From contig NZ_CP078143.1 of assembly GCF_019891395.1 (NCBI RefSeq), forward strand, positions 3,726,144-3,790,143: 64,000 nt of DNA. Reading direction: 5' to 3'. The notes beneath the pieces were generated by a model. That model was not told the DNA's origin. It saw only the letters and a list, made by a program, of their open reading frames with translations, and did no database searches. Positions within the stretch are counted from its first letter, which is position 1; each line of letters opens with the position of its first letter. The DNA is from Nitratireductor kimnyeongensis. Its GTDB lineage: Bacteria; Pseudomonadota; Alphaproteobacteria; Rhizobiales; Rhizobiaceae. Below, one piece after another: positions 1 to 64,000 of the stretch. The position numbers and the translations under genes are program-made.

Positions 1-970
1 CAATTACCGCCACGGGCTGTCCCTCGATTGTCGCATGAACGATCTTTCGGCGACCGGTGTCTTCCACACGCACGATCTGCGCAGGGATGCCTTCTTCGCC
101 GATGCGCACATATTCGGGCCGCACACCCAGCTCCATCTTCGCATCCCGCGTTTGCGGGATCTGCCCTTCGAGAGCGATAGCGTGGGGGCCGATATGGGCA
201 CCCTGCCCGTCGATCCGGACGGGAAGGACATTCATCCCCGGAGAACCAATGAAATAGCCGACAAAGGTGTGGTTGGGACGCTCGAAAAGCGCCTCGGGCG
301 TGCCGATCTGAACGATCTCACCCTCGTTCATCACCACGACCTGATCGGCGAAGGTGAGCGCTTCGGTCTGATCATGGGTGACATAGACCATGGTGAAGGC
401 AAAACGCCGGTGGAGCTCCTTCAACTGCGAGCGCAGCACCCATTTCATGTGCGGGTCGATCACAGTCAGCGGCTCATCAAAGAGAATGGCACTCACATCG
501 GAGCGCACCAACCCGCGGCCGAGCGCGATCTTCTGCTTGTCATCGGCGGTGAGGCCCTTGGCCTTCTGGTCGGCACGGTCCGCCAGACCGATCATGGTGA
601 GCGTTTCACGCACGCGCCGCTCGATCTCCTCGACGGCAACGCCGCGATTGCGCAGCGGAAAGGCGAGGTTTTGGTAGACCGTCATCGTGTCGTAGACGAC
701 CGGAAACTGAAACACCTGAGCGATGTTGCGATCTTCAGTGGAGAGGTCCGTCACAGTTCGACCATCGAACAGGATTTCACCCTCCGTGGGACGCAGAAGA
801 CCTGAAATGATGTTCAGAAGAGTGGTCTTGCCGCATCCCGATGGACCAAGCAGCGCATAGGCACCGCCGTCGTCGAAGGTGTGCTGAACCTTCTTCAGGG
901 CATAATCATCATCACTTGCTGGATCTGGCAGGTAGGCGTGGCGGATGTTGTTGAGATCAATTCGCGCCAT
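1..970 (-). CDS. glpT: Glycerol ABC transporter ATP-binding protein GlpT (3' end cut by window edge)
   Basis: Nucleotide-binding subunit of a sugar/polyol ABC importer of the UgpC/MalK class. Reading from the ATG at 970, about 323 codons are visible and the frame is still open at position 1. Seen: Walker A GPSGCGKT (residues 42-49), Q-loop VFQFP (86-90), Walker B ending in FDEP (E166) and a normal switch motif VTHDQ with H199. The ABC signature is abnormal: LTADDKQK (140-147) where LSGGQQQR is expected. A C-terminal TOBE-like regulatory region follows. It starts 9 bp after glpS, and with glpD and glpR upstream this matches the rhizobial glycerol uptake operon (glpDSTPQUV); permease and binding-protein genes are expected beyond the window. 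The gene name is inferred from this synteny. Confidence 0.85.
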   Translation of the reverse strand, partial: MARIDLNNIRHAYLPDPASDDDYALKKVQHTFDDGGAYALLGPSGCGKTTLLNIISGLLRPTEGEILFDGRTVTDLSTEDRNIAQVFQFPVVYDTMTVYQNLAFPLRNRGVAVEEIERRVRETLTMIGLADRADQKAKGLTADDKQKIALGRGLVRSDVSAILFDEPLTVIDPHMKWVLRSQLKELHRRFAFTMVYVTHDQTEALTFADQVVVMNEGEIVQIGTPEALFERPNHTFVGYFIGSPGMNVLPVRIDGQGAHIGPHAIALEGQIPQTRDAKMELGVRPEYVRIGEEGIPAQIVRVEDTGRRKIVHATIEGQPVAVI

Positions 971-979
971 CGCCGCCTC

Positions 980-2062
980 CTATGCCGCCTGGCTCTCTTG
1001 TGATTCCACACAACCGCCTGCCGGATCGAATATCAGCATGTGGCGGGTGTCGATGAACACGTCGACGATCTGGTCAACCTCCAGACGGTGGATACCTTCC
1101 TCGAGCATCACCCAGCGATGACCAGCGAATTCCAAATGAACAAAACTCTCAGAACCGGTTATCTCAGTGACCGAGACCGAGGCCTTGACGGAAACCGCGC
1201 CGGGTTCCCTCGGCGTCAGAGAAAGGTGGTGGGGCTGGAAACCAAGCGTATAATTCCCATCGGGGGCCCGCATCCGGGATTCGGGAACCGGCACCTGGAC
1301 ATTCGCATCGAGGACGAACACCTCTCCGGCTTTGACTGCAGCCACGGTGTTCAGTGGCGGATCGGAGAAGGTCTGAGCTGTCACAAGGTCGACCGGTCGT
1401 CGAAAGACGTCGATCGTCGGACCGAACTGCGTCAGCCGCCCTTTGCTCAAGGTGGCCGTGTTGCCGCCAAGCAGCAAGGCTTCGCTCGGCTCCGTGGTCG
1501 CGTAGACAAAGATCGCACCGGAGGCGGCAAAGATCCTGGGCAGTTCCGCGCGCAATTCTTCGCGGAGCTTGTAATCAAGATTGGCAAGCGGCTCATCGAG
1601 CAAAACAAGCCTCGCTTCCTTGACCATGGCACGGGCGAGCGCAGTGCGCTGTTGTTGCCCACCGGAAAGCTCCAAAGGTGTGCGCTTGAGGTGGGGAGTC
1701 AGATACAGCAGTTCGGCTGCCCCGTGCACTTTCTCGTCGATCGTGTTTTTGTCGAAGCCCGCAACACGCAGCGGCGAGGCAATGTTTTCAAAGACAGTCA
1801 TCGCCGGATAATTGATAAACTGCTGGTAGACCATGGCGACGCTTCGCTTCTGGACGGGGACGCCGGTCACATCCGCACCGTCCATCCAGACGCTGCCGCC
1901 GGTCGATCGGTCGAGCCCCGCCATGAGGCGCATCAAGGTGGTCTTGCCGGCGAGCGTGGGACCAAGCAACACGTTCAGCGTGCCGGGCTCAAGCTTCAGC
2001 GACACATCGTCGATATGCGTCAGGCCTGAATCGACCTTCGATACATTGCGCAGTTCAAGCAT
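980..2062 (-). CDS. glpS: Glycerol ABC transporter ATP-binding protein GlpS
   Basis: Second ATPase of the glycerol importer, 360 residues, membrane-associated in the cytoplasm and expected to pair with GlpT. Seen: Walker A GPTLAGKT (34-41), Q-loop VYQQF (78-82), intact signature LSGGQQQR (132-139), Walker B with LLDEP (E157), D-loop LANLD. The switch histidine is missing: YATTEP puts Thr190 where YVTHDQ carries His. This is the mirror image of GlpT, which keeps the His but has lost the signature. The ATG overlaps the end of glpD by 8 bp, so translation is probably coupled. Function assigned from operon context and family resemblance. Confidence 0.87.
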   Translation of the reverse strand: MLELRNVSKVDSGLTHIDDVSLKLEPGTLNVLLGPTLAGKTTLMRLMAGLDRSTGGSVWMDGADVTGVPVQKRSVAMVYQQFINYPAMTVFENIASPLRVAGFDKNTIDEKVHGAAELLYLTPHLKRTPLELSGGQQQRTALARAMVKEARLVLLDEPLANLDYKLREELRAELPRIFAASGAIFVYATTEPSEALLLGGNTATLSKGRLTQFGPTIDVFRRPVDLVTAQTFSDPPLNTVAAVKAGEVFVLDANVQVPVPESRMRAPDGNYTLGFQPHHLSLTPREPGAVSVKASVSVTEITGSESFVHLEFAGHRWVMLEEGIHRLEVDQIVDVFIDTRHMLIFDPAGGCVESQESQAA

Positions 2063-3614
2063 GTCCTCCCCCAGCGTTGGCCGCCTGGTCTTGCATTCCC
2101 GAAATGTTACGCATGTAATTGTCGACTTCTGCCGCCTCCTGCGACGTCAGCCACAATCCGCGCTTGGTCCTGCGCCAAAGCACGTCCTCACCGCTGACCG
2201 CCCATTCACGAGCTGCCAGATACCGAAGTTCGACCTCATAGAGATCAAGGCCGAAATGCCGCCCGAGATCATCGATCGACCGGGCCCCTCCCAAAAGATC
2301 GCGTGCACCCAGACCATACAATCTGATCAGTCGTGCCGCGCAGCTTCGCTCAAGGAAGGCATAGTCGCGCAAAAGCGCGTCAACCTGTTGTTCATAGCCA
2401 TTGGCGGGAAAATCACCACCGGGCAGCACACCCGTCTCCGTCCACGGTTCTCCTTTTTTTCCGATCGCTTCGCCAATCTTCTCCAGCGCCGATTCTGCCA
2501 GTTTCCGGTAGGTGGTAATCTTGCCGCCGAACACATGCAGCATGGGCGCGCCCTCGCGCGCCGTCTCGGATTTCAGTACGTAGTCCCGCGTCGCCTCCTG
2601 AGCCTTCGAGGCACCGTCGTCAAACAGCGGACGAACACCGGAATACGTCCAAACGATATCGTCGCGCGTCACGGGCTCGGCAAAATACTCGCTTGCGGCA
2701 GCGCATAGATAATCGGTCTCGCGGTCACTGATGGCGACTTCCCTGGGATCACCATCATAGTCCTCATCCGTGGTGCCGATCAGCGTGAAATCTTCTTCAT
2801 AGGGAATGGCGAAGATGATCCGGCCATCGGCATTCTGGAAAAAATAGGCGCGTGGATCGGAAAATTTTTGCCTGACAACGATGTGACTGCCCTTGACCAG
2901 CCGAACATTGTGAACGTCGTTCTGGCCCAGCACGCCTGAAATGACGTGATCGACCCAGGGACCGGCAGCATTGACGAGGTATCGCGCCCGCACCGTTTCC
3001 ATTTCGCCCGTCAGAAGGTTCTGAATACGGATGTTCCAGATCCCGTTCTCGTCTTCAGCCGAAACGACCCGGGTGCGTATCCGAACGTCCGCTCCCCTAT
3101 CAGCAGCATCGCGTGCATTGAGAACAACGAAGCGCGCATCATTGACCCAGCAATCGGAATACTCGAATGCCCGGCGGTAGGAAGCTTTCAGCGGCTTGCC
3201 GGCCGGATCGGTGCGCATGTCGAGCGTGCGAGTCTTCGGAAGCAGTTTCCGCCCGCCGATATGATCGTAGATGAAGAGCCCGAGACGCACGAGCCAAGCC
3301 GGGCGCAACCCCTTGTGCAAAGGCAATACAAAACGCATGGGCCAGATGATATGCGGCGCATTGCGCCACAGGATCTCGCGTTCCATGAGCGCCTCACGAA
3401 CGAGACGAAACTCGTAATATTCCAGGTAGCGCAGCCCACCGTGAATGAGCTTGGTGGAGCCTGACGAGGTACCGCTCGCCAGGTCGTTCATTTCCGCCAG
3501 AAAGACGGAATAGCCGCGCCCCACCGCGTCTCGCGCGATCCCGCACCCATTGATTCCGCCGCCAATGACGAACACGTCAAAAATGTCAGAACGGACGGAC
3601 TTGGAACCGGGCAC
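2055..3614 (-). CDS. glpD: Aerobic glycerol-3-phosphate dehydrogenase
   Basis: FAD-dependent enzyme that oxidises sn-glycerol-3-phosphate to dihydroxyacetone phosphate and passes electrons to quinone at the inner membrane. The N-terminal dinucleotide-binding motif VIGGGINGCG is followed by the family motif SGSTKLIHGGLRYLE. The GTG start at 3614 gives 519 residues, close to the family norm of about 500. It has a GGGAG ribosome binding site just upstream and starts directly before the FAD domain. An upstream ATG in the same frame (3731) would add 39 non-homologous residues and overlap glpR, so I rejected it. The roughly 100-bp gap to glpR holds a GlpR-like operator. First structural gene of the operon. 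Confidence 0.93.
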   Translation of the reverse strand: MPGSKSVRSDIFDVFVIGGGINGCGIARDAVGRGYSVFLAEMNDLASGTSSGSTKLIHGGLRYLEYYEFRLVREALMEREILWRNAPHIIWPMRFVLPLHKGLRPAWLVRLGLFIYDHIGGRKLLPKTRTLDMRTDPAGKPLKASYRRAFEYSDCWVNDARFVVLNARDAADRGADVRIRTRVVSAEDENGIWNIRIQNLLTGEMETVRARYLVNAAGPWVDHVISGVLGQNDVHNVRLVKGSHIVVRQKFSDPRAYFFQNADGRIIFAIPYEEDFTLIGTTDEDYDGDPREVAISDRETDYLCAAASEYFAEPVTRDDIVWTYSGVRPLFDDGASKAQEATRDYVLKSETAREGAPMLHVFGGKITTYRKLAESALEKIGEAIGKKGEPWTETGVLPGGDFPANGYEQQVDALLRDYAFLERSCAARLIRLYGLGARDLLGGARSIDDLGRHFGLDLYEVELRYLAAREWAVSGEDVLWRRTKRGLWLTSQEAAEVDNYMRNISGMQDQAANAGGGHA

Positions 3615-3672
3615 ACGTTTCTCCCTGCCTCGTGTTTGACAGGGATAGCCCTGCCCTGGAGACAAAAGAATT

Positions 3673-3705
3673 ATTTCGAAAGAAAAGTGAATGTCAAACG
3701 AAAAC
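3673..3705. promoter_or_regulatory. Candidate GlpR operator in front of glpD
   Basis: Two half-sites, ATTTCGAAAG (3673-3682) and CAAACGAAAAC (3695-3705), lie in inverted orientation in the glpR-glpD gap. The right half matches the half-site of the perfect inverted repeat upstream of glpR at 9 of 11 positions. The left half is weaker. The position between the repressor stop and the glpD start fits repression of the glycerol operon by the adjacent DeoR-type regulator. Inferred, not a known site. Confidence 0.5.
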
Positions 3706-3714
3706 CAATCTGCG

Positions 3715-4488
3715 TTAACATTCGGTCTCAATCAGCCGCACACCCGCATCCTCGCACAAGCCACGCATCGCAGGCAGTGGGCAACGATCTGTGATGAAGG
3801 TGTCGACCTGGGACAAGTGCCCGATACGGACCGGCGCGCCGCGTTCGAACTTGGTGGAGTCCGACACCAGAATCACATGCCGCGCATTTGCGATGATGGC
3901 CTGCGCCACCTTCACCTCGCGAAAGTCGAAGTCATAGAGCGCGCCATCCGGGTCAATCGACGAAACGCCGATGACCGCATAATCGACCTTGAACTGGCGG
4001 ATAAAATCCACCGCCGCCTCCCCGACGACCCCGCCGTCAGACCCGCGCACCACGCCACCGGCGATGATGACCTCAAATGAGGGAAACACCCTCATCCTAT
4101 TGGCAACGTTGATGTTATTTGTGATGACCATGAGCCCCTCATGATCTAGTAAAGCATCACTTACGGCCTCAGTCGTTGTGCCGATATTCACAAAAAGGGA
4201 CGCTCTGTCAGGAATGATGCGCGCTGCGGCCTGACCGATTGCGCGTTTTTCTTCCGAGGCGATTTTGCGCCGCGCTTCATACTCCATGTTTTCTATACCG
4301 GAAGGCAGCAGGGCTCCCCCGTGGATCCGGGTCAGGAGGCGTCGATCACAAAGTTCATTGAGATCACGCCGTATCGTCTGCGGGGTAACACCGAAATGCT
4401 CGGCCAGATCGTCGACCAAAACCCGACCATGCTCCTTGGCCTGCTCGAGGATTTCAGACAACCGGGGCGTCAGGAAGGAAAGGTTCAT
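3715..4488 (-). CDS. glpR: DeoR-family transcriptional repressor GlpR
   Basis: DNA-binding repressor of glycerol-3-phosphate genes, 257 residues. The N-terminus has the DeoR helix-turn-helix (HFGVTPQTIRRDLNEL) followed by RIHGGA. The C-terminal DeoRC sensor domain contains the NIGTTTEAV and NNINVA segments typical of the phosphosugar-binding fold. The ATG at 4488 (MNLSFLTPR) fits the family N-terminus; an in-frame ATG 50 codons upstream would run through the operator repeat and is unlikely. It precedes glpD in the same direction and a perfect 11-bp inverted repeat sits 11 bp upstream of its start, which suggests autoregulation. Confidence 0.9.
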   Translation of the reverse strand: MNLSFLTPRLSEILEQAKEHGRVLVDDLAEHFGVTPQTIRRDLNELCDRRLLTRIHGGALLPSGIENMEYEARRKIASEEKRAIGQAAARIIPDRASLFVNIGTTTEAVSDALLDHEGLMVITNNINVANRMRVFPSFEVIIAGGVVRGSDGGVVGEAAVDFIRQFKVDYAVIGVSSIDPDGALYDFDFREVKVAQAIIANARHVILVSDSTKFERGAPVRIGHLSQVDTFITDRCPLPAMRGLCEDAGVRLIETEC

Positions 4489-4498
4489 CGCATTCTCA

Positions 4499-4536
4499 AT
4501 TTTCGTTTTGAGGCATTTAAATCCAAAAACGAAAAT
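4499..4536. promoter_or_regulatory. Inverted-repeat operator upstream of glpR
   Basis: Perfect 11-bp inverted repeat: ATTTTCGTTTT (4499-4509) and AAAACGAAAAT (4526-4536), separated by 16 bp. It begins 11 bp upstream of the chosen glpR start. The TTCG/CGAA cores resemble enterobacterial GlpR operators. Probably bound by GlpR; binding is inferred. Confidence 0.6.
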
Positions 4537-4704
4537 CGAACAAGCTTTCCGCGACCGCAAACGCTCGGGAAACTCACTGTCGGCATCGGAGGTGCCATCA
4601 CGCGTGAAACCATTTCCGCATGCATATCGTAACTTCAAGCTGAACTGAAAGGCGGGACTATCTCAGAAAAAAGCCGGACATACGCAGAAAAGGGAGACGG
4701 AGAA

Positions 4705-5121
4705 ATGAAGAATTTCTTGCCAACACTCACGCTGACACTGCTTTCGCCTGCGTTCGTTTTCGCGGGCGAAGCAGAAATCCGCGCGACGCAATCCTCCATC
4801 AGAAGCCAGATCGAGGCGCTTCAGGCCGGTGAATATGGGCTGGCCTACAGCTATGCCGCGCCAAACATCAGGGAGCTGTTTCCCACGGTCGAACAGTTCA
4901 CCGACACGGTCACTCGTGGCTATCAACCGGTCTATCGTCCCCGCAGCTTCGCTTTTGGGAGGGCGATCGAACCGGATGCGACAACCGTTGTTCAGCGCGT
5001 GCTAGCGACGGGTCCGAACGGCAATAGTTATGAGGCAGTGTACACATTGCAACGACAGCCCGACGGCATCTATCGGATCTCAGCTGTCAGGTTGAGAGAG
5101 GCAAGAGACCTGGCGATCTGA
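4705..5121 (+). CDS. Exported DUF4864-family protein
   Basis: 138-residue protein with an N-terminal signal peptide (MKNFLPTLTLTLLSPAFVFAG; predicted cleavage near residue 20). The mature part (AEIRATQSSIRSQIEAL, then GLAYSYAAPNIRELFPTVEQF) matches the alphaproteobacterial DUF4864 family, a small NTF2-like fold domain of unknown function. The start is supported by GGAG upstream of the ATG. It is a single gene, diverging from glpR and convergent with the Anbu cassette, and no functional partner is visible. Likely periplasmic. Confidence 0.8.
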   Translation: MKNFLPTLTLTLLSPAFVFAGEAEIRATQSSIRSQIEALQAGEYGLAYSYAAPNIRELFPTVEQFTDTVTRGYQPVYRPRSFAFGRAIEPDATTVVQRVLATGPNGNSYEAVYTLQRQPDGIYRISAVRLREARDLAI

Positions 5122-5156
5122 CGCGCGCAACAATATGAGCCGTATCGGCAGCGACC

Positions 5157-5885
5157 TTAGCGCTTGAAATCAGGGAGGCTTTTGAAAGCCCTTTTCAATG
5201 CGTCGGACCAGCCTTCCGAGATTTCCCGCAGATACGGATTGTCGGCTTCAATGCGCTTTTCGTAGCCGATTCGGAACGTATCGTTCTCGTAGTACAGAAG
5301 ATCGATAGGCAGGCCGACGGACAGATTGGACTTCAGCGTGGAATCGAAGGAGACAAGCAGGAGCTTCACCGTTTCCTCCAGGCTCATGGTCGGGTCGAAT
5401 GCGCGCACCAGAATGGGTTTGCCATACTTCGTCTCACCGATCTGGAAGAACGGCGTGTCGGCGCCTACCTCGATGAAGTTCCCCTCCGGATAGATGAGGA
5501 AGAGACGCGGTTCCATGCCACGGATCTGACCACCCAGAATGAAGGAAGCGCCGAACGCATCGGCACTCTGACCGGCCGGAGCCGACTGCCGAATGACCTC
5601 TTTGACGGTATCCCCTACCAGACGAGCTGCCTGATACATGGACGGGGTTTCGATCATGGAGGGCGTTCGCTCGTCGGGTGCCTTGGTGCGCTCATCTAGC
5701 AGGCTGATCACGGCTTGCGTGGTTGCCAGATTGCCTGCCGAAAGCAACACCAGGACGCGATCATCCGGCTTTTGCCAGCAATGCATCTTGCGGAAGATGG
5801 AGATGTTGTCGACGCCGGCATTCGTCCGCGTGTCGGACATGAACACCAGGCCGTGATGCGTTTTCAGCCCGACGCAATAGGTCAT
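5157..5885 (-). CDS. Anbu proteasome-like peptidase (bacterial HslV homologue)
   Basis: 242-residue member of the Anbu (ancestral beta subunit) family, relatives of HslV and 20S beta subunits. It begins MTYCVG, so removal of Met exposes Thr as the N-terminal nucleophile. SDTRTNAG supplies Asp18 and FRKMHCW supplies Lys33, the positions expected for the Thr-Asp-Lys catalytic set. The glycine-rich FGASFILGGQ segment is also typical. Anbu proteins assemble into helical or ring-like oligomers; the substrate is unknown. It is the last gene of a cassette with ATP-grasp, alpha-E and transglutaminase genes, 35 bp after the transglutaminase stop. No hslU-like ATPase lies nearby, as usual for Anbu. Confidence 0.92.
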   Translation of the reverse strand: MTYCVGLKTHHGLVFMSDTRTNAGVDNISIFRKMHCWQKPDDRVLVLLSAGNLATTQAVISLLDERTKAPDERTPSMIETPSMYQAARLVGDTVKEVIRQSAPAGQSADAFGASFILGGQIRGMEPRLFLIYPEGNFIEVGADTPFFQIGETKYGKPILVRAFDPTMSLEETVKLLLVSFDSTLKSNLSVGLPIDLLYYENDTFRIGYEKRIEADNPYLREISEGWSDALKRAFKSLPDFKR

Positions 5886-5920
5886 CTGGACCGTGCCTCA
5901 TTCAGATTCGTTCAGTAAGA

Positions 5921-6715
5921 CTACTGCTCCACCGTGATCTGAACCGCAAGCTCTTCCTGAGCCTGACCGACCCTGATCCCCATCACCGGCATCGCATCGC
6001 GGTAATCACGCCCCGTTGCCACACGCACATAGCGGTGGTCTGCCGAAATACCGTTGGAGCAGTCAAAGGCGACCCATCCCAGACCGTCAAGATAGGCTTC
6101 GGCCCAGGCATGGCTCGCTGCCTGTTCGTCGCTGTCATCCATACGCAGATATCCGCTTATGTACCGCGCGGGAAAACCCATCAATCGGGCGGTCGTCAGA
6201 AAAATATGCGTGTGATCCTGACAGACCCCCTCGCCGTTTGCGAGGGCCTCCTCCGCCGTCGTGGCCGCATCCGTGGCGCCGATCCGATAGGCAACGCGCT
6301 CGCGCACTTCGTTCATCAGTGCATGCAACCTTTCCACATCGGTGCCGCCGGCAATGTCGCGCACCAGCGCTGATATTCCGCGCCCGACCGTGCATAGCGG
6401 GGTTTGCTGACCAAAGAGCCATAATGGAGCGAGCCCCTGATGCTTGCCCGTGACCCCCGCAGTATCACGGGTTTCCACAACACCCGACGCTTCAAGAACG
6501 ATCGTGTGCTGCCCGCCTTCTATGCTTACGAGCCGGGTATCATTCCCGAACCCGTCGATGAATTGCGCTTCCTGTGTGGCGCCCTCGATATTGAGCGACC
6601 ACTCGAGAACATCCTGGGTCGGACCACTTTGAGGACACAGCCGAAGGCGCTGCAACGCGTAGGAGAGAGGCGCGTCATAGCGGTATTCCGTGCGGTGCGT
6701 AATTTTAAGACGCAT
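5921..6715 (-). CDS. Transglutaminase-like cysteine protease of the Anbu cassette
   Basis: 264 residues with the bacterial transglutaminase N-terminal domain (LKITHRTEYRYDAPLSYALQ) and a transglutaminase core. The papain-like triad is intact: Cys165 in GEGVCQDHTH, His202 in SHAWAEAYL and Asp218 in FDCSNG. Such proteins act as peptidases or amidases, or as acyl transferases; the activity here is inferred. The ATG at 6715 was chosen because it matches the family N-terminus and has AAGGG upstream, and the open frame extends only by unrelated residues. It starts 10 bp after the alpha-E stop, clearly cotranscribed. Confidence 0.9.
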   Translation of the reverse strand: MRLKITHRTEYRYDAPLSYALQRLRLCPQSGPTQDVLEWSLNIEGATQEAQFIDGFGNDTRLVSIEGGQHTIVLEASGVVETRDTAGVTGKHQGLAPLWLFGQQTPLCTVGRGISALVRDIAGGTDVERLHALMNEVRERVAYRIGATDAATTAEEALANGEGVCQDHTHIFLTTARLMGFPARYISGYLRMDDSDEQAASHAWAEAYLDGLGWVAFDCSNGISADHRYVRVATGRDYRDAMPVMGIRVGQAQEELAVQITVEQ

Positions 6716-6725
6716 CGGACTACCC

Positions 6726-7667
6726 TTAATAGAAGCGAAAATCTGCCGCGATCTGATTGCCCAAAGCGGCATTGTCGCGGATGAAATCGCTCAAAAACTC
6801 ATGCAAGCCCTCATCGAATATATCCGAAACTGCGGCCATTTTCAGTTTCTCGAATTTGGCGTCGGCCATCTCATTACACCGTTGCCGCACACCATATTCA
6901 TCCGCCATATAGTCCAGAGAATCGCAGATCTGCCGGTAACAGAATGCCAGGGAACGCGGCATACGCCGGTTCAATATGAGATAATCGGCGATGTTCGCAG
7001 GGTTGAAATCCCCTTCATGGGTCCAGCGGTATGACCGCAAGGCGGAGACCGAACGCAAGATCGTTTGCCACTGGATATTGTCGAGCGAGGAACCGACCCA
7101 AGTGGCCGATGGCAAAAGCACATAATATTTGACATCGAGTATGCGGGAGGTGTTGTCGGCGCGCTCAATCATCGTACCCATTTGCGCAAAATCGAAGATC
7201 TCGTTGCGCAACATGGTGCCCTGAAACGCACCGCGAATGAGTGCGGTTTCGCGTTTGACCGCATCAAGAACGGCAGGCAGATCCTGCTCGTCCACGCGTC
7301 GCTTGAGCATACGATGCATGGCCATCCACGCTTCATTCACACTCTCCCAAGTCTCCCGCGTGAGCGCTGTTCTCACCATCCGCGCATTCATCCGCGCCGT
7401 ATCGATGGACGAGAGAACACTCGACGGATTGCCGGTGTCCCGGAGCAGGAAGTTTGTGACCGTGGCCGTATCGAACGTATCGTTGTCCTGTTCAAACACA
7501 TCACGCACACCGGCGCTCGTGAGAACCGAGGCCCATTCGTCGGATGAGGCGCTTGTCTCTGTCAACGCCAGCCTCAGCCCGGTGTCGACCAGACGCGCCA
7601 TATTCTCCGCCCGCTCGATGTAACGGGCCATCCAGTAAAGACCGTTGGCTGAACGTCCAAGAAGCAT
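6726..7667 (-). CDS. Alpha-E domain protein of the Anbu cassette
   Basis: 313-residue all-helical protein of the alpha-E family (PF04168 type). The N-terminus LLGRSANGLYWMARYIERAENMARL is diagnostic. Biochemical role is unknown. In bacteria it nearly always accompanies a circularly permuted ATP-grasp enzyme and a transglutaminase, as here, and has been predicted to help that enzyme form amide bonds. It follows the ATP-grasp gene by 11 bp and precedes the transglutaminase by 10 bp. Confidence 0.9.
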   Translation of the reverse strand: MLLGRSANGLYWMARYIERAENMARLVDTGLRLALTETSASSDEWASVLTSAGVRDVFEQDNDTFDTATVTNFLLRDTGNPSSVLSSIDTARMNARMVRTALTRETWESVNEAWMAMHRMLKRRVDEQDLPAVLDAVKRETALIRGAFQGTMLRNEIFDFAQMGTMIERADNTSRILDVKYYVLLPSATWVGSSLDNIQWQTILRSVSALRSYRWTHEGDFNPANIADYLILNRRMPRSLAFCYRQICDSLDYMADEYGVRQRCNEMADAKFEKLKMAAVSDIFDEGLHEFLSDFIRDNAALGNQIAADFRFY

Positions 7668-7678
7668 GTCAACGCGCC

Positions 7679-9088
7679 CTAATCATCGAGAACCCAGGTA
7701 TCCTTTGTCCCTCCTCCTTGTGAGGAGTTGACCACGAGGGATCCCTTCTTCAACGCCACCCTTGTAAGCCCACCCGGCACGATCCGAATGCGATCCGACA
7801 CGAGAACGAAAGGACGCAGATCCACATGGCGTGGAGCCAGGCCCTTGCTGGTAAGGATCGGACAGGTGGAAAGCGATAGCGTCGGCTGGGCGATATAGTT
7901 TTTCGGGCGGGCCTTCAGTTTCTTTGCAAAGGCCGCCCTCTCCTTCTTCGAAGCGGCAGGCCCCACAAGCATCCCATATCCGCCTGATCCATGGACTTCC
8001 TTGACGACCAGTTCGTCCAGATGCTCCAGAACATAGGCGAGGCTGTCCGGCTCCGAGCAGCGCCAGGTGGGGACATTGGGCAAAATTGCCTTGCGACCCG
8101 TATAGAACTCCACAATCTCCGGCATATAGGAATAGATCGCCTTGTCGTCGCAAATCCCGGTCCCTGGAGCGTTCGCGATTGTGATCTTGCCGGCCCGATA
8201 GACATCCATGATGCCCGGCACTCCGAGGACAGAGTCCGGCCGGAAGGTCAACGGATCGAGATAGTCGTCGTCAATCCTGCGATAGAGAACATCAATACGC
8301 CGGTAGCCCTGTGTGGTTCGCATGGCCACATGGCCATCCACCACACGGAGATCCGATCCCTCCACGAGCTCCACACCCATCTGGTCCGCCAGGAACGCGT
8401 GCTCGAAATAGGCTGAATTGAAGCTTCCGGGTGTCAGGACGGCGATGGTCGGTTTTCCCTCGCAAAGCTCCGGCTTCACGCGAGCCAGAGAATCGCGAAG
8501 GAGCTGCGGGTAGTTCTCGACGGGCCGCACCTTCACCTGTTGAAACAGCTCCGGAAAGAGCTGCATCATCGTTTCCCGGTTTTCCAACATATAGGAGACC
8601 CCGGAGGGGGTGCGGGCATTGTCTTCCAGAACGAAGAAGTCATCTTCCCCGGTCCGAACAATGTCGACGCCGGTGATGTGGGTATACACCCCTCCAGGTG
8701 GTTTCACGCCGATCATTTCCGGCAAGAACGCCTCATTTCCAGAGATGATCTCGCGGGGTATGCGCCCTGCGCGCAGAATTTCCTGTCGATGATAGATGTC
8801 TTCCAAAAACGCATTGAGCGCCTGAACACGCTGCTCTATCCCCTGGACGAGTCGGCGCCATTCCTTGCCCGAAATGATGCGTGGAACGATGTCGAATGGG
8901 ATCAGTCGCTCCGCCGCCTCCTGATCGCCATAAACCGCAAAGGTGATCCCCGTTCTTCGGAAAACCCGTTCCGCGTCGCCCGCCTTCTGCTTAAGGCGTT
9001 TGGCGTCCTGCCGGTCAAACCAGCTCTGGTAATCTTCGTAGGGATTTCGGGCCTGGCCCCCCAGGCGCATCTCGTCAAATGCCGTCAA
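7679..9088 (-). CDS. Circularly permuted ATP-grasp protein of the Anbu cassette
   Basis: 469-residue CP-ATP-grasp type 2 protein (DUF404/DUF407 relatives), a predicted ATP-dependent carboxylate-amine ligase. Recognisable parts are the N-terminal TAFDEMRLGG, the VTHITGVDI-like and VLEDNARTPSGVSYMLENR segments, IANAPGTGICDDKA, and the VVKEVHGSGGYGMLVGP glycine loop near the C-terminus. The start is a TTG at 9088 with an ideal AAAGGAG six bases upstream, and the protein then begins at the conserved TAFDE motif. An ATG nine codons upstream has no ribosome binding site and cuts across that Shine-Dalgarno. First gene of the Anbu cassette. Confidence 0.88.
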   Translation of the reverse strand: MTAFDEMRLGGQARNPYEDYQSWFDRQDAKRLKQKAGDAERVFRRTGITFAVYGDQEAAERLIPFDIVPRIISGKEWRRLVQGIEQRVQALNAFLEDIYHRQEILRAGRIPREIISGNEAFLPEMIGVKPPGGVYTHITGVDIVRTGEDDFFVLEDNARTPSGVSYMLENRETMMQLFPELFQQVKVRPVENYPQLLRDSLARVKPELCEGKPTIAVLTPGSFNSAYFEHAFLADQMGVELVEGSDLRVVDGHVAMRTTQGYRRIDVLYRRIDDDYLDPLTFRPDSVLGVPGIMDVYRAGKITIANAPGTGICDDKAIYSYMPEIVEFYTGRKAILPNVPTWRCSEPDSLAYVLEHLDELVVKEVHGSGGYGMLVGPAASKKERAAFAKKLKARPKNYIAQPTLSLSTCPILTSKGLAPRHVDLRPFVLVSDRIRIVPGGLTRVALKKGSLVVNSSQGGGTKDTWVLDD

Positions 9089-9239
9089 GAAATGCTCCTT
9101 TCTGAGGCATTTCAACGGGGAAGCCGGAAAAAAGCAAGGTGTTTCTAAATGTTACGGCGGTTCGAGCAGAGAAAGGAGGGCGATGCCCAATTCCTACGCT
9201 CCAGATCGGCGGCCTTGCACACTCTTTGAGCAAAATTAC

Positions 9240-10370
9240 TCAATGTGGCGGGATATCGCCCTCTTCCCAAGCAGCCCGGATCTCCGCTGAGCGTTTGGCA
9301 AAGCGTCCGGCTTCGATGGCATTCCGGATGTCTTGCATCAACGACTGGTAATAAGCGAGATTGTTCCAGGTCAGCAACATGCCGGCGAGTGACTCTCCCG
9401 CTTTGACCAGATGATGAAGATAGGCACGCGAATAATCCCGCGCAGCCGGGCAATCGCTTTCTTCATCCAACGGACGCATATCCTCGGCGTGGCGGGCATT
9501 CTTGAGGTTGATCTTGCCGCGCCGCGTGTAGGCGAGCCCGTGCCGGCCGGCTCGGGTGGGCATCACGCAATCGAACATGTCGATCCCGCGCGCGACTGAT
9601 TGCAGGATATCGTCCGGAGTGCCGACGCCCATCAGATAGCGGGGCTTTCCGACCGGCAGCACCGGACAGGTGGCCTCGAGCATCTCGAGCATGACTGCTT
9701 GCGGCTCACCGACAGCGAGGCCGCCGACGGCATAGCCTTTCAGATCCATAGCAGCGAGAGCCTGCGCGGAACGCTCTCGCAAATGCGGTTTGTCTCCGCC
9801 CTGGACGATGCCAAACATCGCTTTTCCCGGTTGATCGCCAAACGCCGACTTGCAACGTTCCGCCCAGCGCAGGGACAACTCCATCGCACGTTCGATTTCG
9901 GCATCTTCCGCCGGCAATGCAATGCACTCATCAAGCTGCATCTGGATGTCCGAGCCCAGTAGCCCCTGTATCTCGATCGACCGCTCGGGCGACATCTCGA
10001 ACACCTGGCCATCCACATGGGAGCGAAAAGTGACGCCTTTTTCGGTGATCTTGCGCAGGTCCGCCAGCGACATGACCTGAAATCCGCCGGAGTCTGTCAG
10101 GATCGGGTATGGCCAGCGCGCGAATGCGTGCAATCCGCCAAGCCGCGCCATCCGTTCGGCCCCCGGGCGCAGCATGAGGTGATAGGTGTTGCCGAGAATA
10201 ATGTCCGCCCCCAGGTCGCGGACCTGATCCATGTACATCGCCTTGACGGTGGCTGCCGTCCCCACCGGCATGAAGGCCGGCGTGCGTATTGTGCCACGTG
10301 GCATGGAGATTTCACCACGCCGGGCATCACCGTCGGTCGCCAGAAGGCGGAAGATGAACTGGTCACTCAC
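9240..10370 (-). CDS. tgt: tRNA-guanine transglycosylase (queuosine pathway)
   Basis: Exchanges guanine-34 of GUN-anticodon tRNAs for preQ1; 376 residues, cytoplasmic. Seen: [12 protein letters not shown] with the catalytic Asp93, the FGIVQGG motif, YLMGVGTP and [12 protein letters not shown] carrying the nucleophile Asp. GTG start in a GTGA overlap with queA. The C-terminal zinc site is largely gone: aligned with E. coli Cys302, Cys304, Cys307 and His333 are Ser305, Cys307, Ala310 and Asn336, while the flanking YSRAYLHHL and YYQ residues are conserved. Family membership is certain; metal content is in doubt. Confidence 0.95.
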
Positions 10371-11443
10371 GACTGGTCGTCCCTGAAGAGCACGCTGGCA
10401 TCACCATAGGAATAAAAACGGTATTCATTCCTGATTGCATGATCGTAGGCACGCTTCATGGTCTGCGTTCCACAGAAGGCTGAAACGAGCATGAAAAGCG
10501 TCGAGCGCGGAAGGTGAAAATTCGTCATCAACACATCGACGGTGCGAAAACGGTATCCAGGCGTTATGAAGATGTCGGTCGCGCCAGCCCATGCCTCCAG
10601 CTTGCCGGTGCGCTGTGATGCGCTTTCGAGAAGCCGCAAGGAAGTGGTGCCGACAGAAACGATGCGCCCGCCCCGCTCCCGAACCGCATTCAAGGCTTTC
10701 GCCGTGTCGGCCTCCACCTCACCCCATTCGGAGTGCATCTTGTGGTCATCGGTATCGTCAACCTTGACCGGGAGAAAGGTGCCTGCCCCCACATGAAGTG
10801 TTACAAAATACCGCTCGATGCCGGCCGCATCCAGCGCCTGCATCAGTTCAGGCGTGAAATGAAGGCCCGCCGTGGGCGCCGCAACCGCCCCCTCCTCTCG
10901 GGCATAAATCGTCTGGTAATCGACTTCGTCACGCTCATCTTCAGCACGTTTGCCGGCGATATAGGGCGGCAGCGGCATATGGCCGGCAGATGCGATAGCC
11001 TCGTCCAGAACCGGGCCCGAGAAATCAAACACCAGAAGTGCCTCGCCGCCCTCACCCTTTTCCGCCACCGTCGCCTCGAGCGTACCGAGGAAACAGCTTT
11101 CACCATCATGACCGAACTGAATCCGCTCGCCCACATTCACGCGCTTCGCCGGCTTCAGGAAAGCCCGCCAGCGGTCCGGACCTTCCCGCATGTGCAGCGT
11201 TGCCTCGATGCGGGCCTGAGCTTCGCCGCGCCGGCGCATGCCGCCAAGTCGGGCGGGAATGACTTTGGTGTCGTTGAAGACCAGGGCGTCCCCCGGCCGA
11301 AGTATTTCGGGAAGCTCACGGACCAAGTGATCGCCCAGGACACGGCCCTCAACCTTCAGAAGACGCGCAGCATCACGCGGATTGGCCGGTCTTAGCGCAA
11401 TCCGTTCCTCCGGCAGATTAAAATCAAAGATGTCTACACGCAT
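10367..11443 (-). CDS. queA: S-adenosylmethionine:tRNA ribosyltransferase-isomerase
   Basis: Transfers the ribosyl part of SAM to preQ1-tRNA to form epoxyqueuosine. 358 residues from the ATG at 11443, where the N-terminus [19 protein letters not shown] matches the family. An upstream in-frame TTG would add six residues and was not used. Conserved parts include [14 protein letters not shown], [23 protein letters not shown] and [12 protein letters not shown]. It overlaps tgt by 4 bp, so the two queuosine steps are coupled. Confidence 0.95.
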
Positions 11444-11500
11444 TACAAACCGGCCGGCCAACAGGATCGGGCGACGCTCCCGCCGCCCGGTCTCAACATT

Positions 11501-11977
11501 TTAGGCAACGTCTGCCGCGACACGCATGGAGAGGATGGAGTCGGGCTCCGAGACCGGCTCGCCACGCTTGATCTTGTCGATGCTGTCCATGCCTTCGGTC
11601 ACCTGGCCCCATACAGAATATTGCCGATCCAGCCAAGGAGCCTTGTCGAAACAAATGAAGAACTGGGAGTTGGCCGAGTTTGGGTTCTGTGAACGAGCCA
11701 TCGAACAGGTGCCGCGTTCATGGGCCATGTTCGAGAATTCGGCTTTAAGATCGGGCTTGTCGGACCCGCCCATGCCCGTTCCGGTTGGGTCTCCGGTCTG
11801 CGCCATGAAGCCATCGATAACGCGATGGAACACGATCCCGTCATAAAACTTGTCGCGGGTGAGTTCCTTGACGCGCTTCACATGTTCGGGGGCGACGTCC
11901 GGGAAGAGCTGGATCACGACCTTTCCTTTGGTCGTCTCCATAACGATGGTGTTTTCCGGATCCTTGATTTCAGCCAT
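11501..11977 (-). CDS. ppiB: Cytoplasmic peptidyl-prolyl cis-trans isomerase (cyclophilin)
   Basis: 158-residue cyclophilin that catalyses cis-trans isomerisation of Xaa-Pro bonds. Motifs FHRVIDGFMAQTGDPTGTG, MARSQNPNSANSQFFI and the downstream GQV segment carry the usual active-site Arg, Phe, Met and Gln. No signal peptide, so it should be cytoplasmic. The neighbouring gene encodes a related cyclophilin with a signal peptide, making a cytosolic/periplasmic pair 26 bp apart. Confidence 0.93.
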   Translation of the reverse strand: MAEIKDPENTIVMETTKGKVVIQLFPDVAPEHVKRVKELTRDKFYDGIVFHRVIDGFMAQTGDPTGTGMGGSDKPDLKAEFSNMAHERGTCSMARSQNPNSANSQFFICFDKAPWLDRQYSVWGQVTEGMDSIDKIKRGEPVSEPDSILSMRVAADVA

Positions 11978-12003
11978 TCTTGTACCTTTCTTTGTCGACG
12001 CGG

Positions 12004-12594
12004 TTAATTCGAGCCGTCACTTGCCATGCGTGCGCTCAGGATCTTGTCTGGGTTCTGCACCATACCGTTCTGTGCCGCATCACCCTTCTTGATCGCATCG
12101 ACCAGGTCCATGCCCGATTCGACCTCGCCGATCACCGTGTATTGTCCGTTGAGGTGCTCAGCTGGAGCAAACATTATGAAGAACTGCGAATTCGCAGAAT
12201 TTGGATCCTGAGAGCGGGCCATTCCGACGGCACCACGTGCGAATGCAGCATTCGAGAATTCCGCCGGCAGGTTGGGTTTGTCTGAACCGCCGGTTCCGAC
12301 CAGACGCGCATCGAAGCCATCCTCGACATCGCCATATTGTACATCGCCGGTCTGGGCCATGAACCCGTCAATGACGCGATGAAAAGCCACGTTGTCGTAA
12401 GCACCTTCCTCGACAAGCGCCTTGACCTGCTCCACATGCTTCGGCGCGAGATCAGGCCGCAACCCGATGGTCACCTCACCGCTTTTGAGCTTTAGAATCA
12501 TCGTGTTTTCCGGCTCTGCGGCCGTAGCAGTTCCGAGCCCGGCAATAAGGCTACAAACCACGAGCGCAGACGAAGCAAGCTTGCGAAGCTGCAT
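12004..12594 (-). CDS. ppiA: Periplasmic peptidyl-prolyl cis-trans isomerase (cyclophilin)
   Basis: 196 residues with a signal peptide (hydrophobic SSALVVCSLIAGLGTATAA, cleavage after TATAA) and one cyclophilin domain with FHRVIDGFMAQTGDVQYG and MARSQDPNSANSQFFI. It has a short insertion after the first motif compared with its cytosolic neighbour. Predicted periplasmic foldase. AAAGGAG lies upstream of the ATG. Sits between coaD and ppiB, all in the same direction and closely packed. Confidence 0.92.
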   Translation of the reverse strand: MQLRKLASSALVVCSLIAGLGTATAAEPENTMILKLKSGEVTIGLRPDLAPKHVEQVKALVEEGAYDNVAFHRVIDGFMAQTGDVQYGDVEDGFDARLVGTGGSDKPNLPAEFSNAAFARGAVGMARSQDPNSANSQFFIMFAPAEHLNGQYTVIGEVESGMDLVDAIKKGDAAQNGMVQNPDKILSARMASDGSN

Positions 12595-12612
12595 AAAACT
12601 CTCCTTTTGGTT

Positions 12613-13113
12613 TCAGGCGGGGAACTTGGCCTTAAGCGCAGCCAGTACAACGGACGGCACGAATGGCGCGATATCTCCGCCCATGGAAGCGATTTGACGG
12701 ACAAGTGTGGCAGTAATGGTGCGCACGGACGGGCTGGCCGGCAAAAAAACCGTCTGCAGGTCCGGCGCCATGGTCTCGTTCATGCCGGCCATCTGCATCT
12801 CATAATCCAGGTCGGTACCGTCGCGCAGACCGCGGATCATGATCGAGGCACCGTGTTTGCGCGCAGCGTCGATCACCAGCTTGTCAAACGCCACGACTTC
12901 AATTCGTCCCGCGTCTTCGCCCAATTCGACCACCGCGGAACGCTCGATCAAGGAAACGCGCTCCTCATAGGTGAAAAGCGGCTTTTTCCCCGGATGAACG
13001 CCGATCCCGACGACCACTTTGTCGGCCACGGTCAACGCACCCTTGAGCACGTCGAGATGGCCGTTTGTCAGAGGATCAAAGGATCCTGCATAGAAAGCTT
13101 TTCGCTCGGTCAT
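12613..13113 (-). CDS. coaD: Phosphopantetheine adenylyltransferase
   Basis: Fourth step of coenzyme A synthesis: 4'-phosphopantetheine plus ATP gives dephospho-CoA. 166 residues with the nucleotidyltransferase motif [14 protein letters not shown] near the N-terminus, [12 protein letters not shown], and the [19 protein letters not shown] segment that binds substrate. Located between gyrA and the cyclophilins, the usual arrangement in Hyphomicrobiales. Confidence 0.96.
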
Positions 13114-13342
13114 GCCGTGCTTTTATCCGTCTTGTCAGGCAATGGCAATTCGCCAATCGCCCCTTATGAGCACGGGACGGAACCGTTCCCGCAGAGAAAA
13201 ATGAACCCCAACTGAACGCGTTGTTCAACAGCGGTTTGAACCAGATCGGCTAACCAAGACACCAATGGCTACGGGAGCGCCGAGCCGGAGAATGAAACCA
13301 AATGGCGGCTCTCTACGTTACTAAGCCAAAAGGAGACAAGCC

Positions 13343-13477
13343 ATGCTGATCTTTACGCTCGCTGCCGCCATGACCGTCGCGATGCTCATTGCAACAATCG
13401 TTGGCCTTCATGAAGAGGCCAGCCGCATCAAGCTGGAAAACCGCGTTCGCAGTTCCGCCAACCGCCGCTTCCACTAA
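13343..13477 (+). CDS. 44-residue [10 protein letters not shown] membrane protein
   Basis: Small open frame preceded by AAAGGAGACAAGCC, a very good ribosome binding site. The peptide starts MLIFTLAAAMTVAMLIATIV (one transmembrane segment), then HEEASRIKLENR and a basic tail ending RRFH. It lies on the plus strand in the coaD-gyrA gap, opposite to both neighbours. I do not recognise a named family. The hydrophobic helix plus short charged cytoplasmic tail resembles other bacterial small membrane proteins. The call depends on the ribosome binding site and composition. Confidence 0.6.
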   Translation: MLIFTLAAAMTVAMLIATIVGLHEEASRIKLENRVRSSANRRFH

Positions 13478-13521
13478 ACCGGAACCGGAGCGGCAACAGA
13501 GTCGACGACACCGCGAGGGGG

Positions 13522-16311
<2,790 letters not shown>

Positions 16312-16542
16312 ATCGGATCACACACAAAATAAGGAATCACTGACTTCTTATATATGAAGCGCCATTGATTCTCCAATCGGAGCAGAGATTGGCGCCGAGG
16401 AAATCCAACGCAATTTCAGACGCATATGGGTGGTCTGTGAATGGCGTCGATGACAAATTGCCGCAGCATCCACACACACGCTGATAATCAGAGCTTTTCT
16501 GAAGCCTCCCAACTGGGTTAGACAGTCTCAAGGGAGGCCCCG

Positions 16543-17175
16543 ATGGCAGGTTACGAGACCTTATTCAACGCGTTCGTCACACTGCTGGTCACCGTGGACC
16601 CACCGGGCCTGGCACCGCTCTTTCTCGCGCTGACGGTCGGGATGAATCGATCTGAGCGCAATCAGGTCGCCGTCCGGGCCGCAACTATCGGCTTTGCGGT
16701 CCTAGCCCTCTTTGGCGTGGCCGGCAGCGCCATACTTTCCGTGTTTGGTATCACGCTCCCGGCGTTCCGCGTCGCCGGCGGACTGCTCCTCTTCTTCATC
16801 GCTTTCGAAATGATCTTCGAACGTCGCCAGGAGCGGCATGAAAAGAGTGCTGAACGCGCAATCACCCGAGACATGATCCGAAACATCGCCGCATTTCCGC
16901 TGGCAATTCCCCTGATTGCCGGTCCAGGCGCGATCTCTGCCACCGTGCTTCTTTCCGGATCCTTCAGCGGCCTCGTCGGCACCGCAGCATTGCTGGGAAT
17001 TCTTCTGACGACCATCGCCATTACCTATGCGGTGTTCACACTTGCAGACCGCGTCGACCATTTCCTCGGCGAGACAGGACGATCGATACTGACGAGACTT
17101 CTCGGTGTGATCCTTGCAGCTCTTGCCGTGCAGTTCGTAGCCGATGGCGCAAAGGCTCTGTTCAGCGCGCCGTGA
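16543..17175 (+). CDS. MarC-family integral membrane protein
   Basis: 210 residues with six predicted membrane helices. The start MAGYETLFNAFVTLLVTVDPPGLAPLFLAL is typical of MarC/UPF0056 proteins, as are the central RVAGGLLLFFIAFEM and FPLAIPLIAGPGAIS. Despite its name, the family has no settled function and is not clearly linked to multidrug resistance. It is preceded by a 230-bp gap after gyrA, from which it diverges, and lies upstream of lexA. Confidence 0.9.
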   Translation: MAGYETLFNAFVTLLVTVDPPGLAPLFLALTVGMNRSERNQVAVRAATIGFAVLALFGVAGSAILSVFGITLPAFRVAGGLLLFFIAFEMIFERRQERHEKSAERAITRDMIRNIAAFPLAIPLIAGPGAISATVLLSGSFSGLVGTAALLGILLTTIAITYAVFTLADRVDHFLGETGRSILTRLLGVILAALAVQFVADGAKALFSAP

Positions 17176-17209
17176 CGGCAGACGTCGAACGACAACACCG
17201 GGAGTTGCG

Positions 17210-17224
17210 GAACACAACTGGAAC
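17210..17224. promoter_or_regulatory. SOS box (LexA operator) upstream of lexA
   Basis: GAAC-N7-GAAC, the reverse complement of the alphaproteobacterial LexA operator GTTC-N7-GTTC. It lies 49 bp upstream of the lexA ATG. A further GTTC follows at 17235-17238, so there may be an extended site. Indicates autorepression of lexA in the SOS response. Confidence 0.85.
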
Positions 17225-17273
17225 ATATAGAGTATGTTCTGGTTTTGTTTTTAACTGATTCTCGGTGGCGCCC

Positions 17274-17993
17274 ATGCTGACCCGCAAGCAGCACGAACTT
17301 CTCCTGTTCATCCAGGAGCGGCTGAAGGAGACTGGAATCCCGCCTTCATTCGATGAAATGAAGGAGGCGCTGGACCTTGCGTCGAAGTCGGGTATTCACC
17401 GGTTGATCACCGCTCTTGAGGAGCGCGGCTTTATCCGCCGGCTCCCCAACCGGGCTCGTGCCCTGGAGGTGTTGCGCCTGCCCGATTCGATTGCACCGGG
17501 CCTGAATGCCGGCGCACGCAAGTTTTCGCCCAGCGTCATTGAGGGCAGTCTCGGCAAAGCGCCTCCTGCCCCGCCCAAGCCGGCAGCAAGCAACGATGAC
17601 GCCATTGCCGGTGTCGTGTCTGTGCCGGTCATGGGGCGCATTGCTGCGGGCGTTCCTATTGATGCCATTCAGCACCAGACCCATTCCATCGCCGTGCCTC
17701 CGGACATGCTGAGTGGGGGCGATCACTATGCGTTGGAGGTCAAGGGCGACTCGATGATCGAGGCCGGCATCTTCGATGGCGACACGGTGATTATCCGCGA
17801 AACCCAGACCGCCAATCCCGGCGAGATCGTCGTCGCCCTGGTCGATCAGGAAGAAGCGACCCTGAAACGTTTCCGTCGCAAGGGAGCGTCCATCGCCCTC
17901 GAAGCCGCCAATCCGGCTTATGAGACACGGATATTCGGTCCCGATAGGGTAAAGGTTCAGGGACGGCTGGTTGGCTTGATGCGGCGTTATTGA
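17274..17993 (+). CDS. lexA: SOS repressor LexA
   Basis: Transcriptional repressor of DNA damage genes that self-cleaves with RecA filaments. 239 residues from ATG 17274 ([13 protein letters not shown], the family N-terminus; a GTG three codons upstream is ignored). Winged helix with [21 protein letters not shown], then a proline-rich linker. The peptidase domain has the Ala112-Gly113 cleavage bond in DAIAGVV, Ser160 in GDSM and Lys198 in ATLKRF. A canonical SOS box lies upstream. The next gene, nnr, is convergent. Confidence 0.97.
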
Positions 17994-18068
17994 ACCTGCT
18001 GGCGGAGGGGCGTCTGTTTTGCCTACCCCGCCTGGTTCCCTGTTTCATGAATGCGGCCAGGAGTTCGC

Positions 18069-19595
18069 TCAGGATCTCGCTTGGGCTGACGGGGTCACCT
18101 TCTTATAAAACAATCTTTGCAACACCTCTGGCAGCAGATCCGGCAGGTCTTCGGCGACCAATCCATACCCGAATGTTCGACCGCTTTCTGCATGAACCCA
18201 CACCCCCGCACACGCCGCTTCAAAAGCCGGCATCCCTTGAGCCATCAGGCTTGCGATAATTCCCGACAGCACATCGCCAGATCCAGCGGTCGCCAAATGC
18301 GGGGTGGCATTCACATTGATTGCGGCCCGCCCGTCGGGTGCCGCCACGATCGTATCAAATCCCTTGAGCACAAGGGTTGCGCCCGATCGCTCGGCCGCTT
18401 CCTGGGCGCGCTGCACTTTGGAAACGCCTGTTCCGTCTTGAAGTTCGGGAAAAAGTCGGGCGAACTCGCCTTCATGCGGCGTGAGAACCACCTTGCCGGC
18501 GGAAGCCCTGATCATTCCAAAAAACACATCCGCCCGGTCACGAAAAGCAGTGATCGCGTCTGCATCGAAGACCAGCCCGCTCGCTTCAGTCGCCTGATCG
18601 AGAAGCGCGCGTGCGAAACTGCGCGTTCGCCCACCTGTGCCGGCACCTGGTCCCAGGAGGGCCCCGGAGGGTTTGCGGTCAACAAGAAATGCCTGCAACT
18701 CGCTCACCGTATCTGCTTTGCGCAACATGATCGACGTCAGATGCATAGCGTTGATCGAAAGCGCGTTGGCGGGCGAAAGCACTGTCACGGCACCTGCCCC
18801 CGCACGCGCCGCTGCGAGCGCTGAAAGTCTCGCTGCCCCGGTCGTGATGGCCCCACCGGATACCACCGCCACATGACCACGCGAATATTTGTGGGTGCCT
18901 GCGGTGATTTTCGGCCAGATTGGCCGCCACAACGGAGGCTGGTTTTCCCAAACCTTGCAGCCGACAGCATGAAGCGCACTGTCGGCAATGCCGATATCCG
19001 CTACGACAAGATCACCGCAAATTTGCCTCCCCGGCACGAGGAGATGTCCGCGCTTTTTACGAAAGAACGTGACAGTCAGGTCCGCTGAAAAGGCTGACCC
19101 GAGCGGCTTTCCGGTCAACCCGCATAAGCCGGTTGGCAGATCGATGGCAACCACAGCAAGCCCGCTATTGCTCACCTCTGCAATGATGGCGGCTTCCCCT
19201 CCTTCCACGGGGCGCTTCAGACCCGCACCGAACAATGCGTCAACCACGAGCCAAGCCCGTCTGGGTTGGAAGGCCGACAATGGCTCCGGCTTTACCGGGC
19301 AGTCGCCAAGCGCGAGCGCGGCATCGCTGCCCGTGGCCGGTCCGGCATCGGCGAAAACGCGAACCTCCAGACCTCGTTCAGCCAGGAGGCGCGCAACGAC
19401 ATAGCCGTCACCGCCATTGTTGCCGGGGCCGCACAAGACGAAGAAGCCTTCTGCCTCTGCATAGCGAGCGAGGATTTCGCCTGCCACCGCCGCGCCCGCA
19501 TTCCTCATCAGACCATACCCGGCGTGCGGTCCGGGGGCGATGGCGGCACGGTCCACTCTGCCCATCTCTTCAGGCGTGACTACCTCCAAATGCAT
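18069..19595 (-). CDS. nnr: Bifunctional NAD(P)H-hydrate epimerase / ADP-dependent dehydratase
   Basis: Repairs damaged NAD(P)H hydrates. 508 residues from ATG 19595 (a GTG one codon upstream is ignored). The N-terminal YjeF_N epimerase half (residues about 1-210) has GPGNNGGDGYVVARLL. The C-terminal ribokinase-like dehydratase half (about 225-490) has KYSRGHVAVVSGG, VLTPHEGEFARLFP and the ATAGSGDVLSGIIASL motif. Bifunctional fusion is the normal bacterial form. Located between lexA and glnB, convergent with lexA and divergent from glnB. Confidence 0.95.
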   Translation of the reverse strand: MHLEVVTPEEMGRVDRAAIAPGPHAGYGLMRNAGAAVAGEILARYAEAEGFFVLCGPGNNGGDGYVVARLLAERGLEVRVFADAGPATGSDAALALGDCPVKPEPLSAFQPRRAWLVVDALFGAGLKRPVEGGEAAIIAEVSNSGLAVVAIDLPTGLCGLTGKPLGSAFSADLTVTFFRKKRGHLLVPGRQICGDLVVADIGIADSALHAVGCKVWENQPPLWRPIWPKITAGTHKYSRGHVAVVSGGAITTGAARLSALAAARAGAGAVTVLSPANALSINAMHLTSIMLRKADTVSELQAFLVDRKPSGALLGPGAGTGGRTRSFARALLDQATEASGLVFDADAITAFRDRADVFFGMIRASAGKVVLTPHEGEFARLFPELQDGTGVSKVQRAQEAAERSGATLVLKGFDTIVAAPDGRAAINVNATPHLATAGSGDVLSGIIASLMAQGMPAFEAACAGVWVHAESGRTFGYGLVAEDLPDLLPEVLQRLFYKKVTPSAQARS

Positions 19596-19657
19596 CACAT
19601 TCTGCCGCTTTCTTCAGCGCATTGCATATTTTTTAAGCAGACTACACACTGTGTTGA

Positions 19658-20215
<558 letters not shown>

Positions 20216-20287
20216 TCGGCATCCATTCTCTTTCCCGGAAAACCTTCGGGATCATCAGGCAAGACCATCGCAAATAGGAAGGCGAAT

Positions 20288-21697
20288 ATGACCACTGCAC
20301 AAGACATCATGAAGCAGATCAAAGAAAACGACGTGAAGTTTGTCGATCTGCGCTTCACGGATCCCAAAGGCAAGCTGCAGCACGTCACCATGGATGTCTC
20401 CGCCGTGGACGAGGACATGTTCGCGGACGGCGTAATGTTCGACGGCTCGTCGATCGCCGGCTGGAAAGCCATCAACGAATCCGACATGGTTCTGATGCCG
20501 GAGACCGATACGGCTCACATGGATCCGTTCTTCGCCCAGTCGACCATGGCGATCTTCTGCGACATTCTCGATCCGATCTCTGGCGAGGCTTACAATCGCG
20601 ACCCGCGCGGCACGGCAAAGAAGGCGGAAGCCTTTCTGAAGGCCGAAGGCATTGGCGACACCGTCTATGTCGGCCCGGAGCCGGAGTTCTTCATCTTCGA
20701 CGACGTGAAGTATAAGGCCGACCCCTACAACACGGGTTTCAAACTCGATTCCAGCGAATTGCCGTCCAATGACGATGCGGAATATGAAACCGGAAACCTC
20801 GGTCACCGCCCGCGCGTAAAGGGTGGTTATTTCCCGGTTCCGCCGATCGATTCGGCACAGGACATGCGCTCGGAAATGCTGACGGTTCTCACCGAGATGG
20901 GCGTCATCGTCGAGAAGCATCACCACGAGGTTGGGGCGGCGCAGCACGAGCTGGGTATCAAGTTCGAAACGTTGCTGAAGAGCGCCGACAGCGTTCAGAA
21001 GTTCAAATACGGCGTCCATCAGGTTGCCAATGCCTATGGCAAGACAGCCACCTTCATGCCGAAGCCGATCTATGGCGACAACGGCTCTGGCATGCATGTG
21101 CACCAGTCGATCTGGAAGGACGGCAAGCCGACCTTCGCGGGCAATGAATATGCAGGCCTTTCGGAAAACTGCCTGTTCTATATCGGCGGTATCATCAAGC
21201 ACGCCAAGGCGATCAACGCATTCACCAACCCGATCACCAACTCCTACAAGCGTCTGGTGCCGGGCTTCGAGGCTCCGGTGCTGCTTGCCTACTCGGCACG
21301 CAACCGCTCCGCGTCCTGCCGTATTCCTTTCGGTTCCTCGCCGAAAGCCAAGCGCGTCGAGGTCCGCTTTCCCGATCCGGGCGCAAACCCGTACCTCGCC
21401 TTTGCCGCTATGCTGATGGCAGGCCTTGACGGCATCAAGAACAAGATCCACCCGGGCCAGGCAATGGACAAGGACCTCTATGACCTGCCGCCGAAGGAGC
21501 TCAAGAAAGTGCCGACCGTCTGTGGCTCGCTCCGTGAAGCGTTGATGAGCCTCGACAAGGACCGCGGCTTCCTGAAAGCGGGCGGCGTGTTCGACGATGA
21601 CCAGATCGACGCCTATATCGAGCTGAAGATGGCGGAAGTGCTGCGCTACGAAATGACGCCGCATCCCGTCGAGTTCGAGATGTACTACTCAGTCTAA
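20288..21697 (+). CDS. glnA: Glutamine synthetase type I
   Basis: Makes glutamine from glutamate, ammonia and ATP; 469 residues forming a dodecamer. Seen: [19 protein letters not shown], the metal-binding EPEFFIFD segment, [10 protein letters not shown], the [17 protein letters not shown] latch and the adenylylation loop KDLYDLPP whose Tyr is the GlnE target. AGGAAGG lies upstream of the ATG. Downstream hairpin terminator. Regulated transcriptionally via the sigma-54 promoters ahead of glnB and post-translationally by PII. Confidence 0.98.
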
Positions 21698-21721
21698 ATC
21701 GCTCCTCCCAAGGCGATTGCG

Positions 21722-21750
21722 GGGCCCCGTCCACGGACGGGGCCCTTTCT
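21722..21750 (+). terminator. Rho-independent terminator after glnA
   Basis: GGGCCCCGTCC (21722-21732) pairs perfectly with GGACGGGGCCC (21735-21745), followed by TTTCTTG. Begins 24 bp after the glnA stop. The convergent gene at 21754 ends just beyond, so the hairpin may stop both transcripts. Confidence 0.8.
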
Positions 21751-21753
21751 TGT

Positions 21754-22416
21754 TCAGCTTCCGGTGGGCTGATTTCGCCAAGCCTTCGCCAGTGCTGTCA
21801 GATCCGCGCGTTCACGAAACGCCCGCGTGACCTCTGAGAAAGCGAACCGGATCGAATTTTCGACAATCTCCCTGTCGTGACGCTTCAACTGGTCGGCGAT
21901 GGGCGCCCATTTGAAGAGCGCTTTTGGGCTTTGGGAAAACGTGTCCCCGTCGACCGCGGCATTGTTCCAATGAACCTCGGCGATGCGCGCTTCGAAGGCG
22001 TCGCGCCATTGGTTCACGGTCTCAGGTTCAGGCAAAGCCTGATGGTGATGATCAAGCCCAAATTCGTGGCAATGGCGTGCAAGCGCCCTCGCCTCGTCCG
22101 TTTCGAAACCAGCTGCCGCTGCCACTTTCGACACCGTATGGATGACGAGGTCGGAAAGACATGCGGCAAAGACATGGACTTTCGCCACGTTGATGGACTG
22201 GATGAAGACTTCATCCTCGAACATGGAGGGGTAACGCGTGCCCATGCGTGCCTTCAGGTATCCGTAAAGCTTTTTCTGAGCGACGAACGAGGAGCGCGTG
22301 GCGTTGAAAGTGCAAAGCGCCTCCACCGTATTGATTGGCGCGTTGTCACGCCTGAAGGTGAGCCTAGCCGCGGCTTCTCGCAGATAGGCCATCCCCCTGG
22401 TCCAGGCAATTCCCAT
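21754..22416 (-). CDS. Conserved-looking protein of unknown function
   Basis: 220 residues, not recognised with confidence. From the chosen ATG at 22416 it reads MGIAWTRGMAYLREAAARL. AGGAGG sits nine bases upstream of that ATG; another ATG three codons earlier abuts the AGGAGG and cannot use it. The protein is mostly helical and soluble with no signal peptide. Features are FVAQKKLYGYLKARMGTRYP, a conserved-looking NVAKVHVFAACLSDL helix, and a His-rich stretch HCHEFGLDHHHQALPEP. Lies between glnA (convergent) and the symporter genes (divergent). It is single in context and no role can be read from the neighbours. Confidence 0.7.
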   Translation of the reverse strand: MGIAWTRGMAYLREAAARLTFRRDNAPINTVEALCTFNATRSSFVAQKKLYGYLKARMGTRYPSMFEDEVFIQSINVAKVHVFAACLSDLVIHTVSKVAAAAGFETDEARALARHCHEFGLDHHHQALPEPETVNQWRDAFEARIAEVHWNNAAVDGDTFSQSPKALFKWAPIADQLKRHDREIVENSIRFAFSEVTRAFRERADLTALAKAWRNQPTGS

Positions 22417-22572
22417 AAGACACATCCTCCTGTCATACGACCAATGTCTCGATTTTCATTGCTCAGAAGATGCCCAATGCTTGAGACATGCCATTGTGAT
22501 TCCTAATCCACAGAACCGCAATGGCGGCAGTTAACGACTTTCGTCGCTGACGTTTTTAGGGAGGAGGACACC

Positions 22573-22842
22573 ATGTCCGCTAATGACGCAGGTGATGTGA
22601 GGGATCGTTACTGGGCCAAAACCAGGAACCTGACAATCGTGGTTCTGGCCCTGTGGGCTTTCTTCTCACTTGTCGTTCCAGCAATGGTTTCGACACTCAA
22701 TCAATTCACGTTTCTTGGCTTCCCCTTCGGCTTTTACATGATCGCCCAAGGTTCGCTGATCGCTTTTGTTGTCATCATCTGGGTGCAGAACTGGCGCCAA
22801 GATGCCATCGACGACGAGTTCGGCTTTGGCGAAGAAGAATAG
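22573..22842 (+). CDS. Small subunit of Na+/solute symporter (DUF4212)
   Basis: 89 residues with two transmembrane helices (VVLALWAFFSLVVPAMV and FGFYMIAQGSLIAFVVIIWVQNW) and the RYWAKTRNL start typical of DUF4212. GGGAGGAGG lies ahead of the ATG. The family always precedes a large VC_2705-type symporter, here 12 bp downstream; the pair probably forms one transporter. The acidic C-terminus (DDEFGFGEEE) is cytoplasmic. Confidence 0.9.
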   Translation: MSANDAGDVRDRYWAKTRNLTIVVLALWAFFSLVVPAMVSTLNQFTFLGFPFGFYMIAQGSLIAFVVIIWVQNWRQDAIDDEFGFGEEE

Positions 22843-22854
22843 GGAGGAACCGGT

Positions 22855-24666
22855 ATGGCTTTGATTCAAGGACGGTTCATCGACAATATCGGCCGGGTAT
22901 ACGCGATATACACCGGTGGGTTCCTTGCCTTCATCCTGCTGATGGCGGTTCTGGAGCAATTAGGTGTGGGGGCCGACACGATCGGAATCCTGTTCGTCGC
23001 CTTCACCATCGCGATCTACGCCCTTATCGGCTGGCTTTCGCGCACCATGGAAGTGGACGCCTATTATGTAGCCGGGCGGCAGGTTCCTGCCGTTTACAAC
23101 GGCATGGCGACCGCAGCCGACTGGATGTCCGGCGCATCGTTTGTCGCGCTTGCCGGTGGCGTCTATTTCGGCGGTTATGGCTATATGGCCTTCATCGTCG
23201 GCTGGACCGGCGGCTATGTGCTCGTCAACTCTCTGATGGCGCCATATCTGCGCAAGTTCGGCTGTTACACTGTGCCCGACTTCATCGGCACCCGGTACGG
23301 CGGCAATCTCGCCCGCCTCTGCGCCGTGATCGTCCTGGTCGTGGCGTCGTTCACCTATGTGACAGCGCAGATCAACGCCACAGGCACCATCGCAGCACGC
23401 GCGCTTCACATCCCGTTCTCCTATGGTGTCTGGTTCGGCCTTCTGGGCATCCTGCTATGTTCCATGCTGGGTGGCATGCGGGCCGTCACATGGACACAGG
23501 TGGCACAATACATCGTGCTGATCATCGCCTATCTCGTTCCCGTGATATGGATGTCGAATGCTCAGGGCTTTGGGATAATCCCGCACTTCACCTATGGCGA
23601 AGCGGCTGCAAACATGGCGAATTTCGAGGCTCAGTACGGTCTGAACCCGCCAGCCGAAGCCATTCCAGGTTTATCGGTGCTGACCACACCGCATACGGGT
23701 CCGGTGGGTGATTATGCGGAATGGAAATTCATCACGCTTGCCCTTTGCATGATGTGCGGCACGGCTTCCCTGCCCCACATTCTCATGCGTTACTTCACCA
23801 CACCGACCGTTCGGTCGGCGCGCAAATCCGTGGCCTGGTCGCTGCTGTTCATCTTCCTTCTGTATTTTACGGCACCGGCTCTGGCGACACTCACAAAGCT
23901 GCAGCTTCTTGATCCGAATCTGCCCACCGCCATTATCGGCAAGCCTTTCGAGGAAGTGGCGTCGCTGGCATGGATCCAGAACTGGTCAAGCGTCGGCTTT
24001 CTTGCGATTGCCGACCAGAACGCCGATGGCATATTGCAACTGAACGAGTTCTTCATGCGGCCTGACATCGTCGTTCTGGCAACCCCGGAGATCGCTGGAC
24101 TTCCCTATGTGATTTCCGGACTGGTTGCCGCCGGCGGAATGGCCGCGGCCATGTCGACTGCGGACGGTCTGCTCCTGGCAATAGCCAACGCACTCAGCCA
24201 CGATCTATACTACAAGATCATCGATCCGAAGGCTGATACGGCGGTTCGACTCATCGTGGCCCGCATTCTGCTTCTGGGCATCGGCGCTCTCGGGGCGTTG
24301 ATTGCTTCCCTGCAGCTTACGGGCATTTTGGGCGCGGTTGCCTGGGCCTTCTGCTTCGCCTGTTCGGGTCTTTTCTTCCCGCTCGCCCTCGGCGTGTGGT
24401 GGAAACGGGCAAACAGGCCGGGGGCAATCGCCGGCATGGCGGCAGGCTTCACGGCCGGCAGCCTCTATCTCTACTACGTCTACACTGGTGGCACGCCATG
24501 GTTCGGCCTTGACCATCTGCGCTTCGGCATTGTGGGAATGGCTGTCAGCCTGGTCTCGATGGTGGTCGTCACACTGCTGACGCCAGCTCCGGACGAGGAG
24601 ATCCAGCGCATGGTAGAGGAGACTCGTGTGCCAACCGGTCCCGCCATTCTTTCAGACAAGCACTGA
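22855..24666 (+). CDS. Sodium:solute symporter, VC_2705 family (ActP-like)
   Basis: 603-residue member of the sodium:solute symporter family, 13-14 predicted membrane helices, likely importing a short monocarboxylate such as acetate. Substrate is inferred only from relatedness to ActP. The signature YYVAGRQVPAVYNGMATAADWMSGASF lies near residue 65-95, and GLVAAGGMAAAMSTADGLLLAIANALSHDLY near 425-455. A hydrophilic loop at residues 387-398 reads DQNADGILQLNE, an EF-hand-like calcium-binding loop. GGGAGG is upstream. Forms a two-gene transporter with the DUF4212 subunit. Confidence 0.92.
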   Translation: MALIQGRFIDNIGRVYAIYTGGFLAFILLMAVLEQLGVGADTIGILFVAFTIAIYALIGWLSRTMEVDAYYVAGRQVPAVYNGMATAADWMSGASFVALAGGVYFGGYGYMAFIVGWTGGYVLVNSLMAPYLRKFGCYTVPDFIGTRYGGNLARLCAVIVLVVASFTYVTAQINATGTIAARALHIPFSYGVWFGLLGILLCSMLGGMRAVTWTQVAQYIVLIIAYLVPVIWMSNAQGFGIIPHFTYGEAAANMANFEAQYGLNPPAEAIPGLSVLTTPHTGPVGDYAEWKFITLALCMMCGTASLPHILMRYFTTPTVRSARKSVAWSLLFIFLLYFTAPALATLTKLQLLDPNLPTAIIGKPFEEVASLAWIQNWSSVGFLAIADQNADGILQLNEFFMRPDIVVLATPEIAGLPYVISGLVAAGGMAAAMSTADGLLLAIANALSHDLYYKIIDPKADTAVRLIVARILLLGIGALGALIASLQLTGILGAVAWAFCFACSGLFFPLALGVWWKRANRPGAIAGMAAGFTAGSLYLYYVYTGGTPWFGLDHLRFGIVGMAVSLVSMVVVTLLTPAPDEEIQRMVEETRVPTGPAILSDKH

Positions 24667-24687
24667 TCACGCTAAGATCTGAGAAAT

Positions 24688-24709
24688 GGGGGCGGGGCAA
24701 CCCGCCCCC
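24688..24709 (+). other. Stem-loop after the symporter gene
   Basis: GGGGGCGGG (24688-24696) and CCCGCCCCC (24701-24709) with a GCAA tetraloop, 22 bp after the symporter stop. There is no T-run after it, so it is a weak terminator at best. It could set the ratio of symporter to downstream YggT-like mRNA, or protect the upstream message. Confidence 0.6.
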
Positions 24710-24733
24710 TCATCATGTCGGGAGAAAAACTAC

Positions 24734-25096
24734 ATGCAGGGAACGATGGCTGCATTTCCAATCTGGGTTCTGGCGCTCGACTACATTCTCGGCGTTATCA
24801 TGTGGACGCTGATCGGACGCGCGGCCATGAGCATATTCCTGCCGGAGGATTCCAGTTTCTTCTTCATGCGCTTTTTCGTACGCGTCACGAACCCGATCCT
24901 GAAACTCTTCCGCCCCGTCACGCCAGGCTTTCTGCTTGAGCCGCTGGTGCCGGTCTATGTCGCCTGGTTCTTCTTCATGATCCGCTTCTACCTGATGCCC
25001 TGGCTGCTCGGTTATTCGGTCATGGGCATGCTGTCGTTTCCGCTGGAAAGCGAGATCGCCGGCGTCCTCTATCAGATGCTGGGTGGCCGCAATTGA
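24734..25096 (+). CDS. YggT-like integral membrane protein
   Basis: 120 residues from ATG 24734, which has GGGAG upstream. Two to three hydrophobic segments (ALDYILGVIMWTLIGRAAMSIFL, VPVYVAWFFFMIRFYLMPWLL) and the RVTNPILKLFRPVTP motif characteristic of YggT relatives. Function of the family is poorly known; some members affect cell shape or ion homeostasis. Same direction as the symporter genes, 67 bp downstream, separated by a GC-rich hairpin. Confidence 0.8.
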   Translation: MQGTMAAFPIWVLALDYILGVIMWTLIGRAAMSIFLPEDSSFFFMRFFVRVTNPILKLFRPVTPGFLLEPLVPVYVAWFFFMIRFYLMPWLLGYSVMGMLSFPLESEIAGVLYQMLGGRN

Positions 25097-25126
25097 GACC
25101 ACAGCAGGGAGCGGCCTTGCCGCAAT

Positions 25127-25918
25127 TCAATCAAGTGCTGCCAGCAGAGCGGCAGCCGCCATCATGTCACGTTCGCGGAACGCGCGCCGCGTTGCAGCCT
25201 CGCTGTCCTCGCCCCAGAGTGATATATTCCAGTCCTCATCCACATGCGCTGCCTTCCATGCCGCCGCAGGGACAAGTGCCTTCGCCTCGACGGCCAATGC
25301 CAGCAGGGTCGACCCCATCAATGTTGTCATGACATGCAAGGCAGCCAGGCGGTAGGGCTCGTTCTTCTGGCGTAGATACATGTTCACCGCGGCAATGGCT
25401 TCACGCGGCTGCTCCACATGAATCACGCCCTCGGCAAGAACAAAATGCGCGCCGATGTGCTGTTGCGCCCAATCCAGAACCGGGTCCCAAGCTTCGGCCT
25501 GCAACGCCACGAGGCGTTCGGGAGACGGCGCGCGGTAACAGACCAAGTCGCCTGTCGCATAGCGCAGCACATCTTCCAGCACCGCCTGGGAATGAACGGC
25601 AACACCGTCAACCGCCGTATTGACGAGCCGCGTCACCGGCATGGTTGCCGGGTCGATATACTCGCCCTGCGCATCATACTCACCGGCAACAAGAAGAGCC
25701 GCTGCCTCATTGGGAAGAACAACGGGACTTGCTCCCGGCGTGCGAACAGGCTTTCCGTCCAGATGAACGCTAAAACCGCCCTCCTCGCCTGAGGCTACAG
25801 TCACGTCGTTGTAAAAACGCTTCGGCAAGGGCTTTTTGATGGCGCTTTGCGCGCGTCGAACGGGATCAAGCTCCGCCGGGGTCTTTCCGTTTTCCAGATC
25901 GTTCAAAAGGTCACGCAT
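25127..25918 (-). CDS. ATP12-family F1-ATPase assembly chaperone
   Basis: 263 residues. The KRFYNDVTVASGEEGGFSVHLDGKPVRTP start and the PVTRLVNTAVDGV and RYATGDLVCYRAPSPERLVALQ motifs are those of ATP12 proteins, which help assemble the alpha subunit of F1-ATPase. Alphaproteobacteria share this family with mitochondria. Sits downstream of the pseudouridine synthase (59-bp gap), same direction, convergent with the YggT-like gene. Confidence 0.92.
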   Translation of the reverse strand: MRDLLNDLENGKTPAELDPVRRAQSAIKKPLPKRFYNDVTVASGEEGGFSVHLDGKPVRTPGASPVVLPNEAAALLVAGEYDAQGEYIDPATMPVTRLVNTAVDGVAVHSQAVLEDVLRYATGDLVCYRAPSPERLVALQAEAWDPVLDWAQQHIGAHFVLAEGVIHVEQPREAIAAVNMYLRQKNEPYRLAALHVMTTLMGSTLLALAVEAKALVPAAAWKAAHVDEDWNISLWGEDSEAATRRAFRERDMMAAAALLAALD

Positions 25919-25977
25919 GGGACTACATATGGTTCAAGATTTCGATTTTGCGATACTGCGCCGCCGGCACGGCTCCA

Positions 25978-26967
25978 TTATCCCGAGATGGGCTCTGCTG
26001 AGGCCTCGTCGAACCCGAGCAGGTTCCAGCTTTGCCGCATATGGGGTGGCAATGGCGCGGTTACATCGATCTTTCCGCCATTGGGATGCGGGATCACGAT
26101 GCGGCGCGCATGCAGATGCAGGCGTTTTTGAATCCCGCCTGGAAACTCCCAGTTCTGATCAGCTTCGAAATATTTCGGGTCGCCGATAATCGGACAACCG
26201 ATATAGGCGGCGTGCACACGAAGCTGGTGGGTGCGCCCGGTATAGGGTTCCATTTCGAGCCAGGACAGCGCGGAACCGGCCCGTTCCACAATCCGGTAGT
26301 TCGAGACGGCATGATCGGAATCCGGCTCGCCATGTTTGACCACCCGCATGCGGTCTCCATCAGGTGTCTGTTCCTTGGCCAACCAGGTGGAGATGCGCGC
26401 CTCGTCCCTGTTGGGCACACCCTTCACGAGTGCCCAATAGGTCTTTTTCGTGTCGCGGGCGCGAAAGGCTTCGGCGAGCCGCATAGCCGCCTGGCGGGTG
26501 CGTGCCACCACGAGGACGCCCGATGTGTCGCGGTCGAGTCGATGGACCAGGCGCGGCTTTTCGCCCTTCTTGTTGCGCAGCGCTTCCAGCATGCCGTCCA
26601 CGTGACGATTCACGCCCGACCCACCCTGCACGGCAAGGCCGGCCGGCTTGTTGAAGACGAAAACTTTCGGGTCTTCGTAAAGCAGCATCTGCGACAGCGC
26701 CTCACCATCGCCCGTGTTGCGCAGGCTGTGTGCCGTGGCCTGACCGTCGCCCTTGCGATCAACGTCAAGCGGTGGCACGCGCACCACCTGCCCAGGCTCA
26801 AGGCGCGTATCGGCCTTGGCTCGACTGCCGCTCACGCGGATCTGACCGGAGCGTAGAAGCTTTTGCAGATGACCAAAGCCCAAGCCCGGAAAATGTGCCT
26901 TGAACCAACGGTCGAGCCGCATTCCGCTCTCGTCCTTGTCCACTTCGATCTGCTGTACGCCAGCCAT
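25978..26967 (-). CDS. RluA-family 23S rRNA pseudouridine synthase (RluC-like)
   Basis: 329 residues: an N-terminal S4 RNA-binding domain (MRLDRWFKAHFPGLGFGHLQKLLRSGQIRV) then the catalytic domain with LVHRLDRDTSGVLVVAR carrying the essential Asp, and YTGRTHQLRVH. Converts uridine to pseudouridine in 23S rRNA. The exact target (RluC or RluD type) is not fixed by sequence reading; S4 plus this spacing suggests RluC. Lies next to the ATP12 chaperone and crcB, as in many Hyphomicrobiales. Confidence 0.9.
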   Translation of the reverse strand: MAGVQQIEVDKDESGMRLDRWFKAHFPGLGFGHLQKLLRSGQIRVSGSRAKADTRLEPGQVVRVPPLDVDRKGDGQATAHSLRNTGDGEALSQMLLYEDPKVFVFNKPAGLAVQGGSGVNRHVDGMLEALRNKKGEKPRLVHRLDRDTSGVLVVARTRQAAMRLAEAFRARDTKKTYWALVKGVPNRDEARISTWLAKEQTPDGDRMRVVKHGEPDSDHAVSNYRIVERAGSALSWLEMEPYTGRTHQLRVHAAYIGCPIIGDPKYFEADQNWEFPGGIQKRLHLHARRIVIPHPNGGKIDVTAPLPPHMRQSWNLLGFDEASAEPISG

Positions 26968-26993
26968 TTCAACTATCCATTAATTTCATCGGC

Positions 26994-27371
26994 TCAGGCG
27001 AAATGCCGAACCAGGTAGAGGCCGGCGAAAAGCGCGGCAATGGCGCCGCAGACGCTGACAAACACATAAGACGCGGCCAGAAAGCCTTCACCCCGCTCCC
27101 ACAAGACCGCGACGTCAAGCGAGAAGGCCGAAAACGTCGTGAACCCGCCAAGCAGTCCAGTCGCCATGAACAACCGCAATTCAGAGGAAGCCCCTGCACG
27201 CCGTGCAAGCCATTCAACAAACGCGCCCATCACGAACGAGCCCACCAAATTGACTGTCAGCGTTCCCCAAGGAAAGGCAAGCCCAAGCAGCCGCATGGCG
27301 GCCAGCCCGGTCAGATGTCTCAGGCTTGCGCCGATTGCCCCGCCGGCAGCAACGATCAGCAGATGGTTCAT
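26994..27371 (-). CDS. crcB: Fluoride ion channel CrcB/Fluc
   Basis: 125 residues, four membrane helices; exports fluoride as an antiparallel dimer. Signature motifs GGAIGASLRHLTG, GTLTVNLVGSFVMG and GLLGGFTTFSAFSLD with the central TTFS sodium/fluoride site. ATG 27371 matches the family start; an in-frame start nine codons upstream is not supported. No fluoride riboswitch fold is seen in the 46 bp upstream. Gap to MgsA/RarA gene is short, so it may be cotranscribed with it. Confidence 0.94.
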   Translation of the reverse strand: MNHLLIVAAGGAIGASLRHLTGLAAMRLLGLAFPWGTLTVNLVGSFVMGAFVEWLARRAGASSELRLFMATGLLGGFTTFSAFSLDVAVLWERGEGFLAASYVFVSVCGAIAALFAGLYLVRHFA

Positions 27372-27417
27372 GGCGCTCTTTTCGCAGAAGCTGCGCAAAA
27401 ATCAACAAGCGTTGACA

Positions 27418-28731
27418 CTATGGTTCCCCCCGCTCCTTGCGCAGCCGTGACCAATAGTCGAGCCGTTTGCGGATCTCACGCTCGAAACCGCGCTCTGGCG
27501 GGTCGTAATAGCGCTTGCGCCCCATCTCTTCAGGAAAGTAGTTTTGCCCGGAGAACGCATCCGGCTGGTCGTGATCATAGGCATAACCGGCACCGTACCC
27601 CGTTTCCTTCATGAGCTTGGTTGGGGCGTTGAGGATATGCTTGGGCGGAAGAAGTGAACCGTTGGCCTTCGCGTCGGCGAAAGCCTTCTTGAACGCTGTG
27701 TAGACACCATTCGATTTCGGTGCCGTCGCCAGATAGACACATGCCTGCGCCAAAGCAAGCTCACCTTCTGGCGATCCGAGATACTCATAGGCGTCCTTTG
27801 CAGCATTGGCGATGACAAGAGCCTGCGGATCGGCAAGACCAATGTCTTCCACCGCCATACGCACAAGTCTGCGGCCGATATAAAGCGGAGTTTCTCCCGC
27901 ATCGAACATGCGGCAGAGATAATAGAGCGCCGCGTCCGGATCGGAGCCACGCACAGACTTGTGCAGGGCCGAAATCAGGTTGTAGTGCCCGTCCTGCCCC
28001 TTGTCGTAGACGGGAGCACGGCGCTGGGCGACACGTTGCAGCGCCTCTGCATCGAACACCTCGCCTTCACGCGCCGCACGCCAGACCTCTTCGGCAAGGG
28101 TAAGCGAAGCGCGTCCATCGCCATCGGCCATGCGCACCAGAACCGCACGCGCCTCTTCGTCAAGCGGAAGAGGCTTTTCTTCGAGCGCCTCGGCGCGTTC
28201 GAGCAGGCGCGAAAGGCTCTCCGGCCCAAGCGTATTGAAATTCAGCACACGGGCGCGAGACAAAAGAGCAGCATTGAGTTCGAATGACGGGTTTTCGGTT
28301 GTCGCCCCGACAAGCACGACAGTGCCATCCTCCATCACGGGGAGAAAGGAATCCTGCTGCGAGCGGTTGAAGCGATGGATTTCGTCGACGAATAGAAGCG
28401 TCTGCCGCCCTTGGTTGCGCCTGAGACGGGCCGTCTCAAAGACTTTCTTCAAGTCGGAAACGCCTGAAAAAATTGCCGAAATCTGCTCGAATGCAAGGTC
28501 CGTTTCGCCGGCAAGAAGCCTGGCGACCGTGGTCTTGCCCGTACCCGGCGGGCCCCAGAAAATGAGTGACCCCAACGAACGGCTCGCGATCATTCTGGTG
28601 AGAACACCGTCAGGGCCGGTCAAATGCTCTTGCCCTACCACCGCTTCGAGCTTTTGCGGGCGCAGACGATCAGCCAAGGGTCGGCTGACGCGCGCGCCAC
28701 CTTCATCGGGACTAGAAAAGAGATCACTCAT
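27418..28731 (-). CDS. rarA: Replication-associated recombination protein A (AAA+ ATPase)
   Basis: 437-residue MgsA/RarA (WRNIP1) family clamp-loader-like AAA+ ATPase working at stalled replication forks. Walker A GPPGTGKTTVARLLAG, Walker B LLFVDEIHRFNRSQQDSFL, sensor 1 VGATTENPSFELNAALLSRARV, and the C-terminal HKSVRGSDPDAALYYLCRM and PPKHILNAPTKLMKETGYG motifs. Starts 23 bp after the DegP-type protease stop, so the two are likely cotranscribed. Confidence 0.96.
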   Translation of the reverse strand: MSDLFSSPDEGGARVSRPLADRLRPQKLEAVVGQEHLTGPDGVLTRMIASRSLGSLIFWGPPGTGKTTVARLLAGETDLAFEQISAIFSGVSDLKKVFETARLRRNQGRQTLLFVDEIHRFNRSQQDSFLPVMEDGTVVLVGATTENPSFELNAALLSRARVLNFNTLGPESLSRLLERAEALEEKPLPLDEEARAVLVRMADGDGRASLTLAEEVWRAAREGEVFDAEALQRVAQRRAPVYDKGQDGHYNLISALHKSVRGSDPDAALYYLCRMFDAGETPLYIGRRLVRMAVEDIGLADPQALVIANAAKDAYEYLGSPEGELALAQACVYLATAPKSNGVYTAFKKAFADAKANGSLLPPKHILNAPTKLMKETGYGAGYAYDHDQPDAFSGQNYFPEEMGRKRYYDPPERGFEREIRKRLDYWSRLRKERGEP

Positions 28732-28754
28732 CGGTCATTCATCGAACAGGCACG

Positions 28755-30254
28755 TCAAAAGCGCAGGCGCTGGCGCAATATGCGCCCATCCCGCTCGATG
28801 GCAAAGTCCCAGCGGCTGCTTGTGTCACCTGCCAGCACCTGCATCGTTTCCACATCCTCAATCTCGATACCGTTGACCTCGCGGATGATGTCGCCAGGAC
28901 GCAGACCGACACTGGCAGCGAGCGCACGCCGGTCGACCTCCAGTACGACGACACCCTTCTTGTTCAGGGGCAGTTTCAGGCGCTGGGCAAGGCGCGGTTC
29001 GAGGGTGGCAATTGCAGCCCCGGCAAAGGGCCCTCGCCCTTCGAGCGTGACAGGCGACGGGTTGGCTCCGTCGGACAGGCGTTCCAGCGCGAAGCTCAAT
29101 TCCAGCGTTTTCCCGTCGCGCAACACACCGATGATTCCTTCATCATCGAGCGGGTGCGTCACGAGACGATATTCAAGCGCATCAGGGTGCTGAATGTCAG
29201 CACCATCCATTGCAACGACCACATCACCGGGACGCAGGCCCGCACGCTCGGCGGGGCTGTCAGGCGCCACTTCACGCACCAATGCTCCAACGGGGCGCTC
29301 CATGCCAAGCGCCTCGGCAATCTGCGCCGTGACCGGATCGAATGACACACCGAAAAAGGGCCGCTCAAAGGTCTTGGCGCCCGAAAGCGCGGCATTCACT
29401 ACAGCGCGCACCATATTGGCAGGAATAGCAAATCCGATACCGATGGAACCGCCGCTGCGGCTGACAATGGCGGTGTTGATGCCGATGACCTGCCCACGCA
29501 TGTCGATCAACGCGCCGCCGGAATTGCCCGGATTGATGGCCGCATCGGTCTGGATAAAGAACCCGAAATCAGACACGCCCACATGGCTGCGTGCGAGCGC
29601 GGATACGATGCCGCTGGTTGTTGTCTGTCCGACACCGAATGGATTGCCGATGGCCAGCACGAGGTCACCCACCTCGAGATTGTCGGAGTTGCCCAGTCCA
29701 ACAGCCGGAAAGGTTTCATCGCCGGAGATCTTCAGGACCGCGAGATCGAGCGCCTTATCCTTCAGCAGGATTTCGCTCTCAAACTCCCGCCCGTCGGCAA
29801 GCGCGACCTTGACCTCGTCCGCATCGCTGATGACGTGATTGTTGGTCACGATGACGCCGCTCGGGTCGACCAACACGCCAGAACCGAGGGAAGAACGCAC
29901 GCGCGGCGGCATTTGCGGCCGGCCGAAGAACTGTTCGAAAAAGGGGTCGCCCATGAAAGGCGATCGCACCTGAACGGTGGACGATGCGTAGACGTTCACC
30001 ACTGCAGGCGATGTTTCCTTGACCAATGGCGCAAAAGACAACTGGATATCGGACTGCCCAAACGGAACACGCCTTTCCGCGGCTCCCGTTTTCGGAACTG
30101 CCAGCGCCTTGCCTTCATCCCCGCTCAGCAGATCGGACAGAAATCCGCGCAGGGTCCTGTCTTCACCCTGCTGCGCCTGGACCGAACCCGTGAAAACGGT
30201 TCCGGCAAAAGACGCTAAAAGAACGACGCTTAGGAAAACAAAACGCATTGGCAT
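28755..30254 (-). CDS. DegP/DegQ-type periplasmic serine endoprotease
   Basis: 499-residue trypsin-like protease with two PDZ domains, degrading misfolded periplasmic proteins. Signal peptide at the start (MPMRFVFLSVVLLASFAGTV, cleavage near VQAQQ). His in TNNHVISDADEV, Asp in LDLAVLKI and Ser in INPGNSGGALID form the triad. PDZ1 begins near RPFFGVSF, PDZ2 near LAQRLKLPLNKKGVVV. ATG 30254 was chosen because it has GAGG upstream and precedes a proper signal peptide; the frame extends 54 codons further without either. Confidence 0.92.
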   Translation of the reverse strand: MPMRFVFLSVVLLASFAGTVFTGSVQAQQGEDRTLRGFLSDLLSGDEGKALAVPKTGAAERRVPFGQSDIQLSFAPLVKETSPAVVNVYASSTVQVRSPFMGDPFFEQFFGRPQMPPRVRSSLGSGVLVDPSGVIVTNNHVISDADEVKVALADGREFESEILLKDKALDLAVLKISGDETFPAVGLGNSDNLEVGDLVLAIGNPFGVGQTTTSGIVSALARSHVGVSDFGFFIQTDAAINPGNSGGALIDMRGQVIGINTAIVSRSGGSIGIGFAIPANMVRAVVNAALSGAKTFERPFFGVSFDPVTAQIAEALGMERPVGALVREVAPDSPAERAGLRPGDVVVAMDGADIQHPDALEYRLVTHPLDDEGIIGVLRDGKTLELSFALERLSDGANPSPVTLEGRGPFAGAAIATLEPRLAQRLKLPLNKKGVVVLEVDRRALAASVGLRPGDIIREVNGIEIEDVETMQVLAGDTSSRWDFAIERDGRILRQRLRF

Positions 30255-30376
30255 ATGCCTGGCCTCTATCCCGTCTCTGGAGAATGCAAATGATCGTGCA
30301 GCAACGCAAATCGCTTTTCTCAGAGCATTGTGCACATTGAAAGGCCCTACCCTCGCAAGAACAGAATTTGCGCAAC

Positions 30377-30403
30377 AAAAAAAGGGGCCGCGAAGCCCCT
30401 TTT
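30377..30403 (-). terminator. Rho-independent terminator after rplQ
   Basis: On the minus strand GGGGC (30399-30395) and GCCCC (30388-30384) form a hairpin with a TTCGCG-type loop, followed by seven T. It ends the S10-spc-alpha run, 26 bp after the rplQ stop. Confidence 0.88.
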
Positions 30404-30428
30404 CCATAAATTCCAAGGCAAGCCGGTA

Positions 30429-30860
30429 TTACGCGGCTTCCGCCTCTTCATTGCCGCCTTCGGCTTCGAGACGCGCACGGTCGGCAGCGCCCTTGGCTTC
30501 CACGTCACGGTCGACAAACTCGATGACTGCCATCGGCGCATTGTCGCCATGGCGGAAGCCTGCCTTCATGATGCGGGTGTAACCGCCATTGCGCTCAGCA
30601 TAACGCGGAGCGAGCGTGTCGAACAGACGCTTGACCAGGCTCTCGTCGCGAATGGCCGAGATGGCCTGACGACGGGCGTGCAGATCGCCGCGCTTGCCCA
30701 GCGTCACCAGCTTCTCCACGATGGGACGAAGTTCCTTCGCCTTGGGCAGAGTGGTGACGATCTGTTCGTGTTCGATCAGCGAAGCTGCCATGTTGGCAAA
30801 GAGCGCCTTGCGGTGGCTTGCCGTCCTGTTCAGCTTGCGGCCGGATTTTCCGTGACGCAT
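30429..30860 (-). CDS. rplQ: Ribosomal protein L17
   Basis: 143 residues; large-subunit protein. [28 protein letters not shown] is the conserved N-terminus, and [28 protein letters not shown] closes the core. The C-terminal tail is alanine and glutamate rich, as in other Alphaproteobacteria. Last gene of the alpha operon, followed by a strong terminator. Confidence 0.98.
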
Positions 30861-30909
30861 GGCCTTTCTCCTTCAATCCCCGTCGCCCGTCATGGCGGGC
30901 TCTACGGGC

Positions 30910-31920
30910 CTAGTATTGGTCTTCGTAGCGCTTGGCGAGTTCTTCGATGTTTTCCGGCGGCCAGTCCTCGACATCCATGCCGAGGTGGAGGCCCATCGAA
31001 GCCAGCACTTCCTTGATTTCGTTGAGCGACTTGCGGCCGAAATTCGGCGTGCGCAGCATCTCGGCTTCGGTCTTCTGGATCAGATCGCCGATATACACGA
31101 TGTTGTCGTTCTTCAGGCAGTTTGCAGAGCGAACCGAGAGCTCCAGCTCGTCCACCTTCTTGAGAAGCGCCGGGTTGAAAGCGAGCTCGGCCACCTGTTC
31201 GGCGGGCTGCTCCTTCTGCGGCTCTTCGAAGTTGACGAACAGTGCAAGCTGGTCCTGCAGGATGCGTGCGGCGAAAGCCACGGCATCCTCGCCCGTGACC
31301 GAACCGTTGGTCTCGATGGTCATGGTCAGCTTGTCATAGTCAAGAACCTGGCCCTCACGGGTGTTCTCAACCTTGTAGGAGACCTTCTTGACCGGCGAGT
31401 AAAGGCTGTCGACCGGGATCAGACCGATCGGGGCATCTTCTGCACGGTTTCGATCGGCGGGCACATAGCCCTTGCCGTTGTCGACAGTGAACTCCATGCG
31501 GATCTCCGCACCCTCATCGAGCGTGCAAAGCACGTGATCGGGATTCAGAACTTCCACATCGCCCACGGTCTGAATGTCACCTGCCGTTACGGCGCCTGGT
31601 CCCTGCTTGCGCACAACCATGCGCTTGGGGCCCTCGCCTTCCATGGAGAGCGCGATTTCCTTGATGTTGAGGACGATGTCCGTCACATCTTCGCGCACAC
31701 CGGGGATTGACGAGAATTCATGCAACACACCATCGATCTGCACGGCGGTCACAGCTGCACCGCGAAGCGAGGAAAGCAGCACGCGACGCAGCGCATTGCC
31801 GAGCGTCAGACCAAAGCCACGTTCCAAAGGCTCAGCCACCAGTGTGGTGACGGTGCGGCCCTTGGACGAAAACTCGACCTTGTTCGGCTTGATTAGCTCT
31901 TGCCAGTTCTTCTGGATCAT
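30910..31920 (-). CDS. rpoA: RNA polymerase alpha subunit
   Basis: 336 residues. N-terminal dimerisation domain ([40 protein letters not shown]) and C-terminal DNA/activator-binding domain with [43 protein letters not shown]. Scaffold of RNA polymerase; its C-terminal domain contacts UP elements and activators. Between rpsK and rplQ. Confidence 0.98.
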
Positions 31921-32015
31921 TCCGGGTTCCTTCCGTTACCCCGCCACCATCCAATCGTGACGGGCGCTCTGGAAACCGCAGAGGAGCGCAGACACGCTCG
32001 TGCAGCAAAACTCAA

Positions 32016-32405
32016 CTATACGCGGCGCTTCTTGCGCGGGCGGCAACCATTGTGCGGGATCGGCGTCACATCGCGAATGGACGTGATGGTGAAGCCGGCA
32101 GCCTGCAGCGCGCGAAGCGCGGACTCACGGCCCGAACCAGGGCCGGAAACCTCGACCTCGAGCGTGCGCATGCCGTGTTCGGCAGCCTTGCGGGCACAAT
32201 CCTCGGCAGCGACCTGTGCGGCAAACGGCGTCGACTTGCGCGAGCCCTTGAAGCCCTGAGCGCCTGCGGAAGACCAGGCAATTGCATTGCCCTGTGCATC
32301 CGTAATGGTGATCATCGTGTTGTTGAAGCTCGAATTGACGTGAGCAACACCCGACGAGATATTCTTACGTTCGCGACGACGAACGCGTGCGGCTTCCTTG
32401 GCCAT
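32016..32405 (-). CDS. rpsK: Ribosomal protein S11
   Basis: 129 residues; platform protein of the 30S subunit. [42 protein letters not shown] and the C-terminus [17 protein letters not shown] are diagnostic. Separated from rpsM by a gap that contains a terminator-like hairpin. Confidence 0.98.
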
Positions 32406-32460
32406 AATCTTCCTTTCAGTCGATCTCTACACCGCCGTAACGCCAGCGGCTCCACCTGAG

Positions 32461-32487
32461 AAAAGCCGCGCTTTATGAAAGCGCGGC
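32461..32487 (-). terminator. Terminator-like hairpin between rpsM and rpsK
   Basis: Perfect 10-bp stem GCCGCGCTTT / AAAGCGCGGC (32465-32487) with a 3-base loop, followed on the minus strand by TTTTC. Lies inside the alpha operon, 9 bp after the rpsM stop. A partial terminator or processing site is more likely than full termination since rpsK, rpoA and rplQ depend on read-through unless a promoter lies after it. Confidence 0.65.
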
Positions 32488-32496
32488 CAACCCAAA

Positions 32497-32865
32497 TTAC
32501 TTCTTCTTGCCGGCAATTGCCTTGGCAGGGCCCTTCCGGGTGCGTGCATTGGTGTGCGTACGCTGTCCGCGGACCGGAAGCGAACGACGGTGACGCAGAC
32601 CGCGGTAACAGCCCAGATCCATCAAACGCTTGATGTTCATTGAAACTTCGCGGCGAAGATCACCCTCGACGCGCAGGTCACGGTCGATCGTCTCGCGGAT
32701 CGCAAGAATCTCCGCATCGGTCAGCTCGCTAACGCGACGCTCCAGCGGAATGTTAACCTGCTTGACGATTTCCCCGGCGGTCTTGGGACCGATGCCGTGG
32801 ATGTACTGAAGCGCGATCACCACGCGCTTGTTGGTCGGAATATTGACGCCTGCAATACGGGCCAT
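32497..32865 (-). CDS. rpsM: Ribosomal protein S13
   Basis: 122 residues; head of the 30S subunit, contacts P-site tRNA and L5. [30 protein letters not shown] at the start and [25 protein letters not shown] at the end are conserved. ATG 32865 with GGAG upstream was used; the open frame continues 40 codons upstream without similarity. Confidence 0.98.
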
Positions 32866-32950
32866 CTTCTTCTCCATGTGAGCCGGTTCCCCGGCGCTTC
32901 GTTTACCCGCGTCCGGTGGAGGCCGGCCCTTGCGGGAGATGAGTGTTCCT

Positions 32951-32978
32951 ACAAACAAGAAGGCCGAGCCTGACGGCC
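32951..32978 (-). terminator. Terminator-like hairpin between adk and rpsM
   Basis: GGCCG / CGGCC stem (32962-32978) with a 7-base loop, followed on the minus strand by TTCTTGTTTGT. A short but GC-rich stem with a T-rich tail in the 200-bp adk-rpsM gap. Possibly an attenuator that separates spc-operon from alpha-operon expression. Confidence 0.45.
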
Positions 32979-33065
32979 CGACCAACGAACCGTTCGATCA
33001 GGAGACCGGCTGGCATTAATGGATAAACGCCAGATAGTCAAGCACGGGATCGAGCCCTTGCCGGT

Positions 33066-33650
33066 TCAGAGCGAAGCGAGAACCTGCTCGATCTCGCCCG
33101 TGACCTCGTCAATGGACTTCATGCCGTCGACCCGGCGCAAGAATCCCTTGGCGTGATAATAGCCAATGAGGGCCGCAGTCTTCTTGTAATACTCGCGCAA
33201 CCGTTCGTCGAAGACCTCGGCGTTGTCATCCTTGCGCGGCGTCTGACCGGCAGCGATGGCATCTTGCGCGCGCTTTTCAATTCGACCAACAAGTGCGGCA
33301 TCATCGACAACAAGTTCTATCGTCGCATCAAGCTTGACCTCGCGATCAGCGAGCATCGCCTCAACAGCATCGGCCTGGGCAAGCGTACGCGGGTAACCAT
33401 CAAGAATGAAACCGTTCGCACAGTCAGGCTGATCAATACGTTCGGCCACGATGGCATTCACGATTTCATCGGACACCAGTTCACCGGCGTCCATCACTGC
33501 CTTGGCACGCTTTCCAACTTCGGTTCCAGCAGCGACAGCTGCCCGCAACATGTCACCCGTGGAGAGTTGCGGAACGCCGTGCTTCTCGACCAGCCGCTGG
33601 GCCTGCGTGCCCTTCCCCGCTCCCGGCGGTCCAAGAAGTATAAGCCTCAT
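33066..33650 (-). CDS. adk: Adenylate kinase (short-lid form)
   Basis: Interconverts ATP, ADP and AMP. 194 residues. P-loop [13 protein letters not shown]-binding [15 protein letters not shown] and [12 protein letters not shown] are present. The LID is short: after VGRIEKRA the chain goes directly to [15 protein letters not shown], without the zinc-binding or long insert of E. coli-type enzymes. ATG overlaps the secY stop by 4 bp (translational coupling). Confidence 0.96.
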
Positions 33651-34987
33651 CGTCCCCTCTTACCCCCACGCAACTTAGATTTCTTGATCAGGCCCTCATA
33701 CTGATGGGCAATGAGATGCCCCTGCATCTGCGCAACCGTATCCAGCGTGACGCTTACAACGATCAGCAGAGAGGTGCCGCCAAGATAGAAAGGCACACCG
33801 GTCGCGGAAATAAGGAACTCCGGCAGAAGGCAGATCAAGACAAGATAGATGGCGCCGATCACAGTGATGCGCGTCAAGACATAGTCGATATACTCGGCAG
33901 TGCGCTCACCAGGGCGGTATCCCGGGATAAAGCCGGAATGCTTCTTCAGCTGGTCAGCCGTCTCTTTCGGGTTGAAGACGATTGCCGTGTAAAAGAAGGC
34001 GAAGAAAGCAATAAGCGCCGCATAAAGGAACATGAAGAGGGGCTGGCCGTGACCGAGCGAGGCCAGCATCGTGGACGCCCAGGCAGGCAATTGCGTGGTA
34101 TCGGAGAAACCGGCAACTGTCGCAGGCAGAAGCAGCAACGATGACGCGAAAATCGGCGGGATCACCCCGGCGGTGTTCAGCTTGAGCGGCAGGTGCGAAG
34201 TATCACCCTGGAACATGCGGTTGCCGACCTGTCGCTTCGGATACTGGATCAGCAGGCGGCGCTGGGCGCGCTCAAAGAACACGATTACGGCGATGACCGC
34301 CACGACCAACACGATGATCCCAAGGATCAACCCCGTCGAAAGCGCGCCAGTCCGGCCGAGCTCAAGCGTTCCGCCGATGGCGGAGGGCAAACCAGCAACA
34401 ATGCCGGAGAAGATGATCAGCGAAATACCGTTGCCTATGCCCCGAGCGGTGATCTGCTCGCCAAGCCACATCAGGAACATGGTGCCGCCAACCAGCGTGA
34501 TGACCGCGGAAATGCGGAAGAACCAACCCGGATCCGCGACGATGTTCGCGCCACCCTCCAGTCCCACAGCGATGCCATAGGCCTGAACGGTCGCGAGTAT
34601 CACCGTGCCATAACGGGTATACTGGTTGATGACCTTGCGGCCCTGTTCTCCTTCCTTCTTCAGCTGCTCAAGCGACGGGACAACCGACGTCATGAGCTGC
34701 ATGATGATGGACGCAGAAATGTAAGGCATGATGCCGAGGGCGAAAATCGCCATGCGCTCCACGGCGCCGCCAGCAAACATGTTGAACATGCCCAGAACGC
34801 CGCCAGACTGCTGCTGGAAGGCCTGGGCAAATGCTTCGGGATTGATGCCGGGCATCGGGATGTAAGTGCCAAGGCGGTAAACCAACAACGCTCCGAGCGT
34901 GAACCAGATGCGCTTTTTGAGATCCTCAGCCTTCGCGAAGGCCGCGAAATTGAGATTGGACGCAAGCTGTTCCGCTGCCGATGCCAT
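33647..34987 (-). CDS. secY: Protein translocase subunit SecY
   Basis: 446 residues with ten membrane helices; forms the protein-conducting channel with SecE and Sec[29 protein letters not shown] at the start, the plug-region glycines, and the [20 protein letters not shown] loop near the C-terminus. Between rplO and adk in the spc operon. Confidence 0.98.
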
Positions 34988-35082
34988 GAAGAATTCTCCG
35001 CTTCGTCATGCCCCGCAGATTTTCGAATCGATACGGGCACACGTTGTCGAAAACCCGAAATAGGGTCTGACAGGCATAGATG

Positions 35083-35110
35083 CAAGCGGCGGACAATCGC
35101 CCGCCGCTTG
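35083..35110 (-). other. Stem-loop between rplO and secY
   Basis: Perfect 10-bp stem CAAGCGGCGG / CCGCCGCTTG with an 8-base loop, 9 bp downstream of the rplO stop. No T-run follows on the minus strand, so this is not a standard terminator; possibly an mRNA processing or stability element. Confidence 0.6.
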
Positions 35111-35119
35111 TGGATCAGA

Positions 35120-35596
35120 TTACTCGGCCTTAGCCGCTGCTTCGAGCAGTTTAACCGTTCCGCCGGCCTTCTCGATTTTCTCGATGGCAGCCTTGGACGC
35201 ACCAGCGACTTCGAGGGAGACCTTCGTCTTCAATTCACCATCGCTGAGAACGCGAACACCGTCCTTCGCACGGCGCAGAACACCGGCAGAAACGAGCGCT
35301 GCCACATCGATGACGGCCTTGCCGTCAAGCTTCTTGGCGTCGATCGCGGCCTGGATACGGCCCAGCGAGACTTCGTTGAAGTCGTTGCTGAAAATGTTCT
35401 TGAAGCCGCGCTTGGGCAGACGGCGATAGAGCGGCATCTGGCCACCCTCGAAGCCGTTGATCGACACACCGGAGCGTGACTTCTGGCCCTTGACGCCGCG
35501 ACCACCGGTCTTGCCGGTACCGGAGCCGATGCCACGGCCAACGCGCTTGCGCGACTTGGTGGCGCCTTCTTTATCCCTGAGTTCATTCAGTTTCAT
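35120..35596 (-). CDS. rplO: Ribosomal protein L15
   Basis: 158 residues; large subunit. [43 protein letters not shown] is the basic extended N-terminus of L15, followed by [17 protein letters not shown]. Confidence 0.98.
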
Positions 35597-35615
35597 AATA
35601 TCGCTCCTGGGATCT

Positions 35616-35816
35616 TCAGGCCTCGTCCACGACGCGGACGAGATGCTGCACCGACGCGATCATGCCGCGTACGGACGGCGTGTCCTCAAGCGTGGAACGG
35701 CGGTGCATCTTGTTCAAACCAAGGCCGATCAGCGTCTGACGCTGGCTGGCCGGGCGGCGGATCGGGCTGCCGATCTGTTCGACGGTGACCGTCTTGCCCT
35801 TCTTCTTCTCTGCCAT
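35616..35816 (-). CDS. rpmD: Ribosomal protein L30
   Basis: 66 residues from ATG 35816 (an in-frame ATG six codons upstream is less well placed). [28 protein letters not shown] and the following helix are typical of L30. Between rpsE and rplO. Confidence 0.96.
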
Positions 35817-35847
35817 CTTCATCAATCCTTGCAAACCTGGCGATCTA

Positions 35848-35867
35848 AGCCCGTGTAAACACGGGCT
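35848..35867 (-). other. Stem-loop between rpsE and rpmD
   Basis: AGCCCGTGT (35848-35856) pairs perfectly with ACACGGGCT (35859-35867). No T-run follows. One of a set of intergenic hairpins in the ribosomal protein cluster. Confidence 0.6.
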
Positions 35868-35882
35868 GATCTGCCGTGATCC

Positions 35883-36440
35883 TTATTCCTCACCACCAGC
35901 GGCAGCGCCACGGCGCGCCTGGAGCGTGGAATATTTAATGCCGCGCTGAGCAGCAACGTCCTTGGGATGCAACTGATGCTTCAGGGCATCGAAAGTGGCA
36001 CGAACCATGTTGTAAGGGTTCGAGGAGCCGAGCGACTTGGCAACGACGTCCTGAACGCCGAGCGTCTCGAACACGGCGCGCATCGGACCACCGGCAATGA
36101 TGCCGGTACCGGGCTTGGCGGCACGCAGGAGAACACGGCCGGCACCATGACGGCCCGAAACATCGTGGTGAAGCGTACGACCGCCACGCAGCGGGACGAA
36201 GACCATGTCGCGCTTGGCACTCTCAGTTGCCTTGCGGATGGCTTCCGGCACTTCGCGTGCCTTGCCATGACCGAAACCAACGCGGCCCTTCTGATCGCCG
36301 ACCACGACGAGTGCGGCGAAACCGAAACGACGGCCGCCCTTCACCACCTTGGCGACGCGATTGATATGTACAAGCTTGTCGACGAACTCGCTGTCGCGCT
36401 CTTCGCGCTCGCGGCGATCGTCCCTACGTCCTTGTGCCAT
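35883..36440 (-). CDS. rpsE: Ribosomal protein S5
   Basis: 185 residues; decoding-fidelity protein of the 30S subunit. [31 protein letters not shown] and [17 protein letters not shown] are characteristic; [21 protein letters not shown] core present. Confidence 0.98.
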
Positions 36441-36490
36441 TGCCCTTTTCCTTGTTCTTTTCCGGAAGCACGGGGTTGAAAATGATAATC

Positions 36491-36515
36491 CGGGCGCTCC
36501 CTTGAGAAGCGCCCG
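36491..36515 (-). other. Stem-loop between rplR and rpsE
   Basis: CGGGCGCT (36491-36498) and AGCGCCCG (36508-36515), perfect 8-bp stem with a 9-base loop, just after the rplR stop. No T-run. Confidence 0.55.
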
Positions 36516-36521
36516 AACGGT

Positions 36522-36881
36522 TTAGAACTTCAGGCCACCTTCGCGGGCAGCATCGGCCAGAGCCTTGACGCGACCGTGAAAGAGGTAAGGACCGCGGTCG
36601 AAAACCACTTCCTCTACGCCTGCCTTCTTGGCCCGCTCTGCCACCAGCTTGCCAACGGCTGCGGCAGCAGCGGCGTCGGCGCCGGTCTTGATCTGGCCCT
36701 TGATATCCTTGTCGAGGGTCGATGCAGCCGCGAGCGTGTGGCCCTTGGCGTCGTCGATAACCTGGACATAGATGTTCTTCGAGGAACGGTAAACCGAAAG
36801 ACGAGGCTGGCCATTGGAGACCGCCTTGATCTTCCGGCGAACACGTCCCGCACGCCGCTTGACGGAGACTTTCGAGACCAT
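36522..36881 (-). CDS. rplR: Ribosomal protein L18
   Basis: 119 residues; binds 5S rRNA with L5. [29 protein letters not shown] and the C-terminal [26 protein letters not shown] are diagnostic. Confidence 0.98.
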
Positions 36882-36892
36882 GGTTCGAGTTC

Positions 36893-37426
36893 CTACTTCT
36901 TCTTACCTTCTTTGCGAACGATCGTCTCGTCCGCATATTTGACGCCCTTGCCCTTATACGGCTCGGGGCCACGCTTCTTGCGAATCTCGGCCGCAACCTG
37001 ACCGACAACCTGCTTGTCGATGCCGGCGATCACGATTTCGGTCGGCTTCGGACAGCTGATGCTGATTCCTTCCGGAGCCTCGTAAATCACTTCGTGGCTG
37101 TAGCCAAGCGAAAGCTGCAGGTTTTTTCCCTGCATCGCCGCACGGTAACCAACGCCGTTGATCTCAAGCCGCTTTTCGAACCCGTCCTTCACCCCCTGGA
37201 GGATGTTGGAGATCTGCGTGCGCGACATGCCCCATTTGGAGCGTGCGTCCTTCGACTGGTCACGCGGATCGACGGCAATCGCGTCATTTTCAAGCTTAAC
37301 CAGAACCTCGTCGTTGACGACGAACTTCAGTTCACCTTTCGGCCCCTTGGCCGTCACGGTCTGGCCCTCGACCTGGGCGGTGACGCCCTGCGGAACCGGT
37401 ACCGGCTTTTTGCCAATGCGAGACAT
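36893..37426 (-). CDS. rplF: Ribosomal protein L6
   Basis: 177 residues, two similar alpha/beta domains. [15 protein letters not shown] start and C-terminal [20 protein letters not shown] that contacts the sarcin-ricin loop region. Confidence 0.98.
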
Positions 37427-37464
37427 TTGTCTGCCCTCGTTATTTGCGTGCGCTATCTGCCCGA

Positions 37465-37863
37465 TCAGAAGATCTGGCAGAGCACCTCGCCGCCCACATT
37501 CTGTTCGCGCGCCTCATGATCGGCCATCACGCCCTTCGGCGTCGAAAGGATGGCGATACCGAGACCATTGGCGACCTGCGGGATGGATTTCACCGACACG
37601 TAAACGCGACGGCCCGGCTTCGAAACACGCGCGATCTCACGGATCACAGAGCCGCCTTCAGCATATTTCAGTTCGATTTCGATCTCGGACTTGCCGTTGT
37701 CGTAGTCGATCTGGCTGTAATCGCGGATATAGCCCTCGGACTTCAGCACGTCGAGCACACGGGCACGAAGACGCGAAGCCGGGGTGGACACCTTCGGCTT
37801 GTTACGGCCGATGGCATTGCGGATACGGGTCAGCATATCGCCGAGCGGATCATTCACAGACAT
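37465..37863 (-). CDS. rpsH: Ribosomal protein S8
   Basis: 132 residues; primary 16S rRNA binder and, in E. coli, the translational repressor of the spc operon. [14 protein letters not shown] at the start and [32 protein letters not shown] at the end. Confidence 0.98.
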
Positions 37864-37875
37864 CGTTCTTACCCC

Positions 37876-38181
37876 TTACCAGCTCGACTTGACCAGGCCG
37901 GGGATCAACCCGTTATTGCCCAGTTCACGCAATGCAACGCGCGACATCTTCAGCTTGCGGTAATACGCACGCGGACGCCCGGTCACATCGCACCGGTTGC
38001 GGATACGCGTCTTAGACGAGTTGCGCGGGAGAGCAGCAAGCTTGAGCTGCGCCTGGAAACGCTCCTCAATCGGCTTAGACTGGTCCTTGACGATCGCCTT
38101 CAGCTCTGCGCGCTTGGCAGCGTAGCGATCGACCATTTTACGCCGACGCTTGTTCTTTTCGACTGCGCTGACTTTTGCCAT
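37876..38181 (-). CDS. rpsN: Ribosomal protein S14 (zinc-independent form)
   Basis: 101 residues. [28 protein letters not shown] is the S14 signature. The CXXC pairs of zinc-binding S14 are absent, so this is the long C-minus form usual in Proteobacteria. Confidence 0.98.
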
Positions 38182-38208
38182 TTAAATTGTCCTTCTTCTC
38201 GCCTGCCG

Positions 38209-38766
38209 TTACTGCCGGAACGGGAAGTTGAAGGCCTTGAGCAAGGCCCGCGCTTCGTCGTCGGTTTTTGCAGTCGTACAAACGATGATGTCCATTCCCC
38301 AGATCTGATCGACCTGATCGTAATTGATCTCGGGGAACACGATATGCTCTTTCAGACCCATGGCGAAGTTGCCACGGCCGTCAAAGCTCTTCGGGTTCAG
38401 ACCGCGGAAGTCGCGGACGCGCGGCAGCGCGATCGTCACGAGACGGTCCAGAAATTCATACATGCGGTCCTTGCGCAGGGTCACCTTGGCGCCGAGCGGC
38501 ATGCCCTCACGAACCTTGAACCCAGCAATCGACTTAGATGCACGCGTGATGACCGGCTTCTGACCGGCGATCTTGGCGAGATCCTCTGCAGCCGAGGTCG
38601 GCTTCTTCGAATCGCCCGTCGCCTCACCAACCCCCATGTTGATGACGATCTTGTCGATGCGCGGCACCTGCATCTCATTGTCATACTTGAAGGTATCGAG
38701 AAGTTCCTTGCGGATCACCTCGTCATACTTCTTCTTCCAGCGCGGCTGGTACTGAGCATTAGCCAT
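38209..38766 (-). CDS. rplE: Ribosomal protein L5
   Basis: 185 residues; binds 5S r[19 protein letters not shown] and the C-terminal [26 protein letters not shown] are characteristic. Overlaps rplX by 8 bp, indicating coupled translation. Confidence 0.98.
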
Positions 38767-39073
38767 CGATCAATTCTCCAGAGCGCTTCGCCACGCGCAC
38801 CTTCTTGCCATCTTCCTGGACCTTGAAGCCAACACGGGTTGGCTTGCCGTCCTTCGGATCGGCCAGCGCCAGGTTCGACAGGTGGATTGGCGCTTCCTTC
38901 GTAATGATGCCGCCATCTGCCTGAGCGGACTGCTTCTGATGGCGGCGAACCAGGTTGACACCGCGCACAAGCGCCTTGTCTTCCTTCGGCATCACCTTCA
39001 CCACTTCACCGGTACGGCCCTTGTCCTTGCCGGCGAGAACGACGACGTTGTCGCCTTTTTTGATCTTCTGCAT
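38759..39073 (-). CDS. rplX: Ribosomal protein L24
   Basis: 104 residues with an N-terminal KOW motif ([25 protein letters not shown]); assembly initiator of the 50S subunit. Confidence 0.98.
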
Positions 39074-39085
39074 ATCCCCGGCCTC

Positions 39086-39454
39086 CTAGAGCACTTCCGG
39101 CGCGAGTGAAATGATTTTCATATGGTTCTTGGCGCGGAGTTCGCGCGGAACCGGTCCGAAAATACGCGTGCCAACGGGCTCTTTCTTGTTGTCGACGAGA
39201 ACAGCTGCGTTCTTGTCGAAACGGATGACGCTGCCGTCTGCGCGGCGAATGTCCTTCGCCGTGCGCACAACAACCGCCTTCATCACGTCGCCCTTCTTCA
39301 CGCGGCCGCGCGGGATCGCCTCTTTCACGGAGACGACAATGATGTCGCCCACGGAGGCATACTTCCGCTTCGAACCGCCAAGCACCTTGATGCACATGAC
39401 ACGACGGGCGCCGGAATTGTCCGCCACATCGAGGTTTGTTTGCATCTGAATCAT
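39086..39454 (-). CDS. rplN: Ribosomal protein L14
   Basis: 122 residues. [37 protein letters not shown] start and [28 protein letters not shown] end match L14 throughout. Confidence 0.98.
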
Positions 39455-39477
39455 GACTGGCCGCCTTCTCGTTCAAT

Positions 39478-39505
39478 GGAAAGCGGTTCAGATATTCCGC
39501 TTTCC
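39478..39505 (-). other. Stem-loop between rpsQ and rplN
   Basis: GGAAAGCGG (39478-39486) pairs perfectly with CCGCTTTCC (39497-39505), 10-base loop. In the 64-bp rpsQ-rplN gap; no T-run on the minus strand. Confidence 0.6.
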
Positions 39506-39518
39506 GGCAATTTCAATG

Positions 39519-39761
39519 TTATTGTGCCTGGGCGTCTTTAAGGACGACCCAATTCTTGTCCTTCGAAATCGGCGCGGTCTCCTGAATCATGACCACATCA
39601 CCGACCTTGCACGCATTCTCTTCGTCATGCGCCTTGTACTTCTTGGACATACGCACCGTCTTTTTCATCATCGGATGGGTAAAGCGACGCTCGACACGGA
39701 CGACAACAGTCTTGTCGTTCTTGTCGCTCACCACGGTGCCCTGCAAAACGCGCTTTGGCAT
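39519..39761 (-). CDS. rpsQ: Ribosomal protein S17
   Basis: 80 residues; 16S rRNA binding OB-fold protein. [47 protein letters not shown] is typical. Confidence 0.97.
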
Positions 39762-39772
39762 ATTCGCTGTCC

Positions 39773-39973
39773 TCAGGCCTTGCTGTCGGCCGACTTCTCG
39801 GCCGCGATTGTCTTGATGCGCGCAATATCCCTACGGATTTCTTTCACGCGCGCGGTTTTTTCGAGCTGTCCGGTCGCTTTCTGGAAGCGAAGGTTAAACT
39901 GCTCTTTCTTGAGTTTTGTCAGCTCATCGGTGAGCTGGTCCGGCGTCATCGCCCTGACATCAACAGCCTTCAT
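39773..39973 (-). CDS. rpmC: Ribosomal protein L29
   Basis: 66-residue helical hairpin at the tunnel exit. [44 protein letters not shown] is the family pattern. Confidence 0.97.
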
Positions 39974-39987
39974 AGCGTTCGCCTTTC

Positions 39988-40401
39988 CTACTCTGCAATA
40001 CGCTGCACGAAGCGCGTCTTGACCGGCAGCTTTGCAGCGCCCAGACGCAACGCTTCACGCGCAATGTCTGCACCCACGCCATCGATCTCAAACATGACGC
40101 GGCCGGGCTTAACACGGCAGGCCCAATAGTCAACGGAGCCCTTGCCCTTACCCATACGAACTTCGGTCGGCTTTGAGGTGACCGGTAGGTCCGGGAAGAT
40201 ACGGATCCATACGCGACCCTGACGCTTCATATAGCGGGTGATCGCGCGGCGGGCCGCTTCAATCTGGCGCGCGGTAACGCGCTCCGGCTCGAGAGCCTTC
40301 AGACCGAAGGACCCGAAGTTGAGTTCCGTGCCGCCCTTGGCAGCGCCGTGAATACGGCCCTTGAACTGCTTGCGGAACTTTGTGCGCTTTGGTTGCAGCA
40401 T
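39988..40401 (-). CDS. rplP: Ribosomal protein L16
   Basis: 137 residues. [19 protein letters not shown] start and [26 protein letters not shown] are diagnostic. Confidence 0.98.
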
Positions 40402-40421
40402 CGTTCTCTACTCCAAAATTC

Positions 40422-41129
40422 CTAAGCGTTCTCGCGACGCCGGTTGCTGCTACCGCCCTGGTCACCCTCGGTGGCACGGCGTTCGGAAGCCATTGGATCA
40501 TGCTCAAGGATCTCGCCCTTGAAGACCCACACCTTCACGCCGCAAATGCCATAAGCGGTCTTTGCTTCGGCGGTGCCGTAATCGACATCGGCGCGCAGCG
40601 TGTGCAGCGGAACACGACCCTCGCGGTACCATTCCATGCGAGCGATTTCCGCACCGCCGAGACGACCCGCACAGTTGATGCGGATGCCCTCGGCACCAAG
40701 ACGCATGGCCGACTGTACGGCACGCTTCATGGCACGGCGGAAAGCCACACGGCGCTCGAGCTGCTGAGCGATCGACTGAGCGATCAGAGTGGCATCGATC
40801 TCCGGCTTGCGGACTTCGACGATGTTCAAATGCGTTTCAGCATTCGTCATCTGCGAAACCTTGCGGCGCAGCTTCTCGATATCTGCACCCTTCTTGCCGA
40901 TGATCAGACCCGGACGGGCAGAGTGAATGGTAACGCGGCACTTCTTGTGCGGGCGCTCGATCACGACTTTCGAGATGGCAGCCTGCTTCAGCTCCTTCTC
41001 GATATAGTTGCGGATCTTGAAATCCTCGTGCAACAAGTCGCCGTACTCGCCATCATTGGCGTACCAACGAGAGTCCCACGTGCGGTTGATACCGAGACGG
41101 AACCCGATCGGATTGATTTTCTGACCCAT
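40422..41129 (-). CDS. rpsC: Ribosomal protein S3
   Basis: 235 residues; KH domain ([18 protein letters not shown]) and C-terminal domain with [20 protein letters not shown]. Overlaps rplV by one base. Confidence 0.98.
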
Positions 41130-41518
41130 CAGGCGGCCTCCACTTTCTCTTCCACTTCGCGCACGACAATCGTCAGATGCGAAAATGGCTTCTCGATGCG
41201 GCTGGCGCGGCCACGACCACGCGCATGGAACCGCTTCATGACAATCGACTTACCGACATGGGCTTCGGCCACGACCAGCGCATCCACGTCCAGGTCGTGA
41301 TTGTTTTCCGCATTCGCGATCGCCGATTCCAGCGTCTTCTTGACGGTATCGGCGATCCGCTTCCGCGAAAACTCCAGGTCGGCGAGCGCGGTCGCCACCT
41401 TCTTGCCACGGATCATCGCAGCAACGAGGTTCAGCTTCTGCGGGCTGACGCGGATCGTGCGCAATACGGCACGGGCCTCATTGTCAGCAAGCCTGCGCGG
41501 CGCTTTGGCCTTGCCCAT
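41129..41518 (-). CDS. rplV: Ribosomal protein L22
   Basis: 129 residues; its beta-hairpin lines the exit tunnel. [35 protein letters not shown] and the [23 protein letters not shown] end. Confidence 0.98.
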
Positions 41519-41520
41519 CG

Positions 41521-41799
41521 TTATTTCCTCTTTGCCTTCTTGTCCGCCCCATGGCCGTAATAGGTGCGGGACGGAGCAAATTCACCAAACTTGTGACCGA
41601 CCATCTCCTCGGAGACGGAAACGGGAATGTGTTTCTGGCCGTTGTAAACACCGAAGGTCAAACCCACGAACTGGGGCAGAATGGTGGAGCGACGGCTCCA
41701 CATCTTGATGACCTCGTTACGGCCGCTATCGCGCACCTTCTCGGCCTTCTTCAGAAGATAGCCGTCGACGAAGGGGCCTTTCCAGACTGAACGGGACAC
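41521..41799 (-). CDS. rpsS: Ribosomal protein S19
   Basis: 92 residues. [20 protein letters not shown] start and [23 protein letters not shown] end. Confidence 0.98.
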
Positions 41800-41815
41800 T
41801 TGCCGCTACCTTTCC

Positions 41816-42652
41816 TTAGCTCTTGCGCTTGTGGCGCGAGCGCATGATGAACTTGTCGGTCGACTTGTTCGACCGGGTCTTCATGCCCTTTGTGGGTTTG
41901 CCCCAGGGCGACACAGGGTGACGGCCACCGGAGGTACGGCCTTCACCACCACCATGGGGGTGATCGACCGGGTTCATGACAACACCGCGGTTGTGCGGAC
42001 GCTTGCCCATCCAGCGCTTGCGGCCTGCCTTGCCCAGGCTGACATTGCCGTGGTCAGGGTTGGAAACCGCACCCACCGTCGCGAAACAACGGCCCGAAAC
42101 CAGGCGCTGCTCACCGGAATTGAGACGCAGGATCGCCATGCCCTGGTCACGACCGACCAGCTGAACATATGCACCGGCCGAACGCGCGATCTGGCCGCCC
42201 TTTTCAGGCTTCATCTCGACGTTGTGAACGATCGTACCGATAGGCATTGCCGCGAGCGGCATTGCATTGCCCGGCTTCACGTCGACCGCCTTTTCACTGG
42301 CGATGACCTTGTCGCCTGCAGCCAGACGCTGCGGCGCCAAGATGTAGGACAGCTCACCATCTTCATAGCGAACCAGCGCGATGAACGCCGTGCGGTTCGG
42401 ATCGTACTCAATACGCTCAACCGTTGCCGACACGTCGAGCTTGCGACGCTTAAAATCGATCAGACGGTAGGTGCGCTTGTGACCACCGCCCTGGAAGCGC
42501 GCGGTGATGCGACCCGTGTTGTTGCGGCCGCCCTTGCCCGTCAAACCCTGGGTCAGACCCTTAACGGGCTTGCCCTTGTGAAGGCCGGAGCGGTCAACGA
42601 TGACCAGCTGACGCTGGCCTGGGGTTACCGGTTTAAACTTCTTCAGTGCCAT
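41816..42652 (-). CDS. rplB: Ribosomal protein L2
   Basis: 278 residues; peptidyl-transferase-centre protein. [28 protein letters not shown], and [19 protein letters not shown] in the form [28 protein letters not shown] with the conserved His. Confidence 0.98.
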
Positions 42653-42673
42653 TGTCTCTTCCTCGCCGCCCGA

Positions 42674-42967
42674 TTAGAGGCCAGTCGCGATATCGATGGA
42701 ATGACCTTCGGCCAGCGTGACGATCGCTTTCTTCACGTCGCTCTGGCGGCCAATCGTTCCGCGAAAACGCTTCACCTTGCCCTTGCGAACAAGCGTATTG
42801 ACACCGGTCACCTTGACGCCGAAGAGCGCCTCGACAGCAGCCTTGATTTCCGGCTTCGTCGCCTTGCGGTCCACATTGAAGACCACCTGGTTGTTCTCCG
42901 ACGCCATGGTCGATTTCTCGGTGATCGCCGGGCTGACGATCACGTCATAGTGGCGAAGCTCCGTCAT
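42674..42967 (-). CDS. rplW: Ribosomal protein L23
   Basis: 97 residues; tunnel-exit protein that docks SRP and trigger factor. [27 protein letters not shown] start. Overlaps rplD by 4 bp. Confidence 0.97.
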
Positions 42968-43584
42968 TTGAAACGCTCCTCAAGGGCCTCGACGGCGGCC
43001 TTGGAAAGGACCAGCGTGCCGCGGCGCAGAATGTCGTACACATTGATGCCCTGCACTGGCAGAACGTCGATGTTGGCGATGTTTTGAGCGGCACGCTTGA
43101 AGCCGGCGTCGACCTCCGCACCGCCAATCAGAAGAGCGTTGCTCAGACCAAGCTTGGCAAAGCTTTCAACGAGAGACTTCGTCTTGCCGTCTGCAAGAGC
43201 CAGATCATCGATGATGATGAGGCTGGAGTCTTTCGCCTTGGCCGACAAAGCGTGCTTCAGACCGAGCGCACGGACCTTCTTGGGAAGATCGTGGCTGTGG
43301 TCGCGAACGACCGGGCCATGAGCTCGGCCACCACCACGGAACTGCGGCACGCGGGCAGATGAGTGACGGGCACGGCCCGTACCCTTCTGACGGTACATCT
43401 TGGCACCGGTGCGCGCGATTTCCGAGCGTCCCTTGGTCTTGTGCGTGCCCTGCTGCTTTTTTGCAAGCTGCCAGCGCACAACGCGATGAAGGATGTCTTC
43501 GCGGGGGTCCAGACCGAAAATCTCATCAGAGACCTTCAGCTTCCCGGCATCCTTGCCTGCGAGGGTCGTAACTTTAATGTCCAT
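42964..43584 (-). CDS. rplD: Ribosomal protein L4
   Basis: 206 residues. The extended loop [34 protein letters not shown] reaches the exit tunnel. In E. coli L4 represses the S10 operon. Overlaps rplC by one base. Confidence 0.98.
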
Positions 43585-44306
43585 TATTCAGCCCCCTCGG
43601 TGGCGGCAGCTTCTTCAGCCTTAGCAGCACCATTGCTACGGATAGCGGCCGGCATCGGCACATTGTCTGGCAGCGGAGCCTTAACGGCGTCACGCACTGT
43701 GATCCAAGCACCCTTGGACCCAGGAACAGCACCACGAACCAGAATAAGGCCACGTTCAGTGTCGGTCGAAACGATTTCCAGATTCTGCGTGGTCACGCGA
43801 TGCGCGCCCATGTGCCCGGCCATCTTCTTGCCCTTGAACACCTTGCCGGGGTCCTGACGCTGACCGGTCGAACCATGCGAACGGTGCGAGACCGAGTTAC
43901 CATGGGTTGCACGACCGCCGCCAAAATTATGACGCTTCATGACACCCTGGAAGCCCTTACCGATCGAGGTGCCCGTCACATCGACCTTCTGGCCGGGGAC
44001 GAAATGCTCGACCGTGATCTCTGCGCCGACATCAAGAAGATTGTCGGGAGACACACGGAACTCGGCCACCTTGGCCTTCGGCTCGACGGAAGCGGTCGCG
44101 AAATGGCCGCGCAACGCCTTCGACGTGTTTTTCACCTTGGCAAGTCCAACGCCAAGCTGAACCGCCGTGTAGCCGTTCTTCTCCTCGGTACGCTGCGCAA
44201 CGACCTGACAGTTCTCCATGCGCAGAACCGTCACGGGCACATGCTCGCCCGCTTCGTTGTAGACGCGTGTCATACCGATCTTTTGTGCGATAACACCTGA
44301 ACGCAT
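43584..44306 (-). CDS. rplC: Ribosomal protein L3
   Basis: 240 residues. [28 protein letters not shown] start and [44 protein letters not shown] central loop with the Gln that is methylated in other bacteria. Has an Ala/Glu-rich C-terminal extension. Confidence 0.98.
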
Positions 44307-44390
44307 CGGTTCGATTTCCTTTCGGGGTTCCCAGCTCCTCGCCCGTTGTCACAGGCAAAGGCTCGGGTTCCTGACTTTTTGTCTTGCGCC

Positions 44391-44699
44391 CTAGAGCTTG
44401 ATCTCGACATCCACACCGGCAGCGAGGTCGAGCTTCATCAGCGCGTCGACCGTCTGCGGCGTCGGATCGACGATGTCGAGCAGCCGCTTGTGGGTGCGCA
44501 TCTCGAACTGTTCGCGGCTCTTCTTGTCGATGTGAGGAGACCGGTTCACAGTAAATTTCTCGATGCGCGTGGGCAGCGGCACTGGGCCGCGCACGTTCGC
44601 GCCCGTGCGTTTCGCCGTAGACACGATTTCCCGCGTCGAGGCATCAAGAACGCGATGATCAAACGCCTTGAGGCGGATACGGATATTCTGTCCGTTCAT
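44391..44699 (-). CDS. rpsJ: Ribosomal protein S10 (NusE)
   Basis: 102 residues; 30S protein and antitermination factor partner of Nus[18 protein letters not shown] and [35 protein letters not shown]. First gene of the S10 operon. Confidence 0.98.
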
Positions 44700-44721
44700 G
44701 TGTCACTTCCTTGTTCCGCTG

Positions 44722-44746
44722 CGACGCGGTTAACCGCGCCGCGTCG
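44722..44746 (-). other. Stem-loop in the tuf-rpsJ gap
   Basis: CGACGCGG (44722-44729) and CCGCGTCG (44739-44746), perfect 8-bp stem. The loop itself overlaps the palindrome GCGGTTAACCGC, so two alternative folds are possible. Located in the 61-bp tuf-rpsJ gap with no T-run; could be part of an S10 leader or a processing site. Confidence 0.5.
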
Positions 44747-44760
44747 GAGGGTTGCCGTTC

Positions 44761-45936
44761 TTACTCAGTGATCGATGCGACGATGCCGGCACCGACGGTG
44801 CGGCCGCCTTCACGGATAGCGAAGCGCAGCTTCTCTTCCATGGCGATCGGCACGATCAGCTCGACGTCGACCGTCACATTGTCGCCCGGCATCACCATTT
44901 CCGTGCCTTCGGGAAGCGAAACAACGCCCGTCACATCCGTCGTGCGGAAGTAGAACTGCGGACGGTAGTTCGTGAAGAACGGCGTATGACGGCCGCCCTC
45001 TTCCTTCGTCAGGATGTAGGCTTCTGCCTTGAACTTCGTGTGCGGCGTCACCGAACCCGGCTTGCAAAGAACCTGGCCGCGCTCAACGCCCTCACGGTCA
45101 ACGCCGCGGATCAGCGCACCGATGTTGTCGCCAGCCTGGCCCTGATCGAGCAGCTTGCGGAACATCTCCACGCCGGTAACCGTCGTCTTCGTCGTGTCCT
45201 TGATGCCGACGATCTCGACTTCCTCACCGACCTTGATGATGCCGCGCTCAACGCGACCCGTCACAACCGTACCGCGGCCCGAAATCGAGAACACATCCTC
45301 GATCGGCATCAGGAACGGCTGGTCAACCGGACGCTCCGGCGTCGGGATGTAGGCGTCAACCTCGGCCATCAGCTTGCGGATCGCGTCTTCACCGATCTCC
45401 TTGTTGGAGTCTTCAAGAGCTGCGAGTGCAGAACCCTTGACGATCGGAATGTCGTCGCCCGGGAAGTCGTAGGACGACAGAAGCTCGCGAACCTCAAGCT
45501 CGACCAGCTCAAGAAGCTCTTCGTCGTCGACCTGGTCCACCTTGTTCAGGAACACCACGATCGCCGGAACGCCAACCTGACGGGCAAGCAGAATGTGCTC
45601 GCGCGTCTGAGGCATCGGGCCGTCAGCGGCCGAGCAAACCAGGATCGCGCCGTCCATCTGAGCAGCGCCCGTGATCATGTTCTTCACATAGTCGGCGTGG
45701 CCGGGGCAGTCGACGTGAGCATAGTGACGCGCATCCGTCTCATACTCGACATGCGCCGTCGAAATGGTGATGCCGCGCGCCTTCTCTTCAGGAGCGCCAT
45801 CAATCTGGTCATAGGCGCGGAACTCGCCGAAATACTTCGTGATCGCTGCCGTCAATGACGTCTTGCCGTGGTCAACGTGACCAATCGTGCCGATGTTCAC
45901 ATGCGGCTTCGTACGCTCAAATTTACCTTTGGCCAT
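44761..45936 (-). CDS. tuf: Elongation factor Tu, copy 1
   Basis: 391-residue GTPase that delivers aminoacyl-tRNA. GTPase motifs [36 protein letters not shown] and [11 protein letters not shown]. Protein identical to tuf copy 2 at 62825, and the DNA also appears identical apart from the stop codon (TAA here, TGA there). Last gene of the str operon, right before rpsJ. Confidence 0.99.
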
Positions 45937-46011
45937 GTGAGCTCTCCATTCCTTGTGCCCGTTCGGGCTCTTTCAACTGTCGATAATCCGTAACGAACGT
46001 GTCTGAGCGGA

Positions 46012-48102
<2,091 letters not shown>

Positions 48103-48129
48103 CGTCGTGTACCTCTTCGATCCGTAAGG

Positions 48130-48612
<483 letters not shown>

Positions 48613-48625
48613 TTACCTTCGAAGG

Positions 48626-48656
48626 CCCGGCTCAAAAACAAAGCGCCGAAGCCGGG
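48626..48656 (-). other. Stem-loop in the rpsL-rpsG gap
   Basis: CCCGGCT (48626-48632) pairs with AGCCGGG (48650-48656) across a 17-base loop, right after the rpsL stop. No T-run. Belongs to the set of intergenic hairpins of this cluster. Confidence 0.45.
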
Positions 48657-48660
48657 AAAC

Positions 48661-49032
48661 CTACTTCGGACGCTTGGCGCCGTATTTGGAACGACGCTGC
48701 TTGCGGTTCTTCACACCCTGCGTGTCGAGCACACCACGGATAATGTGGTAGCGCACACCCGGAAGGTCCTTCACGCGACCGCCGCGGATCATCACCACGG
48801 AGTGCTCCTGAAGATTATGCCCTTCACCCGGGATATAACCGATGACCTCGAAGCCATTGGCAAGGCGGATCTTGGCCACCTTACGCATAGCCGAGTTCGG
48901 CTTTTTCGGCGTCGTGGTATAGACGCGCGTACAAACGCCCCGCTTCTGCGGGTTGGCCTGCATGGCCGGAACCTTATTGCGCTTAACCGGCGCAGTGCGC
49001 GGCTTGCGGATCAACTGGTTAACGGTAGGCAT
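48661..49032 (-). CDS. rpsL: Ribosomal protein S12
   Basis: 123 residues from ATG 49032 ([14 protein letters not shown] is the family start; the frame runs on 24 codons upstream without similarity). Decoding-centre loop [13 protein letters not shown] keeps Lys at the streptomycin-resistance site, as does [14 protein letters not shown] at the second site. First gene of the str operon. Confidence 0.98.
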
Positions 49033-49277
49033 CAAACCTTCCCTTGTTACAATTCCGTGTCTCAAGCCCGAGGGCCGCTTCAAGAACAGCTTGCGTACAT
49101 GCATAAAACCGGGCCAACAAACCGCTTTCGCGGTCTTGCCCGGACATACAGCAGAGGAAGCGTTTCCGCTTCGTGCGCCGCAAATTCTGTCACTCGCAAA
49201 AACGAACCCTGTTTGAGACCTGATCCAGGGCGTGTCGCCCCGAAAGAAAAAGCCTCACATCGGCTCGGACGAAGCGG
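49033..49277 (-). promoter_or_regulatory. Long untranslated leader of the str operon
   Basis: About 240 bp between the predicted transcription start near 49271 and the rpsL ATG at 49032 with no supported gene on either strand. Short open frames exist but lack ribosome binding sites. Such a leader could carry regulation of rpsL-rpsG-fusA-tuf. Confidence 0.4.
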
Positions 49278-49306
49278 GTATTACTCGTATGTCGGTTAAC
49301 CGTCAA
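49278..49306 (-). promoter_or_regulatory. Sigma-70-type promoter for rpsL-rpsG-fusA-tuf
   Basis: On the minus strand -35 TTGACG (49306-49301), a 17-bp spacer and -10 TAATAC (49283-49278). Near-consensus boxes with optimal spacing, reading toward rpsL about 245 bp downstream. Inferred from sequence only. Confidence 0.65.
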
Positions 49307-49445
49307 CCCCAGATGCGCAATTATCTGCCGGGAAACGCCCTATCGAGGCGCCTGGAGACGACGACGACAGATTATTGCTTGTCTGGGCGGGTTTTCGACC
49401 TGAATCCACGCTTCGGCTCTGTCAATTTCCAAGTCATCATGCGAG

Positions 49446-49467
49446 AAAAAGGCCCTGAAAGCGGGCC
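49446..49467 (-). terminator. Minus-strand terminator between rpoC and the str promoter
   Basis: GGCCC / GGGCC stem (49451-49467) with a 7-base loop, followed on the minus strand by five T. It would stop transcripts arriving from the rpoBC side before the str promoter. Second insulator in addition to the stronger one at 49844. Confidence 0.6.
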
Positions 49468-49497
49468 CTGGCAGCCCGGAAAGAATCAGGGAAGACC

Positions 49498-49779
49498 ATG
49501 ACCGAATCCGAAGAGCGCGCCGTCACCATCATTACCGGACGAGTCTGGCGTGAAAAGGGCGATGACAGTGAGGGCGTGCATATCATGCTGCTTGCTCCGG
49601 ACGACGACACGGCGGTGCGGCTCGCACTCGAAGCACTTGCACGCGAAGGCTATGCGGAAGCCGAACTGGATCGCATTGGCGACATGGAAGGCGAACCCGA
49701 TGAGGAGCCGCATCTCTCCGCATGGCAAGGTGCGCTTGAAGGCGAGATCGCGATCGTCACCTTCGACGAACCGATCTGA
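49498..49779 (+). CDS. Small acidic protein of unknown function between rpsL and rpoC
   Basis: 93 residues, very acidic, no signal peptide or membrane segment. TIITGRVWREKGDDSEGVHIMLLAPDDDTAVRLALEALAREGYAEAELDRIGDMEGEPDEEPHLSAWQGALEGEIAIVTFDEPI suggests a compact alpha/beta fold, but I cannot name a family. GGGAAG lies upstream of the ATG. It is transcribed opposite to the flanking rpoC and rpsL and is bracketed by terminators. I have the impression that similar small proteins occur at this place in other Hyphomicrobiales; this was not checked. Confidence 0.65.
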   Translation: MTESEERAVTIITGRVWREKGDDSEGVHIMLLAPDDDTAVRLALEALAREGYAEAELDRIGDMEGEPDEEPHLSAWQGALEGEIAIVTFDEPI

Positions 49780-49840
49780 CGCCAATCGCCGGGCAACCGG
49801 ACCAACCTCGAATTTCCAGCGACAATATTGTGACGCATAG

Positions 49841-49875
49841 AAAAAGGCCGCCGGATCGCTCCGGCGGCCTTTTGT
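49841..49875. terminator. Bidirectional terminator between the small gene and rpoC
   Basis: AAGGCCGCCGG (49844-49854) pairs with CCGGCGGCCTT (49861-49871) around a 6-base loop; the flanks are AAAAA and TTTTG-type, so it works as a Rho-independent terminator for rpoC (minus) and for the small plus-strand gene. Confidence 0.88.
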
Positions 49876-49894
49876 CTCGTGTCCAGTGCGAGCC

Positions 49895-54094
<4,200 letters not shown>

Positions 54095-54206
54095 GCCGAT
54101 CTCCTTTTCGGGACGCTTCGTCCCTTTTAAACTTCGGTGAAAACTGCCGCCGCGCGTTCCACCGGTTCAAATGCTTGGCCGCTACGCTGCCTTGCCAACG
54201 AGAATT

Positions 54207-54234
54207 GCGTGCCGCGGGCAAAGCCGCGGCACGC
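54207..54234 (-). other. Stem-loop between rpoB and rpoC
   Basis: Perfect 11-bp stem GCGTGCCGCGG / CCGCGGCACGC with a 6-base loop, 8 bp downstream of the rpoB stop. No T-run, so probably not a terminator; RNA processing or stability element inferred. Confidence 0.65.
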
Positions 54235-54242
54235 CAAAACGC

Positions 54243-57200
54243 TTACTCCGCAGCGTCCGGCAGCTGGTCGGTGTCAGCCGCGTCGATACGGGAGTTTTCA
54301 AGCTCCACGTTGAGACCGAGAGAACGCATTTCCTTGACGAGAACGTTGAAGCTCTCCGGAATGCCTGCCTCGAACGTATCGTCGCCGCGCACGATGGCTT
54401 CGTAGACCTTGGTGCGCCCCGCCACGTCATCCGACTTCACGGTCAGCATCTCCTGCAGCGTGTAAGCCGCGCCGTAAGCTTCCAGCGCCCAGACCTCCAT
54501 CTCGCCGAAGCGCTGACCGCCGAACTGCGCCTTGCCGCCCAACGGCTGCTGGGTCACGAGCGAGTACGGACCGATCGAACGGGCGTGGATCTTGTCGTCC
54601 ACAAGATGGTGCAGCTTCAGCATGTAGATGTAGCCGACGGTCACCTGACGATCGAACGGTTCACCCGTACGTCCATCATAAAGCGTGACCTGACCACTGG
54701 TCTGCATCCCGGCCTGTTCCAACATGATGTTGACATCGGCCTCATGGGCACCGTCGAAGACCGGGGTCGCAATCGACACGCCCCGGCGCATCTGTTCGCC
54801 GAGGCGAATGATGCTGTCATCGTCATACTGGCGTACCGGCTCGTTGCGATCATTGTCCGGGATCACAGCTTCAATTGTCTGGCGCAGCGGCTTGATATCG
54901 CCGCTCTCCTTGTAGCTGTCGATCAGGTCGCCGATCTGCTGTCCCATGCCTGCACACGCCCAGCCCAGATGCGTCTCCAGAATCTGGCCGACATTCATGC
55001 GGCTGGGCACGCCCAGCGGGTTGAGCACGATGTCCACATGCTGGCCGTCTTCAAGGAACGGCATATCCTCGACGGGCACGATGCGTGACACGACACCCTT
55101 GTTGCCGTGGCGGCCGGCCATCTTGTCGCCGGGCTGCATCTTGCGCTTCACCGCAACGAAGACCTTGACCATCTTCATCACGCCGGGGGGCATCTCGTCG
55201 CCGCGCTGAACCTTCTCGACCTTGTCCATGAAGCGCTGTTCCAGCGCCTTCTTGGACTCGTCATACTGGCCACGCATGGCTTCGAGCGCTTCCTGAAGCT
55301 TCTCGTCCTCTACGGCAAACTGCCACCACTGCGAACGCGGATACTCGTCGAGCACATCGGCAGAAAGGGTCGTGCCCTTCTTGAAGCCCTTAGGGCCGGC
55401 AATGGCCGATTTGCCCTCGAGCATCTCTGCAAGACGTGCATAAACGTTGCGATCGAGAATCGACTGCTCGTCATCACGGTCCTTTGCGAGGCGTTCGATT
55501 TCCTCACGCTCGATCGCCATGGCGCGCTCGTCCTTCTCGACGCCGTGACGGTTGAAGACGCGCACTTCCACGACCGTTCCATACGTGCCGGGCGGCATGC
55601 GCATGGACGTGTCACGAACGTCGGAGGCCTTCTCGCCAAAGATCGCGCGCAGAAGCTTTTCTTCCGGCGTCATCGGGCTTTCGCCCTTAGGCGTGATCTT
55701 GCCGACCAGAATGTCACCTGGCTGCACTTCGGCACCGATATATGTGATGCCCGCCTCATCGAGATTTTTCAGCGCCTCTTCCGAAACGTTCGGAATGTCA
55801 CGCGTGATCTCTTCCGGTCCAAGCTTCGTGTCACGCGCCATCACCTCGAATTCCTCGATGTGAATGGAGGTGAAAACGTCATCGCGAACGATGCGCTCGG
55901 AGAGAAGGATGGAGTCCTCGTAGTTGTAGCCGTTCCAGGGCATGAACGCGACGAGCACGTTGCGTCCGAGCGCCAGATCGCCGAGATCCGTCGACGGACC
56001 GTCAGCAATGATGTCGCCCTTGTTGATCAGGTCGCCGACGCGCACCAGCGGACGCTGGTTGACGCAGGTGTTCTGATTGGAACGCTGGAACTTCATCAGA
56101 CGGTAAATGTCGACGCCGGAGCGCGATGCATCCACATCCTCGGTGGCGCGGATAACGATACGCGTCGCATCCACCTGGTCGACGATACCCGTGCGGCGGG
56201 CCGCGATGGCAGCGCCGGAGTCGCGCGCCACGATCGGCTCCATGCCGGTGCCGACGAACGGCGCCTCGGCCCGCACCAGCGGCACAGCCTGACGCTGCAT
56301 GTTCGAGCCCATGAGTGCGCGGTTGGCGTCATCGTTCTCGAGGAACGGAATGAGCGCCGCCGCGACCGACACGAGCTGCTTGGGCGACACATCCATCAGA
56401 TCGACGTTCTCGCGCGGAGCCATCATCACCTCGCCGGCGTGGCGGCAGATGACGAATTCATCCGTGAACGCACCATCTTCACCGATCACGGCATTGGCCT
56501 GTGCAACGTAGTGCTTGGCCTCTTCCATGGCGGAGAGATAGACGACGTCCTGCGTCACCTTGCCGTCCACGATCTTGCGGTACGGGCTCTCGATGAAGCC
56601 GTACTTGTTGACGCGGGCGAAGGTGGCAAGCGAGTTGATCAGACCGATATTCGGGCCTTCCGGCGTTTCGATCGGGCAGATGCGACCATAGTGGGTCGGG
56701 TGCACGTCGCGCACCTCGAAGCCCGCACGCTCACGCGTCAGACCACCTGGTCCAAGCGCCGAAAGACGACGCTTGTGGGTGATCTCTGACAGCGGATTGG
56801 TCTGGTCCATGAACTGCGAGAGCTGCGAGGAACCAAAGAACTCGCGCACGGCGGCAGCCGCCGGCTTCGCGTTGATCAGGTCCTGCGGCATGACCGTGTC
56901 GATCTCGATCGAGGACATGCGTTCCTTGATCGCGCGCTCCATGCGCAACAGGCCGACGCGGTACTGGTTTTCCATCAGCTCGCCGACAGAACGCACACGA
57001 CGGTTGCCGAGATTGTCGATGTCGTCGATCTCGCCCTTGCCGTCACGCAGCTCGACCAGTGTCTTCACCACGGCAACGATGTCTTCCTTGCGCAGAACAC
57101 GCACGGTGTCTTCCGCGTCCAGTTCGAGACGCATGTTCATCTTGACGCGACCCACGGCCGAAAGGTCGTAGCGCTCGGCATCAAAGAACAGCGAATGGAA

Positions 57201-58382
57201 CATCGCTTCCGCCGTCTCAAGCGTCGGCGGCTCGCCCGGACGCATAACACGGTAGATGTCGAACAGCGCATCCTGACGCGACTCGTTCTTGTCGGCAGCC
57301 AGCGTGTTGCGGATATAGCCACCCACATTGACATGATCGATGTCGAGGAAATGCACTTCGGTCGCACCCGTCTCGAGCAGAACCTTCAGCGTCTTCTCGT
57401 CGATCTCGTCACCGGCTTCGAGGAAGATCTCGCCCGTTTCCGGGTTGACGATGTCCTCGGCAAGATAGTTGCCCAGCAGATCGTCTTCGGTTGCGCGGAT
57501 GGCCTTCAGGCCCTTCTCGGCAAGCTGCTTCGCCTGACGTGCCGTGATCTTCTTGCCTGTCTCGACAACAACTTCACCGCTGTCAGCGTCGATGAGGTCG
57601 GTCGTCGCCTTCAGCCCCTTGAAGCGCTCGACCGTGTAAGGCACACGCCAGTTTTCACCGTCGCGCACATAGGTGAGCTGATCGTAGAAGGTGGACAGGA
57701 TCTCCTCGGCATCCATGCCGAGCGCCATCAAAAGCGACGTCGCAGGCAGTTTGCGGCGGCGGTCGATGCGCGCATGGACAATGTCCTTGGCATCGAACTC
57801 GATGTCGAGCCAAGAGCCGCGATAAGGGATGACGCGTGCGGCAAACAGGAGCTTGCCGGAGGAATGCGACTTGCCCTTGTCGTGATCGAAAAAGACGCCC
57901 GGCGAACGGTGCATCTGCGAAACGATGACACGCTCGGTTCCGTTGACGATAAAGGTGCCGTTGGACGTCATGAGCGGCATGTCGCCCATATAGACGTCCT
58001 GCTCCTTGATGTCCTTGATCGACTTGGCGCCGGTGTCCTCATCGACGTCAAAGACGATCAGGCGCAGCGTGACCTTGAGCGGCGCAGCGAAGGTCAGATC
58101 GCGCTGCCGGCACTCGTCCACGTCAAATTTCGGATCCTCGAACTCGTATTTCACGAATTCCAGCATCGCCGTCCCGGCGAAGTCCGAAATCGGAAACACC
58201 GATTTGAACACCGCCTGCAGTCCCTCGTCAGGACGCCCGCCCTGGGGCTCCTCGACCATCAGGAACTGGTCATAGGATGCCTTCTGAACCTCGATGAGGT
58301 TCGGCATCTCCGCAACTTCCGGAATCTTTCCGAAGAACTTGCGTACCCGCCTGCGACCATTAAACGTTTGGGTCTCGGCCAT
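54243..58382 (-). CDS. rpoB: RNA polymerase beta subunit
   Basis: 1379 residues from ATG 58382 ([20 protein letters not shown] is the family start; the frame extends 20 codons upstream without similarity). Rifampicin region [30 protein letters not shown] has wild-type residues. The C-terminal [27 protein letters not shown] is intact. Confidence 0.99.
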
Positions 58383-58519
58383 CGTCGCTCCTTGCCCTGC
58401 CTGGCTTGCATGCACCACGTGAACCGCCATCCCGGCGGTCAATCCAAACGGATAAAAACCCGTTTCCTGAAAGCCGCTTGCGGCCCACAGGAAAGAGGTT
58501 TGGATTCCGTCTTCAGTGT

Positions 58520-58556
58520 TCCGGCCCGCGCAGATCGAATATCCACGCGGGCCGGA
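58520..58556 (-). other. Stem-loop between rplL and rpoB
   Basis: TCCGGCCCGCG (58520-58530) and CGCGGGCCGGA (58546-58556), perfect 11-bp stem with a 15-base loop, immediately after rplL. In E. coli this gap has an attenuator and RNase III site that lowers rpoBC relative to rplJL; a similar role is plausible. No T-run. Confidence 0.65.
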
Positions 58557-58563
58557 CGCCGAA

Positions 58564-58941
58564 TTACTTCAGCTCAACCTTGGCGCCTGCGCCTTCGAGC
58601 TGCTCTTTGATCTTCTCGGCTTCGTCCTTGGACACGCCTTCCTTGATCGCCTTCGGAGCGGACTCAACGAGGTCCTTGGCTTCCTTCAGGCCGAGACCCG
58701 TGATGCCGCGAACTTCCTTGATGACGTTGATCTTCTGGGCGCCTGCGTCGGTGAGAACGACGTCAAATTCGGTCTTCTCTTCAGCAGCTTCGCCACCGGC
58801 AGCACCGCCTGCAGCAGCGGCAACAGCCACCGGAGCAGCAGCGGAGACGCCCCACTTCTCTTCAAGCATCTTCGAAAGCTCAGCCGCCTCAAGGACGGTC
58901 AGGTTCGAAAGGTCTTCAACGATCTTAGCAAGATCAGCCAT
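58564..58941 (-). CDS. rplL: Ribosomal protein L7/L12
   Basis: 125 residues; acidic stalk protein. N-terminal dimer helix, Ala-rich hinge, and C-terminal [39 protein letters not shown] that binds elongation factors. Confidence 0.98.
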
Positions 58942-58992
58942 TGTACATTTCCTTTAGTGTTCGAACTGTGTTGTTGGTCTTGAGGACCGGCA

Positions 58993-59511
58993 TCACGCCG
59001 CCTCGTCCTTCTTGGAATAGGCGCCGAAGACGCGCGCGAGCTGACCCGCGGGCGCGTTGACAACCTGTGCAATCCGGGTAGCCGGCGTCGAAATCATGCC
59101 GACCAGCTTCGCCCTGAGCTCGTCCAGCGACGGCAGCGAGGCGAGTGCCTTCACACCGTCGGCGTCGAGCGCGGTCTCACCCATGGCACCGCCGAGAATG
59201 ACAAGCTTGTCATTGCCCTTGGCGAAGTCATTGGCGACCTTGGGAGCGACAACCGGATCGTCCGAGTAGGCAATCAGGGTCTGGCCTTCGAAAAGGGCCT
59301 GAATGCTTTCGGACGGGGTTCCCTGAAGGGCGATTTTGGCGAGACGGTTTTTCGCAACCTTGACTGTGCCACCTGCGCCGCGCATTTTCGAACGAAGATC
59401 GTTCATCTGTGCGACGGTCAGACCGGCATAGTGGGCCACGACGACCGAACCGGTGTTGCTGAACACCTGATTCAGATCCGCGACGAATTCGCGTTTTTCC
59501 GCTCTGTCCAC
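58993..59511 (-). CDS. rplJ: Ribosomal protein L10
   Basis: 172 residues; stalk base that carries L7/L12 and represses its own operon by binding its leader. GTG start at 59511 ([14 protein letters not shown]) with GGAG six bases upstream fits the family. An ATG four codons upstream lacks a ribosome binding site, and longer in-frame extensions run into the leader. Confidence 0.95.
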
Positions 59512-59854
59512 TGCCTTCTCCATTTGACGGAAAGTCCCGAGAGACACATCCGCCGGTTTGCCTTTTGCCGCAGGGCATCCGCAAACTCGGATCACCCAAG
59601 CGACGCTCGAGGATCCTGTCCCCTTTCGCCAACCGGAATTCCGGCATCGGACAAAAGGCCAACACGGTTCGAACCTTCAAACGGGGCAAGCCCCGGTCTC
59701 CGGTCCCACCCGTCTCATGCAGACCCCGAAAAGGGATTAAGGCGAACCGCCTGCAATCTCGGACAGGATGTTCCGGAAGTTTCCTTCCGGCTTCCACACC
59801 CAAGGGTGCGGAAAGTCGTGAGGGAGGCGCCAAAGCGCCTCCCCAATTCAAAAA
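59512..59854 (-). promoter_or_regulatory. L10 leader (rplA-rplJ gap)
   Basis: 343-bp gap without a gene. It holds several perfect hairpins: 59822-59843 (9-bp GGGAGGCGC stem), 59773-59790 (CCGGAAG / CTTCCGG), 59682-59695 (CGGGGC / GCCCCG), and the palindromes at 59666-59675 and 59633-59644. The position and multi-stem nature match the autoregulatory L10 leader known in many bacteria. The first stem could also end part of the rplKA transcripts. Confidence 0.65.
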
Positions 59855-60559
59855 TCAGGACGCAGCCGAGAGGCTCGCCAAGTCGATACGCAGGCCAGGC
59901 CCCATGGTCGAGGTGATGGCAACCTTCTTGAGGTAGTTACCCTTGGCACCAGCCGGCTTTGCCTTGATCACGGCATCCGCAAATGCGCGCACATTCTCGG
60001 CGATCGCCTTGGCGTCGAAGGACGCCTTGCCAACGCCAGCATGCACGATACCGGCCTTCTCGACGCGGAACTCGACAGCGCCGCCCTTGGAAGCCTTGAC
60101 CGCAGCGGTCACGTCAGCGGTCACCGTACCGACCTTCGGGTTCGGCATCAGACCACGGGGGCCCAAAACTTTACCGAGACGGCCGACCAGCGGCATCATG
60201 TCAGGCGTCGCAATGCAGCGATCAAAATCGATCTCGCCCTTCTGGACGGTCTCGACCAGATCCTCGGCACCCACGATATCTGCACCCGCAGCCTTCGCCT
60301 CGTCAGCCTTGTCGCCCTTGGCGAACACGGCTACGCGGACCGTACGGCCCGTGCCATTCGGCAGGTTGACAACGCCACGAACCATCTGGTCCGCATGGCG
60401 CGGATCGACGCCCAGATTCATCGCGATCTCGATGGTCTCATCGAACTTGGCAGTCGCGCGGTCCTTCAGGAGCGCTACGGCCTCATCGAGAGCGTATTCC
60501 TTGTCGCGGTCAATGCCTTCACGCGCCTTTGCAATGCGCTTGGAAAGTTTCGTCGCCAT
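59855..60559 (-). CDS. rplA: Ribosomal protein L1
   Basis: 234 residues; L1 stalk protein. [32 protein letters not shown] and [20 protein letters not shown]. Starts 4 bp after rplK. Confidence 0.98.
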
Positions 60560-60563
60560 CTCG

Positions 60564-60992
60564 TCAGCCCTCCACTTCCAGGCCCATGGACCGCGCGGAA
60601 CCCTCGACCATCCGCATCGCTGCGTCGACGTCGGTCGCGTTCAGGTCCTTCATCTTGGCTTCAGCGATCTCACGCACCTTGTCGCGCGAAATCTTGCCTG
60701 CAACCACCTTACCGGGCTCCTTGGAGCCGGACTTCAGGTTGATCGCCTTCTTGAGGAAGTAGCTCACCGGCGGCGTCTTCATCGTGAAGGTGAAAGACTT
60801 GTCCTGGTAGTAGGTCACGACGACCGGGATCGGCGAACCCTTCTCCATCTCCTGGGTCTGCGCATTAAATGCCTTGCAGAACTCCATGATGTTGATGCCA
60901 CGCTGACCAAGCGCAGGACCGATCGGGGGTGACGGTGTCGCCGAACCCGCGGGAACCTGAAGCTTGAGCAGGCCTGCAACTTTCTTAGCCAT
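60564..60992 (-). CDS. rplK: Ribosomal protein L11
   Basis: 142 residues; GTPase-associated centre. [38 protein letters not shown] is diagnostic. First of the rplKAJL genes, 136 bp after nusG. Confidence 0.98.
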
Positions 60993-61128
60993 ATCTCATC
61001 TGCCTTGTCGTTTACACCGGACACCCGAAAACGGGCGCGCCGGCACTGCAGTTTGGTGGTCCGGAAAACAGCAGCCGGCTAAGCCGCCCTTCCCTTCCAC
61101 CGACGAAGCCCATTCAAGGGCAACACGG

Positions 61129-61656
61129 TCAGCCCTTTTCGACCTGACCGAATTCCAGATCGACGGGCACGGCCCGTCCGAAAATCGAAACCTCGACCTT
61201 GAGTCGCGAACGCTCTTCATCCACTTCCTGAACGGAGCCGTTGAAGGAAGCGAACGGCCCGTCTGCAACGCGCACCTGCTCACCGATCTCGAAGGTAACC
61301 GAAGGCTTGGGACGCTCAACACCTTCCTGAACCTGGGTCAAGATGCGATCGGCCTCAGCCTCGGTGATCGGCACAGGCTTGGAGTCGCCCAGGAAACCGG
61401 TGACCTTCGGCGTATTCTTGATCATTGAGAAGACGGCATCGGTCAGCTGCGCCTTGACGAGAACATAGCCGGGGAAGAACTTGCGCTCGGCGTCTACCTT
61501 GCGGCCACGGCGCACTTCCACCACTTTCTCAGTCGGGACCACGACCTGCTCGATCTTGCCGGTCAACCCTTTCTGGCGCGCCTGCTCCTCAATGGATTCG
61601 GCAACCTTCTTCTCAAAATTCGAATAGGCGTGGACGATGTACCAACGCGCAGTCAT
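61129..61656 (-). CDS. nusG: Transcription antitermination/elongation factor NusG
   Basis: 175 residues: NGN domain (RWYIVHAYSNFEKKVAESIEE, FPGYVLVKAQLT) and C-terminal KOW domain (GEQVRVADGPFASFNGSVQEVDEERSRLKVEVSIFGRAVPVDLEF). Links RNA polymerase with Rho and with S10. Confidence 0.98.
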   Translation of the reverse strand: MTARWYIVHAYSNFEKKVAESIEEQARQKGLTGKIEQVVVPTEKVVEVRRGRKVDAERKFFPGYVLVKAQLTDAVFSMIKNTPKVTGFLGDSKPVPITEAEADRILTQVQEGVERPKPSVTFEIGEQVRVADGPFASFNGSVQEVDEERSRLKVEVSIFGRAVPVDLEFGQVEKG

Positions 61657-61685
61657 TTCAATCGCACTCCGTCAATCGTCCAGGA

Positions 61686-61889
61686 TCAGGCGCCAATGCC
61701 AAGAATGAGCTCAATGCCATAAGCCATGAGCTGATCGGCGGCAAAAAAGAAAATCGCCGCCAGCGTGGCGAACGCGATGACCATGACCGTAGAGATCAAT
61801 GTCTCACGCCGCGAGGGCCACGTCACTTTCGCGGTTTCGGAACGAACCTGCTGAAGAAACGTGAAAGGATTCGTGGTTTTCGACGCCAT
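61686..61889 (-). CDS. secE: Protein translocase subunit SecE
   Basis: 67 residues, single membrane helix. NPFTFLQQVRSETAKVTWPSRRETLISTVMV is the conserved amphipathic clamp followed by the TM segment. Cotranscribed with nusG, 29 bp apart. Confidence 0.95.
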   Translation of the reverse strand: MASKTTNPFTFLQQVRSETAKVTWPSRRETLISTVMVIAFATLAAIFFFAADQLMAYGIELILGIGA

Positions 61890-62089
61890 ATGCCGCTCTT
61901 GGTTCTGAAGCCTGGCAAGCCAGGTTATTTATTGTTCCCGATCAGATCGGGAGAGATGCTCGAAACAGAAATCCCCGCCCCGAGCCTATGGACAAACATG
62001 GAAATCGAATCGATTCTCATGCTCTACCCATACGACAAAGGCGCGTAAAGCCGCTTTCCCGGCTCCACGCACCGCGTGTCTGTTCAATC

Positions 62090-62118
62090 TACATAGAACC
62101 GAAGTCCGATTCTTGCAA
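62090..62118 (-). promoter_or_regulatory. Candidate promoter for secE-nusG
   Basis: On the minus strand TTGCAA (62118-62113), 17-bp spacer and TATGTA (62095-62090). Moderate match to sigma-70 boxes with correct spacing; 68 bp after tRNA-Trp and about 200 bp upstream of secE. The rest of the 297-bp tRNA-secE gap shows only short inverted repeats near 61908-61921 and 61946-61960. Confidence 0.4.
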
Positions 62119-62186
62119 GCCCCCACGCGAGATTGTGGCTGCAATCTGCCGGTAGGCACTCTGATCCGGATCCTGATACTATGTTC

Positions 62187-62262
<76 letters not shown>

Positions 62263-62330
62263 ATCGGCGCCCTTATTGCCCAAACGCATTTTCAGTTCAA
62301 GAAGTAGTTTGCCTTCATTCGCCGAAAACC

Positions 62331-62603
62331 TCACTTTTTTCGCGGACTTTTCAACGCGCAGCTTTTGTTTGCTCCCGTGCCTGGGGCGTTTTCAAAGATA
62401 CAGCGTTTTTCAGGCGGCGTGCCGCATTTGCGGTGGAGGTTTTTGAAACTGACGCACTTCCCATCCGGCGCGCGATATCCGGGACCGCCCTTGCAGCCGC
62501 ACCCTTTGCACGGCGGACGTTCGGGACAGTTTCGCGCCACCGAGGCCTGAGGCATCCCCGCAATCACGAAAACGATCAACAGGCCAAGAAGCACTCTCGC
62601 CAT
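62331..62603 (-). CDS. Small secreted cysteine-rich protein
   Basis: 90 residues with a signal peptide (MARVLLGLLIVFVIAGMPQASVA). The mature part has eight cysteines (NC, PPCKGCGC, GKC, RKC, KRC, SC) and a basic C-terminus; a central GGPGYRAPDGKCVSFKNLHRKCG motif. Probably disulphide-rich and periplasmic or secreted. Family not recognised. Lies between tuf copy 2 and tRNA-Trp, same direction as both. Confidence 0.65.
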   Translation of the reverse strand: MARVLLGLLIVFVIAGMPQASVARNCPERPPCKGCGCKGGPGYRAPDGKCVSFKNLHRKCGTPPEKRCIFENAPGTGANKSCALKSPRKK

Positions 62604-62640
62604 TGTCCCTCACCCTTCAGTCCCCTCACCCTTCAGGCAC

Positions 62641-62670
62641 AAAAAACGGGGCGCTGTATCCAGCGCCCCG
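62641..62670 (-). terminator. Rho-independent terminator after tuf copy 2
   Basis: CGGGGCGCTG (62647-62656) pairs perfectly with CAGCGCCCCG (62661-62670), TATC/GATA loop, followed on the minus strand by six T. It lies after the tuf 3' remnant and before the small cysteine-rich gene. Confidence 0.9.
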
Positions 62671-62721
62671 CCTGAAAATCATAGGTGTCGCCATCGTCAT
62701 TTGTGACAATGGCTTCTGCCT

Positions 62722-62757
62722 GATCACTCCGTGATCGATGCGACGATGCCGGCACCG
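62722..62757 (-). repeat. 36-bp remnant of a tuf 3' end
   Basis: Matches the last coding bases and stop of tuf copy 2 (62823-62858) at 35 of 36 positions; the only mismatch is at 62730 (C for A). On the minus strand it reads [10 protein letters not shown] and a stop. The two repeats are 101 bp apart and in the same orientation. Looks like a leftover of a tandem duplication or of recombination between tuf genes. Confidence 0.8.
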
Positions 62758-62824
62758 GGCCAAAACGCGCTCGCGCCCGTTTTGGTATTGGCTGCGTCGG
62801 TCGCTTTCGGCAACGCCGCTTCGA

Positions 62825-64000
62825 TCACTCAGTGATCGATGCGACGATGCCGGCACCGACGGTGCGGCCGCCTTCACGGATAGCGAAGCGCAGCTTCTCT
62901 TCCATGGCGATCGGCACGATCAGCTCGACGTCGACCGTCACATTGTCGCCCGGCATCACCATTTCCGTGCCTTCGGGAAGCGAAACAACGCCCGTCACAT
63001 CCGTCGTGCGGAAGTAGAACTGCGGACGGTAGTTCGTGAAGAACGGCGTATGACGGCCGCCCTCTTCCTTCGTCAGGATGTAGGCTTCTGCCTTGAACTT
63101 CGTGTGCGGCGTCACCGAACCCGGCTTGCAAAGAACCTGGCCGCGCTCAACGCCCTCACGGTCAACGCCGCGGATCAGCGCACCGATGTTGTCGCCAGCC
63201 TGGCCCTGATCGAGCAGCTTGCGGAACATCTCCACGCCGGTAACCGTCGTCTTCGTCGTGTCCTTGATGCCGACGATCTCGACTTCCTCACCGACCTTGA
63301 TGATGCCGCGCTCAACGCGACCCGTCACAACCGTACCGCGGCCCGAAATCGAGAACACATCCTCGATCGGCATCAGGAACGGCTGGTCAACCGGACGCTC
63401 CGGCGTCGGGATGTAGGCGTCAACCTCGGCCATCAGCTTGCGGATCGCGTCTTCACCGATCTCCTTGTTGGAGTCTTCAAGAGCTGCGAGTGCAGAACCC
63501 TTGACGATCGGAATGTCGTCGCCCGGGAAGTCGTAGGACGACAGAAGCTCGCGAACCTCAAGCTCGACCAGCTCAAGAAGCTCTTCGTCGTCGACCTGGT
63601 CCACCTTGTTCAGGAACACCACGATCGCCGGAACGCCAACCTGACGGGCAAGCAGAATGTGCTCGCGCGTCTGAGGCATCGGGCCGTCAGCGGCCGAGCA
63701 AACCAGGATCGCGCCGTCCATCTGAGCAGCGCCCGTGATCATGTTCTTCACATAGTCGGCGTGGCCGGGGCAGTCGACGTGAGCATAGTGACGCGCATCC
63801 GTCTCATACTCGACATGCGCCGTCGAAATGGTGATGCCGCGCGCCTTCTCTTCAGGAGCGCCATCAATCTGGTCATAGGCGCGGAACTCGCCGAAATACT
63901 TCGTGATCGCTGCCGTCAATGACGTCTTGCCGTGGTCAACGTGACCAATCGTGCCGATGTTCACATGCGGCTTCGTACGCTCAAATTTACCTTTGGCCAT
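62825..64000 (-). CDS. tuf: Elongation factor Tu, copy 2
   Basis: 391 residues, identical to copy 1 in protein. Same GTPase motifs. Stop is TGA instead of TAA. The ATG is the last codon of the window (64000), so its promoter is not visible. The tufB-trnW-secE-nusG order is the ancestral proteobacterial one. Confidence 0.99.

Follow-up and report, generated by a model that had tools for sequence, protein, structure and literature searches.

The cassette at positions 5157 to 9088 of the window, the whole 64,000-nucleotide stretch of the Nitratireductor kimnyeongensis genome analyzed here (contig NZ_CP078143.1), is an ordinary, canonical copy of the classical Anbu operon, a known set of genes whose products probably link two molecules through an amide bond and subsequently separate them again. 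The distribution of its components across the phylum suggests that the ATP-grasp ligase and the Alpha-E protein form the core of the system, with the Anbu peptidase as an optional part. No earlier report of this co-occurrence, of a fused paralogue that has lost the putative Mg/ATP residues or of the Alpha-E duplication was seen in the literature searched, the text of Iyer 2009 excepted.

The four-gene cassette and its published counterparts

The cassette consists of four open reading frames, all on the minus strand and separated by gaps of 11, 10 and 35 bp, as an earlier sequence-only reading had described them. Pfam and PDB sequence matches uphold the family assignments made there for all four genes, and the features of the locus are as follows.

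7679..9088, minus strand: ATP-grasp ligase, circularly permuted, 469 aa (PF14403/PF04174; 3n6x)
9095..9100, minus strand: likely ribosome-binding site AAGGAG, read from the sequence, 6 nt before the ATP-grasp TTG start
8626-8624 / 8620-8618, minus strand: codons of the putative Mg residues E155 / N157 of the ATP-grasp protein, conserved in relatives
8143-8141 / 8002-8000, minus strand: codons of the putative ATP lysines K316 / K363 of the ATP-grasp protein, conserved in relatives
6726..7667, minus strand: Alpha-E protein, 313 aa (PF04168; internal duplication; AF2 model)
7616-7611, minus strand: codons of the ER motif in the first half of Alpha-E, E18-R19 (internal duplication)
7166-7161, minus strand: codons of the ER motif in the second half of Alpha-E, E168-R169 (internal duplication)
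5921..6715, minus strand: transglutaminase-like cysteine hydrolase, 264 aa (PF01841 and PF08379; 3isr)
6223-6221 / 6112-6110 / 6064-6062, minus strand: codons of its Cys-His-Asp triad C165 / H202 / D218
5157..5885, minus strand: Anbu peptidase, 242 aa (5loy/5nyj/5nyf/5nyw/5lox)
5882-5880 / 5834-5832 / 5789-5787, minus strand: codons of Anbu Thr2 (mature Thr1) / D18 / K33

The order ATP-grasp, Alpha-E, transglutaminase, Anbu is common to 75 of 80 named relative loci, and the grouping is therefore not due to chance. These loci are the best Anbu matches and hence mostly close relatives, and the sample may omit records that lie closest to the window's own genome. After exclusion of loci whose start or stop was not clean, 77 ATP-grasp, 78 Alpha-E, 72 transglutaminase and 80 Anbu proteins remained, and the window protein was added to each set for residue counts; gene neighborhoods were read for 40 fetched stretches. 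Comparison with six relatives yielded dN/dS values below 0.1 in 24/24 gene pairs, with dS saturated. Between positions 4900 and 9400, the numbers of promoter-like sites (2, against an expected 2.0) and terminator-like sites (3, against an expected 4.2) were at chance level.

The same four families in the same published order make up the Anbu operons of, for example, Yersinia and Pseudomonas (Iyer 2009, as cited in the later papers; Fuchs 2017, PMC5666114; Piasecka 2018, PMC6376114). These operons also have the Thr1, Asp17 and Lys32/33 catalytic set in common with the window, and no AAA+ partner was found. Nothing of substance differs between the two, and the window genome lacks the fused, DUF2126-associated system described below. 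In contrast to unfoldase-coupled proteasome and HslUV systems, which encode an AAA+ partner with the peptidase, no AAA+ Pfam match was found in the four cassette proteins or in three scanned neighbors.

Conserved residues of the four proteins

The ATP-grasp protein, whose gene has a TTG start and an in-frame ATG at 9070, matches PF14403 (2.1e-168) and PF04174 (3.7e-149). Among PDB sequences it matches 3n6x over its full length (5.6e-194); a profile search of the PDB gave this entry as the only significant match, together with one insignificant match, and the ATP-grasp fold predicted for the window protein rests on this similarity. Deposited as a 'putative glutathionylspermidine synthase', 3n6x has EDN, DDK, KEV-GSGGYG and DLRPF segments in common with the window protein; to our knowledge it has no known function, and the name is that of its depositors. 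No glutathionylspermidine synthetase-type Pfam match was obtained up to E 10, in a search that mostly filters out weak matches. Because the AF2 model of the ATP-grasp protein reached a pLDDT of only 45, the ATP site was assessed from the sequence alone.

From the general ATP-grasp pattern, we take E155 and N157 to be Mg residues and K316 and K363 to be ATP lysines. E155 and N157 are kept in 78/78 proteins, window included, and all exceptions among close relatives come from two broken frames retained in the residue counts, L082 (at K316, K363, E364 and D423) and L059 (at D423). An ATP-grasp protein devoid of ATP-binding residues, the outcome that the sequence-only reading had named as speaking against its proposal, is thus not what the sequence indicates. 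The Yersinia orthologue has been demonstrated to release phosphate from ATP, and Anbu did not stimulate it (PMC6376114).

Alpha-E (PF04168, 4.2e-91; AF2 model pLDDT 89.5) is an internal duplication of two homologous halves with one ER motif each. The motif is present in both halves in 79/79 close relatives, window included, and persists in the stand-alone (n = 25) and fused (n = 16) Alpha-E proteins examined.

The transglutaminase-like protein matches PF01841 (Transglut_core, 8.9e-24) and PF08379 (3e-21), as well as 3isr among PDB sequences (7.1e-13), and its C165/H202/D218 triad is invariant in 73/73 proteins, window included. Of 21 small transglutaminases taken from the phylum sample, one shows no Cys at the aligned position, an observation that runs against the amide chemistry set out below.

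The Anbu protein matches PF00227 (1.1e-8) and aligns near-full-length to the PDB Anbu chains 5loy, 5nyj, 5nyf, 5nyw and 5lox, five distinct Anbu sequences (3.9e-95 to 5.4e-62), two of which were deposited as 'Peptidase'; the next match is a 20S beta chain (9.5e-4). As judged by these alignments, its closest solved relatives are Anbu proteins and not HslV or the 20S proteasome. T2, D18 and K33 are invariant in 81/81 proteins, window included, and in 11/11 from the phylum sample, in keeping with the proposed exposure of the Thr after removal of Met.

The contention that all assignable catalytic residues are intact thus holds for the transglutaminase triad, the Anbu set and ATP-grasp E155/N157. 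The further claim that the system should be active is nevertheless unproven, because the published Anbu proteins showed no peptidase activity in two studies and form open rings. None of the fluorogenic peptides tested was cleaved by Yersinia, Hyphomicrobium or Pseudomonas Anbu (PMC6376114; Pseudomonas also PMC5666114), a result that sits against the amide model, although the Thr1 of Pseudomonas Anbu has been reported to react with epoxomicin and MG132, which speaks for it. Describing Anbu as self-compartmentalizing was too strong, the published rings being open dodecamers or lock-washers.

Distribution across the phylum and a fused paralogue

The phylum sample comprised 120 genomes, drafts included; completeness was 90% or higher and contamination 5% or lower in 117 of them. 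With ATP-grasp matches counted above the family cut-off, this protein and Alpha-E were found in identical sets of 69/120 genomes. One genome outside this set (G021) has no Alpha-E, and its ATP-grasp match of 20 bits falls below the cut-off. Anbu is present in 43/120 genomes, 42 of which also harbor the pair (Fisher p 1e-12, without correction for kinship), and 27 of the 69 genomes with the pair lack Anbu. Because the pair occupies the same 69 genomes and Anbu 43, 42 of them among those, this distribution suggests that the ATP-grasp/Alpha-E pair is the core of the system and Anbu an optional component. Most Anbu genes (37/43) have an ATP-grasp gene, a DUF2126 amidoligase gene or both no more than 8 kb away. 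The remaining six are not near a ligase gene, a further observation against the amide model. No ligase match was found in one of these six genomes (G094) or in Pseudaminobacter soli (L093), and Anbu can therefore persist alone.

A paralogue in which ATP-grasp and Alpha-E are fused (n = 35) forms a single clade. E155, N157 and K316 are kept in 0/35 fused paralogues, as opposed to 48/48 distinct unfused ligases, which also keep K363; the latter derive from 54 sequences of the named-relative and phylum-sample loci once identical ones were removed. The fused proteins keep R171, E229, N306 and R425 in 35/35, and among the 16 fused Alpha-E examined, no residue of the ER motifs deviates in more than one protein. 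Fused and unfused proteins were first split by a bit score of 400, which is not independent of these residues; taking ORFs of 780 aa or longer as fused instead gives a class of exactly 35, from which a 36th fused gene at a contig end (G085, 251-aa frame) was left out. The only low-scoring short protein, an unfused 485-aa outlier (L167), keeps E155, N157 and K316.

DUF2126 occurs in 33 of the 35 genomes with the fused gene, and the resulting second system thus spans 33/120 sampled genomes. It has Alpha-E and transglutaminase domains and sometimes a nearby Anbu in common with the window cassette but, unlike the window ligase, its ATP-grasp no longer carries the putative Mg/ATP residues. Two genomes (G024, G114) carry the fused gene without DUF2126, and in six others DUF2126 occurs without a complete fused gene. 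In three genomes, Anbu lies near a DUF2126 gene with no fused gene nearby (G064, G036 and G076; protein confirmed by Pfam in G064 and G036). Neither DUF2126 nor a second ATP-grasp was found in the window's genome. The existence of natural fusions suggests joint action of Alpha-E and the ligase fold.

Proposed chemistry and alternative readings

On balance, we lean slightly toward a model of the canonical Anbu operon in which the ligase and Alpha-E make an amide that the transglutaminase-like enzyme and Anbu hydrolyze or trim. The ATP-grasp enzyme would activate a carboxylate as an acyl phosphate, converting ATP to ADP, and with Alpha-E would join it to an amine, yielding an amide of peptide-like or isopeptide type; as a helical module in two copies, each with its ER motif, Alpha-E would be an obligate partner positioning the acceptor or donor. 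The Cys-His-Asp enzyme and Anbu, an N-terminal Thr hydrolase forming an open ring, would then hydrolyze or trim the product. We infer the existence and identity of this amide, the role of Alpha-E and the action of Anbu on the product. Besides the findings noted above, the model has against it that published work detected no specific interaction among the operon proteins and no stimulation of the ATP-grasp by Anbu (PMC6376114). Glutathionylspermidine synthetase/amidase and eukaryotic glutathione synthetase, with putative Mg residues placed before the ATP lysines and a logic of ligase plus cysteine amidase, offer an analogy. The cassette would be a split counterpart of such a synthetase/amidase, with the difference that synthetase and hydrolases are separate genes in the window. 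The ligase, tag and peptidase logic put forward in the sequence-only reading agrees with a published hypothesis and is accordingly not new: amide tagging followed by degradation was proposed by Iyer et al. 2009, as relayed in PMC5666114 and PMC6376114.

Anbu might instead be a general, unfoldase-independent protease that acts on unfolded or damaged proteins when nitrogen is limiting, with the ligase and transglutaminase performing related but separate nitrogen chemistry, such as ammonia release. The upregulation of Anbu in nitrogen-limited Pseudomonas putida, cited in PMC5666114 and PMC6376114, and the existence of Anbu-only genomes are consistent with this. We consider it unlikely, however, given that Anbu occurs with the ligase pair in 42/43 genomes, more than a general protease needs, and that an HslV-like protein is encoded separately in the window's own genome; the lack of AAA+ matches in the cassette proteins also counts against it, as does a rough scan of the 300 bases preceding the ATP-grasp gene, in which neither the window nor 77 named relatives had a sigma-54-like site that stood out from shuffled sequence. 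More improbable still is the notion that the transglutaminase is a true protein-crosslinking transamidase and Anbu a DUB-like deconjugase, with the ATP-grasp making only the tag peptide. The intact triad would allow it, and both a DUB-like Anbu and tagging by the two amide-forming proteins are published hypotheses (PMC6376114), but we found no published transamidation by this protein. No transglutaminase was detected within the fetched stretches at four ligase/Alpha-E loci (L117, L132, L136 and L140) by a profile from close relatives, which may miss distant ones. The transglutaminase-like fold is, moreover, also found in cysteine proteases.

The fused paralogues bear on two further readings that center on Alpha-E. 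It is rather doubtful that Alpha-E is the heart of the system and the ATP-grasp fold mainly a docking platform, presenting an Alpha-E-bound substrate to its own active site when stand-alone or to DUF2126 when fused. The loss of E155, N157 and K316 alongside retention of the four other residues and the ER motifs, the frequent company of DUF2126, and the three genomes with Anbu near DUF2126 point in this direction. Yet the window and all 48 distinct unfused ligases keep the putative ATP/Mg residues, and catalysis therefore matters there; the mismatches between fused gene and DUF2126 also weigh against docking, and no specific interaction or complex among Anbu-operon proteins was detected (PMC6376114). 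Somewhat less doubtful, though still tentative, is that Alpha-E is a duplicated acceptor-binding module for two exchangeable ligases, whereby the stand-alone ATP-grasp would be catalytic, the fused one would have become, once in evolution, a pseudo-ligase docking Alpha-E onto DUF2126, and Anbu would be an optional hydrolase of a shared amide. If true, the stand-alone and fused systems would arrive in parallel at a single class of conjugate.

As Anbu occurs with the pair in 42/43 genomes and the pair without Anbu in 27/69, the ligase and Alpha-E are the first target for study. Alpha-E is now defined as a two-fold repeat, with its ER motifs as the obvious choice for mutation, and the fused paralogue, with its dead-looking ligase site, constitutes a natural control for the unfused ligase. 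The comparison thus makes the roles of the ligase and Alpha-E testable in an operon that is widespread.

Gene content and surroundings of the cassette

The sequence-only reading had placed four minus-strand genes with intergenic gaps, from the ATP-grasp gene to Anbu, of 11, 10 and 35 bp, and this arrangement is matched exactly in the window:

9088-7679, minus strand, circularly permuted ATP-grasp protein (TTG start)
7667-6726, minus strand, Alpha-E
6715-5921, minus strand, transglutaminase-like protein (TGase)
5885-5157, minus strand, Anbu

Pfam and PDB-sequence matches were decisive in assigning these predicted proteins to families, with Alpha-E yielding nothing significant against PDB sequences (best E-value 0.39). 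The TTG at 9088 is a likelier start for the ATP-grasp gene than the in-frame ATG at 9070, since it lies six bases from an AAGGAG (9100-9095), versus 24 for the ATG. On the upstream side, tgt (Pfam) and a queA-like gene (identified by translation) share the cassette's strand. A rough scan of the 300 bases upstream of the ATP-grasp gene in the window and 77 named relatives revealed no nitrogen-linked regulatory signal, with no sigma-54-like site above shuffles. A convergent DUF4864 gene (4705-5121; Pfam) lies downstream, 35 bp from the Anbu stop. Elsewhere in the window, translations indicate two tandem cyclophilin-like peptidyl-prolyl isomerase genes (11501-12594), and one minus-strand tRNA (62190-62262) is the sole Rfam match at gathering threshold.

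By sequence the genome is Nitratireductor-like, the closest named locus encoding an Anbu 97% identical to the window's. It harbors one ATP-grasp, one Alpha-E and two proteasome-family proteins, Anbu and another that, from a sequence motif, we take to be HslV; neither a fused ATP-grasp–Alpha-E protein nor DUF2126 was found in it.

Conservation among related loci

The four-gene order is kept in 75 of the 80 named loci (the best Anbu matches, mostly from close relatives), with median gaps of 68, 10 and 32 bp (77, 72 and 79 loci measured). Among the five exceptions, the contig begins inside or at Alpha-E in L048 and L090, and the ATP-grasp match is divided between two frames at L059:895-2276 (Mesorhizobium sp. 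61-13, a MAG) and L082:4708-6070 (a Hyphomicrobiales MAG), which would reflect either sequencing error or decay. The fifth, L093 from Pseudaminobacter soli, presents Anbu alone. At L093:7940-8030, codons like the end of a TGase gene directly precede its apparently intact Anbu, and its genome has no Alpha-E or ATP-grasp match, suggesting that the rest of the cassette was probably deleted naturally, leaving Anbu by itself.

ATP-grasp and Alpha-E are both present in 77 named loci, of which 14 (L039, L043, L047, L050, L052, L054, L057, L058, L063, L065, L068, L071, L079 and L084; nine of them Mesorhizobium) carry an ORF between the two, identified as 23S_rRNA_IVP-like (PF05635) in the one instance scanned, which looks like a recurrent small insertion.

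Window proteins included, conservation is complete for TGase C165/H202/D218 (73/73), Anbu T2/D18/K33 (81/81), ATP-grasp E155/N157 (78/78) and Alpha-E E18, R19, E168 and R169 (79/79); ATP-grasp K316 and K363 are each kept in 77 of 78, the broken L082 being the sole exception both times. dN/dS was below 0.1 in all 24 comparisons with six relatives, at saturated dS.

Distribution across the Pseudomonadota and a fused paralogue

In 120 genomes evenly drawn from the phylum, ATP-grasp (above the family cut-off) and Alpha-E occur in an identical set of 69. Anbu is present in 43 genomes, 42 of them inside that set, and 27 of the 69 have the pair without Anbu; Anbu thus nearly implies the pair, but not vice versa (Fisher P = 1e-12, a value that overstates independence because the genomes are related). 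Within 8 kb, Anbu is near a stand-alone ATP-grasp only in 26/43 genomes, near a stand-alone ATP-grasp, a fused ATP-grasp–Alpha-E and DUF2126 in eight, near ATP-grasp and DUF2126 in two, and near DUF2126 only in one. The stand-alone set of ATP-grasp, Alpha-E and TGase was found in 9 of the 17 Anbu-less genomes with fetched neighborhoods.

Of the 120 genomes, 35 encode a second protein, in which Alpha-E follows an ATP-grasp match within a single open frame, 803 to 1255 codons long; a 36th fused gene (genome G085), truncated by a contig end, was left out of the alignment, which comprised 35 fused and 48 distinct unfused ATP-grasp proteins. The general ATP-grasp pattern is the basis for assigning Mg and ATP binding to E155, N157, K316 and K363, which we infer to have this role. 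E155, N157 and K316 are present in 48/48 unfused but 0/35 fused proteins, and K363 in 48/48 versus 3/35, so that the window's ligase appears to be the intact-site version and the fused paralogue is a predicted pseudo-ligase. The AF2 model of the window ATP-grasp has a pLDDT of 45, and its site was judged by sequence. Glycines G369 and G370 of the GSGG segment are kept in 48/48 unfused proteins versus 4 of 36 low-scoring ones (the 35 fused plus one from locus L167), all 36 of which retain the alignment-anchoring flanks G163, R171, E229, N306 and R425. The fused proteins form one clade (support 1.0), suggesting that the putative Mg/ATP residues were probably lost once. E, N and K persist in the L167 protein (L167:1727-3181, genome G069), an unfused permuted ATP-grasp of 485 aa that is distant from the fused clade and from the other unfused proteins.

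The putative amidoligase DUF2126 was joined to a transglutaminase domain in all four proteins scanned. Of the 120 genomes, 39 encode it. They include all those with the fused ATP-grasp–Alpha-E protein except G024 and G114 (33 of 35), and the other six have no complete fused gene.

Alpha-E duplication and the proposed pathway

Alpha-E is an internal duplication, residues ~7-101 matching ~157-257 with an ER motif in each, since BLASTP aligns the ER-motif regions of its two parts (E-value 1e-4) and profile comparisons align its halves. Among close relatives the latter gave probability 96.3, E-value 1.6e-9 and score 60.2, against a best of 21.5 in 100 column shuffles; wider profiles (26 sequences, the window's plus 25 from the phylum sample; without shuffle control) gave probability 99.0 and E-value 4e-18. 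In the phylum sample, E18, R19, E168 and R169 are kept in 25, 24, 24 and 25 of 25 stand-alone and in 15, 16, 15 and 15 of 16 fused Alpha-E proteins, respectively. The AF2 model is all helices (pLDDT 89.5), with no significant match in the PDB.

The best-supported reading is that ATP-grasp and Alpha-E would act as a ligase making an amide product, perhaps a protein tag or a small conjugate, which two hydrolases, the TGase-like protein and Anbu, would process later. PMC6376114 reports that the Yersinia ATP-grasp releases phosphate from ATP, and in PMC5666114 Anbu Thr1 reacts with epoxomicin and MG132. Against this reading, Anbu is unlinked to any ligase gene in 6/43 genomes and can occur alone (L093 and genome G094, the latter being the Anbu genome outside the ATP-grasp/Alpha-E set, with no ATP-grasp, Alpha-E or DUF2126 match), no TGase was detected in the stretches fetched around four ligase/Alpha-E loci, and the Cys is absent from the alignment in 1 of 21 small TGases of the phylum sample. 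The orphan Anbu of G094 (L134:6038-6784) has conserved T, D and K and a hybrid histidine kinase gene nearby.

The sequence-only interpretation, a peptide-tag or peptide-metabolite pathway with a self-compartmentalising peptidase, expected to be active, is largely the one already published, the tag hypothesis being credited to Iyer et al. 2009 in PMC5666114 and PMC6376114. It was overstated on compartmentalisation, since Anbu is described as assembling into an open ring (PMC5666114), and on activity: the published studies record no peptidase activity for three Anbu proteins and no specific interactions detected among the operon proteins (PMC6376114), and no activity on standard substrates (PMC5666114). 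The window's cassette is an ordinary Anbu operon of already known type, to which the co-occurrence of Alpha-E with the ligase, the predicted pseudo-ligase paralogue and the Alpha-E duplication are useful additions.
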